From Aggregatilineales bacterium (GTDB lineage: Bacteria; Chloroflexota; Anaerolineae; Aggregatilineales; Ch27): 64,000 nt of DNA. Below the pieces are notes generated by a model, which ran no database searches, had not been told where the DNA came from, and saw nothing but the letters and a program-made list of their open reading frames with translations. The translations under genes were made by a program, and so were the position numbers. Below, one piece after another: positions 1 through 64,000 of this stretch. The DNA is taken from the NCBI GenBank assembly GCA_029976005.1, contig JARKOQ010000036.1, positions 1 through 64,000 on the forward strand. Direction: 5' to 3'. Position 1 is the stretch's first letter; the number at the start of each line of letters is the position of its first letter.

Positions 1-1
1 G

Positions 2-1060
2 TTCGCCCGCGAAAACCGGCGTTTTCTGGAAAGCCGCCGCGACGACTACAAGAATTCAGGCTACTTTTCCGGCGGCATGATCGCCTTCACCCAGCTCATC
101 ACCCTGGCGGTGATCGTGCTGGGCGGGATCGGCATCCTGCAAGCCTCGCTCGATCTGGCCGAGCTGCTGACCTACCTGCTGTACGTCGGCGTCCTGATCG
201 AGCCGGTGCAGCGGTTGGTCAACTTCGCCCGGCTGTACCAGGTGGGCATCACCGGCTTCAACCGCTTCATGGAGTTCCTGGAGGTCGCGCCGGACATCCA
301 GGACGCGCCCGACGCGGTGGACGTGGAGCGCGTGCGGGGCGACGTGGAATTCCGGGACGTGAGCTTCAAGTACAAGGACGGCCGCCAGGACGTGATCAAG
401 CGCGTCTCGCTGACGATCGCCGCCGGAGAATATGTCGCCCTGGTCGGCACGTCCGGCGTGGGCAAGACGACCCTGTGCTCGCTGATCCCGCGCTTCTTCG
501 AGGTCAGCGACGGCGCGATCCAACTCGACGGGCAGGACATCCGGTCGATTCGCCTGCGCGCCCTGCGCCAGCAGATCGGCGTCGTCCAGCAGGACGTGTA
601 CCTGTTCGCGGGGACGGTCGCCGAGAACATCCGCTACGGGCGGCCGGACGCCACCCCGGCCGAGATCGTCGAAGCGGCCAAACAGGCCAACGCCCACGAC
701 TTCATCCTGGCCCTGCCAGACGGGTACGACACGGATATCGGGCAGCGCGGCGTCAAGCTCTCCGGGGGGCAAAAGCAGCGCCTGAGCATCGCGCGCGTCT
801 TTCTAAAGGACCCGCCGATCCTGATCTTCGACGAGGCCACCAGCGCCCTGGACAACGAGAGCGAGAACGCCGTGCGCGAATCGCTGGAACGGCTCGCCGC
901 GCGGCGCACGACGCTGGTCATCGCCCACCGGCTGTCCACGATTCGCAACGCCGGGCGGATCGTCGTCCTGACGGACAGCGGGATCGTGGAGCAGGGCAGG
1001 CACGATGAGCTGCTGGGTCTCAACGGCGCGTACGCCCAGTTGTACGGCGCGCGGTCCTGA
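2..1060 (+). CDS. ABC exporter, fused membrane/ATPase half-transporter (5' partial)
   Basis: The gene enters from outside the window, with the frame open from base 2, so the first membrane helices are missing. About 352 residues remain: the last helices of the transmembrane domain (residues about 20-80) and a complete nucleotide-binding domain. Walker A (GTSGVGKT), the ABC signature (LSGGQ), Walker B (ILIFDEATSALD) and the switch histidine (IAHR) are all present, so ATPase activity is expected. A membrane domain fused to one ATPase is the design of type I exporters of the MsbA/MdlB class, which work as homo- or heterodimers and export lipids, drugs or peptides. The substrate cannot be told. 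A partner half-transporter may lie upstream of the window. Confidence 0.93.
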   Translation, partial: FARENRRFLESRRDDYKNSGYFSGGMIAFTQLITLAVIVLGGIGILQASLDLAELLTYLLYVGVLIEPVQRLVNFARLYQVGITGFNRFMEFLEVAPDIQDAPDAVDVERVRGDVEFRDVSFKYKDGRQDVIKRVSLTIAAGEYVALVGTSGVGKTTLCSLIPRFFEVSDGAIQLDGQDIRSIRLRALRQQIGVVQQDVYLFAGTVAENIRYGRPDATPAEIVEAAKQANAHDFILALPDGYDTDIGQRGVKLSGGQKQRLSIARVFLKDPPILIFDEATSALDNESENAVRESLERLAARRTTLVIAHRLSTIRNAGRIVVLTDSGIVEQGRHDELLGLNGAYAQLYGARS

Positions 1061-1158
1061 AGGCGGCGTGTGGGAGGGGGCGTTTCGGATTGGGGCCCGT
1101 CGAAAAACTTTGGACACGGTGCTCTTGCCCCAATGCGGAATGCCCCTGTGCGAGTTAC

Positions 1159-1188
1159 TTGACAAAATTTATCCTGTTCGAGTACAAT
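1159..1188 (+). promoter_or_regulatory. Sigma70-type promoter of the VOC gene
   Basis: TTGACA (1159-1164) and TACAAT (1183-1188) are separated by 18 bases. The -35 is perfect and the -10 differs from consensus at one base. It stands 36 bases before the next start codon, and this AT-rich patch contrasts with its GC-rich surroundings. Confidence 0.8.
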
Positions 1189-1223
1189 AGAACTAATGTT
1201 CTTGTGTTGCGAGGAGAAAAAAG

Positions 1224-1583
1224 ATGGGTAAGCGGGCTATTGTTCATTGGGAACTGCCATCGGCCAACGGCGAGGCCACTCGCAAGTTCTACGCCGACCT
1301 GTTCGGCTGGGAGTTCCAGTTTTCGGAATTCCCGGAATACTGGGGCTTCACCACGGGCAGCGTGGGCGGGGGACTGGCGCCGCTGGGGGAGGATGTCAAA
1401 CCCGGCGACGTGATGCTCTACATCGAGAGCGACGACATCGAGGCCGATCTCCGGAAGATCGAGGCCGCCGGGGGCAAGACCCTGGCGCCCTGCATGGAAA
1501 TCCCGACGGTGGGCTGGTTCGCCACCTTCTCCGATCCGACCGGCAACCGGCTGGCCCTGTTCAAGCCCCTGCCGATGGGCTAA
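1224..1583 (+). CDS. VOC-superfamily (glyoxalase/bleomycin-resistance fold) protein
   Basis: A 119-residue single-domain protein. It begins with VHWELP and has FYADLFGWEF, the helix that follows the first strand in VOC proteins, and ends with DPTGNRLALFKP, the usual last strand with its metal-ligand region. The length fits a one-module VOC protein that would dimerise to complete its metal site. The family includes glyoxalases, dioxygenases and antibiotic-binding proteins, so no reaction can be assigned. The start is supported by GAGGAG at 1211-1216. The gene is monocistronic: its own promoter lies upstream and a strong terminator downstream. Confidence 0.9.
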   Translation: MGKRAIVHWELPSANGEATRKFYADLFGWEFQFSEFPEYWGFTTGSVGGGLAPLGEDVKPGDVMLYIESDDIEADLRKIEAAGGKTLAPCMEIPTVGWFATFSDPTGNRLALFKPLPMG

Positions 1584-1624
1584 CCCTCCCCGCCGCTTCT
1601 CCTCCGCGCCTGTGATCTCCGCTG

Positions 1625-1648
1625 GGGCAGCTCCGGCTGCCCTTTTTT
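1625..1648 (+). terminator. Rho-independent terminator after the VOC gene
   Basis: A perfect 7-bp stem GGGCAGC/GCTGCCC with a TCCG tetraloop is followed directly by six T residues (1643-1648). Confidence 0.88.
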
Positions 1649-1652
1649 GAAG

Positions 1653-1670
1653 ACAGCGGTCAGCAATCAG
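1653..1670. repeat. GCTGACCGCTGA-family intergenic repeat (reverse orientation)
   Basis: The bases CAGCGGTCAGC with flanking CAATCAG are the reverse complement of a word that recurs between genes throughout the window (8432, 8916, 11681, 27385, 34031, 44961 and 46728). A half copy of the CTCTGC/CTCCGCGGTGAGA repeat follows at about 1715-1738. Confidence 0.6.
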
Positions 1671-1830
1671 AGTTCAGCCCAAGACAAAACACGCCACTCA
1701 TCTCTACTTCTTCCCTCTGCATTCTCCGCGGTGAGATGTCTTTTTCAGAGCCGCTTTGGCAGTGGACAATATGCCCCTGACCCGTTAACATCAGGCCGTT
1801 TGATCCATCCGTGGGCAAGGCGGGAATCCG

Positions 1831-2820
1831 ATGGAGTTGCGGGGACAGCGGGTGCTGGTGACCGGGGCGGGCGGCTTCGTGGGCAGCCACCTGGTCGAGC
1901 TTCTGGCCGGGCAGGGCTGCGCGGTGCGCTGCTTCGTGCGCTACAACTCCGAGAACCGGATCGGCATGCTGCGCGAGCTGCCCGCCGATGTCCAGGCCGG
2001 GCTGGAGATCGTGATGGGCGACCTGCGCGACCCGGAGGCCGTGCGCGGCGCAATGCGCGATGTGAGCGCGGTCTTCCACCTCGGCGCGCTGATCGCCATC
2101 CCCTACTCCTACCGCAACCCGCGCGAAGTCTTCGAAACCAACGTGATGGGTACCTTCAACGTGATGGCGGCGGCCCGCGACCTGGGCACCCCGCGCGTCG
2201 TGCACACCTCCACCAGCGAGACGTATGGCACGGCCCGCTTCGTGCCGATCACCGAAGCCCACCCGCTGCAAGGCCAGTCGCCCTACAGCGCCAGCAAGAT
2301 CGGCGCGGACAAGGTGGCCGAGAGCTTTTACACCAGCTTCGAGCTGCCCGTGGTGACGGTCCGGCCCTTCAACATCTTCGGCCCGCGCCAGTCGGCCCGC
2401 GCGGTGATCCCGACGATCATCACCCAGGCCCTGACCGGGGACGAAGTCCGGCTGGGGACGCTCAGCCCCACGCGGGATTTCACCTTCGTGCTCAATACCG
2501 CCGAGGGCTTCCTGCGCGCGGCGGAATGCGACGCGGCCCTGGGCGGGGTGTTCAACCTGGGCAGCGGCTTCGAGATTTCGATTGGCGACCTGGCCCAGAC
2601 CATCATCCGCCTGACGGGCCGTCCGGTCACGTTCCGGGCGGACGAGGCGGAGCGCCTGCGCCCCGGCAAGAGCGAGGTGCAGCGCCTTTGGGCAGATAGC
2701 ACCCGCGCCCGCGAGGTGCTGGGCTGGACGCCGCGCATCGGCTTCGAGGAGGGCCTCCGGCGCACGATCGACTGGATCGCCGCCCATCTCGACCATTATC
2801 GACCGGGGTATACCATCTGA
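1831..2820 (+). CDS. NAD-dependent 4,6-dehydratase/epimerase, LegB-like (extended SDR)
   Basis: A 329-residue extended short-chain dehydrogenase. The Rossmann motif TGAGGFVGSHL is at the N-terminus, and the catalytic Tyr-Lys pair lies in YSASKIGADK. The segments LIAIPYSYRNP, HTSTSETYGTA and RQSARAVIPTII strongly recall the LegB family of NAD-dependent 4,6-dehydratases, which start the synthesis of legionaminic-type and related deoxy sugars. The next gene overlaps by one base (TGATG), and it encodes a sugar-1-phosphate nucleotidyltransferase, so the pair should feed a nucleotide sugar into the glycosyltransferases downstream. The exact substrate (UDP- or GDP-linked) cannot be read from the sequence. 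The remaining legionaminic genes are absent here, so I do not assign that pathway. Confidence 0.88.
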   Translation: MELRGQRVLVTGAGGFVGSHLVELLAGQGCAVRCFVRYNSENRIGMLRELPADVQAGLEIVMGDLRDPEAVRGAMRDVSAVFHLGALIAIPYSYRNPREVFETNVMGTFNVMAAARDLGTPRVVHTSTSETYGTARFVPITEAHPLQGQSPYSASKIGADKVAESFYTSFELPVVTVRPFNIFGPRQSARAVIPTIITQALTGDEVRLGTLSPTRDFTFVLNTAEGFLRAAECDAALGGVFNLGSGFEISIGDLAQTIIRLTGRPVTFRADEAERLRPGKSEVQRLWADSTRAREVLGWTPRIGFEEGLRRTIDWIAAHLDHYRPGYTI

Positions 2821-3533
2821 TGAAAGCCGTCATCCTCGCCGGGGGCAAGGGCACCCGCCTGGCCCCGTATACCACCGTCTTTCCCAAGCCGCTGGTGCCC
2901 CTGGGCCACCGGCCGATCCTGGACATCATCCTGCGCCAGCTTGCCTACCACGGCTTCGACGACATCGTGCTGACGGTGGGTTATCTGGCCGAGCTGATCC
3001 AGGCGTACTTTCAGACGGCGGGCCTGCCGCCCGGCGTGCGCCTCTCCCAGGTGAAGGAGCCGGAGCCGCTGGGCACGGCCGGGTCGCTGGCCCTGGTCGA
3101 CGGGCTGGACGAGCCGTTCCTGGTCATGAACGGCGACGTGCTGACCTCGCTCAACTTCGCCGACCTGTTCGATTTCCATCGCAGCCAGGAGAATGCCCTG
3201 ACGATCAGCGTGTTCGAGAAGAAGATCAACCTCGATCTGGGCGTGATCGAGATGGATTCCGCCGATGGGGTGATCGGATACCGCGAGAAGCCGGAGCTGT
3301 CTTTTCCGGTGAGCGCGGGCATTTACGTCTACGATCCGCTGGTGCTGCGTTACATCACGCGCGGGGAACGGCTGGATTTTCCGACCCTGGTGATGCGCCT
3401 CCTGGCCGACGGCCACAAGGTGATGGGGTATCGCTGCCAGGAATACTGGCTGGACATCGGCAATCCCGGCGATTACCTCCGCGCCCAGGAGCAGTTCAAC
3501 GCCATGCCGGAGCGCTTCCTGCCCGGCGGTTAG
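2820..3533 (+). CDS. Sugar-1-phosphate nucleotidyltransferase
   Basis: A 237-residue protein that opens with MKAVILAGGKGTRL, the nucleotide-binding signature of NTP transferases, followed by KPLVPLGHRPILD. NGDVL carries the metal-binding Asp. This class transfers a nucleotidyl group to hexose-1-phosphate (for example GDP-mannose or dTDP-glucose synthesis). The length is that of the short, single-domain members, without the C-terminal beta-helix of GlmU or ManC. Its start overlaps the stop of the dehydratase gene by one base, so translation is probably coupled. Specificity is not determinable. Confidence 0.9.
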   Translation: MKAVILAGGKGTRLAPYTTVFPKPLVPLGHRPILDIILRQLAYHGFDDIVLTVGYLAELIQAYFQTAGLPPGVRLSQVKEPEPLGTAGSLALVDGLDEPFLVMNGDVLTSLNFADLFDFHRSQENALTISVFEKKINLDLGVIEMDSADGVIGYREKPELSFPVSAGIYVYDPLVLRYITRGERLDFPTLVMRLLADGHKVMGYRCQEYWLDIGNPGDYLRAQEQFNAMPERFLPGG

Positions 3534-3613
3534 CGCCGAACCTCACTCCCGGCCACAGCGTGGAGAGGGGAGGTAAAACGGATAAGACAAGCCCATCCGG
3601 TTCGCCGTTCATG

Positions 3614-3668
3614 GTCGACTGCCCTCTGTGAACTGTCGACTGTAAACTGTAAACTGTAAACTATCAAC
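3614..3668. repeat. GACTGTCGACTGTAAACTG short-period repeat
   Basis: The 170-base gap between the nucleotidyltransferase and GT4 genes contains CGACTG words and three exact tandem copies of ACTGTAA (3639-3659). The same vocabulary (GACTGTCGACAGT) recurs at 49335 and 61645, where it overlaps stop codons. Confidence 0.65.
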
Positions 3669-3702
3669 TGATACCTGTTTCTGATCACCGAGAGCTTCCG
3701 CC

Positions 3703-4941
3703 ATGGTCGTCACGGTCACCAGCCCACCCGATATCCTCCTGATCTCGCGCTGCCCACCCTATCCGCTCCAGCTTGGCGACCGCCTGATTCCCTACAACCT
3801 GGCGCGCCAGCTCAGCCGGCGGGGGTACAACATCGACCTGCTGGCCTTTTACCAGGAGCCGGAAGACGTCGCCGACGTCCCCAATTACGAGCGCCACTTC
3901 CGGCAGGTGATGCTCTTCAAGGAGACTCCGCGCACCCCGCTGGCGATCCTTGCCAAGACCGTGATGAAGAGCCGTCGCTTCCCCCGGCGCAAGTCGCAAA
4001 GCTGGGCTCCGGAAATGTGGAAGGCGATCGAGGAACGGCTGCACCAGCGCCGCATCTACGATGTCGTCCACCTCTTCGGCGGGATTCACGTCTTCGAGTA
4101 CCGCGAGCTGGCGCGCGACTATCCCAACCTGATCGCGCCCTATGAGAGCTACAGCCTGTTCCTGGAGCGCGCCCTGGATCAGGCCCACGGGCTGCCGGCC
4201 AAACTGGTGACCCGCGCCAAACTGAGCATGGCCCGCAACTACGAGCGCTGGATGTTCGATGGCTTCCAGCGGACGGTGGTTGTTTCCCGGCGGGATGCCG
4301 ACACGCTGCGCCAGTTGAATCCCGATCTGCCGGTGGAGGTCATCCCCAACGGGGTCGACCTGGAATACTTCGTGCCGTCGGGCCAGGAGCCGGATACACC
4401 CTCGCTGCTGTTCACCGGCAATTATGGCTACCGGCCCAACCTGGATGCCGCGCTGCGTCTGGCGCGCGAGATTTTCCCCGGCGTGCGCCAGGCCGTGCCC
4501 CAGGCGGAACTGGTCCTGGTCGGCCCGAACCCGCCCCAACAGCTCCGCGACCTCAAGGGATCGGGGGTGCAGGTGGTCGGGGCGGTGCCCGACCTGCGGC
4601 CGTACTTCGAGAACGCCATGCTCTACGTCAGCCCGCTGAAGCTGGGGGCGGGGATCAAGAACAAGGTTCTGGAGGCGATGGCCATGCAGAAGGCCGTCGT
4701 CGCCACGCCGCTGAGCTGCGATGGGATCGACGTGACCCAGGGCCGCAACGTGATCCTGGCCGAGGAGCCGGAGGACTTCGTCCGGCTGATCGTGCGCCTG
4801 CTCAAGGAGCCGGCCCTGCGCGCCCAGATCGCCCAGGGCGGCCGCGAGCTGGTCGAGCAGCATTACACCTGGCGATTCGTGGCCGATGCCTACGAGGCCC
4901 TGTACGATACGGTGATCCGTGAGCGCAACGCCAACCGCTAA
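3703..4941 (+). CDS. Glycosyltransferase family 4 (GT-B fold)
   Basis: A 412-residue protein. The N-terminal ILLISRCPPYP with GDRLIPYNLARQLSRRG is the acceptor-domain start seen in sugar transferases of exopolysaccharide clusters. The C-terminal half has VIPNGVDLEYF, LFTGNYGYRPNLDAA and the donor-binding region VSPLKLGAGIKNKVLEAMAM, all typical of GT4. It should add a sugar to a lipid-linked or surface glycan on the cytoplasmic face of the membrane. The following GT2 gene starts inside its last 23 bases, so the two are translationally coupled. Donor and acceptor are unknown. Confidence 0.9.
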   Translation: MVVTVTSPPDILLISRCPPYPLQLGDRLIPYNLARQLSRRGYNIDLLAFYQEPEDVADVPNYERHFRQVMLFKETPRTPLAILAKTVMKSRRFPRRKSQSWAPEMWKAIEERLHQRRIYDVVHLFGGIHVFEYRELARDYPNLIAPYESYSLFLERALDQAHGLPAKLVTRAKLSMARNYERWMFDGFQRTVVVSRRDADTLRQLNPDLPVEVIPNGVDLEYFVPSGQEPDTPSLLFTGNYGYRPNLDAALRLAREIFPGVRQAVPQAELVLVGPNPPQQLRDLKGSGVQVVGAVPDLRPYFENAMLYVSPLKLGAGIKNKVLEAMAMQKAVVATPLSCDGIDVTQGRNVILAEEPEDFVRLIVRLLKEPALRAQIAQGGRELVEQHYTWRFVADAYEALYDTVIRERNANR

Positions 4942-5677
4942 TCAGGTTGATTCCGCCGGGACACGGGCTGATTCGCCCCGGCGCCTGCTGGTGATCGTGC
5001 CCGCCTATAACGAGGCGGCCAATATCGCCGCCGTGGTGGCGCGCGTGCGGGCCAGCCTGCCCGGCGCGGACGTGTGCGTGGTCAACGACGGCAGCACGGA
5101 CGAGACCGGCCGTCTGGCCCACCAGGCCGGGGCGATCACGCTCAACATGCCCTTCAACGTCGGGATCGGCGCGGCCGTCCAGACCGGGTTCCTGTTCGCC
5201 GCCCGGCAGGACTACGAGCGCGCGGTGCGCATCGACGGCGACCTCCAGCACCCGCCGGAGACGATCGCGGCCCTGCTGGCCGCCCTGGATTCCGGCCCGG
5301 CTGACATGGTGATCGGCTCGCGCTTCCTGGCGGCGGGCGGTTACCGGGGCAGCCTGCCGCGCCGGATCGGCATCCGGCTGCTGACCGGGGTGATCCGGGT
5401 GCTGACCGGCGAAACCGTCACCGACCCGACCAGCGGCTTCCTGGCCGCCAACCGGCGCGCGATTCGCTTCTGCGCGGCCGAATATCCCCACGATTACCCG
5501 GAGCCGGAGTCGCGCGTCCTGATGCATCGAGGCGGCCTGCGCGTGCGGGAACTGCCGGTGGTCATGCACGAACGGGCCGGCGGCGTCTCGTCGATCACGA
5601 CCGCGCGCTCGATTTACTACATGAGCAAGGTGCTGCTGGCCCTGCTGCTGGATGCGATCCGCCAGCCGCGCCAGTAG
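4919..5677 (+). CDS. Glycosyltransferase family 2, dolichyl-phosphate-mannose-synthase-like
   Basis: A 252-residue GT-A enzyme. Visible are IVPAYNEAANI, VNDGSTDET (nucleotide contact) and RIDGDLQHPPE with the DxD-type acidic pair. No C-terminal transmembrane helix is evident. Such proteins move a hexose from a nucleotide sugar to polyprenyl phosphate at the inner membrane. The GTG start is chosen because it gives a full N-terminus and a 23-base overlap with the previous gene. DUF2304 proteins often sit directly after this type of GT2; here a DUF2304 gene lies 2.8 kb downstream, beyond a J-domain gene, a toxin-antitoxin pair and an oxidoreductase. Confidence 0.92.
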   Translation: MSATPTANQVDSAGTRADSPRRLLVIVPAYNEAANIAAVVARVRASLPGADVCVVNDGSTDETGRLAHQAGAITLNMPFNVGIGAAVQTGFLFAARQDYERAVRIDGDLQHPPETIAALLAALDSGPADMVIGSRFLAAGGYRGSLPRRIGIRLLTGVIRVLTGETVTDPTSGFLAANRRAIRFCAAEYPHDYPEPESRVLMHRGGLRVRELPVVMHERAGGVSSITTARSIYYMSKVLLALLLDAIRQPRQ

Positions 5678-5700
5678 CCCGTAACCAACAGTGAAACATC

Positions 5701-6522
5701 ATGACCGATACGCTTGAACAACAAATCGCCGCCCTGGAAGCGGCCATCGCCCACAAGGAATCGGCCCTGCTGGAGTTGGAGGCCGAGCTGCTCGACCTGC
5801 GCCGCGACTTGAGCGACTTCGAGGCGCGCTACCGCAAGCTGATCGGCCCGCTCGAAATCCGGCTGGAGGCGGCCCAGGCCGCCGTGCGCGACCTGGAAGA
5901 CGAGCGCCGCTACGGGGCCAACAAATCCAAACTGGGCGACGACAACCCGTTGCCCTCCTTCTGGCAGCCCCCGGCCGACTACGTGCCGGTCGCGGAGCAG
6001 TTCCGGCGGGCCTGGCACGTCCCCCCGCCGGTCGAGCCGCCCCCAGACTCACCGGCGACCGCCATCCCCAAACCGCGCGCCGAGGCCCCGGACAGCCGCG
6101 AGGCGCAGGTCAAGAAGCTGTACCGGACGCTGGCCCTGCGCTATCACCCCGACCTGACCACCGACCTAACCGAGCGCGAGCGCCGCAATGACCTGATGGC
6201 GCGCATCAACGAGGCCTATACCCAGCGCGACCTGGGCGCGCTCCAGGCGCTGGCCGACCGGCCCGCCGACCGCCCGCCGGAGGAGCCGCTGGGCCTGCTC
6301 CGCCTGCGCGATCTCCAGCGGATCGACGATCAGCTCGCCGACCGGCTGGCCGACCTGCGCCTGGAGCACACCAATCTGCTGCATGGCGACCTGATCAAAC
6401 TGGCCCTGGAGGAGAAATTCGCCCGGCGGCAGGGGCGCGACCTGCTGCGCGACATGGCCGCCGACCTGGAGCGCCAGTACCAGGCCGCCATGCTCAAGCT
6501 GGAGCAGCTCCGCCGGCGGTAG
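5701..6522 (+). CDS. J-domain protein with flanking coiled coils
   Basis: A 273-residue protein. Residues 1-70 are a heptad-rich coiled coil, residues 80-130 a proline-rich linker, and residues about 136-180 match a J-domain. The J-domain contains LALRYHPD, with the essential HPD at 149-151, and a helix IV-like segment after it. A second helical region forms the C-terminus. J-domains stimulate the ATPase of Hsp70 (DnaK). The zinc-finger and client-binding domains of true DnaJ are missing, so this is a class C J-protein with a specialised role that I cannot name. It follows the GT2 gene by 23 bases. Confidence 0.82.
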   Translation: MTDTLEQQIAALEAAIAHKESALLELEAELLDLRRDLSDFEARYRKLIGPLEIRLEAAQAAVRDLEDERRYGANKSKLGDDNPLPSFWQPPADYVPVAEQFRRAWHVPPPVEPPPDSPATAIPKPRAEAPDSREAQVKKLYRTLALRYHPDLTTDLTERERRNDLMARINEAYTQRDLGALQALADRPADRPPEEPLGLLRLRDLQRIDDQLADRLADLRLEHTNLLHGDLIKLALEEKFARRQGRDLLRDMAADLERQYQAAMLKLEQLRRR

Positions 6523-6646
6523 GTTGGGAAGGCCGGGAGAGGGAGAGACTATGAGAACGCCTGCTGAACGGAGTCTGCGTGATGAGGGACAATTAACGGT
6601 ATAGTATGGGCATGGTAGGTGATATCTCCCAAACGGAGTGTAACCC

Positions 6647-6964
6647 ATGACCGGACAAACCCGTATCCCTGTTCCTGTCGATCAGATCACTGCGTTCTGC
6701 AAGCGTTGGGGGGTGGTGGAATTGGCGCTGTTTGGTTCCGTGCTGCGCGCGGATTTCGGCCCGAAGAGCGATGTGGATGTGCTGGTCAGATTTGGCGACG
6801 AGGTGCGCTACACGCTGTTTGATCTGGCGAGCATGACGGACGAGCTGGAAGCTATTTTTGGGCGCAAGGTGGACGTGATCGATCGTCAGGCGGTGGAGGG
6901 TAGTCCGAACTATATCCGCAGAAAGCACATCCTTGGTTCCGCGGAGGTGATCTATGCGGCGTGA
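6647..6964 (+). CDS. mntA: MntA-type minimal nucleotidyltransferase (antitoxin)
   Basis: A 105-residue protein with the MNT signature GS-x10-DxD (GSVLRADF... to SDVDV). In characterised pairs, MntA neutralises HepT by adding AMP units to a tyrosine of the toxin. The stop codon overlaps the start of hepT by 11 bases, which is the usual coupled arrangement. A TATAGT at 6600-6605 could be a -10 box, but I see no clear -35. The pair sits between polysaccharide genes, consistent with later insertion. Confidence 0.92.
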   Translation: MTGQTRIPVPVDQITAFCKRWGVVELALFGSVLRADFGPKSDVDVLVRFGDEVRYTLFDLASMTDELEAIFGRKVDVIDRQAVEGSPNYIRRKHILGSAEVIYAA

Positions 6965-7292
6965 TGATGCACTTTTGCTGGATATGCTGGTGGCCGCCCG
7001 CAAGATTGCCCGGTTTGTGCAGGGCCTGACCGAGCAGGAATTCCAATCCAGCGAGCTGGTCCAAAGTGGTGTCATGCGTGAATTGCAGGTACTCGGTGAT
7101 GCGTGCCGGATGATCAGTGACGAGACCAGAGCCAGACATGAGGATATCCCCTGGACAGCCATCGCCGGGATGCGCAACAGAATCGTTCACGAATACTTTG
7201 ACATCCGGATTGACGTGGTCTGGGAGACGGTAGCCCAAAGTATCCCGCCGCTGTTGGCTGTATTGGAGCGTATCGTTGCGCCGGAGGAGTGA
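6954..7292 (+). CDS. hepT: HepT-family ribonuclease toxin (DUF86)
   Basis: A 112-residue helical HEPN protein. The active-site motif R-x4-H-x-Y is intact as RNRIVHEY near residues 73-80, so RNase activity is expected. The Tyr of this motif is the residue AMPylated by MntA in studied systems. Such pairs act in plasmid maintenance, stress or phage defence. The gene reads into a short region of ACCAATC/ACCAAC words (7320-7355) before the next gene. Confidence 0.92.
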   Translation: MRRDDALLLDMLVAARKIARFVQGLTEQEFQSSELVQSGVMRELQVLGDACRMISDETRARHEDIPWTAIAGMRNRIVHEYFDIRIDVVWETVAQSIPPLLAVLERIVAPEE

Positions 7293-7394
7293 ACGGCGTT
7301 TTTTTGCCCCATCTCATGCCTTGACCAATCACTACCAACGACCAACCAGTCACCATCTCTTGACGACTATCTGCCCTGTACAGGAGACAAACCC

Positions 7395-8372
7395 ATGACC
7401 GACGAGATTCGCTGGGGGATTCTGAGCACGGCCAAGATCGGCCGGGGGCGGGTGATCCCCGCCATCCACAAGTCACGCAACGGGGTGGTGGCCGCCGTCG
7501 CCAGCCGCGATGTCCAGCGCGCCAGAGACTTCGCCGCCGCCAACGACATCCCGGCCGCCTACGGCTCCTACGAGGAGTTGATCGCCGACCCGAACATCGA
7601 CGCGATCTACAACCCGCTGCCCAACAGCGAGCACGCCGCGTGGAGCATCGCCTGCGCCGAGGCGGGCAAGCCGACCCTGTGCGAGAAGCCGCTGGCTTCC
7701 GACGCCGCCGAAGCCCAGACCATGGTCGACGCCTTTGCCGCGCGCGGGGTGCTCTTCGCCGAGGCGTTCATGTACCGCTTCCATCCCCAGACCGAGGCCG
7801 TGCTGGACATGCTCCACGCCGGGTTCCTGGGGGAGCTGCGCTGCATCTCCTCGACCTTCACCTTCACGATCGACCGCGAGTCGAACATCCGCCTGAGCAA
7901 GGAACTGGCCGGCGGCGCGCTGATGGACGTCGGCTGCTACTGCGTCAACGTCATGCGCCTGATGACGGGCGAGGAGCCGGTCGCGGCGCGGGCCTTCGCG
8001 CGGATCGGCGCGGCCAGCGGCGTGGACGAGACCCTGACCGGCCTGCTGGACTTCCCCTCCGGGGTGGTGGGCCACTTCGATTGCAGCTTCCGCGCCATGA
8101 ACACCAACCGCTACAGCCTGCACGGCAGCCACGGCCGGATCGAGGTCGAGCCGGGCTTTGCCCCGGAGCCGGACGCGCAGGCGGTGATCCGCACCTGGCA
8201 AAACGGCCATCCGGACGAGGTGATCGTCCCGGCCGCCGACCAGTACCAGCGCATGGTGGAGGACTTTGCCGACGCCCTGCTGCTGGGCCGCCCGCCGCGC
8301 TACGCCCCGCAGGACGCCGTCGCCAACATGGCCGCGATCGACCTGCTGTATGCGTCCCTGCCGGGGCGGTAG
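7395..8372 (+). CDS. Gfo/Idh/MocA-family NAD(P)-dependent oxidoreductase
   Basis: A 325-residue protein. The Rossmann domain starts at RWGILSTAKIGRG. CEKPLA carries the conserved Lys of the EKP motif, and LMDVGCYCVNVMR falls at the start of the substrate-binding domain. The family oxidises, epimerises or dehydrates sugars and inositols using tightly bound NAD(P). An AGGAGA ribosome site lies just ahead of the ATG. Its position within the glycan block suggests sugar-nucleotide or sugar metabolism, but the substrate is unknown. Confidence 0.92.
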   Translation: MTDEIRWGILSTAKIGRGRVIPAIHKSRNGVVAAVASRDVQRARDFAAANDIPAAYGSYEELIADPNIDAIYNPLPNSEHAAWSIACAEAGKPTLCEKPLASDAAEAQTMVDAFAARGVLFAEAFMYRFHPQTEAVLDMLHAGFLGELRCISSTFTFTIDRESNIRLSKELAGGALMDVGCYCVNVMRLMTGEEPVAARAFARIGAASGVDETLTGLLDFPSGVVGHFDCSFRAMNTNRYSLHGSHGRIEVEPGFAPEPDAQAVIRTWQNGHPDEVIVPAADQYQRMVEDFADALLLGRPPRYAPQDAVANMAAIDLLYASLPGR

Positions 8373-8431
8373 GGGCTGTCCGGGGGCAATGCCGGACGAG
8401 GCATGCCTTGTCCCTACACATTCTGAACGCC

Positions 8432-8453
8432 GATGGCTGAAAGCTGACCGCTG
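8432..8453. repeat. GCTGACCGCTGA-family repeat
   Basis: The words GATGGCTGAAAGCTGACCGCTG end four bases before the ATG at 8457, so the repeat forms the leader of the DUF2304 gene. Confidence 0.6.
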
Positions 8454-8456
8454 CCT

Positions 8457-8810
8457 ATGGAACGTCAAACGCTGATCGGGCTGATCGTGACCGTGCTGAT
8501 TCTGGTGGGCGTGCTGGAGCTGGTGCGCCGCCGCCGGCTGCGGGAGGAATATTCCCTGCTGTGGCTGGTGACCGGGGTGGCGCTGATCGTGCTGACCCTG
8601 TGGCCGGCCCCGCTGGACTGGATCGCCGAGGTGACCGGAATCTTCCGGCCGACCGTGATCTTCGTGGTGGCGGTGGCCTTCTTCCTGATGATCCTGCTCT
8701 ACGTCAGCACGGTGCTGACCCGGCTGGCCGACCAGAACAAGGCCCTGGCCCAGGAGATCGCCCTGCTGCGCCAGCAGCTCGACGAACTGCGCGCCGGCAA
8801 GCAGGACTAA
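8457..8810 (+). CDS. DUF2304 small membrane protein
   Basis: A 117-residue protein with three predicted membrane helices (about residues 5-23, 33-52 and 64-86) and a C-terminal coiled coil (NKALAQEIALLRQQLDEL). The helix layout and REEYSLLWLVTG match DUF2304, a family usually encoded next to DPM1-like GT2 enzymes. It may hold or regulate the GT2 at the membrane, but that is only an inference from co-occurrence. The ATG is preceded by a GCTGACCGCTG repeat, not a clear Shine-Dalgarno site. Confidence 0.85.
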   Translation: MERQTLIGLIVTVLILVGVLELVRRRRLREEYSLLWLVTGVALIVLTLWPAPLDWIAEVTGIFRPTVIFVVAVAFFLMILLYVSTVLTRLADQNKALAQEIALLRQQLDELRAGKQD

Positions 8811-8875
8811 GCGTCAAAGCGCCAAAGCGGCAGGCGAAAAGCAGAGACAAGAGGCAGGGAGGCAAGAGGCAAGAA
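8811..8875. repeat. GGCAAGAGGC/GCGCCAAAGCGGCAGG purine-rich repeat
   Basis: Short words such as CGCCAAAGCGGCAGGCG and GAGGCAGGGAGGCAAGAGGC fill this gap. Similar sequence recurs at 11557-11645 and 19830-19893, and in reverse complement near 12796, 45004 and 49441. Confidence 0.55.
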
Positions 8876-8911
8876 ACGGCCCGGCGCGTGCATGCGCCGG
8901 GCCGCTGTTTT
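8876..8911 (+). terminator. Rho-independent terminator after the DUF2304 gene
   Basis: A perfect 11-bp stem CGGCCCGGCGC/GCGCCGGGCCG with a six-base loop is followed by CTGTTTTTG. It closes the glycan block before the oppositely oriented lipoprotein gene. Confidence 0.85.
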
Positions 8912-8915
8912 TGTC

Positions 8916-8943
8916 TTTAGCTGAAAGCCGATCGCTGACCGCT
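8916..8943. repeat. GCTGACCGCTG-family repeat
   Basis: TTAGCTGAAAGC followed by CGATCGCTGACCGCTG lies just past the stop codon of the minus-strand lipoprotein gene. Confidence 0.6.
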
Positions 8944-8948
8944 GTGTT

Positions 8949-10106
8949 TCATCCCCCCAGCACGTTCTGGCGCAGGCCGTCCAGGGTGAGCAGGGTCAGC
9001 AGATTGCGCAGGGTCTGGGCGTAGAGGCGCTCGTCTCCATTGAAGGACTGGAAGTTATCGCTGCGGGCGGTCAGGTGGAAGTCATCCTCCTGCAGGCCGC
9101 CTTCGGGCAGGCTGCGCGCCGCGCGCCACAGGTTGATGACCGGAATCTGCTCCTGCTGGGCGATATCCAGAATGATGCCGTTGACCTCCAGAGCGACCGG
9201 CTCGTTGTAGTTGGGGCCGGTCGGGAAGGTGGTCAGCACCGGGATGATCCCCTGGTTGATCGTGGTCTGCACGACCTGGGTCATGAACGACCGGAACGTG
9301 TTCGTATCGTAAATCTGGACGTCCACCGAGCCGAGCATGATCACCGAGACGGCCGGGCGCATGACCCGGTACTCGCAGTTCAGCGGGACCTCCCCCGGCC
9401 GGCACAGGGCCGGGTTCGACCAGGTGGAATCGAGCACCGCCGCCGCGTTGAAGGCGCTGGACGCGGCCAGGCTGGTCTGGGCGAAGGAACTGCCCACGCC
9501 CTCGCGCGGCGAGACGGAATAGAAATTGATCACGGCTTGCAGCTCGGCGTAGGGCCCCAGGTCGTAGCGGCCGGGCGTGCCGAACGGCTCCAGGTAGGCC
9601 CCGGTGGCCGTGTGGCAGTCCCCGACCCGGACGAAGACGTTGGCCCGCTGCCCGGCCGCTTGCCCGGCGGCGAAGATGCGCCACACCCGGCCGGAGAATG
9701 ACGGCACAACCGGCAGCGCCCACAGGCGGGCCTCCACCCCACTCACGCCGGGCGGCGCGCCGCCCTCGAACCCGGCCGGCGGGCGCGCGGGGAGGACAGG
9801 GCGCGGCGGATTGGTCGGGCGCGGGGGGTTGGTGGCGGTGGGAGTCGCCGTCGCGGTCGGGGTATCGGTCGCGGTGGGGGTGGGCGTGTTCGACGGCGTG
9901 GCCGTGGGCGTGGGCGTCGGGCTGGGCGTGATGGTCGGCGTATCGGTCGGCGTCCAGGTGGGCGGCAGGGTCGGGCGCGGCAGGGGGGAGGGCGTCAGCG
10001 ACGGCAGGACGGCCACGGTGGGGATGACCGCCGGATCGAGCCGGCAGCCCGCCAGCAGCCCCAGGCCGAGGATCAGGATCAGACCCAAACCGCGCCATTG
10101 CTTCAC
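8949..10106 (-). CDS. SGNH-hydrolase-like lipoprotein with altered catalytic blocks
   Basis: The GTG at 10104-10106 is chosen as the start because GGGAGGGG precedes it and the product then begins with a lipoprotein signal ending in LLAGC (Cys21). After a long Thr/Pro linker (about residues 35-105) comes a domain laid out like an SGNH/GDSL esterase, with a strand ending VGD, a later MLG..D block and a DDFH block. In the normal family the first block is GDS, the third GxND and the last DxxH. Here they read GDC (Cys164), GSVD (residues 259-262) and DDFH (D341/H344). The nucleophile Ser is therefore Cys and the oxyanion Asn is Val. The protein is probably membrane-anchored outside the cell and either binds rather than cleaves, or uses Cys. 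Confidence 0.78.
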   Translation of the reverse strand: MKQWRGLGLILILGLGLLAGCRLDPAVIPTVAVLPSLTPSPLPRPTLPPTWTPTDTPTITPSPTPTPTATPSNTPTPTATDTPTATATPTATNPPRPTNPPRPVLPARPPAGFEGGAPPGVSGVEARLWALPVVPSFSGRVWRIFAAGQAAGQRANVFVRVGDCHTATGAYLEPFGTPGRYDLGPYAELQAVINFYSVSPREGVGSSFAQTSLAASSAFNAAAVLDSTWSNPALCRPGEVPLNCEYRVMRPAVSVIMLGSVDVQIYDTNTFRSFMTQVVQTTINQGIIPVLTTFPTGPNYNEPVALEVNGIILDIAQQEQIPVINLWRAARSLPEGGLQEDDFHLTARSDNFQSFNGDERLYAQTLRNLLTLLTLDGLRQNVLGG

Positions 10107-10146
10107 GTTGCTTCCCCTCCCGCTGACTGCCCGGCGCACGTACTCA

Positions 10147-10175
10147 AAGTAATCCCGCTTGGGGGTGCTTGTCAA
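10147..10175 (-). promoter_or_regulatory. Candidate promoter of the SGNH-like lipoprotein
   Basis: On the minus strand a perfect TTGACA (10175-10170) is followed after 17 bases by TTACTT (10152-10147), a poor -10. Transcription would start about 35 bases before the GTG. Confidence 0.5.
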
Positions 10176-10207
10176 TGGGCGGAGGGAGATACCATCTGGC
10201 TCCCTGA

Positions 10208-10237
10208 TTGACTTCGCGCGCAATTCGCCCCTATAAT
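10208..10237 (+). promoter_or_regulatory. Sigma70-type promoter of the first DUF3795 gene
   Basis: TTGACT (10208-10213) and a perfect TATAAT (10232-10237) are 18 bases apart. The promoter is divergent from the lipoprotein promoter. Confidence 0.8.
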
Positions 10238-10305
10238 GTCCATAGAACATATGTGCGACGGCCTATCGAGGCCAACGGCAGGGGTTTGTGAAGTGTGAGG
10301 GGGCT

Positions 10306-10743
10306 ATGGAAACCAGGAACGGCTACTGCGGCTACAACTGCGGTCTGTGCGCGGCCCAGTCGGACGATGCCGCGCTGCGCGCGCGGTTGGTCGAGGGCTG
10401 GCGCAAGTACCTCGGCCACGAGCACTACACGGCGGAAAACGTCCGCTGCGATGGCTGCCGGGCGGACGGGCGGCTGGCCGATACGCAGTGCCAGGCGCGG
10501 CCCTGCGCCCGCACAAAGGGTCTGGAAAGCTGCGCGCAGTGCGAGTCCTTCCCCTGCGACAAGGTGCGCGACCTGCTGTGCAGCCGCGAAGGGCTGATGA
10601 CCTACGCCTACCGGCGGCTGGGGACGATCAGCGCGGAAGACTACGACCTGTGCCTGCGCCAGTTCGAGGGCATGCCCAATCTGATCCGGGCGCTGATCGC
10701 CGCCGGCAAGCTGCCCGCCTGGATGGCCGGTCGGCTGCCCTGA
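10306..10743 (+). CDS. DUF3795 cysteine-rich protein (copy 1)
   Basis: A 145-residue protein with about 13 cysteines arranged in pairs: YCGYNCGLCAA near the N-terminus, then CDGC, and C..C..C..C further on (SCAQCESFPC). The pattern matches DUF3795, whose spaced Cys pairs suggest a zinc or iron-sulfur site. Its biochemical role is unknown to me. The ATG at 10306 is preferred over the GTG at 10288 because it aligns with the second copy at 52454, where the same YCG motif follows seven residues after Met. The gene is monocistronic, with its own promoter. Confidence 0.85.
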   Translation: METRNGYCGYNCGLCAAQSDDAALRARLVEGWRKYLGHEHYTAENVRCDGCRADGRLADTQCQARPCARTKGLESCAQCESFPCDKVRDLLCSREGLMTYAYRRLGTISAEDYDLCLRQFEGMPNLIRALIAAGKLPAWMAGRLP

Positions 10744-10754
10744 AAACAAAGTTA

Positions 10755-10852
10755 CACCACAGAGGGCACAGAGATCACAGAGGTAGAAACATAGGGAGAA
10801 ATGCTATTCTCTACCTCGTTTTCCCTCTGTGTCCTCCGTGCCCTCTGTGGTG
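10755..10852. repeat. CACAGAG-type inverted repeat between genes
   Basis: The left arm (10755-10783, built of CACAGAG units) and the right arm (10824-10852, CTCTGTG units) pair at 26 of 29 positions, with a 40-base loop. It separates the convergent DUF3795 and NUDIX genes and could fold as a long RNA hairpin on either strand. Confidence 0.85.
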
Positions 10853-10861
10853 AGAAGCCTT

Positions 10862-11500
10862 TCAATCAAAGTCGGTCGGCCAGTCGGGATGGCGGTAGTG
10901 CTCGAACAGGCGCGTGACCTGGTGGGGCATCAACCGGCTGAGCGACAGCGGCGGGATTTCCATCTCCCCAAAGAAGCCCACGCCGCCGGTCTCCAGGTTC
11001 CCGGCCCGGACTTCCGGCGCGGCCTCGCCGGTGATCTCGCAGCGGAAGAACAGCTTGTAGATGTAATCCGGGTGCGGGGGATGGCCGTGCCGGTCGCGAT
11101 CCCAGACGGCCAGCAGCTTGACCGCGCGCGTCTCGTAGCCCGCTTCCTCGCGGATTTCGCGTAGAACCGCTTCCGAGGGCGAGTCGTAGATGTCCGCCCA
11201 GCCGCCGGGCAGGGTCCACAGGTCGTTGTCCTGGTGCTCCTGGACGAGCAGCAGCCTGCCTTCCGCGTCAAAGACTACCCCGCGCACGTCCACCTTGGGG
11301 GTCATGTAGCCCATCTCGCTCTTGAGCAGGTCGTGGATCGGGGCGAATTCGCCCTCCCCTCCGGCGGCCAGCATTTCGGCGGCGATTTCCTGCAACTGCT
11401 CGTAGCGCTCGCGGTCAAAGGGGCCTTCGGTGTAGGTCAGCCCGGCGCGGGCGATGGATCGGATGCGGTTGGCCCATTCGAGCCAGCGCGGATCGGTCAT
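10862..11500 (-). CDS. NUDIX hydrolase with N-terminal Nudix_hydro-type helical domain
   Basis: The start at 11500 is chosen because GAGGAG precedes it and the product begins with WLEWANRIRSIARAGLTY, the helical N-terminal domain found on one NUDIX subfamily. The product has 212 residues. The Nudix box reads G-x5-D-x7-REIREEAGY, with Asp where Glu is usual at the first acidic position; the catalytic REx2EE core is intact. The family hydrolyses nucleoside diphosphates linked to another group, often ADP-ribose or NADH. It ends 10 bases from the CACAGAG inverted repeat. Confidence 0.9.
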   Translation of the reverse strand: MTDPRWLEWANRIRSIARAGLTYTEGPFDRERYEQLQEIAAEMLAAGGEGEFAPIHDLLKSEMGYMTPKVDVRGVVFDAEGRLLLVQEHQDNDLWTLPGGWADIYDSPSEAVLREIREEAGYETRAVKLLAVWDRDRHGHPPHPDYIYKLFFRCEITGEAAPEVRAGNLETGGVGFFGEMEIPPLSLSRLMPHQVTRLFEHYRHPDWPTDFD

Positions 11501-11556
11501 GGGGGAGACTCCTCTCAGGGCGAATTGTTCGGCCAACGCGGCAATGATATAACCGG

Positions 11557-11645
11557 CGGGAGGCAAGAGGCAAAAAAGTGTCCAGGCGTCGAAGCGGCAG
11601 GCGAAAAACGAGTCCGGAGGCCATGAGGCCAGAGTCCGGAGAAAG
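11557..11645. repeat. GAGGCAAGAGGC/GTCCAGGCGTCGAAGCGGC repeat
   Basis: Short-period purine-rich words of the same family as 8811-8875 and 19830-19893 fill the region upstream of the NUDIX gene. Confidence 0.55.
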
Positions 11646-11680
11646 CACAACGGGCACGTCAGCCGCGACGCCTTCCTGTT

Positions 11681-11712
11681 TTAGCTGATTGCTGACCGCT
11701 GATTGCTGCTTT
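11681..11712. repeat. GCTGACCGCTGA-family repeat
   Basis: TTAGCTGATTGCTGACCGCT with GATTGCTGCTTT lies immediately before the AAGGAG ribosome site of the TIR gene. Confidence 0.6.
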
Positions 11713-11729
11713 CCAAGGAGCCTCCCCGC

Positions 11730-12716
11730 ATGGCGAACGACACCTTTTTCATCAGCTACTCCCGGCAGGACGTGGAGATCGTGCAGCGGGTCGCCGACGG
11801 GCTGGCGGCGCGCGGGATCCGCACCTGGCTGGATACGATGCTTCTGCCGGGCGAGCCGTGGCAGCAGGCCATCGCCCAGGCGCTGCGCAGCGCCGCCGGG
11901 ATGATCGTCTTCGTCTCACACGCCAGCCTGGCCTCGGATTGGGTGATGTACGAGCTGGAAGCGGCCGCGCGCGGCGACGCGAGCTGGATCATCCCCGTCC
12001 TGCTGGAACGGGTGCCGCGCCTGCCGGCGGCCATCGCCGGGCGCCGCTGGCTGGACGCCAGCCACCTGCGCGGCGCGGCTCAGGTCGCGGCGATCGTCGA
12101 CGGGCTGGCGGACGCCCTGGGCGGGTATGCGACCGGCGGCGGCATGGCCGGGATGGCGGCGGAGGACATCACCCGGATCGCCGACATGACCGCGGCCCAG
12201 GCGCGCGGGGAAGATGCCCCGCCGCGCGCGATCCAGAAGCCGCCCGACTCGGTCTTCATCGTCCACGGCCACGACCTGGCCCTGCGCGACGAGGTCGAAG
12301 CCTACCTGACCTCGCTGGGCATCACGCCGATCGTGCTCTCCAAGCAGGCCAGCGCCCAGCAGTCGCTGCTGCAAAAGTTCCTGACCTGGAGCCGTGATGT
12401 GCGCTTTGCCGTGGTGCTGATCTCGGCCGACGACCGGGGCGCGTCCCGCCGCCAGTTCGATCCGCCGCGCGGGGTGGGCGAGCGGGCGCTCCAGTTCCGG
12501 GCGCGGCAGAACGTGATCCTGGAGCTGGGTTTCTTCTACGGCTACCTGGGCTGGGAGCACGTCTTCGTGCTGCTGCGCCCCTCCGACGAGGTCTTCCCCA
12601 ACTTCGAGATTCCCTCCGACCTGGCCGGGGTGCCCTTCGACGTGCTGGACGAGGACGGCGAGTGGAAGCACGTCCTGCGCGGCCGCCTGCGCCAGGCGGG
12701 ATTCCAGATTCCCTAG
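11730..12716 (+). CDS. Tandem TIR-domain protein (TIR_2 + CAP12/Pycsar-type TIR)
   Basis: A 328-residue protein with two TIR-like domains. The first (residues 4-130) has FFISYSRQD, the box-1 signature, and WVMYE with the putative catalytic Glu75. The second (about 173-325) has SVFIVHGHD, FAVVLISADD and QNVILELGFF (Glu265), the pattern of the TIR-like domain in CBASS Cap12 and Pycsar effectors. TIR domains of these kinds cleave NAD+ and kill the cell or produce signal molecules during phage defence. No nucleotide cyclase or STING gene is adjacent, so any trigger is encoded elsewhere or the protein senses directly. The start is fixed by AAGGAG at 11715-11720. Confidence 0.88.
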   Translation: MANDTFFISYSRQDVEIVQRVADGLAARGIRTWLDTMLLPGEPWQQAIAQALRSAAGMIVFVSHASLASDWVMYELEAAARGDASWIIPVLLERVPRLPAAIAGRRWLDASHLRGAAQVAAIVDGLADALGGYATGGGMAGMAAEDITRIADMTAAQARGEDAPPRAIQKPPDSVFIVHGHDLALRDEVEAYLTSLGITPIVLSKQASAQQSLLQKFLTWSRDVRFAVVLISADDRGASRRQFDPPRGVGERALQFRARQNVILELGFFYGYLGWEHVFVLLRPSDEVFPNFEIPSDLAGVPFDVLDEDGEWKHVLRGRLRQAGFQIP

Positions 12717-12848
12717 GATTCGTGTCCGGCCTGCTTCGAATGTTATGGGCGGGTCGCGCGGGTCACTGTGCTCAGGCTTGGCCCTCCCCGCTTTTCTCCG
12801 GCCTCCTGGTCTCTGGCCTCGTTCTGTGCGACTCACCCCAGGGGACGG

Positions 12849-12906
12849 TACAATCCCCGCATCTATGCGGCCCGCATCTGTGCGGCTTTGTGGTGGAGTC
12901 TCGATC
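12849..12906 (+). promoter_or_regulatory. Leader of hom with two small tandem hairpins
   Basis: TACAAT (12849-12854) is a likely -10, without a clear -35. Directly after it come two copies of a small palindrome, CCGCAT-CT-ATGCGG (12857-12870) and CCGCA-TCTG-TGCGG (12872-12885), repeated with a 15-base period and ending 21 bases before the ATG. Confidence 0.45.
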
Positions 12907-13947
12907 ATGGAACTGAAAATCGCCCTGCTGGGCTTTGGAAACGTCAACCGGGCGCTGGCCCGCCTGATTTTACGCAAGACGGATGCGCTCCAGGCCGAGT
13001 TTGGCCTGACTCTCAAGACGGTCGGCATCAGCACGAACAGCCACGGCGCGGCCGTCGATCCGCGCGGGATCGATCTGGCGGCGGCCCTGGACGCCCACGC
13101 GGCCGGGCGCGGCCTGGACGAACTGAATCGCGGCGTGGATTGCGGCGACCTGTTGAGCTTCGTCGCCAAGGTTCCCGCCGACCTGGTGGTCGAGGCGACC
13201 TGGATGAACCCCAAGACCGGCCAGCCCGCGACCGACGCGATCCGCGCTGCCCTGGGGCGGGGGATGCACGTGACCACGGCCAACAAGGGGCCGCTGGCCT
13301 TCGCCTACCGCGAACTGCGCGCCCTGGCCGCCGAGAAGGGCGTCGGCTTCTTCTTCGAGAGCACGGTCATGGACGGCGCGCCGGTCCATTCCGCCGGGCG
13401 GGAAGGGCTGCCGGTGACGACGGTCAACCGCATCCGGGGCATCCTGAACAGCACCACCAACAGCATCCTGACCCGCCTGGAGCAGGGCGCGCCGTTCGAC
13501 GTGGCGCTCAAGGAGATGCAGGACGCCGGGCTGGCCGAGGCCGACCCCTCCAACGACGTGGACGGCTGGGACAGCGCGCTCAAGATCGCGGTGCTGGCCA
13601 ACGTCCACATGGGGGCCGACCTGCGCCCGGCGGACGTCGACCGGACGGGCATTGGCGGGATCACGATCGAGGCCGTGCAGGGCGCGGTGCAGGACGGGCG
13701 GCGGATCAAGCTGCTGTGCGAGGCGTGGCGCGAGGGCGAGGCGATCAAGGCCCGCGTGGCCCCGGTGCCGCTGCCCCTGGATAACCCGCTGGCCCATGTC
13801 TACCGCACCAGCAGCGCCGTGACCTTCGAGACGGACACCCTGCCCGCCCTGACCATCATCGAGGGCGACAGCAGCCCGGATACGACCGCGTTTGGCCTGC
13901 TGGCGGACGTGATCAACCTGGCGCGCGGGCGCTACCGGCTGGTCTAG
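12907..13947 (+). CDS. hom: Homoserine dehydrogenase (short form, no ACT domain)
   Basis: A 346-residue enzyme that reduces aspartate semialdehyde to homoserine, a step on the way to threonine and methionine. The Rossmann start LLGFGNVNRALA, the TTANKGPLA motif and ILNSTTNSIL (ILNGTTNYIL in most members) are visible. DAGLAEADPSNDVDGWD with the ensuing Lys is the catalytic Asp/Lys region. There is no C-terminal ACT domain, so threonine feedback through ACT is not expected. The ATG at 12907 has GGAG in front and begins exactly at the Rossmann strand. The neighbours are not threonine-pathway genes. Confidence 0.9.
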   Translation: MELKIALLGFGNVNRALARLILRKTDALQAEFGLTLKTVGISTNSHGAAVDPRGIDLAAALDAHAAGRGLDELNRGVDCGDLLSFVAKVPADLVVEATWMNPKTGQPATDAIRAALGRGMHVTTANKGPLAFAYRELRALAAEKGVGFFFESTVMDGAPVHSAGREGLPVTTVNRIRGILNSTTNSILTRLEQGAPFDVALKEMQDAGLAEADPSNDVDGWDSALKIAVLANVHMGADLRPADVDRTGIGGITIEAVQGAVQDGRRIKLLCEAWREGEAIKARVAPVPLPLDNPLAHVYRTSSAVTFETDTLPALTIIEGDSSPDTTAFGLLADVINLARGRYRLV

Positions 13948-13967
13948 ACCTGCAAAAAAGCAGTTGA

Positions 13968-14045
13968 ACCGCAGAGACGCAGAGGACGCAAAGAAAAGCA
14001 GGTAAGGCATTGCCTTTCCTCCGCGTTCTCCGCGTCCTCCGCGGT
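13968..14045. repeat. ACCGCAGAGACGCAGAGG inverted repeat
   Basis: The left arm (13968-13996) and right arm (14015-14045, CTCCGCGT units of nine bases) form an imperfect palindrome between the convergent hom and beta-helix genes. It belongs to the same structural class as 10755-10852 but with different units. Confidence 0.8.
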
Positions 14046-14064
14046 GAGATGGTTTTGTTTTTCG

Positions 14065-15615
14065 CTAGCCGCCCGGCTGGGCCTCGTACGGCCCCAGGTC
14101 GACCCACATCCCGCCGATGCGGGGCTGGCCGAGCAGGTCGAAGGGAGGCAGCAGGTCTGACTCCGCGCTCTCCCCACGGTCGATCAGGGCGGCTCCGGCT
14201 GCCGGGCGGAAGTCGCCCTGTTCCGGATCGATGAAGCCGGGATCGGTGAAACTCAGGCCATGCCCGCCCCCGGCCGCGTCCAGCGCCTCCGGCGGCTGCT
14301 CGTCCTCGCCCAGCGCCAGTTCCGGCTCGGTTGCCCAGATCAGTTCCTGGCCGTTGGCGGAGCCGAAGAAGATCGAGGCCCGCACGTCCAGCGCGAACGC
14401 GCCGGAGACCCACAGCGCCCCGCTGTTGCGGTAGAAGATCGTGTTGAGCACGGTCAGGTTTCCCGGCTCGTCCGGGCTGTCGTAGGCCACCGTCCCGGCG
14501 TAGGCGGATTCGCCCTCGGCGTGGTAGGCGAAGGCGCTGTTCACCACCCGGTAGCTGTTCCCGGTTTCGAGCACCAGCGCCGCGTCGGCCCCGGTGCGGT
14601 ACACCAGGGCGTTGATTACCTCGCCGCCGCGCCAGAGTTTGATCCCGTTGCGGGCCACGTCATGCACGATCACGTTGGCGATGGCGACTCGGGTGGCCTT
14701 GAAGTCCAGCCCGTCCGCCGCCGCCCCGGTGATGTGCGCGTTGAAGACCACGATGTGGTCGCCGTTTTCGACCGCGACCGCGTCCGCCCCGGAGCCTTCG
14801 CCCGCGCCGGGCAGGGCCACATCCAATGCCTCCAGGCGCATATTGTGACACGGCCCCTCCCCGCAGTTGAAGCCGATGGCCGCGTCCCGGATGGCGACAT
14901 CGTAGACCAGCAGGCCGTCGATGACCGGCTGCGGGTTGACGGGCTGATCCGGGATGGTCGAGCGCAGGGCGTCCCCGACCCCGTCGATCCGCAGGTGGCG
15001 CAGCACCAACCGGCGTTGGGGCGAGTCCAGCCGCCCGAACAGGAGACCCACCCCATCCACGAAGCCCCGGATCACGAAGCCATCGATCACCAGGTCGTCC
15101 GCCTCGGCCTTGATGGCGGGCAGCCAGTCCCACTCGGCGTTCAGCGGCACCAGGGTCGCCCCGCCGATATGCTCCGCCATCAGGGTGACTCCCGGCGTCG
15201 CCATGATCAGCGAGTCGTCCCACAGCCCGACCGGGTATTCTCCGTCCGCGACCTGGATCACGTCGCCGGTCCGGGCCAGTTCCAGGGCGCGGTCAATCGT
15301 CGCCAGGGGCGAGTCCGCCTCGCCCGAAGCCTCGTCGCTGCCGCCCGGCGCGACGATCCACATCCGGCCGCCGGACGCGGGCGAGTGTGGCCGGAGCGGG
15401 TTGGCCGGGAAGACCGTCCAGTCGATACCGATCGCGGTTGGGAAGTCGGGTGTGGTCATGGCCCCGCTTGGGCCGCAGATCACCCCCCCATCACAGATTC
15501 CCGGCTCGTCCACCACCTGGGGCGTCCAGGCGCCTTCCGGCCCCTGCGCGGCGGAGCTGCTTCCCGCCAGCAGGGCCAACACCACCCCGATCACCGTCAG
15601 ACTGCGCGTGTGCAT
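14065..15615 (-). CDS. Secreted right-handed parallel beta-helix protein
   Basis: A 516-residue protein with a signal peptide (MHTRSLTVIGVVLALLAG then SSAAQG). Residues 85-130 (IVAPGGSDEASGEADSPLAT, then IDRALELARTGDVIQVADGEY) match the DUF1565/pectate-lyase-like entry to a beta-helix. The rest is a series of short VIDG, NVIVHDVARNGIK and VVNSAFAYH rungs. It ends with the IDRGE and LGPYE segments common to such proteins. It is probably a cell-surface or extracellular polysaccharide-binding protein or lyase; no catalytic triad can be named. AAGGGAG precedes the ATG, and TATAAT occurs on the minus strand at 15657-15652. Confidence 0.85.
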   Translation of the reverse strand: MHTRSLTVIGVVLALLAGSSSAAQGPEGAWTPQVVDEPGICDGGVICGPSGAMTTPDFPTAIGIDWTVFPANPLRPHSPASGGRMWIVAPGGSDEASGEADSPLATIDRALELARTGDVIQVADGEYPVGLWDDSLIMATPGVTLMAEHIGGATLVPLNAEWDWLPAIKAEADDLVIDGFVIRGFVDGVGLLFGRLDSPQRRLVLRHLRIDGVGDALRSTIPDQPVNPQPVIDGLLVYDVAIRDAAIGFNCGEGPCHNMRLEALDVALPGAGEGSGADAVAVENGDHIVVFNAHITGAAADGLDFKATRVAIANVIVHDVARNGIKLWRGGEVINALVYRTGADAALVLETGNSYRVVNSAFAYHAEGESAYAGTVAYDSPDEPGNLTVLNTIFYRNSGALWVSGAFALDVRASIFFGSANGQELIWATEPELALGEDEQPPEALDAAGGGHGLSFTDPGFIDPEQGDFRPAAGAALIDRGESAESDLLPPFDLLGQPRIGGMWVDLGPYEAQPGG

Positions 15616-15977
15616 CGGTCGCTCCCTTCACTCAAGACCGCTGCTATCCTCATTATACGCGCCAACCGGGGGCGCCCCGGGCAATCGCATCAGAGAACAA
15701 TCTGAACCGCCAAGACGCCAGGAACGCCAGGGAAAAGCACAGAGGGGAACAAAATGACGCAAAATGCCGTTATTCCTTTGAGTGCCGCTGGCGTTTCCGC
15801 GTCCGGGTTTGCGCTTTTCGCTTGACCGCTTGCCGCTTCGACGCTGCCAGCGGCATGGCTCGCTCTGCGCTGAGATGTTGTCGCCTGGATGGCCCATGGG
15901 GGCACCAGCGGGGGATTGCATGGCGAGCCGAGTGGTTTTAGGATGGGGACGTGTGTGTGACTTTCAGGAGGATGACG
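15616..15977. other. Intergenic region with repeat fragments and divergent promoters
   Basis: This 362-base gap separates two divergent secreted-protein genes. It holds a minus-strand TATAAT (15657-15652), a one-armed ACCGCCAAGACGCC repeat (15704-15737) and CGCTTGACCGCTTGCCGCTTCGACGCTGCC-like words, and shows no credible coding sequence. Confidence 0.6.
15704..15737. repeat. ACCGCCAAGACGCC single-arm repeat
   Basis: Units of about ten bases (ACGCCAGGA) match those at 27269-27307, at 31031-31062 and, in reverse, at 31238-31274. Confidence 0.65.
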
Positions 15978-17105
15978 ATGAAACACGCTCGACTGTTTAG
16001 CCTGCTGGCGGTGGTGATCCTGCTCTCGGCCTTCGCGCCGGCCGCGCTGGCCCAGGGCACGCTGCTGATCGAGTCCGAGCCGGATGCGGCCGCCCTGTAC
16101 CTGGGCGATCTGGCTTACCTGCACGACGAATTCACCCTCCCGGCGGGACTGGCTGCCCAGGTCGTGCTGCCGGGTTCGGCAATCATCGATTCGCTGGTGA
16201 TCACCGAGGGCGGGGCGCGCGTGCCGGGCTACCGGGTGCAGACCGTCGAAGGGCGGCCCGCCGTGCAGTGGGAGCCGGCCGCCGGGGAAGGCGAGCGGGC
16301 GGTGGTGCTGGACTATCTGGCGACCGGCGCGGGCTGGAGTCCGATCTATGACATGACCATTCTCGCGCCAGACCAGGTACGGATGGGCTTCGAGGCGCGC
16401 GTGTTCAGCACGGGCCTGACGCTGGACGGAGTCGACCTGCGCCTGGTGGCGGGCATGCCCGGTGGGAGTTCCTACACGCCCAACATGACGATCACCCAGT
16501 CCAACGTGGGTTACTTCAACGAGCAGGAGCAGGGCGCGACCAGCGTCGGCGGTTCGGTCGAAATCGCCTACGTCTACCCGCTCGGCACGCAGAGCCTGGG
16601 GCCGGGCGAGACCCTGCGCTGGAACCTGGTCGCGGGCGATCTGGCCGCGCGCCGGCTGCTGGTCTGGGACGCGCGGGTCGGCCAGCGGGTGGACGTGATC
16701 TACAAGGTCAACAACAGCACCGACGTGCCGTTCGTGGAAGGCTCGGTGCGGGCCTACCAGGATGGCCTGTACGTTGGGGAAGACCCGATCGAGTGGACGC
16801 CGGTTGGCAGCGAAGGCAGTGTGACCGTGGCCGGGCTGAGCAACGTGCGCGTGCGCCGCACGGAGAGCGTGGAAATGATCGGCACGGTCCGCGACGATCG
16901 TTACCAGCACGAGATCATCCTGGCGGTCACCAACCACGGTGACGAGGCGATCGACATGACCGTGCTGGACGAATGGAACGTCTACGGGTTCGATTACACG
17001 TACAGCGCGGAGCCGGTGCGCCAGGGCAACAACGTCCTGCGCTGGGCGGTCAGCGTGCCTGCCGGGGAGACGCTGGAGATCACCTACGGCTTCACGACGG
17101 ACTGA
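15978..17105 (+). CDS. Secreted DUF4139-like protein
   Basis: A 375-residue protein with a clear signal peptide (cleavage after ALAQ). The start at 15978 is set by a perfect AGGAGG six bases upstream. The body is all-beta. The middle region (ATGAGWSPIYDM, then VDLRLVAG) and the C-terminal YQHEIILAVTNHGDEAIDM recall DUF4139, a domain of MuiA-like surface proteins. It should be exported; its function is unknown. A bidirectional hairpin terminator closes the gene. Confidence 0.75.
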   Translation: MKHARLFSLLAVVILLSAFAPAALAQGTLLIESEPDAAALYLGDLAYLHDEFTLPAGLAAQVVLPGSAIIDSLVITEGGARVPGYRVQTVEGRPAVQWEPAAGEGERAVVLDYLATGAGWSPIYDMTILAPDQVRMGFEARVFSTGLTLDGVDLRLVAGMPGGSSYTPNMTITQSNVGYFNEQEQGATSVGGSVEIAYVYPLGTQSLGPGETLRWNLVAGDLAARRLLVWDARVGQRVDVIYKVNNSTDVPFVEGSVRAYQDGLYVGEDPIEWTPVGSEGSVTVAGLSNVRVRRTESVEMIGTVRDDRYQHEIILAVTNHGDEAIDMTVLDEWNVYGFDYTYSAEPVRQGNNVLRWAVSVPAGETLEITYGFTTD

Positions 17106-17128
17106 CCGTCCTCGCAGGGACAACAAAA

Positions 17129-17159
17129 ACCGGCCGGGCGAACCCCGGCCGGTTTGTTT
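17129..17159. terminator. Bidirectional terminator between DUF4139-like and FAS1 genes
   Basis: A perfect 10-bp stem ACCGGCCGGG/CCCGGCCGGT has TTTGTTT on the right and AAAAA on the left, so it can stop transcription from both convergent genes. Confidence 0.88.
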
Positions 17160-17175
17160 CCCGCGAAAGGACTGG

Positions 17176-18720
17176 CTACTGCGGCGGCAGCAGCACGCCG
17201 TTGATGACGTGGATCACGCCGTTGCTGGCCTCGATGTCGGTCGCAACGACCTGGATGCTGTCATTCAGGAACACGCTGCCATCCCGGACCGCGATGCTGA
17301 TCTCGCCGCCCTGAAGGGTGGGGGCGCTGCTCAGGCCGACCACATCCGCGGCCATCACCTTGCCCTCGACGACGTGGTAGAGCAGGATGCTGGTCAGGGT
17401 TTCGGTGTCGGCCAGCAGGTCCTCGGCGCTGATGCCCAGCGCGGCGAGCGCGGCGGCGAAGGCCTCGTTGGTCGGCGCGAAGACCGTGTAGGGGCCTTCC
17501 CCATTCAGGGCGTCCACCAGGCCGGCGGCCTGCACGGCGGCGACCAGGGTGCTGAAGTCGGCGTTGGCGGCCGCGATGTCCACGATGGTCCCGGCTTCCT
17601 CGGCGATCACGGGCAGGGAGGCGATGTCCACGCTCAGGCGGGTCAGGGGGGCGAACACCCAGCCGGTCAAACCGCGGTAGCGGATGTTGAGCCACTCGCT
17701 GGAGGCGTCGCGGCCCAGGACTTCGGCGATGGCGCGGCTGGCGAACGAACCCTGAATCTGCTGGTCGAGGCCGGGGCCGACGCGGAAGTTCAGGTTATTG
17801 GTATTGGGGTTGCGGGCATAGGCCGGGGGCAGGATGACGCTGTCCACGACATGGATCACGCCGTTGCTGGCCTGGATGTCGGTCAGGAGCACCTGCGCGT
17901 TGTTGATGAACACGTTGCCGTTCTCGACCCGGATGGCCACGTCGAGGCCGAGCGCGGTGGTGGCGGATTCGAGGCTCGCGACATCGGCGGCGTAGACTTC
18001 ACCAGGAACCACGTGGTAGAGCAGGATGTCGGTCAGGGCCGGGATGTTGCCCAGCAGGGCCTCGACCGTGCCTTCCGGCAGGGCGGCGAAGGCGTCATCG
18101 GTCGGGGCGAAGACCGTGAAGGGGCCTTCACCGCTCAGGGTCTCGGCCAGGCCGGCGGCCTGCACGGCGGCGACCAGGGTCGTGAAGCGCCCATCGGCCA
18201 CGGCGATGTCCACGATGGTGTTGGCTTCTTCGGCGGCCGGCGGCAGCAGGACGCTGTCGATGACATGGATCACGCCGTTGCTGGCCTCGATGTCGGTGAT
18301 GAGCACCTGGACGGTGTCATTCAGGTAGACGCTGCCGTTCTCGACCTTGATCGAGATGTCGCTGCCCTGGACGGTCGTCACAGACTCCAGGCCGACGACA
18401 TCGGCGGCCATCGCCTTGCCGGCGACGACATGGTAGAGCAGGATGTTGGTCAGCAGTTCGGTATCGGCCAGCAGGGCGGCCGGGTCGATGTTGAGTTCGC
18501 CCAGCGCGGCGGCGAAGGCATCGTCGGTCGGCGCGAAGACGGTGAAGGGGCCTTCGCCCTTGAGGGTGTCGACCAGGTCGGCGGCCTGCACGGCGCCGAC
18601 CAGGGTCGTGAAGCGCCCGTCGGCCACGGCGATATCGACGATGTCGCCGGCCTGGGCCAACGCGGGCAGGGCGGATACCAACAACAGGGCTGCGACAAGA
18701 AGGAAGCTGAGCTTACGCAT
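17176..18720 (-). CDS. Secreted protein with three FAS1 (fasciclin) domains and an SH3b-like domain
   Basis: A 514-residue protein with a signal peptide (ending ALAQ). FAS1 domains span about residues 25-160, 167-300 and 378-512. Each has the hallmarks [13 protein letters not shown] (or [13 protein letters not shown]), LLYHVV and [14 protein letters not shown]. Between the second and third lies an SH3b-like segment (FRVGPGL, then [13 protein letters not shown]). FAS1 domains mediate adhesion in cell envelopes. AAGGAG precedes the ATG. Upstream at 18814-18842 are three direct repeats with 11-base spacing that look like a response-regulator binding site, so expression may be signal-controlled. 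The internal repeats are strongly similar, suggesting duplication inside the gene. Confidence 0.93.
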
Positions 18721-18813
18721 GGAACAAAATCTCCTTAAACGGTAAGTGTGTTTTCCCGCCTGGATTGGCGGATGTCCCAGTCAATGGCCTAACCATAAAA
18801 TGTGATCCAAAGC

Positions 18814-18842
18814 TAGACATTAATTAGACATAAAAGGTACAT
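18814..18842 (-). promoter_or_regulatory. PhoB/PhoP-type direct repeats upstream of the FAS1 gene
   Basis: On the plus strand TAGACAT (18814-18820), TAGACAT (18825-18831) and GGTACAT (18836-18842) are separated by four bases each, giving an exact 11-base period. OmpR/PhoB-family regulators bind 7-bp direct repeats with 4-bp spacers. A minus-strand -10-like TATGGT lies about 16 bases downstream (18797-18792). Confidence 0.5.
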
Positions 18843-18904
18843 TAGTGGCGTTTTTCACAAATAAGGGGACTGGCGATGGCTGAGGCGTCCCTGCCGGGCC
18901 GGGC

Positions 18905-19786
18905 CTAACCGGTGGCGAAGGACAGGATCGCGTACTGCTCGCTGGGGACTTCGGCGGGCGGGTCGGCCTTGCCGTAGATCATGCGCGTGCAGTGGCGCTG
19001 GTAGCTCAGGTTGCAGCGGTGGGTGAAGACCGTGGCCTGGGAATTGCGGTCGGGGATCATCAGCCGTACCTGCTGGCCGATCAGGACACTGAGGGCGGTG
19101 TGCAGCAGTTTTTCCGCCCCCCACGGGGAGCGGTGCATCCACGGCCCCAGATGAATCTGGCCGTCGCCCAGGGGATGGGCCAGCAGGTAGCCCTCGATCC
19201 GCCCGCCGAAGTCATCCACCCAGGCGGTCTCCGGGAAGTCCTGCACCAGCCGCCGGATCAGGCGTTCGCGCGGGACGCCGAAGACCTCGGCGTCCAGGTC
19301 GACCACCGCCGGGAGGTCCTCCCGGCGCAGGTGGCGGGCGCGCGGGCCGAGGTAGCTGCTGGCCCGCCCCGCCCACACCTCGACGCTGTACAGGGCGCGG
19401 AAGCCCATCTTCTCGTACAGCGGGCGGCCCATGGCCGAGGCGTCGAGCAGGATATGCGCCACCCCGCGCGCCAGCAGGTGATCGACCACGGCCTGGGTCA
19501 CGCGCCGCCCGAAGCCGCGCCCGCGCCGATCGGGGTGGGTGATCACCATCCCGATCCAGGCCCGGTCGCGGCCGTAGGGGGTGCTGGTGGCGGTGGCGAC
19601 CAGCGCGCCGTCCTGCTCGATGCCGAAGCAGCCGCGCCCACCCCAGGCCAGCAGGCGCTCCCAATCGGCCAGGGAATGGCCCCAGCCGACTGCCTGAGTC
19701 AGCGCGTAAGCAGCAGGCGCGTCGCTCAGGCGCAGGCGGCGCAGGATGGGTTCACCGGGCGGGCGTTCGCCCCAGGTCAGGCTCAT
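18905..19786 (-). CDS. GNAT-family N-acetyltransferase with C-terminal second domain
   Basis: A 293-residue protein. The N-terminal half holds a GNAT fold with the acetyl-CoA loop HPDRRGRGFGRRV, followed by LDASAMGRPLYEKMGFR. The second half (about residues 140-290) is laid out like the extra GNAT-type domain found in two-domain acetyltransferases such as YitI-like proteins. It would move an acetyl group from acetyl-CoA to an amine; the substrate is unknown. A minus-strand TATAAT and a palindrome at 19814-19830 overlap the predicted transcription start. Confidence 0.87.
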   Translation of the reverse strand: MSLTWGERPPGEPILRRLRLSDAPAAYALTQAVGWGHSLADWERLLAWGGRGCFGIEQDGALVATATSTPYGRDRAWIGMVITHPDRRGRGFGRRVTQAVVDHLLARGVAHILLDASAMGRPLYEKMGFRALYSVEVWAGRASSYLGPRARHLRREDLPAVVDLDAEVFGVPRERLIRRLVQDFPETAWVDDFGGRIEGYLLAHPLGDGQIHLGPWMHRSPWGAEKLLHTALSVLIGQQVRLMIPDRNSQATVFTHRCNLSYQRHCTRMIYGKADPPAEVPSEQYAILSFATG

Positions 19787-19813
19787 GGGTGGGCGCTCCA
19801 GGACAGGGACAGG

Positions 19814-19853
19814 ATGCAGCCTGCATTATAAGAGGCCAGAGGCCAAGAGTCCA
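19814..19853 (-). promoter_or_regulatory. GNAT promoter with operator-like palindrome
   Basis: On the minus strand TGGACT (19853-19848) and a perfect TATAAT (19830-19825) are 17 bases apart. The 13-bp palindrome ATGCAG-C-CTGCAT (19814-19826) overlaps the end of the -10 box and the expected start of transcription, as an operator would. Confidence 0.6.
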
Positions 19854-19893
19854 AGCGGCCAGAGAAAGCGGCCAGGCGGCAGGCGTCCAGGCG
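19830..19893. repeat. GAGGCCAGAGGCC/GGCGTCCAGGCG repeat
   Basis: Third clear copy of the purine-rich short-period family found at 8811 and 11557. Confidence 0.6.
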
Positions 19894-19995
19894 TCGATGG
19901 GCGAGATCGGCTTGCGTAGCGTCGCAATTGATGCAAGTCAAGAAATTAATCGGGTAATTGGGCGAGTGCCAATGGGGTTGCGCGCCGGTCCACCG

Positions 19996-20140
19996 CCGAG
20001 GACTCAAGTCCCCGGCTACACAGTCAAAAAAGCCTGCTGAAGCAGGCTCGTGGCCTGGCGCTTCGGGTCGTTGAGTCCGCTTCAGCGGACTTTGTGTCCC
20101 TAGCCCGCGACCTGGCAGCGATGAGACTGCCGGCGCGGGC
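19996..20140. repeat. REPIN-like element of four hairpins
   Basis: In order: CCGAGGACT-CA-AGTCCCCGG followed by CTAC (19996-20019); AGCCTGC-TGAA-GCAGGCT (20031-20048); AGTCCGC-TTCA-GCGGACT (20074-20091); and a long hairpin with arms GCCCGCG/CGCGGGC (20103-20140). Read in reverse, the first hairpin is preceded by GTAG, the tetranucleotide that precedes the hairpin in REP sequences moved by RAYT (TnpA-REP) proteins. The two middle hairpins have mirror-image loops. No RAYT gene is in the window. Confidence 0.6.
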
Positions 20141-20360
20141 GATCGGACGGCCGCTGCCTTCAATCACGATCAATGGGATTGCCGGATTATTTTCTTAAGG
20201 TTCATCAATTGCGACGCGGGGAATCGAACGGCCGGTCGCGCTGGACCGCGAGCCACCCCGATCGGCCGTTGGGCGCGCGACGGACGGGGCGGTGCCGCCG
20301 TCCCTACAAGGCGGCGACGAGGCTATGCGGTTGGTAATTTGTTCGCGAGTCGAACACCTG

Positions 20361-20366
20361 TATAAT
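20361..20366 (+). promoter_or_regulatory. TATAAT -10 box of rmuC
   Basis: A perfect TATAAT stands 36 bases before the ATG. The -35 is weak (TTGTTC at 20339-20344, 16 bases away). Confidence 0.55.
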
Positions 20367-20401
20367 CCTGGGTATCGACTGCGCCGATGGGAGTGGCTGA
20401 C

Positions 20402-21433
20402 ATGGATCCCCTGGTCGCGATTGTGCTGGTTGGGCTGGTGTTCGGGCTGGCGCTGGTGGCCTATGCCCTCCTGCGCGGCAATCAGACCCGCGCCCTGGAA
20501 GCGCGCCTCGTCCAGCTTCAGACCAGCCTGATCGAGCTTCAGGCCGGGGAGACGGCCCGCCGCTCGGACGCCCAACTGCTCACCACCCGGATCGACAGCG
20601 TCCAGACCGGCCTGACCGAGCTGCGCGGCTACCTGCGCGCCCGGCAGGACACCGAACGGACCACGATGGAATCGATCCGGCGGCTGGAGGCCGTGATCGC
20701 CGGGACGCAGACGCGCGGCGCGGCCGGGGAGAACATCCTCGAAGTCGTTTTCGCTCAGCTACCGCCCGCCTGGCAGGAGCGCAATTTCCAGGTCGGCAGC
20801 CGGGTGGTGGAGTTCGGACTGCGCCTGCCCAACGATCTGGTGCTGCCCATCGACAGCAAATGGGCGGCATCCAGCCTGCTGGAGCAGTTCCACGCCGCCG
20901 ACAGCCCCACCGAGCAGCGCCGCCTGCGCCGTGAGATCGAACGGGCCGTGATCGTCAAGGCCCGCGAGGTGCGCAAGTACCTCGATCCGGCCCTGACCAT
21001 GCCCTTCGGGGTGGCGGTCGTGCCGGACGCCGTCTACGACCTGTGCAGCGGCATCCAGGCCGAGCTGTTCCGGATGAACGTCGTCCTGCTCAGTTACAGC
21101 CTGTTCGTGCCGTACCTGCTGCTCGTTTACCAGACCGTGCTGCGCTCGTCCCACTCGATCGACCTGCACCGCCTGGAAGCCTACCTCAACAGCGTGCAGG
21201 ACCACCTGGATGCTCTGGAAGCCGAACTGGAAGGGCGTTATTCGCGCGCCCTGCGGATGCTGACCAACTCCGGGCACGAGCTGCGCAGCCACCTCAGCCA
21301 GGTGCGCGGCGGGCTGGCCGGAATCCAGGTCAGCGCGCCGGAGGCGCTGGCCGAGCCGGAGGAGGTCCGGGCCGACCGGCTGGCCGACCTGCTGCGCGCT
21401 CGCCGGGCGGAGACGGGCGCGGGGGAAAAATGA
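20402..21433 (+). CDS. rmuC: RmuC-family DNA recombination protein
   Basis: A 343-residue protein. One N-terminal membrane helix (residues 4-24) is followed by a coiled coil (about 30-95), and then by the RmuC nuclease-like core with RGAAGENILEVVF, VEFGLRLPNDLVLPIDSKW and the conserved KAREVRKYLDP. RmuC limits inversions at short inverted repeats and is linked to genome stability. That is noteworthy in a region so rich in inverted repeats, though the link is only suggestive. It is shorter than Escherichia coli RmuC (about 475 residues). GGGAG precedes the ATG. Confidence 0.9.
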   Translation: MDPLVAIVLVGLVFGLALVAYALLRGNQTRALEARLVQLQTSLIELQAGETARRSDAQLLTTRIDSVQTGLTELRGYLRARQDTERTTMESIRRLEAVIAGTQTRGAAGENILEVVFAQLPPAWQERNFQVGSRVVEFGLRLPNDLVLPIDSKWAASSLLEQFHAADSPTEQRRLRREIERAVIVKAREVRKYLDPALTMPFGVAVVPDAVYDLCSGIQAELFRMNVVLLSYSLFVPYLLLVYQTVLRSSHSIDLHRLEAYLNSVQDHLDALEAELEGRYSRALRMLTNSGHELRSHLSQVRGGLAGIQVSAPEALAEPEEVRADRLADLLRARRAETGAGEK

Positions 21434-21440
21434 GCAAGGC

Positions 21441-21584
21441 GGCTGTTGGCTTTTAGCTGTTGGCTCCTGGCTAAAAACAAATCCGATGCGGCCATATGTG
21501 GCGGGGTGGAAAGGCCCAGGCCCCGCGCCGCCTTGATTGCGCGGAGGGAAGGCTTTTGGCTAAAAGCCAAGAGCCAACAGCCAA
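21441..21584. repeat. GGCTGTTGGCTTTTAGC inverted repeat
   Basis: The left arm (21441-21477) with words GGCTGTTGGC/TTTTAGCTG pairs with the right arm (21554-21584, AAAAGCCAAGAGCCAACAGCC). It fills the 287-base gap between rmuC and the ferredoxin gene. A related one-armed copy is at 37487-37530. Confidence 0.75.
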
Positions 21585-21720
21585 TCGCCCATATGACATT
21601 GTGACCGCCCCGGCGTAGACTCTTCCGCGTTCTTTGTGACTTTCCTCACCTTCTCCCTCCGGCGGTGCTTGCTATGATCCGGCCATCTTGGCCGAACTTG
21701 AACTCACGCAGAGGTAAATC

Positions 21721-21912
21721 ATGCCTGCTCCTCGGATTACGGAAGACTGCATCATGTGCGCGGCGTGCGAGGCGGAATGCCCCGTGGGCGCGATCAGCGA
21801 GGGCGAGGACACCTACGTCATCGACCCCAACGTGTGCGTCCAGTGCGAAGGCTACGCCCCCTCCCCGACCTGCATCGCGACCTGCCCCAACGACGCGATC
21901 GTGATGGATTAG
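21721..21912 (+). CDS. 2[4Fe-4S] bacterial-type ferredoxin
   Basis: A 63-residue electron carrier. The first cluster motif is complete (CIMCAACEAECP), and the second reads CVQC, a seven-residue loop, then CIATCP, the enlarged loop of Clostridium/Chromatium-type ferredoxins. It should pass low-potential electrons in the cytoplasm; the partner is unknown because the neighbours are not redox genes. AGAGGT precedes the ATG, and TATGAT at 21673-21678 may be its -10 box. A strong terminator follows. Confidence 0.95.
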   Translation: MPAPRITEDCIMCAACEAECPVGAISEGEDTYVIDPNVCVQCEGYAPSPTCIATCPNDAIVMD

Positions 21913-21933
21913 GGTCTCCACTCGGAATCGAGC

Positions 21934-21976
21934 GAGGCCGCGGCTTTCCCCACGGGGAGCCGCGGCCTCTTTGTTT
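21934..21976 (+). terminator. Rho-independent terminator after the ferredoxin gene
   Basis: A perfect 12-bp stem GAGGCCGCGGCT/AGCCGCGGCCTC is followed by TTTGTTTG. Confidence 0.88.
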
Positions 21977-21995
21977 GTCCAGGGGCCGTCTCGCC

Positions 21996-22733
21996 CTACA
22001 GCGGATAGATCGCGATTCCCAACAGGCCGGCCACGGCCACGATCAGCGGGGCGATGAGCAGCGCGGGCAGGAAGTTCGCCATGCGCGGCTTCTTGAGGTC
22101 GAGCAGGATCAGCGACAGCCCGATCAGCAGCAGGCCGCCGGTGGCGGTCATCTCCGTGATCATCGGCTCGCTCATGAAGCTGCCCGCCAGCGCGCCCAGC
22201 ACGGCCAATCCCCCTTGCAGGACCAGGATCGTGATGATGCTGAAGGCCACGCCGATCCCCATCGCCGAGGCGAAGGCCAGCGAGGCGAAACCGTCCAGCA
22301 CGCTCTTGATCGCCAGCAGGTGATAGTCGCCGGTCATGCCGTCCTGGATCGAGCCGAGGAAGGTCAGTGGCCCGATGCAGAAGACCAGGCTGGCCGTCAC
22401 GAAGCCGGTGATGAAGCGCGAGCGCCCGTCGCCTTCCTGCGGGGCGCTCTCTGCCTGGGCGGGGGCGAAGCGCGCCTGGAGCCAGCCGCCGAAGGCGGTC
22501 AGCCTGCCGTCCAGGTCGAGCAGTTCGCCGACGATCACGCCCATGCCCACGCTGAGCAGCGGCAGGATGATGTTGCCCGTGCCCAGGGCGTTGTCGATGC
22601 CGACCACCAGCGTGACCAGCCCCAACCCGGTGACGACCGAAGTCTGGATACGCTCCGGCAGGCGGCCGCCCACCAGCAGGCCGATCGCGCTGCCCAGCGC
22701 GACCGTGAATGCGTTGAGAATCGTCCCGATCAT
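21996..22733 (-). CDS. DUF554 integral membrane protein
   Basis: The start at 22733 is supported by GGAGGGG eight bases upstream. The 245-residue product begins MIGTILNAFTVALGSAIGLL, the typical DUF554 start, and has about seven membrane helices. Conserved GITG/FITGF and GLDGFAS-like segments (KSVLDGFASLAFASAMGIGV) support the family. It has been proposed as a transporter, but its substrate is not established. Confidence 0.9.
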   Translation of the reverse strand: MIGTILNAFTVALGSAIGLLVGGRLPERIQTSVVTGLGLVTLVVGIDNALGTGNIILPLLSVGMGVIVGELLDLDGRLTAFGGWLQARFAPAQAESAPQEGDGRSRFITGFVTASLVFCIGPLTFLGSIQDGMTGDYHLLAIKSVLDGFASLAFASAMGIGVAFSIITILVLQGGLAVLGALAGSFMSEPMITEMTATGGLLLIGLSLILLDLKKPRMANFLPALLIAPLIVAVAGLLGIAIYPL

Positions 22734-22760
22734 GATCTTCCCCTCCGAAAGACATACGAA

Positions 22761-22789
22761 ACGAGGTGCGCCCGGTTGGCGCACCTCGT
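22761..22789 (-). terminator. Hairpin terminator after the penicillin-binding protein gene
   Basis: A perfect 12-bp stem ACGAGGTGCGCC/GGCGCACCTCGT is followed on the minus strand by TTTCGTATGTC. The T-run is weak. It separates the penicillin-binding protein from the DUF554 gene downstream. Confidence 0.65.
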
Positions 22790-22816
22790 CCGGTGCAAAA
22801 CGGCGGCGCGCGGCCG

Positions 22817-25800
22817 CTAGTTGAGCTTGGTCAGGGTCATCCTGAACTCGCCGTTGGTGAACCCGGCGGCCACGTCGAAACGCGTCACGACGATGACGTA
22901 CGTCCCCGTCATGGGCAGCGTGTATTGAATCTCCGAGTTGGTCGTGTTGTTGGCGTCGTCGTTCTCGGCCAGGGGCGTGCCGGACAGATCCCACAGGTAG
23001 AGCAGGGTATCCAGCGTCCCGGCCGTCGTATCGGCGGTGACGCGGATCGAATCGCCCGCCACGCCATCGAAGCGGTAGTAGGCCGCCAGCGGGTTATCGC
23101 CGACCACTCCGGTGGCGACCGCCCCATAGCTCACCACGGTGGCCTGGCTGAAATCGAAGGGCGGCAGGGCCGTCCCGGACTGGACCGGGCCGGGCGTGGC
23201 CGTCACGATGATGGGCGGGGTGGTGGGAGTCGCCGTCTGGAAGAGCGACGTCGCGGTGATGATCAGCGGCGTCCAGGTCGGCGTCGGTGTCTGGGTCACG
23301 ATCGCCACGGTCGGGGTGAAGGTCGGCGTGGCGATCGCGTTGTCGACCAGCACCGGGATGTCGAGCACGGCGTACCCGCCGCTGTTGGTCAGCACCGACA
23401 GGCGCAGGGTATACGGCCCGTTGGGAAGCTGGCTGACGTCCCAGCGCCCCAGGAACTCCGAGTTGGCGTGACTGACGGCGTAGGGGCCGTCCACGATGGT
23501 GAAGTTCTGGGCCGCCGCGCCGATGCCGTATTCGAGCTGGTAGCTGCGGAAGTCGTAGACCAACACCCGGCCGCGCACCTCGACCACGCCCTCGACTTCG
23601 GCGTTGGAGAGCGGGAAGTCGACGTTGATGATCGGCTGCTGGATGCTGGCGTCGCAGGCCTGGGTCGGCACCGGCTTGGCGGGCACGGCGATCCCGCGCG
23701 CCGCCGCCCACTGGCGGCCGGCGGTGGTGTTGTTGATCCACTCAAACGCGGTCGGATCGCTGATGTTCAGGAAGGTCTGCTCCGCGACGAAGTTGGGGCA
23801 GAACTGGTTGGCGACCAGCCCGTACAGGGTGCTGACCTGGACCTGCTTGAAGATGTCGTTGTCGGCGCTGGCCGGCGGCTGGGCGACCGCGTACAGCTCC
23901 TGGCGGCGGTTGAGGCAGCGCGAGGAGGGCTGCGTGCCGGAGTCGGCGCAGATTTCCGCCGTGGCGACGTTGGGCGGGATGGTGAATTCCACCGGAGCCT
24001 TGCCTGCCAGAGCGGCGGTCATGATCCGGTTCCAGATCGGCGCCGCGCCGGTGATGCCGCTGGTGCCGCGCATGGGGGCGTTGTTGGTGTTGCCGTGCCA
24101 CACTCCGACCACGACGTTCGGGGTATAGCCGATCGTCCAGTTGTCGCGGTTGTCGTTGGTCGTGCCGGTCTTGACCGCCACCGTGTAGCCGGGGATGTTC
24201 AGGATGCTGCCCGACCCGAAGGCCGCGCTGCGCGCCCGGTCGTCGGACAGGATGTGGTTGATCATGTAGGCGTGTTCGGGCTGGACGACCTGCTGCGGCT
24301 CCGGATGGGTGGGGAGCGGGATGTTGGCCCCCTGAACGTCCGTGATCCGGGTGATGGTGTACGGCGCCGGCCGCCGCCCGTTGTTGGCCAGCGTCCCGAA
24401 GGCGACCACCATGTCGTACAGGCGCACGTCGAAGCCGCCCAGCGCGCCGGTCAGCCCGGCCTGCTGCGGCGTGTTGCCGGGGAAGGTCAGGCCCATCGTC
24501 TGCGCCACCTGGGCGAAGCGATCGACCGTCACGAACTCCAGGGCCTTGACGGCCGGGATGTTGTAGCTGTTGGCCAGGGCGGAGCGGACCGACTGCGGCC
24601 CGTGATAGGCTCCGTCGTAGTTGCTGGGGCAGTACCCGGCCCAGCAGGTGGGCGTATCCCAGACGACCGTGCCCGGATACCAGTACTGGCCGGAGGGGTT
24701 GCCCTGGAAGGCAGCCGTATAGACCAGCGGCTTGATTGAGGAGCCGGGCTGCTGCGGCGAGAAGGCCACGTTGACCTGCCCGTCGATCGAGGCGTTGTTG
24801 TAGTCCACGCTGCCGACCATCGCCAGGATCGCCCCGTCGCGCGGGTCCATCACGACCACGCTGGCGTTGTTGCCGCCGATGCCCTGGGCCTGGAGGTTGG
24901 CGACCTCCTGGGCGGCCACGGCCTGGGCGATGTCTTGCAGGCCCGGATCGAGGGTCGTGTAGACGTTGAAACCGGTGCGGTAGATGTCCGCCAGGCCGTA
25001 ATTGGTCTCGAGCTGCTGGGCCACGAAGTTGACGAAATGCGGGTAGCGGATCGTGTTGGTCGGGATGTTGTACTCGCGCGCCTCGACCTGGGCCTTTTCC
25101 ACCACGGCGGCGGCCACGTTCTGCTGGGTGACGCAGAACGGCCCGGTCTGGACGTACGGCTCGTGCTGGAACTGGATGCAGCCGCGCCTGACCATCAGGT
25201 TCAGGACGATGTCCATGCGGGAGAAGGCCGTCTCGCGGTTGACCACGGGGTCGTAGGTCGCCGGGGCCTGGACGATCGAGGCGAGCAGAGCCGCCTGGGG
25301 CAGGTTCAGGTCGCGGGCGCTGATCCCGAAGTAGGTCTGCGCCGCGGCTTCCACGCCGTAGGCCAGGTTGCCGTAGTAAATTTCGTTGAGGTACAGCTCC
25401 AGGATTTCGTTCTTGGTGTAGCGGCGGCCGATCTCGGCGGCGATGATCACCTCGTCGATCTTGCGGCTGAGGCTGATCTCGGTCCGGCGGTCGGCTTCCA
25501 GCACCAGGGCGCGGGCGAGCTGTTGGGTGATCGAGCTGAAGCCGGAGACCACCTCGCCTTCCTGCACGTTCTGGATCATGGCGCGCACCACGGCGATCGC
25601 GTCCCAGCCGGGGTCTTCGAAGAAGCGCTCGTTTTCCGTGCTGATCGTGGCGTGGATCATCCACGGGCTGATTTCCTCCAGCGGCACGCTGATGCGCGTC
25701 CCGCCGGTGGGATCGTTGATCTGCGAAAGCAGGTTGCCGTTGCGGTCGAAAATCCGGGTCGTCTCGAACTGGCTGGCGAGCTGGGTCAGCGCCTCGATCC

Positions 25801-27136
25801 GGTCGTTGTACTGGCCAACCTTGGATACGTAGAAGAGGACGAGGCCCACGATCACCAGCAGAACCAGCCCCAGCCCGCCCAGGACGGCCGCGATCGCCGC
25901 GCGGACGATCCAGCGCTGGGTTTGCTGGGCCTGGCGCTCCTGCACGTGGCGGTAGCGCTCGGACTGGCTGGCGTCCAGGGCGGCCCCGTAATCCGGCTGG
26001 AGCGGCTCCTGGGCGGCCTGGGCCTGATCGTAGCCGTAGGCTTGCTGGGCATCCGGCGAGTAAGCGCCGGCCATCACGGTCGGGTCGGTGTAGCTCTGGC
26101 CGGGGATGGTTTCCTGGCTGTAAGGAAGCTGATCGAAGGCAACCGCCGCCGCGCCGACCAGGGTGGCTTCGGGGTCCAGGCGCGGGACGTGGGCCTGCAC
26201 TTCGGGGATGTCCGGGTTGTCCTCCGCGTAGGCCTGGCTGGTGAGGACATCCTCGGCGGCGTCGAAGCGGCCGTATTCCGAGGCCAGCATGGCGTCGGTA
26301 CCCTGCGGTTCGGCGGGGGCCAGGCGCGGCCGTTCCGCGCGGACCCACTGGCCGTTCTCGTGGCGGTACCACACGTCGGATTCGACGCCGATCATCCACC
26401 AGTAGCCCTGCTCGTCGAGCAGCATGAGCTTGCGCAACTCCGCCTGGAGCGCTTCGCGGGTGAGCTTGCCCTGGTGATAGCGGTGGCGCAGGCCGGTGAC
26501 TTCCTCCTCGACCCGGTCGAACTGGGCGACCAGCCCGGCCAGCGGAGACGTGGCCTGCGGTTCGGGGGTCGGCTCTTCCCCGGCCAGGGTGTCCTGGAGG
26601 GTGGCTCCGGTGGCGTCGGCGCTGGCGGCTTCGGCGGCATACTGCGCCGCCATGGCGGCCGCGATGGCCGCCGCGTCGCCCTCGGCGGGCGCTTCGGCTT
26701 CCACGTCGACGGCTTCCTCGGCGACCGGCTCGGCCGCGACGTCGGAGGTTTCCTCCTCGGCCGGGGCCGGTTCCGGCTGCGGGTAGATGGTGGCGTCGAC
26801 TCCGTCGAGCAGCCGGTCGCCCTCGATACCCGCCGGGATGTACCAGCCGCCTTCGCTCGGCTTGGGGCCGCTTCCGCCCGGCGCGGCCTGTTGGGGTTTG
26901 TACCAGCCGCCGGGGCGCGGGCTGGCAGGTTGTTGGGCGGGCGCGGCGGGAGTCGCCGGGGCGGCCGCCTCGTCCGGGGCGTGCCAGCCGGCCTCGGCCG
27001 ATTCCTCGGCCGGAGAAGCGGCCTCCTCCTCGCCGGGGGCGTGCCAGGCGGCGTGCTTCTCTTCCTCGGGCCACTCGCCGGACTCAGGAGACGCCGGATT
27101 GCGGGGCTGTTCGTCACTTGGCCGGTCAGACATCAT
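22817..27136 (-). CDS. Bifunctional class A penicillin-binding protein with Trp-motif N-terminus and PPC C-terminus
   Basis: A 1439-residue peptidoglycan synthase. Residues 1-405 are a long acidic, Ala/Pro/Gln-rich cytoplasmic region with four spaced motifs (AWHAP, GWHAP, GGWYKP and GGWYIP, at Trp31, 51, 78 and 98) and a compact Trp-rich module at 203-270. A membrane helix spans 410-437. The GT51 domain (460-640) has ENERFFEDPG (catalytic Glu501, Asn in place of the usual Asp) and GFSSITQQ. The transpeptidase domain has Ser799-xx-Lys802, Ser857-x-Asn859 and Lys989-Thr-Gly. An Ig-like domain (about 1165-1265), a Thr/Pro linker and a pre-peptidase C-terminal (PPC) domain (1335-1439) complete it. 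It builds and cross-links cell-wall glycan outside the membrane. CAGGGAG precedes the ATG. Confidence 0.94.
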   Translation of the reverse strand: MMSDRPSDEQPRNPASPESGEWPEEEKHAAWHAPGEEEAASPAEESAEAGWHAPDEAAAPATPAAPAQQPASPRPGGWYKPQQAAPGGSGPKPSEGGWYIPAGIEGDRLLDGVDATIYPQPEPAPAEEETSDVAAEPVAEEAVDVEAEAPAEGDAAAIAAAMAAQYAAEAASADATGATLQDTLAGEEPTPEPQATSPLAGLVAQFDRVEEEVTGLRHRYHQGKLTREALQAELRKLMLLDEQGYWWMIGVESDVWYRHENGQWVRAERPRLAPAEPQGTDAMLASEYGRFDAAEDVLTSQAYAEDNPDIPEVQAHVPRLDPEATLVGAAAVAFDQLPYSQETIPGQSYTDPTVMAGAYSPDAQQAYGYDQAQAAQEPLQPDYGAALDASQSERYRHVQERQAQQTQRWIVRAAIAAVLGGLGLVLLVIVGLVLFYVSKVGQYNDRIEALTQLASQFETTRIFDRNGNLLSQINDPTGGTRISVPLEEISPWMIHATISTENERFFEDPGWDAIAVVRAMIQNVQEGEVVSGFSSITQQLARALVLEADRRTEISLSRKIDEVIIAAEIGRRYTKNEILELYLNEIYYGNLAYGVEAAAQTYFGISARDLNLPQAALLASIVQAPATYDPVVNRETAFSRMDIVLNLMVRRGCIQFQHEPYVQTGPFCVTQQNVAAAVVEKAQVEAREYNIPTNTIRYPHFVNFVAQQLETNYGLADIYRTGFNVYTTLDPGLQDIAQAVAAQEVANLQAQGIGGNNASVVVMDPRDGAILAMVGSVDYNNASIDGQVNVAFSPQQPGSSIKPLVYTAAFQGNPSGQYWYPGTVVWDTPTCWAGYCPSNYDGAYHGPQSVRSALANSYNIPAVKALEFVTVDRFAQVAQTMGLTFPGNTPQQAGLTGALGGFDVRLYDMVVAFGTLANNGRRPAPYTITRITDVQGANIPLPTHPEPQQVVQPEHAYMINHILSDDRARSAAFGSGSILNIPGYTVAVKTGTTNDNRDNWTIGYTPNVVVGVWHGNTNNAPMRGTSGITGAAPIWNRIMTAALAGKAPVEFTIPPNVATAEICADSGTQPSSRCLNRRQELYAVAQPPASADNDIFKQVQVSTLYGLVANQFCPNFVAEQTFLNISDPTAFEWINNTTAGRQWAAARGIAVPAKPVPTQACDASIQQPIINVDFPLSNAEVEGVVEVRGRVLVYDFRSYQLEYGIGAAAQNFTIVDGPYAVSHANSEFLGRWDVSQLPNGPYTLRLSVLTNSGGYAVLDIPVLVDNAIATPTFTPTVAIVTQTPTPTWTPLIITATSLFQTATPTTPPIIVTATPGPVQSGTALPPFDFSQATVVSYGAVATGVVGDNPLAAYYRFDGVAGDSIRVTADTTAGTLDTLLYLWDLSGTPLAENDDANNTTNSEIQYTLPMTGTYVIVVTRFDVAAGFTNGEFRMTLTKLN

Positions 27137-27163
27137 CGCTGCTCCCTGGGTCGTAATAACAAT

Positions 27164-27200
27164 TTGTTAGCAACAAGTTCGGATTCGTGAACTCATTATA
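27164..27200 (-). promoter_or_regulatory. Promoter and candidate operator of the penicillin-binding protein gene
   Basis: A perfect minus-strand TATAAT lies at 27200-27195, with no good -35. Between it and the start codon is the 13-bp palindrome TTGTT-AGC-AACAA (27164-27176), placed in the untranslated leader where a repressor could act. Confidence 0.5.
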
Positions 27201-27268
27201 CACCACCCGCCCGGCGCGCACAGTGGGGCAAGGCCGGCCTGGCAGGGCCTCCCGGCAAAAGCAAAACG

Positions 27269-27307
27269 AACCGCCAAAACGCCAAGAACGCCAAGGAAAA
27301 TATGCGG
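27269..27307. repeat. ACCGCCAAAACGCCAAGAACGCC single-arm repeat
   Basis: Ten-base units closely match 15704-15737 and 31031-31062. It lies in the 288-base gap upstream of the penicillin-binding protein gene. Confidence 0.65.
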
Positions 27308-27384
27308 AGAAAGCCGGAATGGCGAAACACACGCACCGCAAAGCGATCCGTGCTGCTGGCAGCGTCGATGCGCCAACCGGCCTT

Positions 27385-27418
27385 GAGCTGATGGCTGACC
27401 GCTGATGGCTGAAAGCTG
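27385..27418. repeat. GCTGATGGCTGACCGCTGATGGCTGA repeat
   Basis: A clear copy of the GCTGACCGCTGA family that ends seven bases from the kinase stop codon. Confidence 0.65.
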
Positions 27419-27424
27419 TCTCTG

Positions 27425-29035
27425 TCAGGGCAGGGTGAAGGCGCAGTAGCCGTCCGCCATCAGACAGGTCTGAAGCTCTCGCCCGTCGAGGAGGACACGG
27501 AAGGTGTCCGCGCGGCCGTCCTGCGCCCAGGTGAGGCCGTCCGGGCTGGCGACCATCTGCACGGCGTATTCCGGCAGGGCGCAGGCGCGCGGCAGGGCGC
27601 GGGCGAAGTCGCTCATTTCGCGGACGCGGGCGCAATAACCGGCGGGCAGCCGCCCCTTGAACGCGGCCCCATCCAGGCTCGCGCCGTCCGCCCAGACGAA
27701 ACTCAGCCCGGCGAGGGGCAGGGCGTAATCCGAGTCGTTATAGAGGGTGAAGCTGGCGGAGTCGTAGTACAGCTCCAGGTTGAGCCGGGCATCCGCCGGG
27801 ATGCCGGCCGCGCCGCGATCGATGGTGCCGGCGTAGAACAGGCGGTGGAAGAGCGCCCCGGCATTCCCGCTGATCACCAGCGCCCCGGCCGCGACCGCCA
27901 GCACGACCAGGATCAGCACGCCGATGGGCAACCGGCGGCGGCGCGCCCTGGCCGGTTCTTCGGCCGGTTTGGCCGGTTCGACCGGTTTTTCCTCAGGTTG
28001 GGCGGCGGGTTCGGGCGCCGGCTCGGCGATGGGCTTGGCCTTGCGGGTGCGCGGTTTGGCTTTGCTCTTGGGCAGGCTGGTCGGCGGCGCGGCGACCACC
28101 GGCTCGGCCACAGCCGGCGCGACGGCCTCCGCCAGGCTGGCGGGCTGCACCATCATCGTGGGCATTTCGATCTCGGCGGTGACGTATGCCGCTTCCAACG
28201 CCTTGTAGAACTCCTCCCCGGTCTGGTAGCGGTCGGCCGGTTCCTTGGCCAACGCCCGCAGCAGGACGGCCTCCACCTGGGCGGGGATGGCCGGGTTGAA
28301 GCTGCGCGGGCTGGGGGGCTGGCTGGTGATGTGGCTGAGCGCGATGCTCATCGGGGATTCGTCCTCGAACGGGACGCGCCCGGTGAGCATTTCGTAGACC
28401 ACCACCCCCAGCGAATAGATGTCGCTCTGGGGCACGGCCTGCTGGGAGGAGACGGCCTGTTCCGGGGCGATGTAGCGCGGGGTGCCGAAGGCGGTGCCGC
28501 GCGTATTGTTGCCGCCCAGTTCCATCGCCAGGCCGAAATCGGTCAGGATGGCCCGGTTGTTGGCGTTGCGGTCGTACAGAATGTTGGACGGCTTGATGTC
28601 ACGGTGGATAATGCCGCGCGCGTGGGCGTAATCGAGGGCCGAGCACACGTCCCCCACCGTCTTGAGGATGCGCTCCACCGGCAGGCAGTCGCCGGTCCGG
28701 CGCAGGTCGCGCAGCACCTGGGCCAGGGTCTGGCCGTCCACCAGCTTCATGGCGATGAAGAACTGGCTGTCCGATTCGCCGAACTGGTAGATCGCGACGA
28801 TGTTGGGGTGCTCGAAATGGGCAATGGCCCTGGCTTCCAGGCGGAAGCGATCGATGATTCGCTCGTCCTCGGAATCGTCGGGGATATGCAGGACTTTGAC
28901 GGCGGCGGGGCGGCCCAGGTTTTCATCCAGGCCGCGATACACCCGCGCCATGCCGCCGCGGCCCAACACATCCTGGATGGTATAGTCACCCAGGCGCGTG
29001 CCGATCAGGGGGTCTTTTTCGGTTTTGGCGATCAT
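27425..29035 (-). CDS. Transmembrane Ser/Thr protein kinase (PknB-like)
   Basis: A 536-residue protein. The kinase domain (residues 17-280) is complete: GRGGMARVYRG loop, Lys47, HRDIKPSN (Asp146), DFG (166-168) and an APEQ-type activation segment end (IAPEQ). A Pro/Ala/Lys-rich juxtamembrane stretch (300-365) leads to one membrane helix (370-389) and a 145-residue outer domain of unknown fold that contains Cys residues. It should phosphorylate cytoplasmic targets in response to an external cue. It is the last gene of a minus-strand operon, 53 bases after a pseudo-receiver/roadblock gene, which may be a partner or substrate. Confidence 0.93.
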   Translation of the reverse strand: MIAKTEKDPLIGTRLGDYTIQDVLGRGGMARVYRGLDENLGRPAAVKVLHIPDDSEDERIIDRFRLEARAIAHFEHPNIVAIYQFGESDSQFFIAMKLVDGQTLAQVLRDLRRTGDCLPVERILKTVGDVCSALDYAHARGIIHRDIKPSNILYDRNANNRAILTDFGLAMELGGNNTRGTAFGTPRYIAPEQAVSSQQAVPQSDIYSLGVVVYEMLTGRVPFEDESPMSIALSHITSQPPSPRSFNPAIPAQVEAVLLRALAKEPADRYQTGEEFYKALEAAYVTAEIEMPTMMVQPASLAEAVAPAVAEPVVAAPPTSLPKSKAKPRTRKAKPIAEPAPEPAAQPEEKPVEPAKPAEEPARARRRRLPIGVLILVVLAVAAGALVISGNAGALFHRLFYAGTIDRGAAGIPADARLNLELYYDSASFTLYNDSDYALPLAGLSFVWADGASLDGAAFKGRLPAGYCARVREMSDFARALPRACALPEYAVQMVASPDGLTWAQDGRADTFRVLLDGRELQTCLMADGYCAFTLP

Positions 29036-29088
29036 AGTACGATGTGCGGGTGCGGCCCCGGCCTGGGGCGGCAGCGCGATGCTCCAGG

Positions 29089-30264
29089 TTACTGGTTGAT
29101 CACACCCATTTGCTGCGCTTCTTCATAGGACAGGCGATTCCCCTCGTTCGCGTCGGCCGCGATCTCGGCCAGTTTGTCGGGATTGAAGAGATCGTCCACC
29201 TTGGACATGTCCAGGTTTTGCAGCCCGGCCAGCATGCCTTCCAGGTCGACGTCGTCGGGCAGCGGCTCCAGGGTCGGTTCGGGCGGCGGCTCAGGCTTCT
29301 TGCTGGCGGGCGGCGGCATGACGGGCAGTCCGGTGGGCCGGGTGGGCAGGGTCGGCCGTTCGGACGCGGGTATGGGTCGCCGATCCTGGGCGGCCGGGCG
29401 TGGTTTGGGCTTGGCTGCCGGCGCGGGCGCGGTGAATTCGAACGCGGCGCGGCCGATCGAGTCCACGATTTCCTGGGCGCTGCGGCGGCCGTAGGTTGTG
29501 GCGACGCCGAAGTTGCGCGCCCCGGTCGTGCCCTCGAAGACCATGCACAGGAAATGGTGCAGGCCGATGGTCAGCACGAAGATGTCGAACTCGTCCCCGT
29601 CGTAGTAATGGATGGCCTGCGGGCGCTTGCCGCCCACCACCGGGCCGATGGTGAGCATGTGCCCGAACATGGGCACCAGTGTCCGGGCCAGGTGCTCGCG
29701 GTCGACGTAGCCGACCGCGCCGATTTCCTGAAGCACGGCCCCGGAGCGATCCATCAGGATGATCGCCATCGCGCCGACGTTGGTCAGCAGCTTGTGCATG
29801 ATCTCGCTGACCGCGCCGACGTTGACGGGCGGCACCGGGCCGAGGTCGGGCAGCGCCGAGGCGGCCGGAGCCGCGCTCGGTTCGGTCGGTTCCTGGCCGT
29901 CCATCACGGCGTGCAGGACGCGCACGAACCGGTCGCCATCGGCCGGGCGGACCAGATGGTACACGGGCGCGCCGACCGGGATTTCGGAGTCGTCCTCCGG
30001 GTCGTCGGCCCCGGCCAGGATGATGATGGGCAGGTTCGGGGCGACCCGGTTGGCTTTGGACGCCAGCTCGAAGCCGCGCATATCCTGCAGCACGGCCGCG
30101 CTGACCAGCAGGTCCATGCCCCCGCGCTGGACTTCTTGCAGGGCATCGGCCCCACCGTGGGCCTCGATGACCACGCCGGGGCGTTCCAGGAGGTCCAGGG
30201 CAGCTCGGATGATCTGGGCCGTGAGGGCCGTGCTGTCCGCTACGAGTATTCGCTGTGCCGTCAT
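29089..30264 (-). CDS. Pseudo-receiver + roadblock/LC7-like protein
   Basis: A 391-residue protein. Residues 4-120 fold like a response-regulator receiver (QRILVADS, then DLLVSAAVLQDMRGFEL, then YHLVRP), but the phospho-acceptor Asp is Ala56 and the conserved Lys is Arg106, so normal phosphorylation is impossible. Residues about 148-275 look like a roadblock/LC7 or related profilin-like domain (AIILMDRSGAVLQEIGAVG start, FLCMVFEG strand). The C-terminal third is Pro-rich and ends in a short acidic helical tail. Roadblock domains often regulate Ras-like GTPases such as MglA. AGGTAGG precedes the ATG and overlaps the stop of the upstream NUDIX gene, so the two are coupled. Confidence 0.75.
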   Translation of the reverse strand: MTAQRILVADSTALTAQIIRAALDLLERPGVVIEAHGGADALQEVQRGGMDLLVSAAVLQDMRGFELASKANRVAPNLPIIILAGADDPEDDSEIPVGAPVYHLVRPADGDRFVRVLHAVMDGQEPTEPSAAPAASALPDLGPVPPVNVGAVSEIMHKLLTNVGAMAIILMDRSGAVLQEIGAVGYVDREHLARTLVPMFGHMLTIGPVVGGKRPQAIHYYDGDEFDIFVLTIGLHHFLCMVFEGTTGARNFGVATTYGRRSAQEIVDSIGRAAFEFTAPAPAAKPKPRPAAQDRRPIPASERPTLPTRPTGLPVMPPPASKKPEPPPEPTLEPLPDDVDLEGMLAGLQNLDMSKVDDLFNPDKLAEIAADANEGNRLSYEEAQQMGVINQ

Positions 30265-30272
30265 GTGGTTAC

Positions 30273-30875
30273 CTACCTGGCGTGAACCGGTCTTAAACCT
30301 TGATTATACTGCATTATACTGCACTGGATGAACTCGTACGATACGGCCCGGAAACGCCCCCATGGCAGCCAGTCCGCCGGTAATTGGCGGAGCTGAGAGG
30401 CCACCTGGCCGAGCTGGGCCACGGGAATCCAGCGAAACGCGTCGATCTCGCCGTTGGTGGGAGCCGGCTCGAACGCCGGCCCGACCTCCGCCAGGAACAC
30501 GTACGAGACGTAGGGGGCATGGCCGGCCTGGGCCAGGTGCAGGTCGTAATCGACCACTCCCAGCAGCCCGGCGTCGTCCACCGCCCGGCCGGTTTCCTCG
30601 TGAATCTCGCGCAGGGCCGAGGCGTAGGGCTGTTCCCCCGGCTCCACCCCGCCGGTGGGCAGGCGGTAAATCCCGGCCGGGTAGACGGTCTTGTTGACCA
30701 GCAGCAGCTCGCCGCCGCGCTGGATGACCATGATCACCTCGGCGACGCGCCCCCGGCCCTGTCCGAACCGGCCGGTGCGCAGCGGGTCGACCTCGACCGT
30801 GACCGTCTGGACGGGCACGTCCGGCGCGAAGAGCGACAGCGGCCGCAGTTCATCTCTATTGTATATCCGACCCAT
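30273..30875 (-). CDS. NUDIX hydrolase
   Basis: A 200-residue protein with a perfect Nudix box (GGVEPGE, seven residues, REIHEETGR). It cleaves a nucleoside diphosphate derivative; the substrate is unknown. It is the first gene of an operon with the pseudo-receiver/roadblock gene (8-base gap) and the Ser/Thr kinase. Its last codons include two direct copies of ATTATACTGC (plus strand 30303-30322), giving two minus-strand TATAAT boxes inside the gene. A promoter at 30961-30990 drives it. Confidence 0.9.
   Translation of the reverse strand: MGRIYNRDELRPLSLFAPDVPVQTVTVEVDPLRTGRFGQGRGRVAEVIMVIQRGGELLLVNKTVYPAGIYRLPTGGVEPGEQPYASALREIHEETGRAVDDAGLLGVVDYDLHLAQAGHAPYVSYVFLAEVGPAFEPAPTNGEIDAFRWIPVAQLGQVASQLRQLPADWLPWGRFRAVSYEFIQCSIMQYNQGLRPVHAR
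30303..30318 (-). promoter_or_regulatory. Duplicated TATAAT inside the NUDIX 3' end
   Basis: Two perfect minus-strand TATAAT boxes (30308-30303 and 30318-30313), ten bases apart, lie about 40-50 bases before the pseudo-receiver start. The -35 regions are poor, so an internal promoter is only possible. Confidence 0.35.
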
Positions 30876-30960
30876 CCACCCCGTCCCGATTCGAAGGTTA
30901 GAGTTGAGAAACGATTATGCTGGCGGCTGTTTCCATATGCTACGCTAACGGATAACCCTA

Positions 30961-30990
30961 TTGTAACGCAATAGGAGAAGGGTATACAAC
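30961..30990 (-). promoter_or_regulatory. Promoter of the NUDIX/pseudo-receiver/kinase operon
   Basis: On the minus strand TTGTAT (30990-30985) and TACAAT (30966-30961) are separated by 18 bases. A CCTATTG/CAATAGG hairpin overlaps the -10, and an imperfect GGAGAAGGGT/ACCCTTTTCC hairpin overlaps the -35. Confidence 0.55.
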
Positions 30991-31030
30991 CACCCTTTTC
31001 CGGCGGGACCACCACATTAGAAGGCAGTCT

Positions 31031-31274
31031 GACCCGCCAAAACGCCAAGGGAAAATGCGCAGAAAAGCAGCGCATAGGAAAACGCTACCATACAGCGTCC
31101 AGGCGAAAACACCGCTGATGGCAGACCGCCCTCTTCCGAGGCGGGAGCAGCAGGTCCTTCAGGCCTTTCCAGCGCGACCTCGGCGTACCTGGCGCATGCC
31201 CTTCGCGGCGCAGATTTTGCGTTCCTTTGTCTTTCCTCATGGTTTCCTTGGCGACCTTGGCGTTTTGGCGGTTG
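31031..31274. repeat. ACCGCCAAAACGCC inverted repeat with long spacer
   Basis: The left arm (31031-31062) and right arm (31238-31274, GGTTTCCTTGGCGACCTTGG then CGTTTTGGCGG) are the two halves of the ten-base-unit family. The 175-base spacer also contains smaller palindromic words. Confidence 0.65.
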
Positions 31275-31369
31275 TTTCTGCCTTTGATGCGATTCCAGGC
31301 GTGGCGGGCGGCGCCTCGAAATCGTTTGTCTCTTCGAACCGGCGGAGCCGTGCCGGAGGTTCGGCGTAT

Positions 31370-31399
31370 TGGACAACGGCCGAGCTTTACCTGTACAAT
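31370..31399 (+). promoter_or_regulatory. Promoter of the single-domain response regulator
   Basis: TGGACA (31370-31375) and TACAAT (31394-31399) are 18 bases apart. Each differs from consensus at one position. Confidence 0.65.
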
Positions 31400-31463
31400 T
31401 GGAAATTAAGTGATCGGTAGGGGATTGGATCGGGTTTTTGACGTGCTTGGAAAAGGCCGGACG

Positions 31464-31838
31464 ATGGCTGAAAAGACCGTGCTTATTGTCGATGACGATG
31501 AAGGAATCGTGCGGTTGGTCACGACCATGATCGAACGCGAGGGATTCAGGTCGGTGGCCGCCTACAACGGCCAGGAGGCGCTGAACATCCACGCCACCCT
31601 GCACCCGGATTTGATTCTGCTCGACCTGGCGATGCCGGTCATGAACGGCCTGGACGTGATCGATGCGATCCGCAAGCGCGAGCAGGGCGGCGCGCGTACC
31701 CCGATCGTGCTGCTCACCGCGCACGGGCATAGCTACTTCACCGGCGAACGCCCGCGGGCCGACGTCGACGGCTACATTACCAAGCCCGTCACCCTGTTGA
31801 AGCTCCGCCAGGAAGTCCTGCCGCTCCTCGCGTCTTGA
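31464..31838 (+). CDS. Single-domain response regulator (CheY-like)
   Basis: A 124-residue receiver with all key residues: DDD near residues 10-12, phospho-acceptor Asp54 in LILLDLAMP, the Thr in LLTAHG and Lys107 in ITKP. There is no output domain. The ATG at 31464 is chosen because the receiver strand begins three residues later; a GTG at 31410 would add 18 residues of doubtful value. It is convergent with, and ends 10 bases from, a histidine kinase gene, a likely partner by proximity only. Confidence 0.9.
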   Translation: MAEKTVLIVDDDEGIVRLVTTMIEREGFRSVAAYNGQEALNIHATLHPDLILLDLAMPVMNGLDVIDAIRKREQGGARTPIVLLTAHGHSYFTGERPRADVDGYITKPVTLLKLRQEVLPLLAS

Positions 31839-31848
31839 TCGATCGGCT

Positions 31849-33471
31849 TCAGGCCAGGGGCAGCGCCATGCCGAAGGTGCTGCCTCGGCCCGGCTTGCTG
31901 CTGAAGTACACCCGGCCGCCGTGCGCTTCCGCCACGGATTTGACCATCGCCAGACCCAGCCCCGAACCCCGCCGGGGATGGGTGGACGAAAAGGCCCGGT
32001 AGAACCGGTCGAACAGGCGCTCCTGGGTATCCAGCGGGATGCCCGGCCCGTTGTCTTCCACCTCGATCAGCAGTTCCTTGCCCTGAACGCACGCCCGCAG
32101 TTTGATCTGGCCGCCCGCCTGAGTGTATTTGTTGGCGTTGCTCAGGTAGTTGCCCACCGCGCGCCGGAACCAGTCCACGGCCAGGTTGACTTCCGGCAGC
32201 CTGGATGGGACTTCCAGCACGCAGGTCTGTTCCTGGGCGGCGAACAGCGGCCCCATTTCCCGGTAGACGCTGACCAGGATGGGGCGCGGATCGACCCGCT
32301 GGGTCTCGAAATTGTGGCGGCCCTGGATGTGCTCCAGCTCCAGCAAATCGTCCAGCAAGACCTGCATCCGGTTCATGGCGTCGATGGCGATGTCGTAGAT
32401 TTCGGCCACGGTCGGGTCGTCCATCGGCAGCGAGTCGCGGAGCATGACCAGGGCGCTCAGGGTCACCCCCAGCGGGTTGCGCAGGTCGTGGGCGGCGTTC
32501 TGGATGAACTGCATCCGGGTTTCCTCGGCCTGCTTGAGGTGACTCACGTCGCGCAGCAGAATCACCCGCCCGCCGGTGCCTTGCGCCTGGTCTGGCGCTC
32601 CGGCCGGCAGGAGGTGGGAGACCACCCCGGCCAGGACCTGGCCCGATTCCAGGCTCACGTCCAGCACGCTGGGGGTCGTGGTGGTGCTGCCGTGCAGCAC
32701 GTCGTGCAGCTTGTGCAGGACTTCGACGGGCAGGGTGGCCTTTTCCAGGGGGAGGCCCAGGGTGCTATCGGCCCGCAGGCCCAGGAGGTGCTGCGCGGCC
32801 GGGTTGATCAGGCTGATCTCCCCGGCGGGGTTGGTGACGATGATCGCGTCCGCCGCCGACTGGATGATCGCGCTCAGGCGGGTCTCCTGGCGGTGCGTCT
32901 CCTCGAACAGGCGGGCGTTATCCAGCGCGACCCCGATCTGGTCGGCAATCGCTTTGAGCACATCGAGTTGTTCCGGCTCGAAGGTGTATTCCAGGTGGTG
33001 CATGACGCTCAGGATGCCCACCACCCGGCCGCGGGCGTGCATCGGCACGAGGGCCTGGGCCTTGATCTTCTCGCGGGTAAAGGCCGGGACGGCCAGGCGC
33101 TGATCGCCCCGCAGGTCGCCGGTCACGATCAGGCGATCCTCGCGGATGACCTGGCCGGAAAGGCCCTTGTCCAGGGGGATACTCATCGGGTCGGTGACAA
33201 AGTCGTATTTCCAGCCGCGCTGGGCGCGCAGCACCAGGCGGCCCGCCGCCTCGTCGATCAGGCTGATCCCGGCGGCGTCGACCGGGACGATGCTCAGCAC
33301 GGCATCGAGCGAGGTGTTGAGCGTCAGGTCGAGGTCCAGCGACTGGCTGACGGTGGTGGCGACGGTGTTGATCGCGGCAAGCTGGCCCACCCGGCGCTGG
33401 ATTTCTTCGGTCAGCACGCGGTTCTGTTGGAGCAGACTGACCGGGTCCTGGGAACGAGAGGTATTCTCCAT
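31849..33471 (-). CDS. GAF-PAS sensor histidine kinase
   Basis: A 540-residue protein from the start at 33471 (AGGAC just upstream; the longer ATG at 33528 adds 19 weak residues). A short coiled coil is followed by a GAF domain (about 35-190), a PAS domain (about 205-325), the phospho-acceptor His in NAAHDLRNPLG, and an ATPase domain with NYLSNANKYT, VEDNGPGIP and RGSGLGLAMV. No membrane helix is visible, so it is a cytoplasmic sensor, possibly of a small molecule, light or redox through GAF/PAS. The partner is probably the adjacent convergent receiver. Confidence 0.93.
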   Translation of the reverse strand: MENTSRSQDPVSLLQQNRVLTEEIQRRVGQLAAINTVATTVSQSLDLDLTLNTSLDAVLSIVPVDAAGISLIDEAAGRLVLRAQRGWKYDFVTDPMSIPLDKGLSGQVIREDRLIVTGDLRGDQRLAVPAFTREKIKAQALVPMHARGRVVGILSVMHHLEYTFEPEQLDVLKAIADQIGVALDNARLFEETHRQETRLSAIIQSAADAIIVTNPAGEISLINPAAQHLLGLRADSTLGLPLEKATLPVEVLHKLHDVLHGSTTTTPSVLDVSLESGQVLAGVVSHLLPAGAPDQAQGTGGRVILLRDVSHLKQAEETRMQFIQNAAHDLRNPLGVTLSALVMLRDSLPMDDPTVAEIYDIAIDAMNRMQVLLDDLLELEHIQGRHNFETQRVDPRPILVSVYREMGPLFAAQEQTCVLEVPSRLPEVNLAVDWFRRAVGNYLSNANKYTQAGGQIKLRACVQGKELLIEVEDNGPGIPLDTQERLFDRFYRAFSSTHPRRGSGLGLAMVKSVAEAHGGRVYFSSKPGRGSTFGMALPLA

Positions 33472-33602
33472 AATGAGTCCTGGACACGCACGCGACACGG
33501 GTATACTGCTTAGATGAAGTTTTCGCACTATACCACGAATCGGGCCGGGTGCAACAACCGCCCGAAAGACGCCCGGCCACCGATTCCCCTCCTGCGGCGG
33601 CC

Positions 33603-33902
33603 TTACCCGAACCAGCCCAGGGCCGAGGCGATCGCCAGGACGACAAGGAAGGTCACCAGGAGCAGCAGCCAGGCCACCAGTTGCCCGCTGGACTGGCCGA
33701 TCGAGAGCGATTTTTCCTCCATCTCGACGTTGCCCAGCAGGTCGACGTAAAAGTCCAGGTTGCGGCCGCCCAGCGTCAGGCGGGCCATGTAATCGTGCTC
33801 GGCCACGACGGCCCAGCCCTCGGCCAGGTAAGGCTCCAGGGCGGTTTCCAGCCGGCGGCGGGCTTCTTCCGGGGAAATCGGGTCTACTTCGGGCGCGCTC
33901 AT
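33603..33902 (-). CDS. Small tail-anchored membrane protein
   Basis: A 99-residue protein with a helical, charged N-terminal part (ISPEEARRRLETALEPYL, then GWAVVAEHDYMARLTLGGRN) and one C-terminal membrane helix (about residues 75-96). I do not recognise the family. AGGAGAG lies eight bases before the ATG. A four-codon reading frame ATG-CGA-CGA-TGA overlaps the real start codon and could modulate initiation. Confidence 0.75.
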   Translation of the reverse strand: MSAPEVDPISPEEARRRLETALEPYLAEGWAVVAEHDYMARLTLGGRNLDFYVDLLGNVEMEEKSLSIGQSSGQLVAWLLLLVTFLVVLAIASALGWFG

Positions 33903-34030
33903 CGTCGCATCTCTCCTGCTGCGGTATGATCGGGCGATTGTGTGCGTGACAGGCTTGCCAGCGGGATCATGCCGCCGGGAACGCCAAAGCGTCAAGCGTC
34001 CATGCCCCGCGAGGCATGCCTGCCATTGTT

Positions 34031-34067
34031 TTTGGCTGACCGCTGAAAGCTGATCGCCAGTCGCTGT
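34031..34067. repeat. GGCTGACCGCTGAAAGCTGATCGCC repeat
   Basis: A copy of the GCTGACCGCTGA family ending about 20 bases before the next start codon. Immediately upstream (33979-33999) are GCCAAAGCGTCAAGCGTCC words. Confidence 0.6.
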
Positions 34068-34088
34068 TTTTCGAGGAGCTGATCGAGC

Positions 34089-35228
34089 GTGAAAAAGTCC
34101 ACCCTGGGCCGGATCGCGGCCATTGTCTTCCTGATGATGATTATCGGCAGCATGCTGCTGTCCACGCTGGTCCCCACGACGCGCACGTCGGATAGCTCGG
34201 CCAGCCTGCCAACGGCCGACCTCTCGACCGTGGCCCCGACGGCGGTGACCTTCCCCACCCCGGACCCGGCCGGGCCGAACGTCGTCGCGGCGGGGACGTA
34301 CGTCCACCCCAGCGGGCTGTTCACCATCATGCAGCCGCAGGGCTGGCTGCCCTATGCCCAGACCACGCAGACCATCGCCAGCGCCAGCCTGGTCAACAAC
34401 ACCCTGCTGAGCGTGGTGCACGCTTATACCCAACTGTACGACTACGCCCAGGACGTGACCACCCTCGACGCCCAGAACAGCGCCGACCAGCTCGCCGCCT
34501 CGTGGTCGGAATACGACTCCTGGCGGGAGACGAGCCGTGTCGTGGCGGACGGGCGGGTGACGATCGACTTCGCGCTGGACCTGGGGGGCAATACCTACCT
34601 GGCCCGCCACATCACCTGGGCCAGCGAGACCGTGCCGACCCTGGCCCTGGTCGTGCGCCTGGTCGCGCCGGACAACAACCCGGCCCTGCTGGACGCCCTG
34701 GCCGAGGCGATTATACCCAGCTTCCACGTCCTGCCGGAGTCGTTCAACGCGCCGGTGAGCTGGCAGGCCTACATTGACCAGGTTTCTGGCTTCCTGATCC
34801 GCTACGGGCCGGACTGGACGGTGGCCGAGGGGCGGCCGGGCGGCGTGGCAACCCTGACCGGCGCGGAGGGAACGATCAGCCTCTCGTTCGAGCCGGATCG
34901 GGCCGTGGCCGACGAGGACGCGGCCCGCGCCTGGGCCGAGGCGGCCAAGCCCGGCGCGGCGATCCAGGCAATCACGCCGCTGGCGCGCGGCGAGACGGCC
35001 GGGTTCCAGGTGAGCTATACCGCCCCGGACGCGGACGGCGCGCCGCAGAGCTACCTGGCCGTGCTGCTGCCCGCCGAGGGGCGCGGCCTGGCCGTGGCGA
35101 ACGTCCTGCTGGCGGGGGAGGAGGCCAGCCTGCTGGCGTCCGAGGCGGCGCAGACCTACGCCAGCCTGCTCACGCTGCTGGGCACCTTCCAGTTGTTGCC
35201 GGAGGACGCGATCCAGCCGGCGGAATAG
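34089..35228 (+). CDS. Exported protein of unknown function
   Basis: A 379-residue protein starting at GTG with GAGGAG upstream. An N-terminal hydrophobic helix (about residues 9-27) suggests a signal anchor or peptide, followed by a Ser/Thr/Pro-rich stretch. Two similar halves then appear, each starting near a SGLFTIMQPQGWLPYAQ-like or SGFLIRYGPDWTVAEG-like segment and resembling the PsbP/Mog1 alpha-beta fold of secreted lipoproteins, but I cannot confirm this. No catalytic motif is seen. The CACGGA inverted repeat follows the stop. Confidence 0.65.
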   Translation: MKKSTLGRIAAIVFLMMIIGSMLLSTLVPTTRTSDSSASLPTADLSTVAPTAVTFPTPDPAGPNVVAAGTYVHPSGLFTIMQPQGWLPYAQTTQTIASASLVNNTLLSVVHAYTQLYDYAQDVTTLDAQNSADQLAASWSEYDSWRETSRVVADGRVTIDFALDLGGNTYLARHITWASETVPTLALVVRLVAPDNNPALLDALAEAIIPSFHVLPESFNAPVSWQAYIDQVSGFLIRYGPDWTVAEGRPGGVATLTGAEGTISLSFEPDRAVADEDAARAWAEAAKPGAAIQAITPLARGETAGFQVSYTAPDADGAPQSYLAVLLPAEGRGLAVANVLLAGEEASLLASEAAQTYASLLTLLGTFQLLPEDAIQPAE

Positions 35229-35268
35229 GGGCGACCTGCCGGGCGTGGTGGGCAAAAGACTCCAACAG

Positions 35269-35339
35269 GACACGGATTTGCACGGAAAAGACACGGATAG
35301 CCACGGATTCAACGGGAATGATTGGTGTGAATCCGTGTC

Positions 35340-35360
<21 letters not shown>
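35269..35360. repeat. CACGGATTT inverted repeat
   Basis: The left arm (35269-35311: ACACGGATT, GCACGGAAA, ACACGGATA and CACGGATTC units) pairs with the right arm (35328-35360, AATCCGTGTCC units). The stop codon and last six codons of the YyaL-type gene lie inside the right arm. Confidence 0.85.
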
Positions 35361-37415
<2,055 letters not shown>

Positions 37416-37448
37416 CGGGTATCCTTTGCGGCATGGGTGTTGGATGGG

Positions 37449-37462
37449 GTGATTTTAATCAC
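37449..37462. promoter_or_regulatory. CRP/FNR-like palindrome GTGATT-TT-AATCAC
   Basis: A perfect 14-bp palindrome that contains GTGA-N6-TCAC, the core of a CRP-type site. It stands between two divergent genes, 34 bases upstream of the YyaL-type start and 87 bases before the plus-strand gene. Confidence 0.5.
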
Positions 37463-37486
37463 GAAGGTCTTTTTAATGCCAGTATT

Positions 37487-37530
37487 TGGCTGTTGGCTAT
37501 TAGCTGTTAGCTGTTGGCTAAAAGCGAAAG
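37487..37530. repeat. TTGGCTGTTGGCTATTAGCTG single-arm repeat
   Basis: Ten-base units match those of the inverted repeat at 21441-21584. It ends 18 bases before the next start codon. Confidence 0.65.
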
Positions 37531-37548
37531 CGCGAGGGGAGGGTTCGC

Positions 37549-38049
37549 ATGCGGCGGCGAGGGGGATGGCTGGGGATCGCGATCGGGGTCGGGGTGGTGA
37601 TCGGCGCGGTGGCGCTGGGCTGGGCCCTGACCCGGCCCGCGAGTCCGTTGGGCACGCCCACGGCGGCCTACCCCTACGCGCAACGCGGGCCGGTGGCGTT
37701 CGCGGTCGATTTCATCAGCCAGCACGGGGTATGCAATAACCGCTACGCCAGCGGCCGGGTCTACGATCGGGACGGCCAGCCGGTCAACGGGCTGAGCATC
37801 CTCATCCTGGCGGGCAGCCCGCCCGACTCCCCTGAACAATCCCTCGGCGCGGTGACGGGCGCCGAGCCCGATGCCGAGGCCGGAAGCTGGCATACCTCCC
37901 TGCTGCGCCTCGGCGAGCCGGAGGCGTACACGGTCGAGCTGCGCGGCGCGGCGGGCGAACTGCTGGCCGCGCCGGTCAGCCTCCGCTTTGAGCCGAACTG
38001 CGCCCAGAACATGGCCGTGATCGATTTCGTCCAGGTCGCCGGACAATAA
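37549..38049 (+). CDS. Membrane-anchored hypothetical protein with Ig/carboxypeptidase-regulatory-like domain
   Basis: A 166-residue protein with one N-terminal membrane helix (about residues 8-27) and a small beta-rich outer domain. GRVYDRDGQPVNGLSILI resembles the start of carboxypeptidase-regulatory-like (CNA-B type) domains. Two Cys (CNNRY and NCAQN) could form a disulfide. No enzyme motif is seen. GGGGAGGG precedes the ATG. Its stop codon abuts the poly-A side of the terminator of the next, convergent gene. Confidence 0.65.
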   Translation: MRRRGGWLGIAIGVGVVIGAVALGWALTRPASPLGTPTAAYPYAQRGPVAFAVDFISQHGVCNNRYASGRVYDRDGQPVNGLSILILAGSPPDSPEQSLGAVTGAEPDAEAGSWHTSLLRLGEPEAYTVELRGAAGELLAAPVSLRFEPNCAQNMAVIDFVQVAGQ

Positions 38050-38075
38050 AAAACCCAGGGCCAACGGCCCTGGGT
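38048..38075 (-). terminator. Terminator of the LysM protein gene
   Basis: A 10-bp stem ACCCAGGGCC/GGCCCTGGGT is followed on the minus strand by TTTTTTATT. It overlaps the stop codon of the plus-strand gene. Confidence 0.85.
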
Positions 38076-38101
38076 GTGAAAGCGAAACGGCAGGCGGCGC
38101 G

Positions 38102-38662
38102 CTACGGCACCAGCAAGACCTGGCCGGGGTAGATCAGGTTGGCGTTCCACAGGCCGTTGGCGGCGGTGATGGCCGCCACGGTCGAGCCGTAGCTGCGCGC
38201 GATCGAGGCCACGGTCTGGCCGTACTGGACGGTGTGGTAGCGGGCCAGCGGGATGATCAACTGCTGCCCGGCATAAATCCGGTTGGGGTTGCCAATCCCA
38301 TTCAGCGCGGCCATGACGGTCCAGTCGAAGCCGTAGCTCAGGGCGATGCGGAACAGGTTCTGGCCGGGCTGGACGACGTGCACGGCGCGGCCGGTGTAGA
38401 CCGGGGGCGGATTGTACACGCCGCCGCTGGCCGGGATGACCAGGACCTGCCCGACGTAGATGTAGTTGGGATTGTAGATGCTGTTCAGGGCGGCGATGGC
38501 CTGGATGGTCGTGCCATAGTAGGCCGCGATTGTGCCCAGCGTCTCCCCATAGCGCACCGTGTGACGGATGTTGCTGGTCTGGGCGGAGGCGGTCGTTGCC
38601 CCGATGCCGAAGATCATCACCAGCAGACTCAAAACAATAACTACTCTCATCAGGCGTTTCAT
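38102..38662 (-). CDS. Secreted protein with three LysM domains
   Basis: The start at 38662 is supported by AAGGGGAG and gives a signal peptide (MKRLMRVVIVLSLLV start, cleavage near TASAQ). The 186-residue product holds three LysM repeats, each with a VRYGETLGTIAAYYG-like start and an IYVGQVLVIP-like end (about residues 32-77, 92-137 and 140-186). LysM binds N-acetylglucosamine in peptidoglycan or chitin. Because there is no enzyme domain, it probably acts as a wall-bound adaptor or structural protein. Confidence 0.92.
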   Translation of the reverse strand: MKRLMRVVIVLSLLVMIFGIGATTASAQTSNIRHTVRYGETLGTIAAYYGTTIQAIAALNSIYNPNYIYVGQVLVIPASGGVYNPPPVYTGRAVHVVQPGQNLFRIALSYGFDWTVMAALNGIGNPNRIYAGQQLIIPLARYHTVQYGQTVASIARSYGSTVAAITAANGLWNANLIYPGQVLLVP

Positions 38663-38705
38663 CAATGGTCTCCCCTTGTGCAGCCTAATCCACATTTTCT
38701 TCATA

Positions 38706-38733
38706 ATTATATGACGAAAAAGCAACTTGTTAA
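38706..38733 (-). promoter_or_regulatory. Promoter of the LysM gene
   Basis: On the minus strand TTAACA (38733-38728) and a perfect TATAAT (38711-38706) are 16 bases apart, inside an AT-rich island. Confidence 0.7.
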
Positions 38734-38806
38734 GTTCCTGTCGGCTTCTCGTCGGCAAGCCGTCGATCAGGCGTCAGCCAGGCCGCCCGGCGAAGGCCTG
38801 AGTCCG

Positions 38807-38833
38807 CCGGGGCGCGGCGTAATCGCGCCCCGG
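38807..38833 (-). terminator. Hairpin after the sugar ABC permease operon
   Basis: A perfect 10-bp stem CCGGGGCGCG/CGCGCCCCGG with a 7-base loop, located just after the last permease stop. There is no T-run, so it may protect the mRNA end rather than terminate. Confidence 0.5.
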
Positions 38834-38860
38834 CCGATGTGCTCAGATGCCCGGCCCAAC

Positions 38861-39688
38861 CTACCCCTTCACGCTCCCGGCCAGCAGGCCGCGGATGAAG
38901 TACTGGCCGAGCAGGATGTAGACCAGCAGGGTGGGCAGCGCGGCCAGCAGCGCCCCCGCCATCGGCAGGTTCCACTTGACCGCTTCCCCGCCCGCGAGCT
39001 GGCTGAGCTGGACCGTGATCGGCTGGTTGTCGGTCGAGGTCAGGGTCACGGCGAACAGGAATTCGTTCCAGATCTGCGTGAACTGCCAGATGATCACCAC
39101 CACGAAGCCCGGCAGCGAGATCGGGAACATGATGTGGCGGTAGATGCCGAAGAAGCCGGCCCCGTCGATGCTGCCTGCCTCGACCATCTCGGTCGGCACT
39201 TCGGCGTAGTAGTTGCGGAAGATCAGGGTCGTGATCGGCAGGCCATAGACCACGTGGGCCACGATCAGGCCGGGGATGCCGCCGTACAGCCCGATGCTGT
39301 TCAGGAACTGGAACAGCGGGATCAGGATACTCTGGTAGGGGATGAACATCCCGAAGAGCATCAGCGGGAAGATGATGTTCGCGCCCCTGAACTTCCACTT
39401 GGAGAGCACGTAGCCGTTCATGGAGCCCATCAGAGCCGAGAGGATCGTGGCCGGGACGACCAGGATGAAGCTGTTGCGCAGGTTGGGCAGGAAGGCGTTG
39501 ACGGCCTCTGCGAAGCCCTGCAGGTCGATCGGGTTGGGCAGCGACCAGACGGTTTCGAGGTTGATGTCGGCCGGGTTCTTGAAGGCCGTGATGACCACCA
39601 TGAAGATGGGCATCAGGAAGAAGGCGGCCGCCAGAACCAGGACGGTATAGATCAGAATGCGGCGGGGTCTGAACTGGATGCCGGTCAT
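38861..39688 (-). CDS. Carbohydrate ABC transporter permease, MalG/LacG-like
   Basis: A 275-residue inner-membrane protein with six predicted helices. The EAA loop that contacts the ATPase reads [20 protein letters not shown], followed by MFPISLPGF, typical of CUT1-family sugar importers. Its ATG overlaps the stop of the upstream permease by four bases (ATGA). No ATPase gene is in this operon; a shared MsmK-like ATPase elsewhere is usual for such systems. Confidence 0.94.
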
Positions 39689-40839
39689 AGTTCGTGCTCC
39701 GAGCGCAGGGTCGTGTACAGGTAGGGCACGATCACGAAGGCGACCATGATCAGCATTACGACGGCGATGGCCGCGCCCTTGGCGAACTGGTTGGCCCGGA
39801 AGGAGGTCAGGTACATCAGGATGCCGGGCACGTCGGTCGTGGCGTTATCCGCCCCGGCCATGGCGAAGACCAGGTCGAAGATTTTCAGCGAGATGTGCCC
39901 CAGGATGATCATGGCGCTGAGGGTGATCGGCTGGAGCAGCGGCAGCACGATGTGGCGGTAGACCTGAAGCTCGTTGCAGCCGTCGACGCGGGCCGCCTCG
40001 CGCAGCTCTTCCGGCACGCCGCGCAGCCCGGCCAGGTACATCGCCATCGTGTAGCCGGACTGCTGCCATACGGCGGCGATGATGATCCCGATGAAGGCCA
40101 GGTTGAAGCCGTGCGTCTCCGGCAGGGCCGTGGTGGGGATGGCTTTGCCCCCGCCCAGCAGCACGAACAGGGCCAGCACGACCGCGATCCCGCCGGTCAC
40201 CCGCGCCGCGTTGCGGCGGCCACGCTGCCAGCGGCGGTAGGCCATCCAGGCCAGGACGGCCGCCACGACCAGGAGGATGATGCCGGGCAGGTCCTGCCAG
40301 TTGAACTGGAGAATCTGGGTGCGGTCGGTCAGCCAGCGCAGTTCCAGGGGTTGCAGGCCGATCACGCCGGGCAGGCGGTTGACGCCGCCGCCGGGGTTGA
40401 AGAGCCAGCGCCACATGGTGCCGGTGACGATGAACGACAGGGCCATCGGAAACAGGAAGATCGTGCGGAAAATCCCTTCGCCCTTGATATTCTGATCGAG
40501 CAGGACGGCCAGCAGCAGGCCCAGCCCCAGGCAGCCCGCAAGGAAAAAGATCGTGAAGAAGAAGGTATTGACCAGGTCCTGTCGGAAGCGCACATCCAGC
40601 AGCCCGGTGAACAGATCGTTGTAGTTTTTGAGGCCAATGAAGTTGATTTCCGGGTTCAAGGAAAGGCCCGACCAGTCCGTCAAAGACGTATAGACGGTCT
40701 GGCCAATGAAGCCGTAAACAAATATCGCAAGCAGGAGGATCGAGGGCAGCAGCATCAGAATGGCCGTGATGCGATCCCGGTTGAGCCGCCTGCGGCGGTG
40801 GGGTGGCCTTGAAGGTTGTTGGGTTCTGGCGACCGTCAT
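39685..40839 (-). CDS. Carbohydrate ABC transporter permease, MalF/LacF-like, with extra helices
   Basis: A 384-residue protein, larger than the usual 290-310. The EAA loop is [20 protein letters not shown]. Between the normal third and fourth helices is an insertion (about residues 150-240) with two extra predicted helices (185-201 and 213-230) separated by a basic stretch ([13 protein letters not shown]). The start at 40839 has GAGAGG upstream. It forms the membrane channel with the MalG-like protein. A hairpin between the binding protein gene and this gene probably lowers its expression relative to the binding protein. Confidence 0.92.
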
Positions 40840-40918
40840 AGCAACCTCTCTGTGTTGGTAGGGTTCGCGTCGGAACTGGAGGAATGGCTTAACCCTACTA
40901 TAACATGACCGAATGAAA

Positions 40919-40947
40919 TGGGGCGGGCCAGTATCTGACCCGCCCCA
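40919..40947 (-). terminator. Attenuator hairpin between binding-protein and permease genes
   Basis: A 9-bp stem TGGGGCGGG/CCCGCCCCA with an 11-base loop is followed on the minus strand by TTTCATTC. It probably stops part of the transcription, giving excess binding protein. A minus-strand TATAGT further on could restart transcription. Confidence 0.6.
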
Positions 40948-40984
40948 CAAAGCTCAGTGGACGATTGCGCGTCCGTGCAACGAA

Positions 40985-42247
40985 CTATGCGCCGATGCCC
41001 GACTGGAGCGCAACCGCCTGGGCGGCGTTGGCCGTCGCCGTGGCGTCACGCGAGGTCAGGAAGATTTCCATCACGGTCGCGAAGTTGCTGGTGAAGCTTT
41101 CCGGCGCAACCGCGCCGTGCACCAGGCTGCCGACGATGGTGTTGCTGGCCCAGTCCGCCGCGGCCGACTGGAGATAGGGATTGTACAGATCGCCGTTGGT
41201 CACGTCGCCGCCCAGATTGGCCGGGATCGAACCCTTGAGCGGGTTGAAGATGTCCTGGCCTTCGGCGGAGCCGAGCAGGGTCAGCCAGGCCAGGGCCGCG
41301 TCGCGGTTCTTGGCGCCCACGGGCAGGCCGAAGGAGTCCGACAGCATCATGAAGACGCCGTCGGTGCCGGGGGCCGCGGCCCAGCCGAAGCCCTCACCCG
41401 GGACGAGGCCCAGGGTGGTGACCATGTAGCCGGCAGCCCAGTCGCCCATCACGTTGAAGGCGGCGGTGCCACCGACAACCATGTCGGTCGCCTGCTGCCA
41501 GGACAGGGAAGCGGCATCTTCGTTGGTGCAGTCAAGCACCTGGCCGAAGGTATCCCAGACCGCCACGGCTTCGGGGCTGGTGAAGGAGACGCTGCCGTCC
41601 CACAGGCCGTTCCAGCCGTCGGCGCCCAGGATCGACAGGGCGACGCTTTCCCACAGGTGGTTGACGGTCCAGTTTTCGCCCAGGGCCAGCGGGGTCACGC
41701 CGGCTTCCTTCAGGGTCGGGCAGATCGCCAGGAAGTCAGCCCAGGAGGCCGGGACTTCCACGCCCCATTCCTCGAGCTTGCTGGGGACGAACCACAGCAC
41801 GTTCGAGCGGTGAATGTTGACCGGGACGGACCAGATGCCCTCGTCGGTGCTGATCAGGTCGAGCAGCCCCTGGGGGAAGGCTTCCATCCAGCCCTGTTCC
41901 TCGAACAGCGGGGTCAGGTCTTCCATGCGGTCGGCGACTACCCAGGTGCCGATCAGTTCCTGGCCGGCGTGGACCTGGAACGAATCGGGCGGATCGCCAC
42001 CCAGCATGCGGGTCTTAAGCACGGCCTTGGCATTCACGCCAGAGCCGCCGGTGACCGTCGCATTGATGACTTCCACATTCGGGTTGATTTCACTATATCG
42101 CGCGATGAGGGCCTCCAGCGCGGGGCCTTCATCACCGGCCCACCAGGAGAAGATCTCCAGTTCGCCGGAGGGGCCCTGAGCCAGCGCCAGGCTGGTTGCA
42201 CCCAGCATCACGCTCAGGACGAGAACCAGGCTCAGTAGTTTTTTCAT
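40985..42247 (-). CDS. Sugar ABC transporter substrate-binding protein
   Basis: A 420-residue periplasmic or lipid-free extracellular binding protein. The start at 42247 is set by AGGAGAGG and yields a signal peptide ending SLALAQ. The mature part begins [18 protein letters not shown], the usual start of CUT1 (MalE/UgpB-like) binding proteins, with [12 protein letters not shown] and [11 protein letters not shown] further on. It delivers an oligo- or monosaccharide to the two permeases. There is no lipobox Cys at the cleavage site. The substrate is unknown. Confidence 0.94.
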
Positions 42248-42334
42248 CTTTCCTCTCCTCAACAAGGGGTTACTATTGCCGTGAGGGGTTTACCCCGGTG
42301 GGTTGGAACAATCGGAGCACCCCTCTGCGTGTAT

Positions 42335-42365
42335 ATTATATAGCATGTTGTGTGATCCGTGCACA
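42335..42365 (-). promoter_or_regulatory. Promoter region of the sugar-importer operon
   Basis: A perfect minus-strand TATAAT (42340-42335) has no good -35. The dyad-like TGTGATCCGTGCACA (42351-42365) lies where a -35 would be, so an activator may be needed. Confidence 0.45.
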
Positions 42366-42469
42366 AACCAAATGAGAGATCGATTATTTTGCCCCTGGCG
42401 AAAATGGCTCAGAGGGACGATTCGACATGCTAGGCCTTGTGAAATTAACCCTACATCCAGCAAACGCGC

Positions 42470-42475
42470 TATAAT
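42470..42475 (+). promoter_or_regulatory. TATAAT -10 box of the ATP-grasp gene
   Basis: A perfect TATAAT stands 34 bases before the ATG in an AT-rich stretch. The -35 is unclear (TTAACC at 42445). Confidence 0.5.
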
Positions 42476-42509
42476 ATAACAAAACTTATCTTATAAATGA
42501 GAATACACT

Positions 42510-43427
42510 ATGTCCGCTGTCGCGCTGGTCACGTATCGAGCACAACCCCAACTCACTTCCGATGATCATCTACTCGTCAAGCCCCTGCTGACGCAGGGGA
42601 TCGAAGTGGTGGCTTTGCCCTGGGATGTCCCCCATGCCGACTGGTCCTGGTTCGATGCCGTCGTCGTCCGCTCGACCTGGGACTATCACCTGCGGCCCGG
42701 CCCGTTCGCGGCCTGGATCGCCTACCTGGAGGCGCACCAGATCAACCTCTGGAACCCGCCCGCCGTGCTGCGCTGGAACATGGACAAGGCTTACCTGCTC
42801 GAACTGGACCGGCAGGGCGTCCCGATCGTGCCCACCCTGCTGCTGCCCCAGGGCGAGCAGCCCAGCCTGGCGGCGGTGCTCGACCAGGCCGGCTGGACGC
42901 GGGCGGTGATCAAACCGGCGGTCGGCGCGTCGGGAGATGGGGCCCGATCCGTGACCCTGGCGGACGCGGCGGAGAGCCAGTCCAGTCTGGACCACCTGCT
43001 GGCGCACTCGGCGGTGCTCGTCCAGCCTTTCATGCCGCAGATTCAGGACGGCGAGTGGTCGATGATCTTCTTCCAGGGCCGCTACAGCCATGCGGTCCTC
43101 AAGCGCCCCGCGCCGGATGGCCTGTTCGTCCAGCACGAGCGGGGGGGCACCTGGCAGGCCCAGCGTCCCCCGGCGGGCCTGGTCGACCAGGCGGCGGCGG
43201 TGCTGGGAGTCGCCCAGGCTCTCCATCCCGATTGCCCGCTGCTGTATGCCAGGGTGGACGGCATCCTGGTCGACGGGCGGCTGCGCCTGATGGAGCTGGA
43301 GCTGATCGAGCCGGACCTGTACCTGGGCGGCGATCCGGAGGCGGCCGGGCGCTTCGCCGAGGCCATCTGCGGCACCGTCCGCCGCAGCCGGCCCGCGCCT
43401 GGGCTGCGGCAGATGGCATTCGTCTGA
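42510..43427 (+). CDS. ATP-grasp family protein
   Basis: A 305-residue protein. The N-terminal part has DWSWFDAVVVRSTWDYHLR and NLWNPPAVLRWNMDKAYLLEL, typical of a group of ATP-grasp proteins related to the D-cycloserine ligase DcsG. KPAVGASGDGA is the ATP-lid loop and ARVDGILVDGRLRLMELELIEPDLY carries the metal-binding acidic residues. ATP-grasp enzymes join a carboxylate to an amine or thiol through an acyl phosphate. The product is unknown and no biosynthetic neighbours are seen. The ribosome site is weak. Confidence 0.88.
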   Translation: MSAVALVTYRAQPQLTSDDHLLVKPLLTQGIEVVALPWDVPHADWSWFDAVVVRSTWDYHLRPGPFAAWIAYLEAHQINLWNPPAVLRWNMDKAYLLELDRQGVPIVPTLLLPQGEQPSLAAVLDQAGWTRAVIKPAVGASGDGARSVTLADAAESQSSLDHLLAHSAVLVQPFMPQIQDGEWSMIFFQGRYSHAVLKRPAPDGLFVQHERGGTWQAQRPPAGLVDQAAAVLGVAQALHPDCPLLYARVDGILVDGRLRLMELELIEPDLYLGGDPEAAGRFAEAICGTVRRSRPAPGLRQMAFV

Positions 43428-43503
43428 ACGCGTACCTTGGGAAATGACAATCGACACAGGCGGCCGTGCCGGGCGTCACTGAGCACAATTGGGCGACTGG
43501 AGG

Positions 43504-43523
43504 GATAATTGTGGATAATCATC
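43504..43523 (+). promoter_or_regulatory. Fur-like GATAAT repeats before feoA
   Basis: Two GATAAT hexamers (43504-43509 and 43514-43519), ten bases apart, are followed by CATC. The second plus CAT matches nine contiguous bases of the classical Fur box (GATAATCAT). The site lies 37 bases before the feoA start. Confidence 0.45.
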
Positions 43524-43559
43524 CCCATCATGAGTTCATCCGTCCGTCGAGGCTATCCC

Positions 43560-43817
43560 ATGCAGGTCCTTACCCCTCCGCCCCAGTCTCTCGCCCAGAC
43601 GCTCGATCAGCTCCGGCCCGGCCAGAAGGGGCGCGTCAAGCGGGTACGCGGCGAGGGGCTGCTGCGCCGCCGCCTGATGGACATGGGCATGGTAGCCGGG
43701 GTCGAGGTCGAAATGCTCAAGACCGCGCCGCTGGGCGATCCGATCGAGTACCGGCTGTGCGGTTATCATCTGTCGCTGCGCAAGAACGAGGCGCGCTGCA
43801 TCGAAGTCGAGTTCTAG
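43560..43817 (+). CDS. feoA: FeoA-family protein
   Basis: An 85-residue SH3-like protein with GQKGRVKRVRGEGLLRRRLMDMGM, PLGDPIEYRLCGYHLSLRK and a final EARCIEVEF, all hallmarks of FeoA. FeoA assists the ferrous iron channel FeoB, but no feoB is next to it here. The ATG at 43560 has GAGG at normal spacing; an in-frame ATG at 43530 would add ten residues. GATAAT repeats upstream suggest iron control. Confidence 0.92.
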   Translation: MQVLTPPPQSLAQTLDQLRPGQKGRVKRVRGEGLLRRRLMDMGMVAGVEVEMLKTAPLGDPIEYRLCGYHLSLRKNEARCIEVEF

Positions 43818-43851
43818 GCGGCGACTCTTCCAATCCATCCCTTCGAACGCG

Positions 43852-43878
43852 ACAGGCCCGGCATCTCGCCGGGCCTGT
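43852..43878. terminator. Hairpin between convergent feoA and ADC-like genes
   Basis: A perfect 11-bp stem ACAGGCCCGGC/GCCGGGCCTGT with a 5-base loop lies between two stop codons. The flanks are TG-rich rather than T-rich. Confidence 0.65.
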
Positions 43879-43902
43879 TGTGTGTGTGGAGACGAGGCAG
43901 GC

Positions 43903-44901
43903 TCAGGCGCGGGCCTTTTCGTCGCGCCGGATGCTGTCCAGCGGCGCGAGGGCCTCGTCGTAGCAGGTGGTCAGCCGGGCGAATTCGATGTCGCGGCCCT
44001 GATGGCCCAGGTACGGCCGGTCGACCCGGCCGATTTTCTCCGGCGCGGGCAGCAGGGCGGCATGGCTGAGGTAGGCGCGGGTCACGATCGGCGCGCCGCC
44101 GATCCCGAACTCCTTGAGCTGGGCCGCGATGGCGTGGCTGCCCAGGGTCAGGTTGCCCGCCCCCGGCAGCAGATTGAGCTGGTAGATGGCGCGGGTGGGC
44201 AGGGTGGTGCGCAGCAGGTCGCGCTCCAGGGTCGAGTACCAGCGCAGCGGGCGGCCGTCGTGGATTGGCAGGCCGCGCTGGCGGACGGTCAGGGTGAGGA
44301 TGTGCTCGCCCTCCTCGCTCAGGGTCACGCGCTGGGTGGACGGCAGGCGGACGAAATCCATGTCCGCCACGAACTTGGGCGCGCCCCAGACCTGGCGGCC
44401 GCCGTCCCGCGCGGCCAGGTTCGTGACCGGCAGGTGGAAGACGAAGATGCCGCAGTCGGGATAGCGCGATTCCAGCAGGAGGGGCAGCAGGGCGGGCGCT
44501 TCCTCGCGGTAGGTGCAGAAGGTGCCGATGGCGACCTCGCCATACGGGTCGCCCATGTGCTGGTGATCGAAGCTGTACAGGTGGTAATTGAACGCGGCGA
44601 TGACCAGGTTGGCCCGGTTCTGGCCGAGCCGGACCGGGAAGAGTCCCGGGCCGGGCAGGGTGGCCTGGACCGCGTCAAGGTCGGCGCTGAAAATGCCCAG
44701 GAAGGCATCGGTCCGGTAGTACTTCACCGGCAAAGTCAGGTCTGCGCCGCGGACCGTGGCCCGTTGGACAGGGCCGGTCCATTCGAAGAATCGTTCGTCC
44801 GCGCCCGGCAGGGTATTGAAGAAACCGCGGGTGCCAAGATACCCCAGCGTGAGCGCGCCCGTCAGTGCCAGCGGTTTACGCAGAAACCGTCGAATCCTCA
44901 T
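43903..44901 (-). CDS. Acetoacetate-decarboxylase-like protein
   Basis: A 332-residue protein from the start at 44901 (GAGGTG upstream). The core (about residues 55-320) has the ADC fold marks VKYYRTDAFLGIFSAD, FNYHLYS, PYGEVAIGTFC and QVWGAPKFVADMDF, where the Lys matches the Schiff-base Lys region of acetoacetate decarboxylase. A basic/hydrophobic N-terminus (RIRRFLRKPLALTGALTLGY) may be a membrane anchor. It may act on a keto acid, but ADC-like proteins often have other activities. Confidence 0.82.
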   Translation of the reverse strand: MRIRRFLRKPLALTGALTLGYLGTRGFFNTLPGADERFFEWTGPVQRATVRGADLTLPVKYYRTDAFLGIFSADLDAVQATLPGPGLFPVRLGQNRANLVIAAFNYHLYSFDHQHMGDPYGEVAIGTFCTYREEAPALLPLLLESRYPDCGIFVFHLPVTNLAARDGGRQVWGAPKFVADMDFVRLPSTQRVTLSEEGEHILTLTVRQRGLPIHDGRPLRWYSTLERDLLRTTLPTRAIYQLNLLPGAGNLTLGSHAIAAQLKEFGIGGAPIVTRAYLSHAALLPAPEKIGRVDRPYLGHQGRDIEFARLTTCYDEALAPLDSIRRDEKARA

Positions 44902-44960
44902 CGTGCACCTCGGGGGACTCAACCAACGTCATCTGTATTGTATCATGGCTCGTGCCGGTG

Positions 44961-44979
44961 GCTTTCAGCGGTCAGCCAG
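44961..44979. repeat. GCTGACCGCTGA-family repeat (reverse)
   Basis: GCTTTCAGCGGTCAGCCAG, followed at 45004-45035 by GGCCTGGACGCCTGGCGCTTGG, the reverse of the purine-rich family. Confidence 0.55.
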
Positions 44980-45081
44980 AGGCAAAAAACGGCCCGCGCC
45001 CGCTTTTGGCCTGGACGCCTGGCGCTTGGACGCTGCCAGCGGCAGGACCGGCCCTGCGGTTCGCTTTTCTGCTGGCTCGGT

Positions 45082-45109
45082 TTGGCCTGACCCTGAAAGC
45101 GGCTATAAT
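45082..45109 (+). promoter_or_regulatory. Promoter of the larEBC operon
   Basis: TTGGCC (45082-45087) and a perfect TATAAT (45104-45109) are 16 bases apart, 52 bases before the larE start. Confidence 0.6.
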
Positions 45110-45160
45110 CCCCCCGCACGCCGTTCAACTGTTCGCTGCGAGTGATGGAGTATTTGGAAC

Positions 45161-46021
45161 GTGGTGATATCCCTCCACAACATCGATGTGACCCCCACCA
45201 CGGGGCTTGAGCCGGCCCTGGCCGAAAAATACGCCCGGCTGCGAACCGGTCTGCGCGATATGGGCCGCGTCCTGGTGGCCTATTCCGGCGGGGTGGACAG
45301 CACCCTGATCGCCAAAGTCGCCCGCGACGTGCTGGGCGCGGACGCCCTGGCCGTGATGGCGATCAGCCCCAGTTACGCCGAAGCCGAGCGCCCGGAGGCG
45401 ACCCGGCTGCTGGCCGAGATCGGGATCGCGCACCGCATTGTCGAGACGGACGAGGTCAACGATCCGCGCTACGCCGCCAACCCGGCCAACCGCTGCTACT
45501 TTTGCAAGGAGCACCTGTTCGAGGCCCTGTTCGAGATCGCGGCGGCGGAGGGCTACGCCTTCATTCTGGATGGCTTCAACGCCGATGACGTGGGCGATCA
45601 CCGCCCCGGACGGCAGGCCGGACGCGAGCGCGGCGTGCGCAGCCCGCTTCACGAGGCCGGGCTGACCAAGAGCGACATCCGCGCCCTGGCCCGCTACCTG
45701 GGCCTGAGCAACTGGGCCAAGCCGGCGATGGCCTGTCTGTCCAGCCGGGTGGCCTATGGGCAGGCGATCACGCCGGAGATTCTGCGCCGGATCGACCAGG
45801 CCGAGACGCTGCTGCGCGGGCTGGGGTTGGGCCAGCTCCGGGTGCGCCACCACGACACCCTGGCCCGGATCGAGGTCAGCGCCGAGGATATGCCGGCTGT
45901 GATGGCCCACCGCGAGCGGATCGCCGCCGGGCTGAAAGCGCTGGGCTACGTCTACGTGACGCTCGACCTGCAAGGCTTCCGCAGCGGCAGCGGCAACGAG
46001 GTCCTGATCCGCCATGACTGA
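45161..46021 (+). CDS. larE: LarE, sulfur transferase of nickel-pincer cofactor synthesis
   Basis: A 286-residue PP-loop enzyme (SGGVDST, residues 42-48). It adenylates the carboxyl groups of the pyridinium cofactor precursor and inserts sulfur. Three Cys are positioned as Cys112-x2-Cys115 (NRCYFCKEH) and Cys192 (MACLSSRV). In lactobacilli the enzyme sacrifices one Cys, while three-Cys homologues are reported to use a [4Fe-4S] cluster. This protein has the three-Cys pattern. The start is GTG at 45161 with GGAG ten bases upstream. larB begins eight bases before its stop. Confidence 0.95.
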   Translation: MVISLHNIDVTPTTGLEPALAEKYARLRTGLRDMGRVLVAYSGGVDSTLIAKVARDVLGADALAVMAISPSYAEAERPEATRLLAEIGIAHRIVETDEVNDPRYAANPANRCYFCKEHLFEALFEIAAAEGYAFILDGFNADDVGDHRPGRQAGRERGVRSPLHEAGLTKSDIRALARYLGLSNWAKPAMACLSSRVAYGQAITPEILRRIDQAETLLRGLGLGQLRVRHHDTLARIEVSAEDMPAVMAHRERIAAGLKALGYVYVTLDLQGFRSGSGNEVLIRHD

Positions 46022-46712
46022 CCACCGCCATGAATACGACCAGGTCGACGACTTCGCCCGGCTGGACGTGGGCCGCGAGGCCCGCCAGGGCATGCCGGAG
46101 TTTGTCTACGCGGAGAGCAAGACGCCGGAGCAGGTGGGGGCCATCCTGGCGCGCATGGCGGCCCGGTTGGGCTGCGCCCTGGCGACGCGGGCCACGCCGG
46201 CCCATGCCGAGGCGGCAAGGGCTGTGCTGGCCGAGGCGGTCTACGACCCGATCTCGCGCCTGATCCGGGTCGGGGCCATGCCGCGCCTGGAAGGCGGGCT
46301 GGCCCGCGTCCTGGCGGCGGGGACGTCCGACCTGCCGGTGGCCGAGGAGGCCGCCGGAGCGCTGGACTTCCTGGGGAACCGGGTCGAGCGGCTGTACGAC
46401 GTGGGCGTGGCCGGGCTGCACCGCCTGCTCTCCCACGTGGACGAGCTGGCCGACAGCGACGTCCTGATCGTCGTGGCCGGGATGGAGGGCGCGCTGCCCA
46501 CCCTGGTCGGCGGGCTGGTGGACGTGCCGATCGTGGCCGTGCCGACCAGCGTCGGCTACGGGGCCAGCTTCGGCGGGCTGTCGGCCCTGCTGGGGATGCT
46601 CAACTCCTGCGCGCCGGGGGTGAGCGTGGTCAACATCGACAACGGCCTCGGCGCGGCCGCTGTTGCCCACCGGATTCTGCGCCAGCTTCGCAAGCGCCAT
46701 GCTCGATTTTGA
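46014..46712 (+). CDS. larB: LarB, NaAD carboxylase/hydrolase of nickel-pincer cofactor synthesis
   Basis: A 232-residue protein with a PurE-like C-terminal domain (AAGTSDLPVAEEAA, VGVAGLHRLL, VAGMEGALPTLVGGLVDVP, VPTSVGYGASFGG). LarB carboxylates nicotinic acid adenine dinucleotide and splits the phosphoanhydride to give the precursor for LarE. The gene overlaps larE by eight bases, so translation is coupled. Confidence 0.95.
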   Translation: MTDHRHEYDQVDDFARLDVGREARQGMPEFVYAESKTPEQVGAILARMAARLGCALATRATPAHAEAARAVLAEAVYDPISRLIRVGAMPRLEGGLARVLAAGTSDLPVAEEAAGALDFLGNRVERLYDVGVAGLHRLLSHVDELADSDVLIVVAGMEGALPTLVGGLVDVPIVAVPTSVGYGASFGGLSALLGMLNSCAPGVSVVNIDNGLGAAAVAHRILRQLRKRHARF

Positions 46713-46727
46713 CTGTCGGAGTTTTGG

Positions 46728-46762
46728 TTGAAAGGCGATGGGCTGATCGCTGATCGCCGCTT
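46728..46762. repeat. GGGCTGATCGCTGATCGCC repeat
   Basis: A copy of the GCTGA-unit family between larB and larC, ending 21 bases before the larC start. Confidence 0.55.
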
Positions 46763-46783
46763 CTCGAAAGCGAATCGCTCCTT

Positions 46784-47989
46784 ATGACACGTCTTGCCTA
46801 TATCGATTGTTTCTCCGGGGCCAGCGGCGACATGCTGCTGGGCGCGCTGCTCGACGCCGGCTGGCCGCTGGCGAGCCTGCAAGCCGTGGTCGACGCCCTG
46901 GGCCTGCCTGGGGTGACCGTCCGGGCAGCCCAGGCGGTCAAGCACGGCCTGGCCGGGACGCACCTGACTATCGACGCGCCGGAGGCCCAGCCGCTGCGCC
47001 ATCCCGCCGACCTGCTGGCTCTGATCGATGGGGCCGCCCTGCCGGAGGAAGTCCGTGCAAAGGCGGCGGCGGTGATCACGGCCCTGGCCGAGGTCGAGGC
47101 GCGTGTGCACGGCATGCCGGTCGACCACGTGCACTTCCACGAGGTCGGCGCGGTTGATACCCTGGTCGACATCGTCGGGGTGATTGCCGGGCTGCACGCC
47201 CTGGGTGTGGGGCGGGTGGTCGCGGCCCCGGTGCCCTGGTCGCACGGCACGATCCAGATTTCGCACGGGCGCTTCCCCGTGCCGCCGCCGGCCGTCGCCG
47301 CCCTGCTGGAGGGCGTCCCGGTGCGCGGGGTGGACGTGGAGGGCGAGCTGGTCACGCCGACCGGCGCGGCCCTGCTGACCGGGCTGGCCGAGTCCTTCGG
47401 CCTGATGCCGCCCATGACCGTCGCCAAAGTCGCCTACGGCGCGGGGACGAAGGACTGGCCCGACCGGCCCAACATGCTGCGCCTGGTGCTGGGCGAGGCG
47501 GACGCGGCGGGCGACCTCCAGGCCGAGACGCTGACCGTCCTGGCCTGCAACCTGGATGACATGGTCGCGCAGTGGTACGGCCCGCTGGTGGAGACGGCGC
47601 TCCAGGCCGGGGCGCTGGACGTGTGGCTGACTCCGGCCCACATGAAGAAGGGCCGCCCGGCGGTGGTGGTCGAGGTGCTGTGCCGCCCGCGGGATGCCCT
47701 CAAGCTGCGCACCCTGCTCTTCCGCCAGACGACCACCCTGGGAATCCGGGAGTCGGTGGTGACCCGCTGGGCGCTGCCGCGCCAGACCCACGCGGTGACG
47801 ACCGCTTACGGCGCGGTGCGGATCAAGGAAGCCTCCCTGGAGGATGGCACGCGCAAGTTCGCCCCGGAGCACGACGACTGCGCCGCGCGCGCGGCGGAGC
47901 ATGGGGTCAGCGTGCGCGAGGTGTGGCTGGCGGCGGTCCAGGCCGCCGGCGAGGGCGATCGATCGGGATCGGGCGCACTCCAGACCTGA
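46784..47989 (+). CDS. larC: LarC, nickel insertase (single continuous frame)
   Basis: A 401-residue protein. It begins TRLAYIDCFSGASGDMLLG, and HFHEVGAVDTLVDIVG carries His/Glu residues fit for nickel or CTP binding. The C-terminal part has NLDDM and MKKGRPAVVVEVLC. LarC uses CTP to insert nickel into the pincer. In Lactobacillus plantarum the two halves are joined by ribosomal frameshifting; here both are in one uninterrupted frame. It follows larB by 71 bases. No LarA racemase is in the window, so the client enzyme is elsewhere. Confidence 0.95.
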   Translation: MTRLAYIDCFSGASGDMLLGALLDAGWPLASLQAVVDALGLPGVTVRAAQAVKHGLAGTHLTIDAPEAQPLRHPADLLALIDGAALPEEVRAKAAAVITALAEVEARVHGMPVDHVHFHEVGAVDTLVDIVGVIAGLHALGVGRVVAAPVPWSHGTIQISHGRFPVPPPAVAALLEGVPVRGVDVEGELVTPTGAALLTGLAESFGLMPPMTVAKVAYGAGTKDWPDRPNMLRLVLGEADAAGDLQAETLTVLACNLDDMVAQWYGPLVETALQAGALDVWLTPAHMKKGRPAVVVEVLCRPRDALKLRTLLFRQTTTLGIRESVVTRWALPRQTHAVTTAYGAVRIKEASLEDGTRKFAPEHDDCAARAAEHGVSVREVWLAAVQAAGEGDRSGSGALQT

Positions 47990-48005
47990 AGGACGAAACT
48001 TCGGG

Positions 48006-48071
48006 CATGGATTGGCACGGTTTCGCCCGCAGGAATCCGTGCCAATCCGTGTTCCATCCGTGGTATCCGTG
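48006..48071. repeat. AATCCGTG/CACGGA repeat
   Basis: GGATTGGCACGG (48009-48020) pairs perfectly with CCGTGCCAATCC (48037-48048). Further ATCCGTG units continue to 48071. It lies between larC and the beta-propeller gene. Confidence 0.75.
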
Positions 48072-48152
48072 ACCCATTCGTGTCTTTTTCCGTTGCCTCG
48101 TTCGGCGGGTAGGGAGTTGTCGAATGGGCCGCCTGCCCCTACACTAAGGGGC

Positions 48153-49346
48153 ATGAACCCTTCATTCACCCACGTCCTCCGCCGGGCGGCCGGCGCGCTG
48201 AGCCTGACCGCGCTGCTGCTAGCCCTGAGTCTGACCGCCGCCGCCCAGGGACCCGACCCGGACAGCCTGTTCGCCACGCCGACTCCGCTCCCGGCTCTGG
48301 CCGGGCCGCTGCTGGGCGGCAACAGTCCGGACAACGCCGGCCTGTTCCTGTATGACCTTGCCACGCGCACCCAGCGCGATTTGAGCTTCGGCCCCGGCGA
48401 TCACTGGTTCGGCAGTTTTTCGCCGGATGGCTGCCGGATCGCGTTCAGCCTGAGCGGCCCCGACCGGCACGACCTGCGCCTGGTTACCGTCCGGCTGGAC
48501 GGCTCCGACCTGCGCGAGCTGGTCAGCTTCCGCCTGGGCCAGACTGGCGACGACCCGGCCGCCCTGGCCTGGGACGCCTGGAATCCGCAGTGGTCGCCGC
48601 TGGGCGACCGGATCGCGTTCGTCCTGCTGCGCGAATACCAGCGCGGCGGGCAGCGCGTGCGAACGTCGCACATCGCCTGGGTGCCCCCGGAAGGCGGCAG
48701 CCCGACCCTGTACAGCACCAGCGGCACCGAAGGCGAGCCGACCTGGCGCGGCGACGGCCAGTGGCTGGCCTACACCTCCTACGAACTGAGCGCCGCCAAC
48801 CAGCGCGAGGCCGACATCTGGATCATCAGCGCCGACGGGGGCACGAAGTTCCGCCTGACCAATTTCGCCCAGGGCAGCACGCTCTTCCCGGATTGGTCGC
48901 CCAACGGCGAGGTCGTAGCGTTCGTTTACGCCCCGGTCGCCAACGGCCACCAGTTCTGGACCGTCCCCGCCTCCGGCGGCACCGTCCAGCAGTGGAGCGA
49001 AACGCGGACGATGGTCCTCAATTTCGACTGGCTGCCGGATGGCAGCGGGCTGGTGGCGGCGATCAAGGGCTGGCAGGGCCAGGACGACAACCGCCTGTAC
49101 CGCGTCCCGCTGCCCGGTTTCGCCGACCGGGACGCCACGTTGTACCTCGATCACCCCCTGGCGACGGCCGCCGATTACCCGCGCTTCAGCCCGGATGGGC
49201 GGCTGCTGGCTTTCCGCAGCGCCTACGGCGCGATCCTGTTCGACCCGGCCACCGGCGCGGTCGAGGAGATCACCAGCGCGGGGCATCACAACAGCCCGCT
49301 GGTGTGGAGTCCCGCCGCGTTCGCCGGGGAAAGCAGTTGTCAGTAG
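48153..49346 (+). CDS. Secreted TolB-like/PD40 beta-propeller protein
   Basis: A 397-residue protein with a signal peptide (ending TAAAQG). The body repeats propeller blades ending in SPDG-type turns: FSPDGCRIAFSL, WSPLGDRIAFV, WRGDGQWLAYTS, WSPNGEVVAFVY, LPDGSGLVAAI and FSPDGRLLAFRS. That gives a six-blade PD40/TolB-like propeller, a protein-binding scaffold outside the membrane. AAGGGG precedes the ATG. The final Cys-Gln-stop comes from the start of a GACAGT repeat, so the last residues may be acquired. Confidence 0.88.
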   Translation: MNPSFTHVLRRAAGALSLTALLLALSLTAAAQGPDPDSLFATPTPLPALAGPLLGGNSPDNAGLFLYDLATRTQRDLSFGPGDHWFGSFSPDGCRIAFSLSGPDRHDLRLVTVRLDGSDLRELVSFRLGQTGDDPAALAWDAWNPQWSPLGDRIAFVLLREYQRGGQRVRTSHIAWVPPEGGSPTLYSTSGTEGEPTWRGDGQWLAYTSYELSAANQREADIWIISADGGTKFRLTNFAQGSTLFPDWSPNGEVVAFVYAPVANGHQFWTVPASGGTVQQWSETRTMVLNFDWLPDGSGLVAAIKGWQGQDDNRLYRVPLPGFADRDATLYLDHPLATAADYPRFSPDGRLLAFRSAYGAILFDPATGAVEEITSAGHHNSPLVWSPAAFAGESSCQ

Positions 49347-49372
49347 ACAGTTCACAGTCGACAGTCGACAGC
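49335..49372. repeat. GTCAGTAGACAGTTCACAGTCGACAG repeat overlapping a stop codon
   Basis: Units of about seven to ten bases like those at 3614 and 61645. The TAG of the upstream gene (49344-49346) is part of CAGTAGACAG. The rest of the 281-base gap to the ABC operon carries GGTCTCCCGGCCTCTGGTCTC words and no gene. Confidence 0.7.
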
Positions 49373-49627
49373 AAAAAAACGCTCCAGGCGGGGGATGAGA
49401 ATCTGTCTGGCAGTTTGACGCTTTGACGCTTAGGCGCTGTTCTCCGGTCTCCCGGCCTCTGGTCTCTGGCCTCGACGCAACCTCTGGTCGCGTTTCCCCA
49501 ACCCTCCATTTGCGCACCAGGGTCGTACACTGAATCTGTGGAGCGCGAAACCCTCCACTATGACCCCAGGGCTGTATGATGAGTCTGCAAGTCGCGCGAG
49601 GGAAACACAGAGGACAAATTCAAGCGT

Positions 49628-50623
49628 ATGAAACCAGCTATTTCCGTCGATCATCTGTCGAAGACCTACCGCGTGCCGGAACGGCCGCCGGGGCTGGCGG
49701 CCTCGTTGCGGAGCATGGTCCACCGGACCTATACCGATGTGCCCGCCGTGCGGGATGTGAGCTTCACCGTCGGGGCCGGGGAAGTCGTCGGGTTCATCGG
49801 GCCAAACGGCGCAGGCAAAACCACCACGCTCAAGATGCTGTCCGGCCTGCTGCATCCCAGCGGCGGCGCGGCGACCGTGGCCGGGTTCACACCCTGGCAG
49901 CGCGACCCGGCCTACCTGGGCCGGATCGGTATGGTGCTGGGCAACAAGAGCCAGCTCCTGTGGGACATCCCGCCGCTCGACTCGTACCATGTCCTGGCGG
50001 AGATCTACCGGATCGCCCCGGCGGACTTCCGGCGCACTCTGGACGAACTGGTCGATCTGCTGGACCTGGCCGAACTGCTCACGCGTCCGGTGCGCAACCT
50101 GTCCCTGGGCGAGCGCATGAAGTGCGAGATGGTCGCCGCCCTGCTCCACCGCCCGGACGTGCTCTTCCTGGACGAACCGACCCTGGGCCTGGACGTCTCG
50201 ATCCAGCGGCGGCTGCGGCGCTTCGTGCGGGAGTACACCCGGCGCAGCGGCGCGACCGTGATCCTGACCAGCCACTACATGGCCGACGTGGCCGAGTTGT
50301 GCGCCCGGATCATCCTGATCCACCACGGCGGGCTGTTGTACGATGGGCCGCTGGGCGGGCTGGTGGAACGGCTGGCCCCCTTCAAGCTGCTGCGCCTGAC
50401 CCTGAATCCACCGGAAAACGGCGGCGCGCCGGAGATCGCCCTGCCGGACGGGGTGGACGTGATCGAGCGCGAGGGCGGGCGGCTCGTCCTGCGCGCGGCG
50501 CGGAGCGAGACTCCGGCCCTCACCGCCCGGCTGCTGAGCAGCCTGCCCGTGCTCGACCTGGCCGTGGAAGATCCGCCCGTCGAGGCCGTGATCGACCAGG
50601 TGTACCAGGAGGGGGCCGTATGA
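49628..50623 (+). CDS. ABC-2 exporter ATP-binding protein
   Basis: A 331-residue ATPase. Walker A (GPNGAGKTTTLKML), signature region (NLSLGERMKCEMVAAL, so LSLGE rather than LSGGQ), Walker B (VLFLDEPTLGLD) and the His switch (LTSHYMADV) are present. The C-terminal 90 residues form the regulatory domain of DrrA/NatA-like proteins. It powers the two permeases that follow, with an ATGA overlap to the first. Such systems export drugs, polysaccharides or lipids; the cargo is unknown. A TACACT at about 49527 may be its -10 box. Confidence 0.94.
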   Translation: MKPAISVDHLSKTYRVPERPPGLAASLRSMVHRTYTDVPAVRDVSFTVGAGEVVGFIGPNGAGKTTTLKMLSGLLHPSGGAATVAGFTPWQRDPAYLGRIGMVLGNKSQLLWDIPPLDSYHVLAEIYRIAPADFRRTLDELVDLLDLAELLTRPVRNLSLGERMKCEMVAALLHRPDVLFLDEPTLGLDVSIQRRLRRFVREYTRRSGATVILTSHYMADVAELCARIILIHHGGLLYDGPLGGLVERLAPFKLLRLTLNPPENGGAPEIALPDGVDVIEREGGRLVLRAARSETPALTARLLSSLPVLDLAVEDPPVEAVIDQVYQEGAV

Positions 50624-51411
50624 ACCCGCGCGGCGGCTGGGCGCTGATCAAGCGCACGTGGCTTTCCTGGCTGCAATACCGCAGCTTCTTCTTCCTGCTG
50701 GCTTTCGGCTGGATGATCCCGCCGCTGGTCTACCTGTTCGTGTGGTCGACCGCCGCCGGGGGCGAAACGGTGGGCGGCTTCACGCGCGGGCAGTTCGTGG
50801 CCTACTACCTGGTGCTGATCCTGGTCAACCAGATCACCTACTCCCAGACCAACTGGACCGTGGGGGACATCATCCGGGCGGGCAGCCTGAACACGCGCCT
50901 GCTCTACCCGATGTCGCCCCACTACCACACCCTGGCCGACGAGATCGCGGGCAAGGTGGTCTACCTGCTGTTCGTGATCCCGGTCACGGCGCTGCTGGCC
51001 GTGCTGCTCCAGCCGGAATTGAGCGCCGGGCCGGGGCAGATCGCGGCCTTCGTTCTGGCGCTGGGGCTGGCCTGGGCGCTGCGCTTCCTGTGGGGGTATG
51101 CCCTGGCCCTGCTGGCCTTCTGGGCGACGCGGGCGGATGCCCTGCTGGCCGTGCAGGACGCGCTTGTCTTCCTGCTGGCGGGGCAGGTCGCGCCGGTGGC
51201 CCTGCTGCCGGACGCATTGCGCCTCCTGGCGACGATCCTGCCCTTCCGCTCTATGGTCGGCTTCCCGGTGGAAGTCCTGACCGGGCAGGTGCACGGCCCG
51301 GACCTGCTGCTCGGCTTCGCAATCCAGGCCGCCTGGCTGGTCGGGACGGCGCTCGTCTTCCGGCGGACGTGGCGGGCCGGGCTGGGCCATTACAGCGCGA
51401 TTGGAGGCTGA
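50620..51411 (+). CDS. ABC-2 permease 1
   Basis: A 263-residue membrane protein with six predicted helices. RGGWALIKRTWLSWLQYRSF is the N-terminal cytoplasmic elbow of ABC-2 permeases of the DUF990 type, and a conserved LLAGQVAPVALLPDALR loop lies near the C-terminus. The start overlaps the ATPase stop by four bases. It forms the export channel with the next protein. Confidence 0.9.
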   Translation: MNPRGGWALIKRTWLSWLQYRSFFFLLAFGWMIPPLVYLFVWSTAAGGETVGGFTRGQFVAYYLVLILVNQITYSQTNWTVGDIIRAGSLNTRLLYPMSPHYHTLADEIAGKVVYLLFVIPVTALLAVLLQPELSAGPGQIAAFVLALGLAWALRFLWGYALALLAFWATRADALLAVQDALVFLLAGQVAPVALLPDALRLLATILPFRSMVGFPVEVLTGQVHGPDLLLGFAIQAAWLVGTALVFRRTWRAGLGHYSAIGG

Positions 51412-51415
51412 TCGC

Positions 51416-52210
51416 ATGACTCGTGCTCTACGTTTGATCGGCGTCTTTCTCCGCGCCTCCGCCCAGCAAGACCTGGCCTACCGCGCCAACTTCCTGATCG
51501 CCCTGCTGCACTCGCTGCTGAACCTGATCACCGGGGTGGCGGGGGTGGCTGTGCTCTTCGGGCAGGTGGAGGCCATCCAGGGCTGGGACTTCCCCGCGAC
51601 CCTGGCCGTGCTGGGCGTCTACCTGACCGTCGGCGCGCTGCGCGACCTGTTCATCAGCCCCAGCCTGGACAGCCTGGCCGGGATGGACGGCGACGTGTGG
51701 AGCGGCCGCCTGGACTACACCCTGCTGCGCCCGGTGGACATCCAGTTCCTGGTGAGCTTGCGGCAGTGGCGGCTGTTCGCGCTGCTGGACCTGCTGCTGG
51801 GGTTGGGCGTGCTGGGGGCGGCCATCAGCCGCCTGAGCCTGGCGCTGACCCCGGAGCGCCTGATCGCGTTCGTGGTGCTGCTCTTCGCCGCGCTGATCCT
51901 GCTGTACGCGATCCTGCTGATCTTCACGGCCCTGATCTTCTGGAGTCCGGGCTTTCTGTTCACGTGGCTGTTTAACGGCCTGTTCCAGATGGCCCGCTAC
52001 CCGGTCGGGCTGTACCCCGGCGGGCTGCGCCTCGTCCTGACCTGGATCATCCCGGTCGGGCTGATCACCACCGTCCCGGCGGAGGCCCTCACGGGAACCC
52101 TGGCCCCGGCCACGTTGATCGGCAGCCTGCTGCTGGCGGGGGCGCTGTTCGCGGCGGCGTCGCTGCTATTCCGACACGGCCTGCGCCGCTACGCCAGCGC
52201 GTCGAGTTAA
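51416..52210 (+). CDS. ABC-2 permease 2 (ABC-2 family, DUF990-like)
   Basis: A 264-residue membrane protein with six predicted helices. It starts at the ATG at 51416, with GGAGG eight bases upstream, inside the end of the previous gene. LRDLFISPSLDSLAGMDGDVWSG, followed by RLDYTLLRPVD, is typical of this permease type, where the LLRPVD loop probably contacts the ATPase. It pairs with permease 1. A CACGGA inverted repeat with a T-run follows and may terminate the operon. Confidence 0.9.
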   Translation: MTRALRLIGVFLRASAQQDLAYRANFLIALLHSLLNLITGVAGVAVLFGQVEAIQGWDFPATLAVLGVYLTVGALRDLFISPSLDSLAGMDGDVWSGRLDYTLLRPVDIQFLVSLRQWRLFALLDLLLGLGVLGAAISRLSLALTPERLIAFVVLLFAALILLYAILLIFTALIFWSPGFLFTWLFNGLFQMARYPVGLYPGGLRLVLTWIIPVGLITTVPAEALTGTLAPATLIGSLLLAGALFAAASLLFRHGLRRYASASS

Positions 52211-52219
52211 GCTGAATAA

Positions 52220-52325
52220 GGCACGGATTTCACGGATAACACACGGATGAACACGGATAAACCGAATTCTTTATCCTGTGAAAATCCGTGCCTGATCCGT
52301 GTTATCCGTGCCCTGGTTTTTTGAG
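52220..52325. repeat. CACGGAT inverted repeat with T-run
   Basis: The left arm (52220-52260: GGCACGGATTTCACGGAT, ACACACGGAT and ACACGGATAA units) pairs with the right arm (52271-52312). CTGG and six T residues follow, so in this place the repeat can work as a terminator of the ABC-2 operon. Confidence 0.8.
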
Positions 52326-52376
52326 CGGTGGCTCCCGGAAAGCCTGTGCACAGGCCTTCGATAACAGGCCATTACC

Positions 52377-52405
52377 TTGCCCGCTTAGAACATTTGTGCT
52401 AAAAT
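52377..52405 (+). promoter_or_regulatory. Promoter of the second DUF3795 gene
   Basis: TTGCCC (52377-52382) and TAAAAT (52400-52405) are exactly 17 bases apart. Confidence 0.6.
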
Positions 52406-52453
52406 GAACACATGGTCTAGATTGGACTCCGCACGTCGGAGGGGGATTCGACG

Positions 52454-52801
52454 ATGGCAGACAGAATCATTGCGTATTGCGGCCTGGTTTGCTCGGAGTG
52501 CGACGCCTACAAAGCCACCCAGGCCAACGACATGGCCGCGCTGGCGGAACTGGCCGTGCGCTGGAGCCAGGAGTTCGGCGGTTCGTTCAAGGCCGAGGAT
52601 TGCATCTGCGACGGCTGCCTGGGCGACGGCCGCAAGATCGGCCACTGCGCCGAGTGCAACGTGCGCGCCTGCGCCGTCCAGCACGGCGTGGTCAACTGCG
52701 CCTACTGCGCGGACTTCGGCTGCGAGATCATCGAGGGCTTCATGAACATGGCGCCCCCGGCCCGCGCCACCCTGGAGGAGATTCGCCGCTCGCTCTCGTA
52801 G
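52454..52801 (+). CDS. DUF3795 cysteine-rich protein (copy 2)
   Basis: A 115-residue relative of the protein at 10306. Cys pairs fall in IAYCGLVCSECDAY, CICDGCLGDG, HCAECNVRACA and NCAYCADFGCE, giving about 13 Cys in a short protein. A bound zinc or iron-sulfur centre is likely. GGAGGGGG precedes the ATG, and it has its own promoter and terminator. The two copies are only moderately similar outside the Cys positions, so the duplication is old or they were acquired separately. Confidence 0.88.
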   Translation: MADRIIAYCGLVCSECDAYKATQANDMAALAELAVRWSQEFGGSFKAEDCICDGCLGDGRKIGHCAECNVRACAVQHGVVNCAYCADFGCEIIEGFMNMAPPARATLEEIRRSLS

Positions 52802-52843
52802 GCGCAGGGCGCGCCTATCCACCTGCCCGAAGGTTCGATTCGA

Positions 52844-52869
52844 GGGACGGGATTGCTTCCCGTCCCTTT
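52844..52869 (+). terminator. Terminator after the second DUF3795 gene
   Basis: An 8-bp stem GGGACGGG/CCCGTCCC with a 7-base loop is followed by TTTCGTTTG. Confidence 0.8.
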
Positions 52870-52954
52870 CGTTTGTCCCGATTGCGCCGCGCGGCGGCCG
52901 GTCTGTGTTACACTGAAGGGGCTTACCGGTACCGGTTGGAGAGAGGCTTATCGT

Positions 52955-53590
52955 ATGCAGCGCTTCCGCGAGCCTGTCAGTGGATTCACCCACCTGGGCG
53001 GGGCCATCGCCGCCGCCGTCGGTTTGCTGGTCCTCGTCCTCCTCACCCGCGAAGACACCGCCAAGATGATCTCGATGGGGGTCTACGGCCTCAGCGCCGT
53101 GGCCCTGTTCCTGGCCAGCACGGTCATGCACCTGTCGCGCGGCTCGGCGCGTAAGATGGCCTGGCTGCGCACGTTCGACCACGCCGCGATCTACCTGCTG
53201 ATCGCCGGGACGTACACCCCGATCTGCTACAACGTCCTGACCGGCACGTGGCGCTGGGGGATGCTTGGCCTGATCTGGCTGCTAGCCTTCGCGGGCATCG
53301 TCTACAAGCTGGCCTTCCACACACGCGATCACAGCCTCCTCTCCACGGCCTTCTACGTGGCGATGGGCTGGGCGGCCCTGCTCGTCGCGCCGCGCGCCCT
53401 GGAACTGCTGCCGCCCGGCGCGCTGCTGCTGATCGTGGCGGGCGGGGTGGTCTACAGCCTGGGGGCGATCGTCTTCGCCGCCAAACGGCCCAACTTCCAC
53501 CCCCAGTTCGGGCACCACGAGGTCTGGCACCTGTTCGTGCTGGCCGGATTCGCCCTGCACTTCGCCGCGATCCTGTTCTACGTGGCCTAG
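52955..53590 (+). CDS. Hemolysin III / PAQR-family membrane protein
   Basis: A 211-residue protein with seven predicted helices. The start at 52955 has GAGAGG upstream and begins the family motif EPVSGFTHLGG. The three conserved metal-binding clusters are STVMHLS, DHAAIYLLIAGTYTP and HHEVWHLFVLAGFALHF. PAQR proteins bind zinc in the membrane and may act as hydrolases on lipids; in bacteria the YqfA/TrhA type influences membrane energetics. Confidence 0.94.
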   Translation: MQRFREPVSGFTHLGGAIAAAVGLLVLVLLTREDTAKMISMGVYGLSAVALFLASTVMHLSRGSARKMAWLRTFDHAAIYLLIAGTYTPICYNVLTGTWRWGMLGLIWLLAFAGIVYKLAFHTRDHSLLSTAFYVAMGWAALLVAPRALELLPPGALLLIVAGGVVYSLGAIVFAAKRPNFHPQFGHHEVWHLFVLAGFALHFAAILFYVA

Positions 53591-53626
53591 CTGCTCTGCC
53601 CGATTTCCTTTCAATCCAACATGGAC

Positions 53627-53690
53627 GGCACAGATTGAATGGATTTGCGCGGATTTTCATTTGGAGAAACCGTGCGAATCCGTGATATCC
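53627..53690. repeat. CACGGATTT-family degenerate inverted repeat
   Basis: GGATTTGCGCGG (53641-53652) pairs with CCGTGCGAATCC (53670-53681) with two mismatches. It lies upstream of the chemosensory operon. Confidence 0.6.
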
Positions 53691-53834
53691 GTTTCAGCCG
53701 GGTTGCATTGAAAGGTGTCCCTGCGACCTGCCCAGAAAGCTCGCTGGCGCGCTATCCCGGATTGCGCTTCGCATGTATACTGAATCGCAAGAATGTGGTA
53801 CAAATGGTGATAAAATTAACCGGCAGGGGAATCC

Positions 53835-54410
53835 GTGTCCAGAATTAATTGGGATGCAGTCTGGCAAAGTCTCAACTGGGGCAGCGCCGACCAGGACGAA
53901 AACGTCGAGCGCACCCTGGCCCAGCGGGCGGAGAAATACGCGCGCCTTCAGGAGTCGGAGGTCGAAGACGCCGACGAGAGCCTGAAGGTGCTGGTCTTCA
54001 TCCAGGGCCAGGAGCGTTACGCGATCCCGGTGAGCTTTGTCCAGCAGGGGATGAGCGAGCTGAAGCTCACCCCGCTGCCGTGCGTCCCCGCCTACTACCG
54101 GGGCGTGATCAACCTGCGCGGGCGCATCCTGTCCGTGCTCGACCTGCGTTGCCTGTGGGGGATGCCCGCCCAGGAAGTCTCCGGCCTGGCGCGGGTGATC
54201 GTCGTGCGGGCGGGGGCGCTGGAGCTGGCCCTGCTGGCCGAAGACGTGGTGCAAATGCTCTCCATTCCGCTGAACAAGATCGTCCCGCCGGCCGTGGCGG
54301 GGGTGGGGCTGCCGCACGTTCAGGGCGTCAGCCCGGATGGACTGGTCATTGTCGATATTGAAAGCCTGGCGTCCGATCGCCGCCTGCGCGTGCATGAAGA
54401 ACTGGGGTGA
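53835..54410 (+). CDS. cheW: CheW-like adaptor with N-terminal extension
   Basis: A 191-residue protein. Residues about 48-185 form a CheW domain (KVLVFIQGQERYAIPV, YYRGVINLRGRILSVLDLR); the first 45 residues are an added acidic helical extension. CheW links receptors to CheA in signalling arrays. The start is GTG with AGGGGA upstream. A TATACT at 53776-53781 may be its -10, but I find no -35. It is the first gene of an eight-gene operon and overlaps the receptor gene by four bases (GTGA). Confidence 0.9.
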   Translation: MSRINWDAVWQSLNWGSADQDENVERTLAQRAEKYARLQESEVEDADESLKVLVFIQGQERYAIPVSFVQQGMSELKLTPLPCVPAYYRGVINLRGRILSVLDLRCLWGMPAQEVSGLARVIVVRAGALELALLAEDVVQMLSIPLNKIVPPAVAGVGLPHVQGVSPDGLVIVDIESLASDRRLRVHEELG

Positions 54411-55738
54411 GTGCCGCCGTGACTCAAGCGCCTGATTCTGTCTCCGTCTCGCTGCACCCGGAGTCGCTGGGCAGCATCCTGCGGGGTGCCCTGCGCGACC
54501 GCCTGGTCCTGGCCATCCTGCTGCTCAGTTTGCTCCCGGTCCTCCTGGCCGTCGGGGGAATCCTGCTCGTCCTGGATGCGGGCCGCACGGCCTGGATTGC
54601 CGGTCAGACGCCCCTGCCGGCGGTGGTGCCCGATCTGGACATCCTGATCGGGCGCGTCGCCCTGGCCGGCGCGGTCGTGCTGGTGCTGACCCTGGTCGGG
54701 GGATTTCTGGCTATCGCCCTGCTGCGCGCCCGGTTCACCCGCCGCGAGCAGCTCTGGCGGCAGAAGATCGTCGACTTCGCCTACGAGATGGACAACGGCA
54801 ACCTGACCACGCGCCTGAACGCCGGCAGGAACGACGATGGCACGCGCCGCCAGGTGCTCGAATCGCTCAACGTCATGAGCGACGGCGTCCACCGGATGAC
54901 CTTCGAGGTCCGCAACGTGACCAAGGGGCTGACCGAGGCCGCCGAGCAGATTTTGCAGGCCACCAACCGCCAGATCGACTCCGGCACCCAGCAGGACACG
55001 GTCATCACCCAGACCACGGCCACCGTCAACGAAGTGCGGGCGACCGTCACCGAGACGGCGGAACGCGCCCAGAACGTGGCCGAAAATGCCCAGGCCTCGA
55101 TCGAAGTCTCGCGCACCGGCCAGCAGGCCGTGGCCGACGCCATCGAAGGCATGCACCTGATCCGGCGCAAGGTGGAGGACATCGCCGATAACATCCTGAT
55201 CCTCTCCGAGCACACCCAGCAGATCGGCGAGATCATCACCACCGTCAACAGCATCGCCGACCAGTCCAAGATGCTGGCTCTCAACGCCAGCGTGGAGGCG
55301 GCCCGCGCCGGGGAAGAGGGCAAGGGCTTCGCCGTGGTTGCCATGGAAGTCCGCAGTCTGGCGGAGCAGAGCCGCGAGGCCACGGCCCAGGTGCGCGACA
55401 TCCTGAGCGAAATCCAGCGCGCCACCAACGCCGCCGTGATGGTCACCGAGGAAGGCACCAAGGGCGTCGATCAGGGCGTGGGGCTGGTCGACCGGGCCGG
55501 CCAGACCATCCAGGAACTGGCCGCGACCATCGAGGAAAACGCGCTGGCGGCGGTTCAGATCGCGGCCAGCACTCGCCAGCAGGCGGTCGGCATGGACCAG
55601 CTCACCAACGCCATGCGCACCATCAAGGATGCGACGGCGGAAGTCGCCACCAGCACCATGCAGGTCGAGCGCAGCGTGCAGCAGTTGCAGAGCATCGCCG
55701 AACACCTGGGAGCCACACTCGCCCGTTTTAAGCTATAG
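54407..55738 (+). CDS. Methyl-accepting chemotaxis protein lacking a periplasmic sensor
   Basis: A 443-residue receptor. Helices at about 33-56 and 82-106 enclose only about 25 outer residues, so no extracellular ligand domain exists. A HAMP-like stretch follows, then a long signalling coiled coil. The conserved tip reads EIITTVNSIADQSKMLALNA and EAARAGEEGKGFAVVAMEVR. The input may be a membrane property, a partner protein or a cytoplasmic signal. It ends six bases before cheA. Confidence 0.93.
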   Translation: MSAAVTQAPDSVSVSLHPESLGSILRGALRDRLVLAILLLSLLPVLLAVGGILLVLDAGRTAWIAGQTPLPAVVPDLDILIGRVALAGAVVLVLTLVGGFLAIALLRARFTRREQLWRQKIVDFAYEMDNGNLTTRLNAGRNDDGTRRQVLESLNVMSDGVHRMTFEVRNVTKGLTEAAEQILQATNRQIDSGTQQDTVITQTTATVNEVRATVTETAERAQNVAENAQASIEVSRTGQQAVADAIEGMHLIRRKVEDIADNILILSEHTQQIGEIITTVNSIADQSKMLALNASVEAARAGEEGKGFAVVAMEVRSLAEQSREATAQVRDILSEIQRATNAAVMVTEEGTKGVDQGVGLVDRAGQTIQELAATIEENALAAVQIAASTRQQAVGMDQLTNAMRTIKDATAEVATSTMQVERSVQQLQSIAEHLGATLARFKL

Positions 55739-55744
55739 ACCTGG

Positions 55745-58087
55745 GTGTCTGCCGTGACCAATCCACCTGAAGATCTGCTCAACATTTTCTGGGTCGAGGC
55801 GACCGAGTACCTGGAAGCCCTCAACGCGATCCTGCTGCAACTGGAGGTCGCCGGCCCGGAAGAAAACCACACCGCCGAGCTGCGCGAGATTTCCCGCATC
55901 GCCCACAGCCTGAAGGGCGCCGCCCGCGCGGTCGGCCTGAGCACGATCGAGACCCTGGCCCACCAGATGGAAGACGTGTTCGACGGGGTGCAGGAGGGCC
56001 GTTTCGCGCTCTCGCCGGACATCTGCGACGCGCTGTATGACGCCCTGGACGTGATCCAGGTCTATACCAGCGGCGGAGAAGCCGAGCCGGAAACGGTCGA
56101 GGCCGTGCGCGGGCAGCTCCGCACCCTGGCCGCCGCCGGTCAGCCCGCCGGCCCGGATCAGGAGAACGGCCAGCGCTCTGCCCCGGCCAAGCCCAAGGCC
56201 AAACAAGTCAAGCCGCCCGCGCCGGTCGAACCGGCGGCCCCGCCCAAACCCGTTCCTGCCCCATCGGTGGAAGCCGCCCCCGCGCCCAGCGCGGCCGCCC
56301 GCGCCACCGAGGACACGGTGCGCGTCAGCCTGGCCAAGCTCGACCAGCTCATGGGTCAGGCCAGCGAGCTGCTGATCGCCCGGATGCACGGCGAGCAGCG
56401 CCGCAGCGACCTGCACGCCCTGCTCCAGGAACATCACCGCTGGCAGCGCATCTGGCGGCAGGCCCGCTCGGCCTACATCCGTACCATTCGCCGCCTGCGC
56501 GACATGCGCGAGCTGTCCACCGCCGCCGACGGCGGGGCCGACCTGCTGATGCTGCTCGATTTCATCGACGCGACCCAGCACTACATGACCCAGGCCGGGC
56601 GATCGCTGCTGACCCTCAACCGCGACCTGGCCCAGGACAACCTGCATCTGACCTCGCTGGTCGACGGGCTTCAGGCCGATATCGCCAGCGTGCGCATGCT
56701 GCCCTTTGAGACGATCCTCAATACCTTCCAGCGCATGGTGCGCGACCTGGCCCACGACGGCGGCAAGGAAGTCAGTCTGGTCGTCAAGGGCGCGGAGGTC
56801 GAGCTGGACAAGCACGTGCTGGAGCTGCTTAAAGACCCGCTGATGCACATCCTGCGCAACTCGGTCGATCACGGCATCGAGCTGCCGGCCCAGCGGATCG
56901 AGGCCGGCAAGGCCCCCCAGGGCACGATCACGCTGCGCGTCGCCTCGCGCGGCAGCGACATTCACGTGTCCGTCAGCGACGACGGGCGCGGCATCAACCC
57001 GGACGTGGTGCGCGAGCGGGCGGTGGCCGCCGGGCTGATCGGCGAGGCCGAGGCCGAGTCGCTCTCCCGGCAGGAGGCGATCGCCCTGGTGTTGGAGCCG
57101 GGCTTCTCCACGGCCAGCCAGGTGACCGCGGTCTCCGGGCGCGGGGTGGGGCTGGATGTGGTTCGCCAGCGGGTGGAGGCCCTGCGCGGCCGGTTGTGGA
57201 TCGAAAATACCCCCGGCAAGGGCGTCACCTTCCACCTGATCGTCCCGGTCTCCCTGACGCGCATTCGCTGCCTGCTGGCCCGCGCCGGGGACGAATCATA
57301 CGCGATCCCGCTGACCTCCGTGGCCCGGATCATCACCGTGCGCCCGGAGGAAGTCTTCACGGTCGAGGACCGGCCGATGATCCAGGTCCTGGGCCGGCCG
57401 ATGCCGCTGGTCTACCTGCGCAACGTCCTGGAACGGCCCGGCGCGCCGCCGCCCCTGGGCGAGCACACCCCGGTGCTCGTTCTGCGCTCGACCGAGCGCG
57501 GCGTGGCCTTCATCATCGACGAGCTGCTCAGCGAGCAGGAGCTGGTGCTCAAGACCCTGGGCAGCGAACTGAGCCGGATTCGCAACGTGGCCGGGGCGGC
57601 CATCCTGGGCACGGGCGACGTGGTGATCGTGCTCAACACCAGTGACCTGATCAAGAGCGCCCGCCGCGCCCGGACGATCATCACCGAGACTCCGGCGGCG
57701 GAGCCGGAAGAACCGGCCGTCCGCGCTCACTGGATTCTGGTCGTGGACGACTCGCTGACCACCCGCACCCTGGAGAAGAACATCCTGGAAGCGGCGGGCT
57801 ACCGCGTCCGCACGGCGACCGACGGCACCGAGGCCATCCAGACGTTGATCGAGCATCCCTGCGACGTGATCGTGGCGGATGTCGAAATGCCGCATATGAA
57901 CGGCTTCGAACTGGCCCAGCGGGTCAAGAGCGATGCGCGCTGGAAGGAGATTCCCTTCATCCTGGTCACGTCCCTGGATTCGCCCACCGATCGGGAGCGC
58001 GGCCTGCGGGCCGGGGCGGATGCTTACCTGGTCAAGACCCGCTTCGACCAGGACGAACTGCTGCAAACCATCGAGCAGTTGGTGTGA
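55745..58087 (+). CDS. cheA: CheA hybrid histidine kinase with C-terminal receiver
   Basis: A 780-residue kinase. The HPt domain has His54 in RIAHSLKGAAR. A Pro/Ala linker (about 130-185) follows, then an enlarged helical dimerisation region (190-345), the ATPase (HILRNSVDHGIE, SDDGRGI, SGRGVGLDVV), a CheW-like regulatory domain and a receiver (about 660-780) with DDS and acceptor Asp in VIVADVEMP. No obvious P2 domain is present. Hybrid CheA with a receiver sink is typical of systems other than classical flagellar chemotaxis. Start at GTG 55745 is uncertain: the GTG at 55754 is also possible, and neither has a strong ribosome site. Confidence 0.93.
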   Translation: MSAVTNPPEDLLNIFWVEATEYLEALNAILLQLEVAGPEENHTAELREISRIAHSLKGAARAVGLSTIETLAHQMEDVFDGVQEGRFALSPDICDALYDALDVIQVYTSGGEAEPETVEAVRGQLRTLAAAGQPAGPDQENGQRSAPAKPKAKQVKPPAPVEPAAPPKPVPAPSVEAAPAPSAAARATEDTVRVSLAKLDQLMGQASELLIARMHGEQRRSDLHALLQEHHRWQRIWRQARSAYIRTIRRLRDMRELSTAADGGADLLMLLDFIDATQHYMTQAGRSLLTLNRDLAQDNLHLTSLVDGLQADIASVRMLPFETILNTFQRMVRDLAHDGGKEVSLVVKGAEVELDKHVLELLKDPLMHILRNSVDHGIELPAQRIEAGKAPQGTITLRVASRGSDIHVSVSDDGRGINPDVVRERAVAAGLIGEAEAESLSRQEAIALVLEPGFSTASQVTAVSGRGVGLDVVRQRVEALRGRLWIENTPGKGVTFHLIVPVSLTRIRCLLARAGDESYAIPLTSVARIITVRPEEVFTVEDRPMIQVLGRPMPLVYLRNVLERPGAPPPLGEHTPVLVLRSTERGVAFIIDELLSEQELVLKTLGSELSRIRNVAGAAILGTGDVVIVLNTSDLIKSARRARTIITETPAAEPEEPAVRAHWILVVDDSLTTRTLEKNILEAAGYRVRTATDGTEAIQTLIEHPCDVIVADVEMPHMNGFELAQRVKSDARWKEIPFILVTSLDSPTDRERGLRAGADAYLVKTRFDQDELLQTIEQLV

Positions 58088-58090
58088 TCC

Positions 58091-59167
58091 ATGCCCAGTT
58101 CCCCGCTGCGCGTCCTGATTGCCGATGACAGCGCCACCGTGCGCCGTCACCTGGGCAGCCTGATCGCCGACGCGCCCGATATGGCGGTGATCGGCGAGGC
58201 TCACGACGGCCAGGAGGCCATCACGCTTGCCGCGCGGCTGCGGCCGGATATCATCAGCATGGACATCCAGATGCCGCGCCTGGATGGGCTGGCCGCGACG
58301 CGCCAGTTGATGCAGGAAACGCCGCTGCCGATCGTGATCGTCAGCGCTCACGTGGAAAACAGCGAGGATGTCGACCTGGCCTTCATGGCCCTGGAGGCGG
58401 GCGCGCTGGCCGTCCTGCCGACTCCGCCGCACCGCGGCCATCCCCAGTTCGCCGCCAGCCGCGACCAGTTCCTGACCACGCTGCGCGCCATGGCCGGGGT
58501 GAGCGTGGTGCGGCGCTGGACGCAGCCGGTCAAACGGGCTCCGGCCCTGCCGGTCGCCCATCCGCCCGTCCAGCCGGACAGTGAGCCGCAGGTGATCGTC
58601 ATGGGGGCCAGCGCCGGAGGGCCGGTGGCCCTGCACGAGATTTTGCGTGCGCTCCCGGCCAGCCTGCCGGTGCCGGTCGCGGTCGTGCAGCACATGGCCG
58701 ACGGCTTCGTCGAAGGGCTGATTCGCTGGCTGGACAGCACCAGTCCGTTGCGGGTGATCCAGGCCGCGCACGGCCAGTTCATCCGGCCGGGGGAGGTGGT
58801 GATCGCCGGCGGAGGCAGCCACCTCACCCTCCAGCGCATCGGCAAGAGCGTGCGGGTCGTGCTCAGCCAGGAAAAGGGGGCGACCCCGTACCAGCCTTCG
58901 GTCGACGCCCTGTTTTATTCCGCCGCCGAGCAGTTCGGGGCGCGGGCGCTGGGGGTTCTGCTGACGGGGATGGGCGACGACGGCGCGCGCGGCCTGCTGG
59001 CCCTGCGCAATCGCGGGGCGCGCACGCTGGTCCAGGATCAGCAGTCGTGCCTGGTGTATGGGATGCCCGGCGCGGCAGTGAGCCTGGGGGCGGCCGAGCA
59101 GATCGTGCCGCTGCACCAGATCGCGCCGACGCTGCTGGATTTGATGAAAGCCGTCCCGAATGAGTAG
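58091..59167 (+). CDS. cheB: CheB protein-glutamate methylesterase
   Basis: A 358-residue enzyme with a receiver (acceptor Asp58 in IISMDIQMP) and a methylesterase domain. The catalytic triad is Ser174 (GASAGGP), His201 (VVQHMADG) and Asp297 (TGMGDDGARG). It removes methyl groups from the receptor to reset signalling. No CheR methyltransferase is in the window, so either it lies elsewhere or CheB has another job. The gene starts three bases after the cheA stop. Confidence 0.94.
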   Translation: MPSSPLRVLIADDSATVRRHLGSLIADAPDMAVIGEAHDGQEAITLAARLRPDIISMDIQMPRLDGLAATRQLMQETPLPIVIVSAHVENSEDVDLAFMALEAGALAVLPTPPHRGHPQFAASRDQFLTTLRAMAGVSVVRRWTQPVKRAPALPVAHPPVQPDSEPQVIVMGASAGGPVALHEILRALPASLPVPVAVVQHMADGFVEGLIRWLDSTSPLRVIQAAHGQFIRPGEVVIAGGGSHLTLQRIGKSVRVVLSQEKGATPYQPSVDALFYSAAEQFGARALGVLLTGMGDDGARGLLALRNRGARTLVQDQQSCLVYGMPGAAVSLGAAEQIVPLHQIAPTLLDLMKAVPNE

Positions 59168-59314
59168 GAATTTCTTCCTGAGTGATCCGTGAACCGCAAG
59201 GGCATGATAAACTGAGGAAGAGATGAGTGGTGAGCGAAGGTCGTCCAGAGGGGGACGGTTGCGAGTTTCGAACGACTCTCTAACCGGATACCGACCGAGG
59301 TAAGGAGTACAAAC

Positions 59315-59689
59315 ATGGCGCTTGAAGTATTATTGGTGGAAGATAGCCGCACACAGGCCGCTCAGATCAAGGAAACGCTGGAGAGCGTGGGGTTGAAGGT
59401 ACGGGTGGCTTACGACGGGCCGGAGGGCCTGCGTGATGCCCTCGAGAATCCGCCGGCGCTGGTGGTGCTGGATGTCAAGCTGCCCAGCATGGATGGCTTT
59501 CAGGTCTGCCGCCGGTTAAAACGCAACCCGGCGACCCAGGATATCCCGGTGATTATGCTGACCGAGAAAGCCAGTGCCAAAGCGACCATGTCGGGCCTGC
59601 ATGCCGGCGCGGATGACTACATCCCAAAGGACATATTCGCTTCGGAACACCTGATCAATACGCTGCATGAACTGGGTGTTCTGGAGTAA
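59315..59689 (+). CDS. Single-domain response regulator, CheY-like
   Basis: A 124-residue receiver with intact sites: ED at residues 9-10, Asp53 in VVLDVKLP, Thr in MLTEKA, Lys105 in IPKD. AAGGAG lies ahead of the ATG. A 147-base gap separates it from cheB, so it may have its own promoter, although it continues the same direction. It is the likely phosphoryl output of CheA. Confidence 0.92.
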   Translation: MALEVLLVEDSRTQAAQIKETLESVGLKVRVAYDGPEGLRDALENPPALVVLDVKLPSMDGFQVCRRLKRNPATQDIPVIMLTEKASAKATMSGLHAGADDYIPKDIFASEHLINTLHELGVLE

Positions 59690-59713
59690 GGCACTGCTCT
59701 AAGGACGCACTCC

Positions 59714-60163
59714 ATGACCAACGATGAGTATGTGGTCATTCCGCCCGTGCTGACGGTCACCGTCGAAGACAGCATGGACATCATGATCGCGCGGGATACC
59801 GCCCGGCGCGCGGCCGCGCTGCTGGGCTTCGCGCCTGCTTTCCGCGCGCAGTTGGCCGGGGCGGCCAGCGCGCTGGCTGAGTTGGTCCTCAAGACGGGCA
59901 ATCCCCACGAGCTGAACTACAACGGCGTCCAGAACGGCGGGCGGGTCGGCATCCAGGTCTCGTGCGAGGCTGCCTGGCTGGCCGACGTCTCGCCGGGCAA
60001 CGTGGAAATGGCGCTGCGGGCCAAAATGGGCGACCTGATCGACGACATCACCCTCAAGGTGGCCGATCCGCCCATCATCCTCCTGACCATGTGGCTCTCC
60101 TCTCCGCGTGAGACGCAGACGTACGATAACCTGGCTGATGACGAAACAGTGATGGATCTATGA
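59714..60163 (+). CDS. Degenerate RsbT-like (GHKL) protein
   Basis: A 149-residue protein. DSMDIMIARDTARRAAALLGF and QLAGAASALAELVLKTG align with the start of RsbT-type anti-sigma regulators, where SELARN normally holds the ATP-binding N-box. Here that segment reads SALAEL, so the Glu and Asn are lost and ATP binding is doubtful. It probably serves as a protein-protein module in the chemosensory complex. Its stop overlaps the next start by four bases. Confidence 0.6.
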   Translation: MTNDEYVVIPPVLTVTVEDSMDIMIARDTARRAAALLGFAPAFRAQLAGAASALAELVLKTGNPHELNYNGVQNGGRVGIQVSCEAAWLADVSPGNVEMALRAKMGDLIDDITLKVADPPIILLTMWLSSPRETQTYDNLADDETVMDL

Positions 60164-60600
60164 CCTCAGCCGAGCCAGTCGCGGTCGTGGTTTGTACCGT
60201 GGGCGAGCAGCAGTATGCCATTCCGGTCGCGGCCATTCTGGAGGTCGCGGCCCTGGTGGAGGTCACGGCCGTCCCGCAAGGGCCGGCGGAGATGGTCGGG
60301 GTGGTCAACCGGCGCGGCGCGGTCATCCCGCTGTTGGATTTGCGGCTTTGTCTGGGGCAGCCTTCGCGGCCCCTGAGCCTGTCGACGCTCTTTGTCGTGG
60401 TGGAAGCCGCGGGCATCGTCGCCGGTCTGATCGTGGATGATGTCCGCGAAGTGATTACCCTCCCCGCTGAGGCGCTCAAGCCCCGCACCCGGGGAGGGCC
60501 GTTTGTGCAGGGCATGGCCGCCGTCGATCAGACGCCCCTGCTGGTGCTCAATACCGCGGCCTTGCTCCAGAGTTTTGCTCCGTCTGAGCTGGGGATGTGA
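60160..60600 (+). CDS. cheW: CheW-like adaptor (second)
   Basis: A 146-residue CheW domain without extensions (AVVVCTVGEQQYAIPVA, GVVNRRGAVIPLLDLRL). Having a second, different CheW in one operon suggests that it could link a separate partner, such as the downstream pseudo-receiver/roadblock protein. The overlap with the RsbT-like gene is four bases (ATGA). Confidence 0.92.
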   Translation: MTSAEPVAVVVCTVGEQQYAIPVAAILEVAALVEVTAVPQGPAEMVGVVNRRGAVIPLLDLRLCLGQPSRPLSLSTLFVVVEAAGIVAGLIVDDVREVITLPAEALKPRTRGGPFVQGMAAVDQTPLLVLNTAALLQSFAPSELGM

Positions 60601-60610
60601 AGAGAGACGC

Positions 60611-61543
60611 ATGACCGACCTGGACCAGAAACGGCGCAATCGCGTGCTGATCGTCGCCAAAGATGAGGATTTGCGGGAGGCGCTGGTCGATACGCTGGAA
60701 AACGCGGGCGGCTACCTGACCAGCCAGGCCGGGAGCTTCGAGGAAGCCCTCAGCGAAATCCTGCTCAGTGAGTTCGCGCTGATCGTCACCGAGACGGAGC
60801 TGCCCGACCTGAGCGGCATGGACCTGCTGGCCGTCGTCGGCGGGCTGCGGCCGGGGGTGTCGGTCATGATGATCGACGACGACCTGTCCGCCAAGTCGGC
60901 CGTGGCCGCGTTCCGCCTGGGCGCGGTGGATTACCTCTATAAGCCCGTCAACCTCGAATTCATCCTGATGCAGATCGAGCGCGAGCTGGAGGCCAAGCGG
61001 GCCTCCGAGGCCCCGGCCCTGCCGGAGCAGCCCAAGCGCCAGTCCGCCCGCGACCGCGAACGGCGGCTCAACCCCGGCACGCGCGCCGCCGCCCTGGTGC
61101 TGGGCCGCGCCCAGTTCAAGCGGATCACGATGGAGCTGAACCGGCTGCGCTCCCACGTGCGGGCCAATTTCGTCGGGCTGGTCGATACCGACGGCAACAT
61201 GATCGGCGCGGCGGGCACCCTGGAAGACTACGACCTGACCCTGCTCACGCGCGCCCTGGCGATCGACCACGACGCCACCAAGTCCCTGGCGACCATCCTG
61301 GACGAGAACCGCTTCCATTCGACCTATTTCGAGGGGGAGCACAGCGGCGTCTACATCATCGAATTTGGACAGCCTTATATCGTATCTTTGGCCGTGATCT
61401 GCCCGGTGGACGTCAAGCCCGGCATGGTCTGGCTGTACAGCAAGCGCACCGCCGCCGTGGTGGACGAGATCATGCAGACCGTGCAGATTCCGCGCTCGAT
61501 GCCCGACCTGGGCGAGGGCGGCGGCGAGGAAGGCAAGTCCTGA
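60611..61543 (+). CDS. Pseudo-receiver (Asp to Glu) + roadblock/LC7-like protein
   Basis: A 310-residue protein. Residues 10-130 are a receiver, but the two N-terminal acidic residues are Ala-Lys (LIVAKDED) and the acceptor Asp is Glu61 (IVTETELPDLSG), while the partner Lys111 is kept (YLYKP). This looks like a permanently phospho-mimicking or inactive receiver. Residues about 170-290 form a roadblock/LC7-like domain (FVGLVDTDGNMIGAAG, YIVSLAVICP). It is the last gene of the chemosensory operon, followed by a strong terminator, so it is a likely output or scaffold. Its layout repeats that of the protein at 29089-30264. Confidence 0.82.
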   Translation: MTDLDQKRRNRVLIVAKDEDLREALVDTLENAGGYLTSQAGSFEEALSEILLSEFALIVTETELPDLSGMDLLAVVGGLRPGVSVMMIDDDLSAKSAVAAFRLGAVDYLYKPVNLEFILMQIERELEAKRASEAPALPEQPKRQSARDRERRLNPGTRAAALVLGRAQFKRITMELNRLRSHVRANFVGLVDTDGNMIGAAGTLEDYDLTLLTRALAIDHDATKSLATILDENRFHSTYFEGEHSGVYIIEFGQPYIVSLAVICPVDVKPGMVWLYSKRTAAVVDEIMQTVQIPRSMPDLGEGGGEEGKS

Positions 61544-61576
61544 GGCCCTCCGGACACGCAGCAACCACGCAAACGA

Positions 61577-61607
61577 ACGGAGTCGCCCGACGGCGACTCC
61601 GTTTTTT
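61577..61607 (+). terminator. Rho-independent terminator of the chemosensory operon
   Basis: A perfect 11-bp stem ACGGAGTCGCC/GGCGACTCCGT with a 4-base loop is followed by six T residues. Confidence 0.9.
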
Positions 61608-61644
61608 GTAAGCTCATTCCCCTGCAATCAACAGCCTGCTTTTT

Positions 61645-61692
61645 TCTGTCTACTGTTTGCTGTCGACTGTCTACTCCCTACTGTCCACCGAT
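61645..61692. repeat. CTGTCTACTGTTTGCTGTCGACTG repeat overlapping a stop codon
   Basis: Third locus of the GACTGTCGACAGT vocabulary. On the minus strand the CAGTAG it contains provides the last Gln and the stop of the helical-repeat gene. Confidence 0.7.
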
Positions 61693-64000
61693 TTTCCAGC
61701 GCCGCGCGGCGGTGACGGCCTCGGTCGCTTCGCGGGCCGCCGCCGGGCCGCCGATCGCCAGCAGCACCGGCACCAGGGCGGAAACGTCGCTCAGCAGGTC
61801 CGGCACCGGCCGGCGGCTGAGCAGGAGCAGAATCTCGCACCACAGGCTGTAGGCGACGTTGCTCGGCTGGACCGCCGTCCACAGCGGCGCCAGGCGGGCC
61901 AGCAGCGTGGCGCGCAGGGAAGAATCGGACACATGGCAGGTGGCGAGCAGCGCCTCGCGCAGCACGTGGGCCTCGGAGGGGATGGCCGTGGGCAGGGTAT
62001 CCGCCGCGAGCAGCGGGGCGACCACGGAGATGCCGCTGGCGCGGTCGTACTCGTCCTGAATCTCGCGCACGGCGTCCAGCAGGACCGGGATGATCATTGC
62101 CTGTCGCTCCGGGTTGGAGAAGCTCCACAGGGCGACCAGAGCCATCGCCCGGTCGTAGTGGTCGGTGATCTCCCCGGCGGCGGTCCAGGCGCTTTCCAGC
62201 ACCCCGGCATGGGCTTCGCCCGCCAGGTGGGGCAGAAAGGTCACCAGGGTAGTCGAGCGGTCGTAGGGATCGGTGATGTCCAGGGCGATCCTGACCGCCG
62301 GGGCCATGCTCGCGGCGGGCAGGTGCGGCACCAGGCTGGCCAGCGCGCGGGCGCGGCGGTATTCGACCGTGATGCCGCGCAGATCGGTCAGGATTTCTTC
62401 GATCACCGTTGTGACCGTCTCGCCTTCCGGCAGGTAAGGCAGCAGCGCGATCAGGGCGCTGACCTTCTCGAAGGGGTTGCTCAGGGTATGGGCGTCCGCC
62501 AGGCAGTCCGCCAGGGCTTGCTGGTAGGGCACCAGCAGCGGGGCCAGGGTGGAGAGGGCGCGCACGCGCGCCCGTTCCTTGGAGATCGAGCGGGCGGTGC
62601 TCAACGCTTCGGACAGGGTGCGGGCCGCGAGGTCGTCCTGGAGGTGGGGCGCGATCTCGGCCAGGGCCAGCACCCGCTCAAGCTGGCGCGGCAGGGCCAG
62701 GGCCAGGGCCAGGGCGTCCTGCCAGGTGCGATCGGCCGCGCGCTGGGGCAGGTGCTCGGCCAGGGACTTGAAGGCCAGGTAGCGCGCGTCGCGCTGGCGG
62801 ATGTCGTGGGCCACGGCCATCGCCGCCACGGCCATGTCGCCGGGCAGGCCGGGGGCCAGCTCCGCCAGGAGCTGGGCGCGGACGTGCTCGTCCGGGATCG
62901 CGTTCACGGCCGCCAGGGCCTCGCCATGCAGCTCGCGCGGCAGCCGTCCGTGCAGGCCGACCAGGGCCCGCGCGCGGGCGGCGCGCTGGTGCATGTTGAC
63001 GGCGATTTCCAGGGCGCGCTTGAGGATCAGGGGGAATTCCACCTCCTGGCCGGTCATCGTCTCCATGTGGGGGGCGAAAGCGGCCAGGGCGCGGGCGCGC
63101 TCCTCCTCGTTAGGGGCGGTCGCGATGGCTTCCAGGGCTGCCGCCCGCAAGCGCGGCTGAAGCTCCGCGGGCAGGACTTCGGCCAGGGCGGTCAGCGACC
63201 TGGCCCGCGCCGAGGGGTCCTTGACGTGAGCCGCGACGGTCAGGGCGCGGTGGTGAACCTCGCTGGTCAGGTGCGGCGCGAGCGCGACCAGCGCCCCGGC
63301 CTGGAGGTCGGGCTGGGACAGCGCGGCGATGGTATCCAGTTCGGCCAGCATCACGGCGACGCGCACCGTCGGGGGCAGGTAGGGCGTCAGCGCGGTCAGG
63401 GCGCGCAGGCGGGCTTCGGGACTCTGCATGTGGGCGGCCAGGTCGAGCGTCTCGGCGACCACGCCGCTGGGCAGCTCGTTTTCCAGGGCGGCGCGCAGCA
63501 GCGGCAGCAGTTCGACCAGCAGTTCCACCCGCGTCACGGGATGGGCCACCTGCAAGGCGGCCTGATGCGCCTCGCTGATCGCCCGGCGGCGCGTCTCGCC
63601 GGACAGGTGGGCCGCCAGCAGGAACAGCGCCCGCGCCTTGCCGACGGGGTCCGGCAGGGCCAGCGCCTCGTGCAGCAGGTCGATCCGGGCCTGCATGGTC
63701 AGATGCTCGGAGAAGGCGGTCGCCGCCAGCAGCCCGGCCGTGGCGTCGGCCGGCTGCGGCAGGGGGGGCAGGGGGGCGCTCGCCGCCGGAGCCGCCTGCA
63801 AACTGGCCGCCAGCGCATAAGCCACCTGGCGGCCCGCCATGCGCGGCCCCTGATCGATGGCCTGCTGCCAGCGCTGCTCCAGGACGTCCGGGGCCAGGTA
63901 CGGCCAGTAACCGGGCCGGGTGGGCGCAGGCCCGGCGGTGGCGCCGGTGGCGCTGCCGGCGGCGTTGCCGGCGGGGGTGTCGGACGGGCTATCGGACGGT
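61678..64000 (-). CDS. HEAT-like helical repeat protein (5' partial)
   Basis: The minus-strand frame stays open to base 64000, so the true start is outside; the first visible ATG at 63840 is internal. The product is at least 770 residues, nearly all made of a repeat of about 35-36 residues with the core ARALAALAPHLP and VxIPDExxRAR-like turns (for example IQDEYDRASG and ITDPYDRSTT), giving about 20 copies. A Pro/Gly/Thr-rich segment precedes the repeats. The solenoid should bind other proteins. I do not know this family's role. The stop is supplied by a GACAGT repeat. Confidence 0.75.
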   Translation of the reverse strand, partial: PSDSPSDTPAGNAAGSATGATAGPAPTRPGYWPYLAPDVLEQRWQQAIDQGPRMAGRQVAYALAASLQAAPAASAPLPPLPQPADATAGLLAATAFSEHLTMQARIDLLHEALALPDPVGKARALFLLAAHLSGETRRRAISEAHQAALQVAHPVTRVELLVELLPLLRAALENELPSGVVAETLDLAAHMQSPEARLRALTALTPYLPPTVRVAVMLAELDTIAALSQPDLQAGALVALAPHLTSEVHHRALTVAAHVKDPSARARSLTALAEVLPAELQPRLRAAALEAIATAPNEEERARALAAFAPHMETMTGQEVEFPLILKRALEIAVNMHQRAARARALVGLHGRLPRELHGEALAAVNAIPDEHVRAQLLAELAPGLPGDMAVAAMAVAHDIRQRDARYLAFKSLAEHLPQRAADRTWQDALALALALPRQLERVLALAEIAPHLQDDLAARTLSEALSTARSISKERARVRALSTLAPLLVPYQQALADCLADAHTLSNPFEKVSALIALLPYLPEGETVTTVIEEILTDLRGITVEYRRARALASLVPHLPAASMAPAVRIALDITDPYDRSTTLVTFLPHLAGEAHAGVLESAWTAAGEITDHYDRAMALVALWSFSNPERQAMIIPVLLDAVREIQDEYDRASGISVVAPLLAADTLPTAIPSEAHVLREALLATCHVSDSSLRATLLARLAPLWTAVQPSNVAYSLWCEILLLLSRRPVPDLLSDVSALVPVLLAIGGPAAAREATEAVTAARRWKIGGQ

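Follow-up and report, generated by a model that had tools for sequence, protein, structure and literature searches.

The canonical motif I of GT51 glycosyltransferases, EDxxFxxHxG, has an Asp directly after the catalytic Glu (Glu+1) and a His at Glu+7. Changing that Asp to Asn (Asp101Asn) is reported to have abolished lipid II polymerisation by S. aureus MGT (PMC6053601, citing Heaslet 2009), and the C. difficile PBP1 change E137Q/D138N, which includes the catalytic Glu, was made to abolish glycosyltransferase activity (PMC12539705). In mycobacteria, the cytoplasmic tail of PonA1 is described as being phosphorylated by PknB at Thr34, restraining elongation (PMC4483258). Our literature search, which covered titles and abstract openings with subscription papers largely outside its scope, turned up no description of the architecture or of the Asn/Asp swap presented here, and nothing on wall-growth control in Chloroflexota.

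The window, the whole 64,000-nucleotide stretch analysed (contig JARKOQ010000036.1 of an Aggregatilineales bacterium, Chloroflexota), encodes a penicillin-binding protein (PBP) that both resembles and departs from these systems. We suggest that it is a bifunctional synthase with a docking arm, a phospho-switch at Thr325 of that arm and a swapped catalytic loop, an explanation that, taken whole, we give a slightly better than even chance. The gene and the domains of its product are:

22817 to 27136, minus strand: class A penicillin-binding protein of 1439 residues (reading frame open throughout; Pfam, NCBIfam)
27136, minus strand: start ATG, or the second ATG at 27133, suggested by the MADRP/MSDQP starts of relatives
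25829 to 25909, minus strand: membrane helix, roughly residues 410-436 (judged by eye)
25193 to 25738, minus strand: GT51 transglycosylase domain (Transgly), residues 467-648 (Pfam PF00912, E 1.7e-54)
24020 to 24862, minus strand: transpeptidase domain, residues 759-1039 (Pfam PF00905, E 1.3e-24)
23333 to 23623, minus strand: Ig-like domain, residues 1172-1268 (structure model and PDB matches)
22883 to 23083, minus strand: PPC domain, residues 1352-1418 (Pfam PF04151, 31.0 bits, cut-off 25.9)

Its domains are those of a bifunctional class A peptidoglycan synthase, predicted both to polymerise lipid II and to cross-link. A single hydrophobic helix precedes the GT domain, which scored 184 bits (cut-off 27) and contains the catalytic Glu501. 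The transpeptidase domain scored 87 bits (cut-off 22.1) and has its motifs SxxK (SSIK, 799), SxN (SYN, 857) and KTGT (989). The best NCBIfam matches were TIGR02074 (PBP_1a_fam, 462 bits) and TIGR02073 (penicillin-binding protein 1C, 424 bits), both under their curated cut-offs of 508.75 and 494.2. The preliminary description had called the protein very large, and at 1439 residues it is, the remaining class A PBPs of the genome having 843, 1074 and 968. The Ig-like plus PPC tail was also correctly recognised: the PPC domain is above its Pfam cut-off, and the Ig-like domain was modelled with seven strands (pLDDT 96.0) and was matched by many PDB entries of Ig/FnIII type, of which the best has E 1.2e-3 (probability 1.00) and none reaches 0.001.

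A search for this architecture in Chloroflexota, as had been proposed, placed the protein in a clade of 62 distinct sequences (SH-aLRT support 100), 52 of which have the long arm and its small domain. Arm, core and Ig-like tail recur in the orthologs, and because these come from many independent assemblies, a fusion or assembly artefact at head or tail, the outcome named in advance as fatal to the description, is ruled out. The PPC domain occurs in 4 of 61 ortholog tails, all within the window’s family, and the window genome has PPC-type matches in many other places. It is a local addition limited to this family, and we rejected it as a defining part of the architecture. The domain thought unusual in a synthase is thus real, but local.

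The arm ahead of the membrane helix is about 405 residues long, mostly low-complexity and alignable in blocks only. It and the stretch leading to the helix contain the following:

27035 to 27049, minus strand: W motif 1, AWHAP, residues 30-34 (sequence, conservation)
26975 to 26989, minus strand: W motif 2, GWHAP, residues 50-54 (sequence, conservation)
26894 to 26908, minus strand: W motif 3, GWYKP, residues 77-81 (sequence, conservation)
26834 to 26848, minus strand: W motif 4, GWYIP, residues 97-101 (sequence, conservation)
26327 to 26539, minus strand: small domain, SHOCT-like hairpin plus three strands, WWMxG...WYxxxGxxW, residues 200-270 (alignment, model, phylum search, Pfam)
26156 to 26176, minus strand: DPEATLV with Thr325 (codon 26162-26164), residues 321-327, putative Hanks-kinase site (conservation)
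25988 to 25999, minus strand: QPDY motif between arm and membrane helix, residues 380-383 (conservation)

The four [AG]W[HY]xP motifs were among the features first described, and they are well beyond chance: 28 of 30 representatives contain 74 W motifs between them, with shuffles giving an expectation of 0.9. P[DS]Y occurs in 20 of the 30 against 2.5 expected. The idea that the Trp motifs recruit cytoplasmic partners is supported indirectly, by this conservation and by their retention in orthologs that have lost catalytic residues (below); the analysis identified no protein that binds the W motifs or the small domain. Other tandem-motif proteins offered no route to one, as the pattern of two W[HY]xP 30-60 bases apart occurs at four places in the window genome, two inside this PBP and two that, judged from the letters, lie in the wrong frame or are broken by a stop.

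The small domain is predicted to fold as helix-helix-three-strands (pLDDT 93.1). SHOCT (PF09851), compared with its helical hairpin (about residues 200-237), left the window row unmatched and matched 6 of 16 domain rows weakly (best E 0.0019). Pfam and NCBIfam gave weak scattered matches only, the PDB sequence search nothing convincing (best E 0.014, covering a single helix), Foldseek no match at E 0.001 or better among 117, and VIA-align a best Z of 4.0. The libraries searched gave the domain no convincing counterpart, which does not prove a new fold. The preliminary description had recorded neither this domain nor the invariant Thr325, nor the pairing of Asp508 with Asn502.

A kinase/FHA site is expected to show a Thr with an acidic residue before it and hydrophobic residues after. 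Thr325 is a putative site of a Hanks-type kinase. Its column is Thr, never Ser, in all 52 rows that have arm and domain, the other ten of the 62 (short arm or no domain) being left out of the count. MAFFT may assist in lining up threonines; the motif count, which is independent of the alignment, found the Thr motif in 27 of 30 representatives against 3.1 expected (maximum 8 in 500 shuffles). Ahead of the small domain the motif is at chance (3 against 3.7 expected). Family f3 is without the domain, yet 3 of its 4 rows have the motif.

A kinase gene lies next to the PBP gene:

27425 to 29035, minus strand: Hanks-type Ser/Thr membrane kinase, immediately upstream; HRDIKPSN, DFG and APE motifs (Pfam PF00069, E 1.3e-49)

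This gene ends 288 bp upstream of the PBP gene, and the same arrangement, directly upstream on the same strand, is found in three further members of the family. In 6 genomes of family f4 the kinase gene is convergent, 1.0-1.9 kb downstream of the PBP. The regions read in f2, f3, f7 and f8 showed no kinase gene close to the PBP, and the pairing is therefore not order-wide. Kinase matches number 25 and FHA matches 19 in the window genome. A rough regular expression found no FHA near this PBP; the same expression overlooked a kinase-like frame, found separately, some 6.5 kb from the PBP in genome G009. Of 16 kinase juxtamembrane segments, 2 contain the Thr motif derived from the PBP, against 0.14 expected (15 of 2000 shuffles); this stricter motif was tested after the output for looser kinase-site motifs had been seen. 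The looser motifs were set aside, their enrichment being unconvincing both by sites (9 against 6.0, 139 of 1000 shuffles) and by segments (8 of 16 against 4.6, 38 of 1000 shuffles). For pneumococcal StkP, juxtamembrane phosphothreonines are reported not to fit the predicted substrate motif (PMC12077195).

It is possible, though we think it the less probable reading, that the arm docks its partners constitutively, phosphorylation playing no part, and that Thr325 and the W motifs are simple short linear motifs recognised by cytoskeletal or divisome proteins. Motif conservation requires binding only, kinase adjacency is seen in two families only, and of the four tandem W[HY]xP places in the genome the two that read as intact are in this PBP, all of which would suit constitutive docking. 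It sits less well with a Thr that is never replaced by Ser and has kinase/FHA-like surroundings, acidic before and hydrophobic after, and with the recurrence of the motif in kinase juxtamembrane segments.

The phospho-switch reading also includes an unusual catalytic loop:

25613 to 25636, minus strand: catalytic loop ENERFFED, with Glu501, Asn502 (Glu+1) and Asp508 (Glu+7) (sequence comparison)

The Asn in place of Asp beside Glu501 had been noticed before and is confirmed; the loop also departs from the canonical motif at Glu+7, where it has Asp508. Most relatives without the Glu+1 Asn have an Asn at Glu+7, not the textbook His. Asn at Glu+1 is found only together with Asp at Glu+7 (37 of 37 rows), and the two positions co-switch in 7 of 7 independent comparisons, so we rejected private decay of Asn502. 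The reciprocal change means that an acid is kept in the catalytic loop, and its conservation suggests that the swapped loop is active. In motif II, Phe533 is private to the window among 81 rows and Ser535 is rare (4 of 81). That Asn at Glu+1 marks lineages whose glycosyltransferase is dead, leaving a transpeptidase or scaffold only, seems improbable to us. The MGT and C. difficile changes described above would predict it, and some orthologs are plainly degenerate, but the Asn is always paired with its Asp, and every one of the 18 GT columns with 95% identity or more among the 44 remaining rows is preserved in at least 33 of the 37 Asn rows, while truly decayed rows lose several motifs together.

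The transpeptidase Ser/Lys has been lost in seven orthologs, at three positions in the tree, and two of these are also without the catalytic Glu. The W motifs are retained in six of the seven and the Thr motif in all, and because orthologs without the transpeptidase Ser/Lys keep the Thr motif, the arm seems to have an independent function. That the protein is a class A PBP of the ordinary kind, its low-complexity tail drifting, its add-on domains lineage-specific and nothing in it regulatory, is very unlikely, for although the arm aligns only in blocks and PPC-type matches are common in the genome, the motifs exceed shuffles, the Thr is invariant, the small domain folds confidently and the arm outlasts the catalytic residues.

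The synthase with docking arm, phospho-switch and swapped loop would work as follows. Outside the cell, the GT51 domain would polymerise lipid II and the transpeptidase cross-link it, with the Ig-like domain, plus the PPC domain in the window’s family, probably holding the enzyme at the wall. Inside, the arm would be a regulatory docking platform, its W[HY]xP motifs binding a partner and its small folded domain providing a second contact. Thr325 would be phosphorylated by a Hanks-type kinase, in the window’s family probably the product of the neighbouring gene, and phospho-Thr325 would be read by an FHA protein, tuning the place or time of synthase action. The catalytic loop would use the Asp at Glu+7 instead of the usual Asp at Glu+1. 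The architecture, the conservation, the swap and the retention of the arm after catalytic loss are computed results; we infer the topology, enzyme activity, partner binding, phosphorylation and FHA reading.

A broader proposal, for which we put the chances a little short of even, is that the swap is a second working solution to the GT51 loop, with the acid moved from Glu+1 to Glu+7 and repeated switching within Chloroflexota, and that the arm is separately selected, some synthases now being arm-only scaffolds without catalytic centres. A laboratory Asn beside the catalytic Glu kills MGT, whereas the natural Asn seems to be repaired by the change in its partner, making the swapped pair a direct experiment on the workings of the pocket that is relevant to moenomycin-type inhibitors. 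The arm offers a testable kinase-to-synthase link in Chloroflexota, and the pseudo-synthases point to a possible role as scaffolds that does not depend on catalysis.

Like PBPs of the PBP1A/PBP1C type (TIGR02074, TIGR02073), the window PBP has, after a single membrane helix, GT51 and transpeptidase domains, the latter with SxxK, SxN and KTG; unlike them, it has a cytoplasmic arm of about 405 residues, a swapped motif I and extra Ig-like and PPC domains. Its motif I keeps the catalytic Glu, Phe and Gly of S. aureus MGT and E. coli PBP1b, but has Asn at +1 where they have Asp, and Asp at +7 where they have His; in S. aureus MGT these two residues are Asp101 and His107, both within the pocket. 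SHOCT (PF09851) resembles the helical hairpin of the small domain, which here leads into the three-strand WWMxG...WYxxxGxxW unit and lies N-terminal to the membrane helix, whereas SHOCT is described as predominantly C-terminal (PMC3581485). PonA1, too, is a class A PBP whose long cytoplasmic tail contains a Thr, phosphorylated by a Hanks kinase in PonA1 and putatively so at Thr325 here. The PonA1 tail is, however, called unconserved (PMC4483258), while the arm of the window type has conserved motifs and a folded domain.

The window protein is a class A penicillin-binding protein (PBP), probably bifunctional. It has a conserved, probably regulatory cytoplasmic arm and a predicted alternative GT51 catalytic loop, reciprocally swapped at two positions. 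Its main features are:

22817-27136, minus strand: class A PBP, an open frame of 1439 residues
residues 467-648: Transgly domain (Pfam, above cut-off)
residues 759-1039: Transpeptidase domain (Pfam, above cut-off)
residues 1352-1418: PPC domain (Pfam, above cut-off)

The transpeptidase motifs SSIK, SYN and KTGT are all intact, and the top NCBIfam models score under their cut-offs, at 462 bits for the PBP1A family and 424 bits for PBP1C. The positions that the preliminary description assigned to W31, W51, W78, W98, Glu501 and Asn502 were borne out, as was the helix at about 410-436. Its Ig-like tail domain is backed by a structure model, by Ig/FnIII-type matches and, weakly, by Pfam. The PPC domain it placed in the tail is present, but only four of 61 ortholog tails have it, those of the window protein and of three members of its family. 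A DUF554 gene (window 21996-22739) comes after the PBP, as it does in three family members and three regions of family f8.

The window protein is strongly matched in all 41 genomes searched (its own and 40 relatives), in some of them by shorter paralogs only; its own genome has three other class A PBPs (843, 1074 and 968 residues). The frames examined were the best from 29 relatives, part of them truncated at contig ends. Scanning named genomes for the small cytoplasmic domain of the arm (residues 200-270) gave 52 loci, titled Chloroflexi, Anaerolineae, Aggregatilineales, Anaerolinea, Thermoflexus and similar, with one exception, Pleurocapsa minor. The domain is in frame with a PBP match at 45 of these loci; among the other seven, the frames of L077 and L081 stop short of the catalytic core and contain the same arm motifs. 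The record titled Pleurocapsa minor, a cyanobacterium (L097, contig JAHHHY010000015.1), bears this Chloroflexota PBP, and its label is probably wrong. Twenty added regions, picked mostly for paralogs, brought the set to 98 proteins, and removal of 17 near-copies left 81 for alignment. In a quick-method tree of 600 columns, which left out the two trait columns (Glu+1 and Glu+7) and has weak support at 18 of 78 inner branches, 62 of the 81 PBPs form one clade (support 100), separate from 19 shorter paralogs. Within this ortholog clade, 52 rows combine a long arm with the domain, and 46 members reach a length of at least 1300 residues.

In place of the textbook Asp and His, the window's GT51 loop has Asn502 (Glu+1) and Asp508 (Glu+7). 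Across the 81 PBPs, Asn occurs with Asp in 37, including L147, where Arg replaces the catalytic Glu, and Asp or Glu occurs with a residue other than Asp in 44; in row L035 the two positions are Glu (+1) and Ala (+7). Neither Asn with non-Asp nor non-Asn with Asp was seen in any of the 81. Position +7 changes seven times on the tree and Asn at +1 seven times, and both positions switch together in 7/7 independent pairs (sign test p 0.0156). The mutual information of the pair is 0.99 bit, the runner-up column within residues 455-1059 reaching 0.64. In motif II, the window protein is the sole row of the 81 with Phe (Phe533, 25538-25540; 54 rows have Ala and 17 have Gly) and has Ser535 at a position that is Thr in 72.

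We searched 350 genomes across the phylum with DNA patterns for Asn/Asp, Asn/Asn and Asp/Asp loops, judging GT51 likeness from the matched letters only. Asn/Asp matched seven places: the window, four GT51-like places in two genomes (G132 and G093) and two that are not GT51-like. The single Asn/Asn match was not GT51-like, so no such loop was seen. Asp/Asp matched 21 places in 17 genomes, many of them GT51-like and most in family f60 (GT51-like in G159, G175, G183, G191, G279, G314, G328 and G381). The swap may therefore have evolved through an Asp/Asp loop as an intermediate.

Passages of PMC6053601 on S. aureus MGT place both Asp101 and His107 in the residue list of one pocket and report that Asp101Asn abolished lipid II polymerisation; a passage of PMC12539705 describes the double change E137Q/D138N in C. 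difficile PBP1, made to abolish GTase. The Asn rows might likewise be dead GT enzymes, but the retention of all 18 GT columns near-invariant in other rows, each in at least 33 of the 37 Asn rows, argues against this.

The N-terminal alignment contains the W motifs; the domain, ending WWMxG...WYxxxGxxWVxxxPP; the block MPLPxxVPxxDxxAT[LMV]V; and QPDYSAA ahead of the helix. Motifs were counted in 30 representatives of the 52 long-arm rows (core identity under 70%). W[HYFR]xP occurs 74 times in 28 of them, against 0.9 in shuffled arms, and, in a control count C-terminal to the domain, in none. The Thr motif (DPEATLV in the window, residues 321-327) is present in 27, against 3.1 expected and a maximum of 8 over 500 shuffles; in the corresponding control, N-terminal to the domain, it is at chance level (3/30, 3.7 expected). 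The Thr325 column is T in 52/52 rows, and family f3, which lacks the domain, still has the motif in three of four rows.

A confident model of the domain from 16 rows (alignment A1; pLDDT 93.1) predicts two helices and three strands. Pfam gave weak SHOCT matches in 6 of the 16 rows, amid scattered others, and no PDB match reached E 0.001. The domain occurs once in its own genome and in 29 of 400 genomes of the phylum, few of the 400 belonging to the window's order. By our reading of 12 regions, it also lies in other contexts, such as short zinc-ribbon proteins and the N-termini of TolB-like-repeat membrane proteins. At L113-L117 we read it as followed in frame by repeated WYYYDG units and, in the three complete frames, by a helix and LysM-like and TolB-like parts; taken together, L113-L117 and L118-L129 place the domain outside PBPs, in WYYYDG-repeat proteins of this kind or next to zinc ribbons. 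The domain looks like a cytoplasmic module at phylum level.

Ser799 and Lys802 are retained in 54 of the 61 clade rows covering the site and absent in seven (L112, L147, L038, L041, L035, L103 and L111), which occupy three tree positions, one a group with support 93. These seven are likely pseudo-synthases. In L112 and L147 the catalytic Glu is missing as well; Pfam still detects Transgly and Transpeptidase in L112, and the L147 gene may be broken altogether, as its match has one in-frame stop. Four of the genomes carrying these rows were searched (G012, G018, G010 and G023), and no second long ortholog appeared among the matches listed. The Thr motif survives in all seven and the W motifs in six; in the remaining row, L103, the contig starts just ahead of the domain. 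The arm therefore seems, from these motifs, to be selected independently of catalysis.

A kinase gene adjoins the PBP:

27425-29035, same strand as the PBP: membrane Ser/Thr kinase (Pkinase E 1.3e-49; HRD, DFG and APE motifs)

It ends 288 bp upstream of the first ATG of the PBP, and the kinase-then-PBP order is repeated in three family members. In six f4 genomes a kinase lies 1.0-1.9 kb downstream of the PBP in the opposite direction, and G009 has a kinase-like frame at about 6.5 kb. A regular expression found a kinase near the PBP at 15 of 64 loci, duplicates and short flanks included, and none in the regions of f2, f3, f7 and f8. Within window 27425-30875, which includes the kinase, a NUDIX gene and one for a response-regulator protein lie upstream of it on the same strand; G002 and G004 keep the order NUDIX, regulator, kinase, PBP.

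The window's own genome gives 25 matches to Pkinase and 19 to FHA. On its contig C258, a gene for an FHA-domain membrane protein (6450-6644, L150), with PQETVIGS in its linker, is some 1.5 kb away from a further class A PBP (8097-10208, L003). Of the 25 kinase matches, 20 regions and the window's own were sampled, giving 16 usable frames. The PBP-derived motif [AR]T[LMVI][VP][GSN] occurs in 2 of these 16 juxtamembrane segments (0.14 expected; 15/2000 shuffles) and in 0/13 extracellular parts; looser kinase-site motifs were not convincingly enriched in the juxtamembrane segments. We infer putative phosphorylation of the arm, for which mycobacterial PonA1, described in passages of PMC4483258 as a class A PBP with a phosphorylated cytoplasmic tail, offers a precedent.

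Follow-up and report, generated by a model that had tools for sequence, protein, structure and literature searches.

A pseudo-receiver fused to an MglB-type roadblock domain, with a conserved C-terminal motif and a linked membrane Ser/Thr kinase gene, in Aggregatilineales

Known receiver and roadblock systems and the locus analysed

RomR of Myxococcus has a receiver, a disordered linker and a conserved C-terminus and works together with MglA and MglB. Fusions of a receiver with a roadblock domain (Response_reg-Robl_LC7) are on record and have been mentioned without a function (Wuichet and Sogaard-Andersen, PMC4316618), and in the actinobacterial conservon (cvn) a roadblock protein, a kinase and a Ras-like GTPase constitute one signalling module (PMC4316618). 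Pseudo-receivers in general usually keep the first acidic residue and lose the second, and their activation and inactivation in bacteria are largely unknown according to a recent review (PMC12632262). In the literature that was searched, no receiver-roadblock protein from Chloroflexota turned up.

The window, which is the whole stretch of 64,000 nucleotides analysed from an Aggregatilineales bacterium, contains a gene, here named protein A, whose product joins a pseudo-receiver to an MglB-type roadblock domain, an architecture that was already known. In general outline protein A resembles RomR, which unlike protein A has no roadblock domain of its own. A relative, protein B, is encoded elsewhere in the window. 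The features considered are the following:

29089..30264, minus strand: protein A, 391-aa ORF (pseudo-receiver, roadblock domain, linker and C-terminal motif)
29902..30252, minus strand: pseudo-receiver domain of protein A, residues 5-121 (PF00072, E 7.2e-9)
30097..30099, minus strand: codon of Ala56 of protein A, the phospho-acceptor Asp position (alignment of 81 orthologues)
29440..29823, minus strand: roadblock/LC7 domain of protein A, residues 148-275 (MglB profile matches, model fold, Foldseek)
29251..29439, minus strand: Pro-rich variable linker of protein A, residues 276-338 (alignment, composition by family)
29092..29250, minus strand: conserved C-terminal tail of protein A, residues 339-391 (tail profile search)
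29098..29133, minus strand: C-terminal motif LSYEEAQQMGVI of protein A, residues 378-389 (motif counts)
30273..30875, minus strand: NUDIX hydrolase gene, upstream of protein A (PF00293, E 3.7e-19)
27425..29035, minus strand: transmembrane Ser/Thr protein kinase with extracytoplasmic C-terminus (PF00069, E 1.3e-49)
60611..61543, plus strand: protein B, pseudo-receiver and roadblock protein of a chemosensory operon (PF00072, E 2e-12; PF03259, 22 bits against a cut-off of 23)

The NUDIX gene ends at 30273, 8 bases from the protein A gene, and the kinase gene starts at 29035, 53 bases away. Both gaps, together with Ala56, Arg106, the roadblock-like domain and the Pro-rich tail, had been described in an earlier note on this DNA, whose description was correct in every point; the C-terminal motif was missed in it.

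Domain architecture of protein A and protein B

The N-terminal domain of protein A matches PF00072 over residues 6-95 with 36.2 bits, against a cut-off of 30.2. Its five active-site positions are Asp10, Ser11, Ala56, Ala84 and Arg106 (D-S-A-A-R), and from the set that defines a phosphorylatable receiver (DD pair, acceptor Asp, Thr/Ser and Lys) only the first Asp, Asp10, is kept in the window protein, the second acidic residue, the acceptor, the Thr/Ser and the Lys having been lost.

The window protein by itself does not reach the cut-off of Pfam Robl_LC7 (PF03259). This model was matched by 7 of 25 protein A family members, and two orthologues, with 31.2 and 28 bits, exceeded the curated cut-off of 23. 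A profile built from the protein A family matched the sequences of MglB crystal structures with E values of about 1e-12 over positions 155-271. The full-length AlphaFold model, obtained with three sequences, had a mean pLDDT of 51 and was unusable, and the structure search was limited to the roadblock part. The model of residues 138-285 (three sequences, pLDDT 66, pTM 0.65) showed the roadblock order of elements, with the fold alpha-beta-beta-alpha-beta-beta-beta-alpha, and the 30 best PDB matches found with Foldseek were all MglB, the top ones being those of Thermus and Myxococcus, with a best E value of 2e-7, a probability of 1.00, a TM score of about 0.5-0.6 and an rmsd of about 5. On the sequence evidence, which is decisive here, the model being of moderate quality, the middle domain is a true roadblock/LC7 domain. 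The stand-alone roadblock family of Aggregatilineales, which is one narrow family, did not match the protein A roadblock profile (hhalign probability 1.4).

Protein A had been regarded earlier as the same module as the one at 60611. A BLASTP comparison of proteins A and B gave nothing significant (E 0.55), and a profile comparison was used instead. With hhalign, the roadblock domain of protein A was aligned with protein B over 119 columns (probability 94, E 1.1e-7), which upholds the relationship of the middle domains. Moreover, the profile of the class-wide receiver-roadblock family matched the roadblock domain of protein A (E 1.2e-24) and protein B over its whole length (1.4e-33), and both proteins are assigned to this family. 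By inspection, the receiver of protein B has AK in place of the DD pair, Glu at the acceptor position and Asp in place of Thr, with the Lys kept, and it is also a pseudo-receiver. Both proteins join a pseudo-receiver with a related roadblock domain. Protein B differs from protein A in its location within a chemosensory operon, in its retained receiver Lys, in having no such tail and in its better conservation between families. Protein B is the last gene of this operon (55745-61543, plus strand), which includes CheA-like, CheB-like, CheY-like and CheW genes and a gene for a 149-aa product (59714-60163) without Pfam or NCBIfam match, whose resemblance to an RsbT-type ATPase domain is an impression. 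Convergent with protein B, a 720-aa protein of repeated helical look is encoded on the minus strand at 61678-63840, with no Pfam match.

The tail of protein A ends in a motif that in the family takes the approximate form [LFVI][STDGN][FYLW][ED][EDQ]AxxxG[LIV][LIV]. Within the final 45 residues, a loose version matched 67 of the 81 orthologues and 1 of the 677 remaining genes at their loci, and a stricter version 45 orthologues and none of those genes; the patterns were derived from the protein A family itself, so that these counts measure specificity and are not an independent discovery. When 31 genomes of the order were searched with a tail profile, the protein A gene family alone rose above chance. 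The motif is also present in many homologues from other orders, some of which carry several copies; regular-expression matches occur four times in the linker at locus L194 (genome G293) and three times at L204 (G383), as if the linker were multivalent there.

The tail resembles half a plectin repeat. PF00681 was matched by 11 of 21 tail peptides at E values up to 1 (best 4.5e-5), and a PDB search with the tail profile picked repeats of desmoplakin and envoplakin, which were outscored by designed pentatricopeptide repeats through the summing of weak repeats. Membership of the plectin-repeat family was rejected, as unrelated controls gave similar weak matches at genome scale and the window's genome gave none.

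Receiver degeneration, inheritance and gene neighbourhood

A match to protein A was found in 87 of the 121 sampled Aggregatilineales genomes, almost always as a single copy. The gene tree, a quick search in which several forks are weakly supported, agrees with the family codes, and protein A can be regarded as a single-copy orthologue inherited vertically across eight families (f1 to f8, the window belonging to f1). Genera g28, g25 and g34 (for example genomes G038, G057, G033 and G048) are without protein A and hold only one to three matches to the window kinase, unlike most other sampled genomes, which hold ten or more. The absence from the kinase-poor g28 tells little, because receiver-like candidates are also few there.

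Among the 81 aligned orthologues, position 56 is occupied by Ala in 54, Asp in 8, Thr in 5 and Ser in 5 (the residues seen besides Asp are A, S, T, N and V), position 106 is Arg in 64, and Asp10 persists in 77. Of 30 homologues from other orders of the class, 29 carry the acceptor Asp, and the receivers of this set are otherwise essentially intact. Within Aggregatilineales, most receivers of family f3 are intact. The acceptor Asp is still found in the f5 protein and in one of the two f6 proteins, where the second acidic residue is lost and the Thr/Ser and Lys are partly lost. In f1, f2, f4, f7 and f8 the acceptor is gone, except in one f2 sequence. Since the homologues of sister orders are intact and intermediates survive in f5 and f6, the simplest reading is that the acceptor Asp was lost inside the order.

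A GTPase matching an MglA-type profile was found in 12 of 40 homologue loci elsewhere in the class, the profile having been built from GTPases of sister-order receiver-roadblock loci themselves; one example of these GTPases matches a solved MglA structure at E 2e-61. These loci also commonly encode histidine kinases and additional proteins of receiver, roadblock or PATAN-roadblock-like type. At L198, L207, L208, L213, L217, L220, L225 and others, the cluster around the receiver-roadblock gene contains histidine kinases, an MglA-type GTPase and roadblock genes that stand alone or are fused to PATAN.

The kinase encoded beside protein A in the window has one transmembrane helix, near residue 371, and the Lys, HRD and DFG motifs. 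It scored 326.7 bits with the NCBIfam PASTA-kinase model, for which the cut-off is 450, and the match covers the kinase domain and the transmembrane helix only. The C-terminal 140 residues of this protein (27425-29035, minus strand) are extracytoplasmic, contain four cysteines and have no Pfam match; a lamin-tail-like character is possible, as an impression only.

A kinase gene lies directly downstream of protein A on the same strand in all five f1 loci, 16 of 30 in f2, 6 of 10 in f7 and all seven in f8, that is, in 34 loci of four families, which are few and related, so that these loci are far from 34 independent events. Adjacency is absent from all loci of f3 (0 of 9), f4 (0 of 16), f5 and f6; in f4 the gene after protein A usually encodes, by our own reading, a putative formate-tetrahydrofolate ligase in place of the kinase. 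The spacing is often below 30 bases, with a 4-base overlap in three f2 pairs; both genes are probably co-transcribed in the four families. The best match to the window kinase in a genome is usually the one that adjoins protein A, though many genomes hold at least ten related kinases, and the pair is therefore old and largely orthologous. The NUDIX gene lies upstream of protein A in four f1 genomes only. From the proposed conserved order of NUDIX, pseudo-receiver and kinase genes, the kinase has consequently been retained as a conserved neighbour and the NUDIX gene, confined to the window's own family, has been discarded from the unit. After the kinase gene, a class A penicillin-binding protein gene (22817-27136, minus strand) is found in the window and in three f1 relatives; its product has a long disordered-looking N-terminus, and a link with the cell envelope is conceivable.

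A link of protein A to a Ser/Thr kinase is supported by this neighbourhood. What had been suggested as attachment of the module to another input is better read as descent, because the family predates the order, within which its receiver died.

Proposed role of protein A and comparison with known systems

Protein A would descend from class-wide response regulators with an MglB-type roadblock as second domain, whose sister-order relatives have genes for histidine kinases and for MglA, a Ras-like GTPase, as neighbours. The receiver of the Aggregatilineales protein would have lost Asp phosphorylation and serve as an unswitched surface for protein interactions. The roadblock domain presumably retains the ability to dock a partner, either a second roadblock subunit or some distant Ras-like GTPase, and the short conserved C-terminal motif, held out on the flexible linker, would recruit a target. 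With one orthologous membrane Ser/Thr kinase beside it in four families, protein A would be a likely scaffold or regulator in the pathway of the adjacent kinase. As a role, a phosphorylation-independent scaffold built on the MglB-type domain appears most likely, and the proposal as a whole is given about an even chance. The architecture, the orthology, the order in which residues were lost, the linkage of the kinase gene and the conservation of the tail are observed, and co-transcription, a GTPase or roadblock partner, the scaffold role and any contact with the kinase are inferred from them. Points that count against the proposal are the scarcity of true MglA in the order, the lack of an adjacent kinase in f3, f4 and about half of f2, and the mismatch between the roadblock profile and the stand-alone roadblock family of the order. 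Rewiring of protein A is suggested, and not proven, by the kinase linkage together with the lost phosphorylation site. A broader reading is put forward tentatively and is itself doubtful: a response regulator belonging to a Ras-like GTPase module would have passed, stepwise and within one order, from the control of histidine kinases into a pathway of a Ser/Thr kinase, with receivers in all three states (intact, half-degenerate and dead) persisting and a family-specific C-terminal docking motif kept throughout.

Protein A could instead be a substrate of the adjacent kinase, the Asp switch having given way to phosphorylation on Ser/Thr residues in the linker, in the tail motif or in the pseudo-receiver itself. 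The conserved and sometimes overlapping gene pair in four families, the active-site motifs present in 37 of 40 of the kinases, and the fact that the acceptor Asp is lost in the region of the tree where the gene pair arises are consistent with this, but the coincidence of Asp loss and kinase linkage on the tree may be a single event, and f4 retains protein A with a dead receiver and no kinase neighbour. Phosphorylation of the tail by the kinase had also been raised earlier as a possibility, and the alignment of 81 orthologues does not support it, with no Ser/Thr conserved in the linker. At the Ser/Thr position of the motif, f2 sequences with an adjacent kinase have S in 5, T in 5, D in 5 and N in 1, and those without it have S in 5, T in 5, D in 2 and G in 1; in f7 this residue is S or T both with and without the kinase, and among families without the kinase it is Gly or Asp in f4 and Ser in f3. 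The residues S, T, D, N and G at this position read like a helix N-cap preference. Because Ser/Thr is about equally frequent with and without the kinase, the substrate idea gains nothing from these data, and it is considered rather unlikely.

Rather improbable as well is that protein A still acts as an MglB-like GAP or co-factor of a small GTPase, the kinase neighbour being incidental. The MglB-type fold and the MglA operons of sister orders would fit such a function, and five f4 genomes have a gene for a more distant Ras-like GTPase some 4-5 kb away from protein A; several genomes of this family also have a stand-alone roadblock gene head to head with protein A, or one gene further. Against it, close MglA matches were found in only 3 of 61 genomes of the order, and the scanned GTPase profile matched no gene near protein A in the loci of families other than f4, save a second locus in genome G008. 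A direct link with MglA was rejected for the window's genome, which has no close MglA match; there, as in most of the order, the roadblock partner cannot be the ancestral MglA.

It is also conceivable that protein A acts on the kinase, and not the reverse, by regulating it (as an inhibitor, for instance) or localising it, with no other partner. The order of both genes, protein A then kinase, and their short or overlapping spacing fit this direction, but nothing is specific for it, and protein A persists without an adjacent kinase in f4 and part of f2, which leaves this reading a slim chance. That protein A is a decaying relic without function is hardly credible, since the drift of receiver residues (A, S, T, N or V at position 56) contrasts with a single copy across eight families, Asp10 in 77 of 81 sequences and a strongly conserved roadblock core and tail.

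The locus can be compared with the systems described. With MglB, the GAP of MglA, protein A shares the roadblock fold by sequence profile and model; unlike MglB it has an N-terminal pseudo-receiver and a long tail, and most of the order lacks true MglA. The conservon is likewise a signalling module of roadblock protein and kinase, but it has a histidine kinase and a separate roadblock protein, whereas the protein A locus has a Ser/Thr kinase, a fused pseudo-receiver and no GTPase alongside. The conservon set of histidine kinase, roadblock, CvnC-type and Ras-like GTPase genes was not found together at this locus, where the neighbours are the NUDIX, Ser/Thr kinase and class A penicillin-binding protein genes. 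The recorded Response_reg-Robl_LC7 fusions (PMC4316618) are like protein A in having a receiver followed by an MglB-like region, some of them below the Pfam Robl_LC7 threshold, and unlike protein A, whose receiver is dead across most of the order, which ends in a conserved tail and which has a Ser/Thr kinase gene next to it. As a docking peptide, the tail motif is a defined and testable candidate.

Finally, protein A follows the common pattern of PF00072 pseudo-receivers (PMC12632262), with the first acidic residue kept and the second and the D/T/K residues lost. Unlike pseudo-receivers in general, intact, partly degenerate and dead forms are found within one single-copy orthologous lineage, combined with the same output domain and tail, and because all three receiver states coexist there, the consequence of losing Asp phosphorylation is directly testable.
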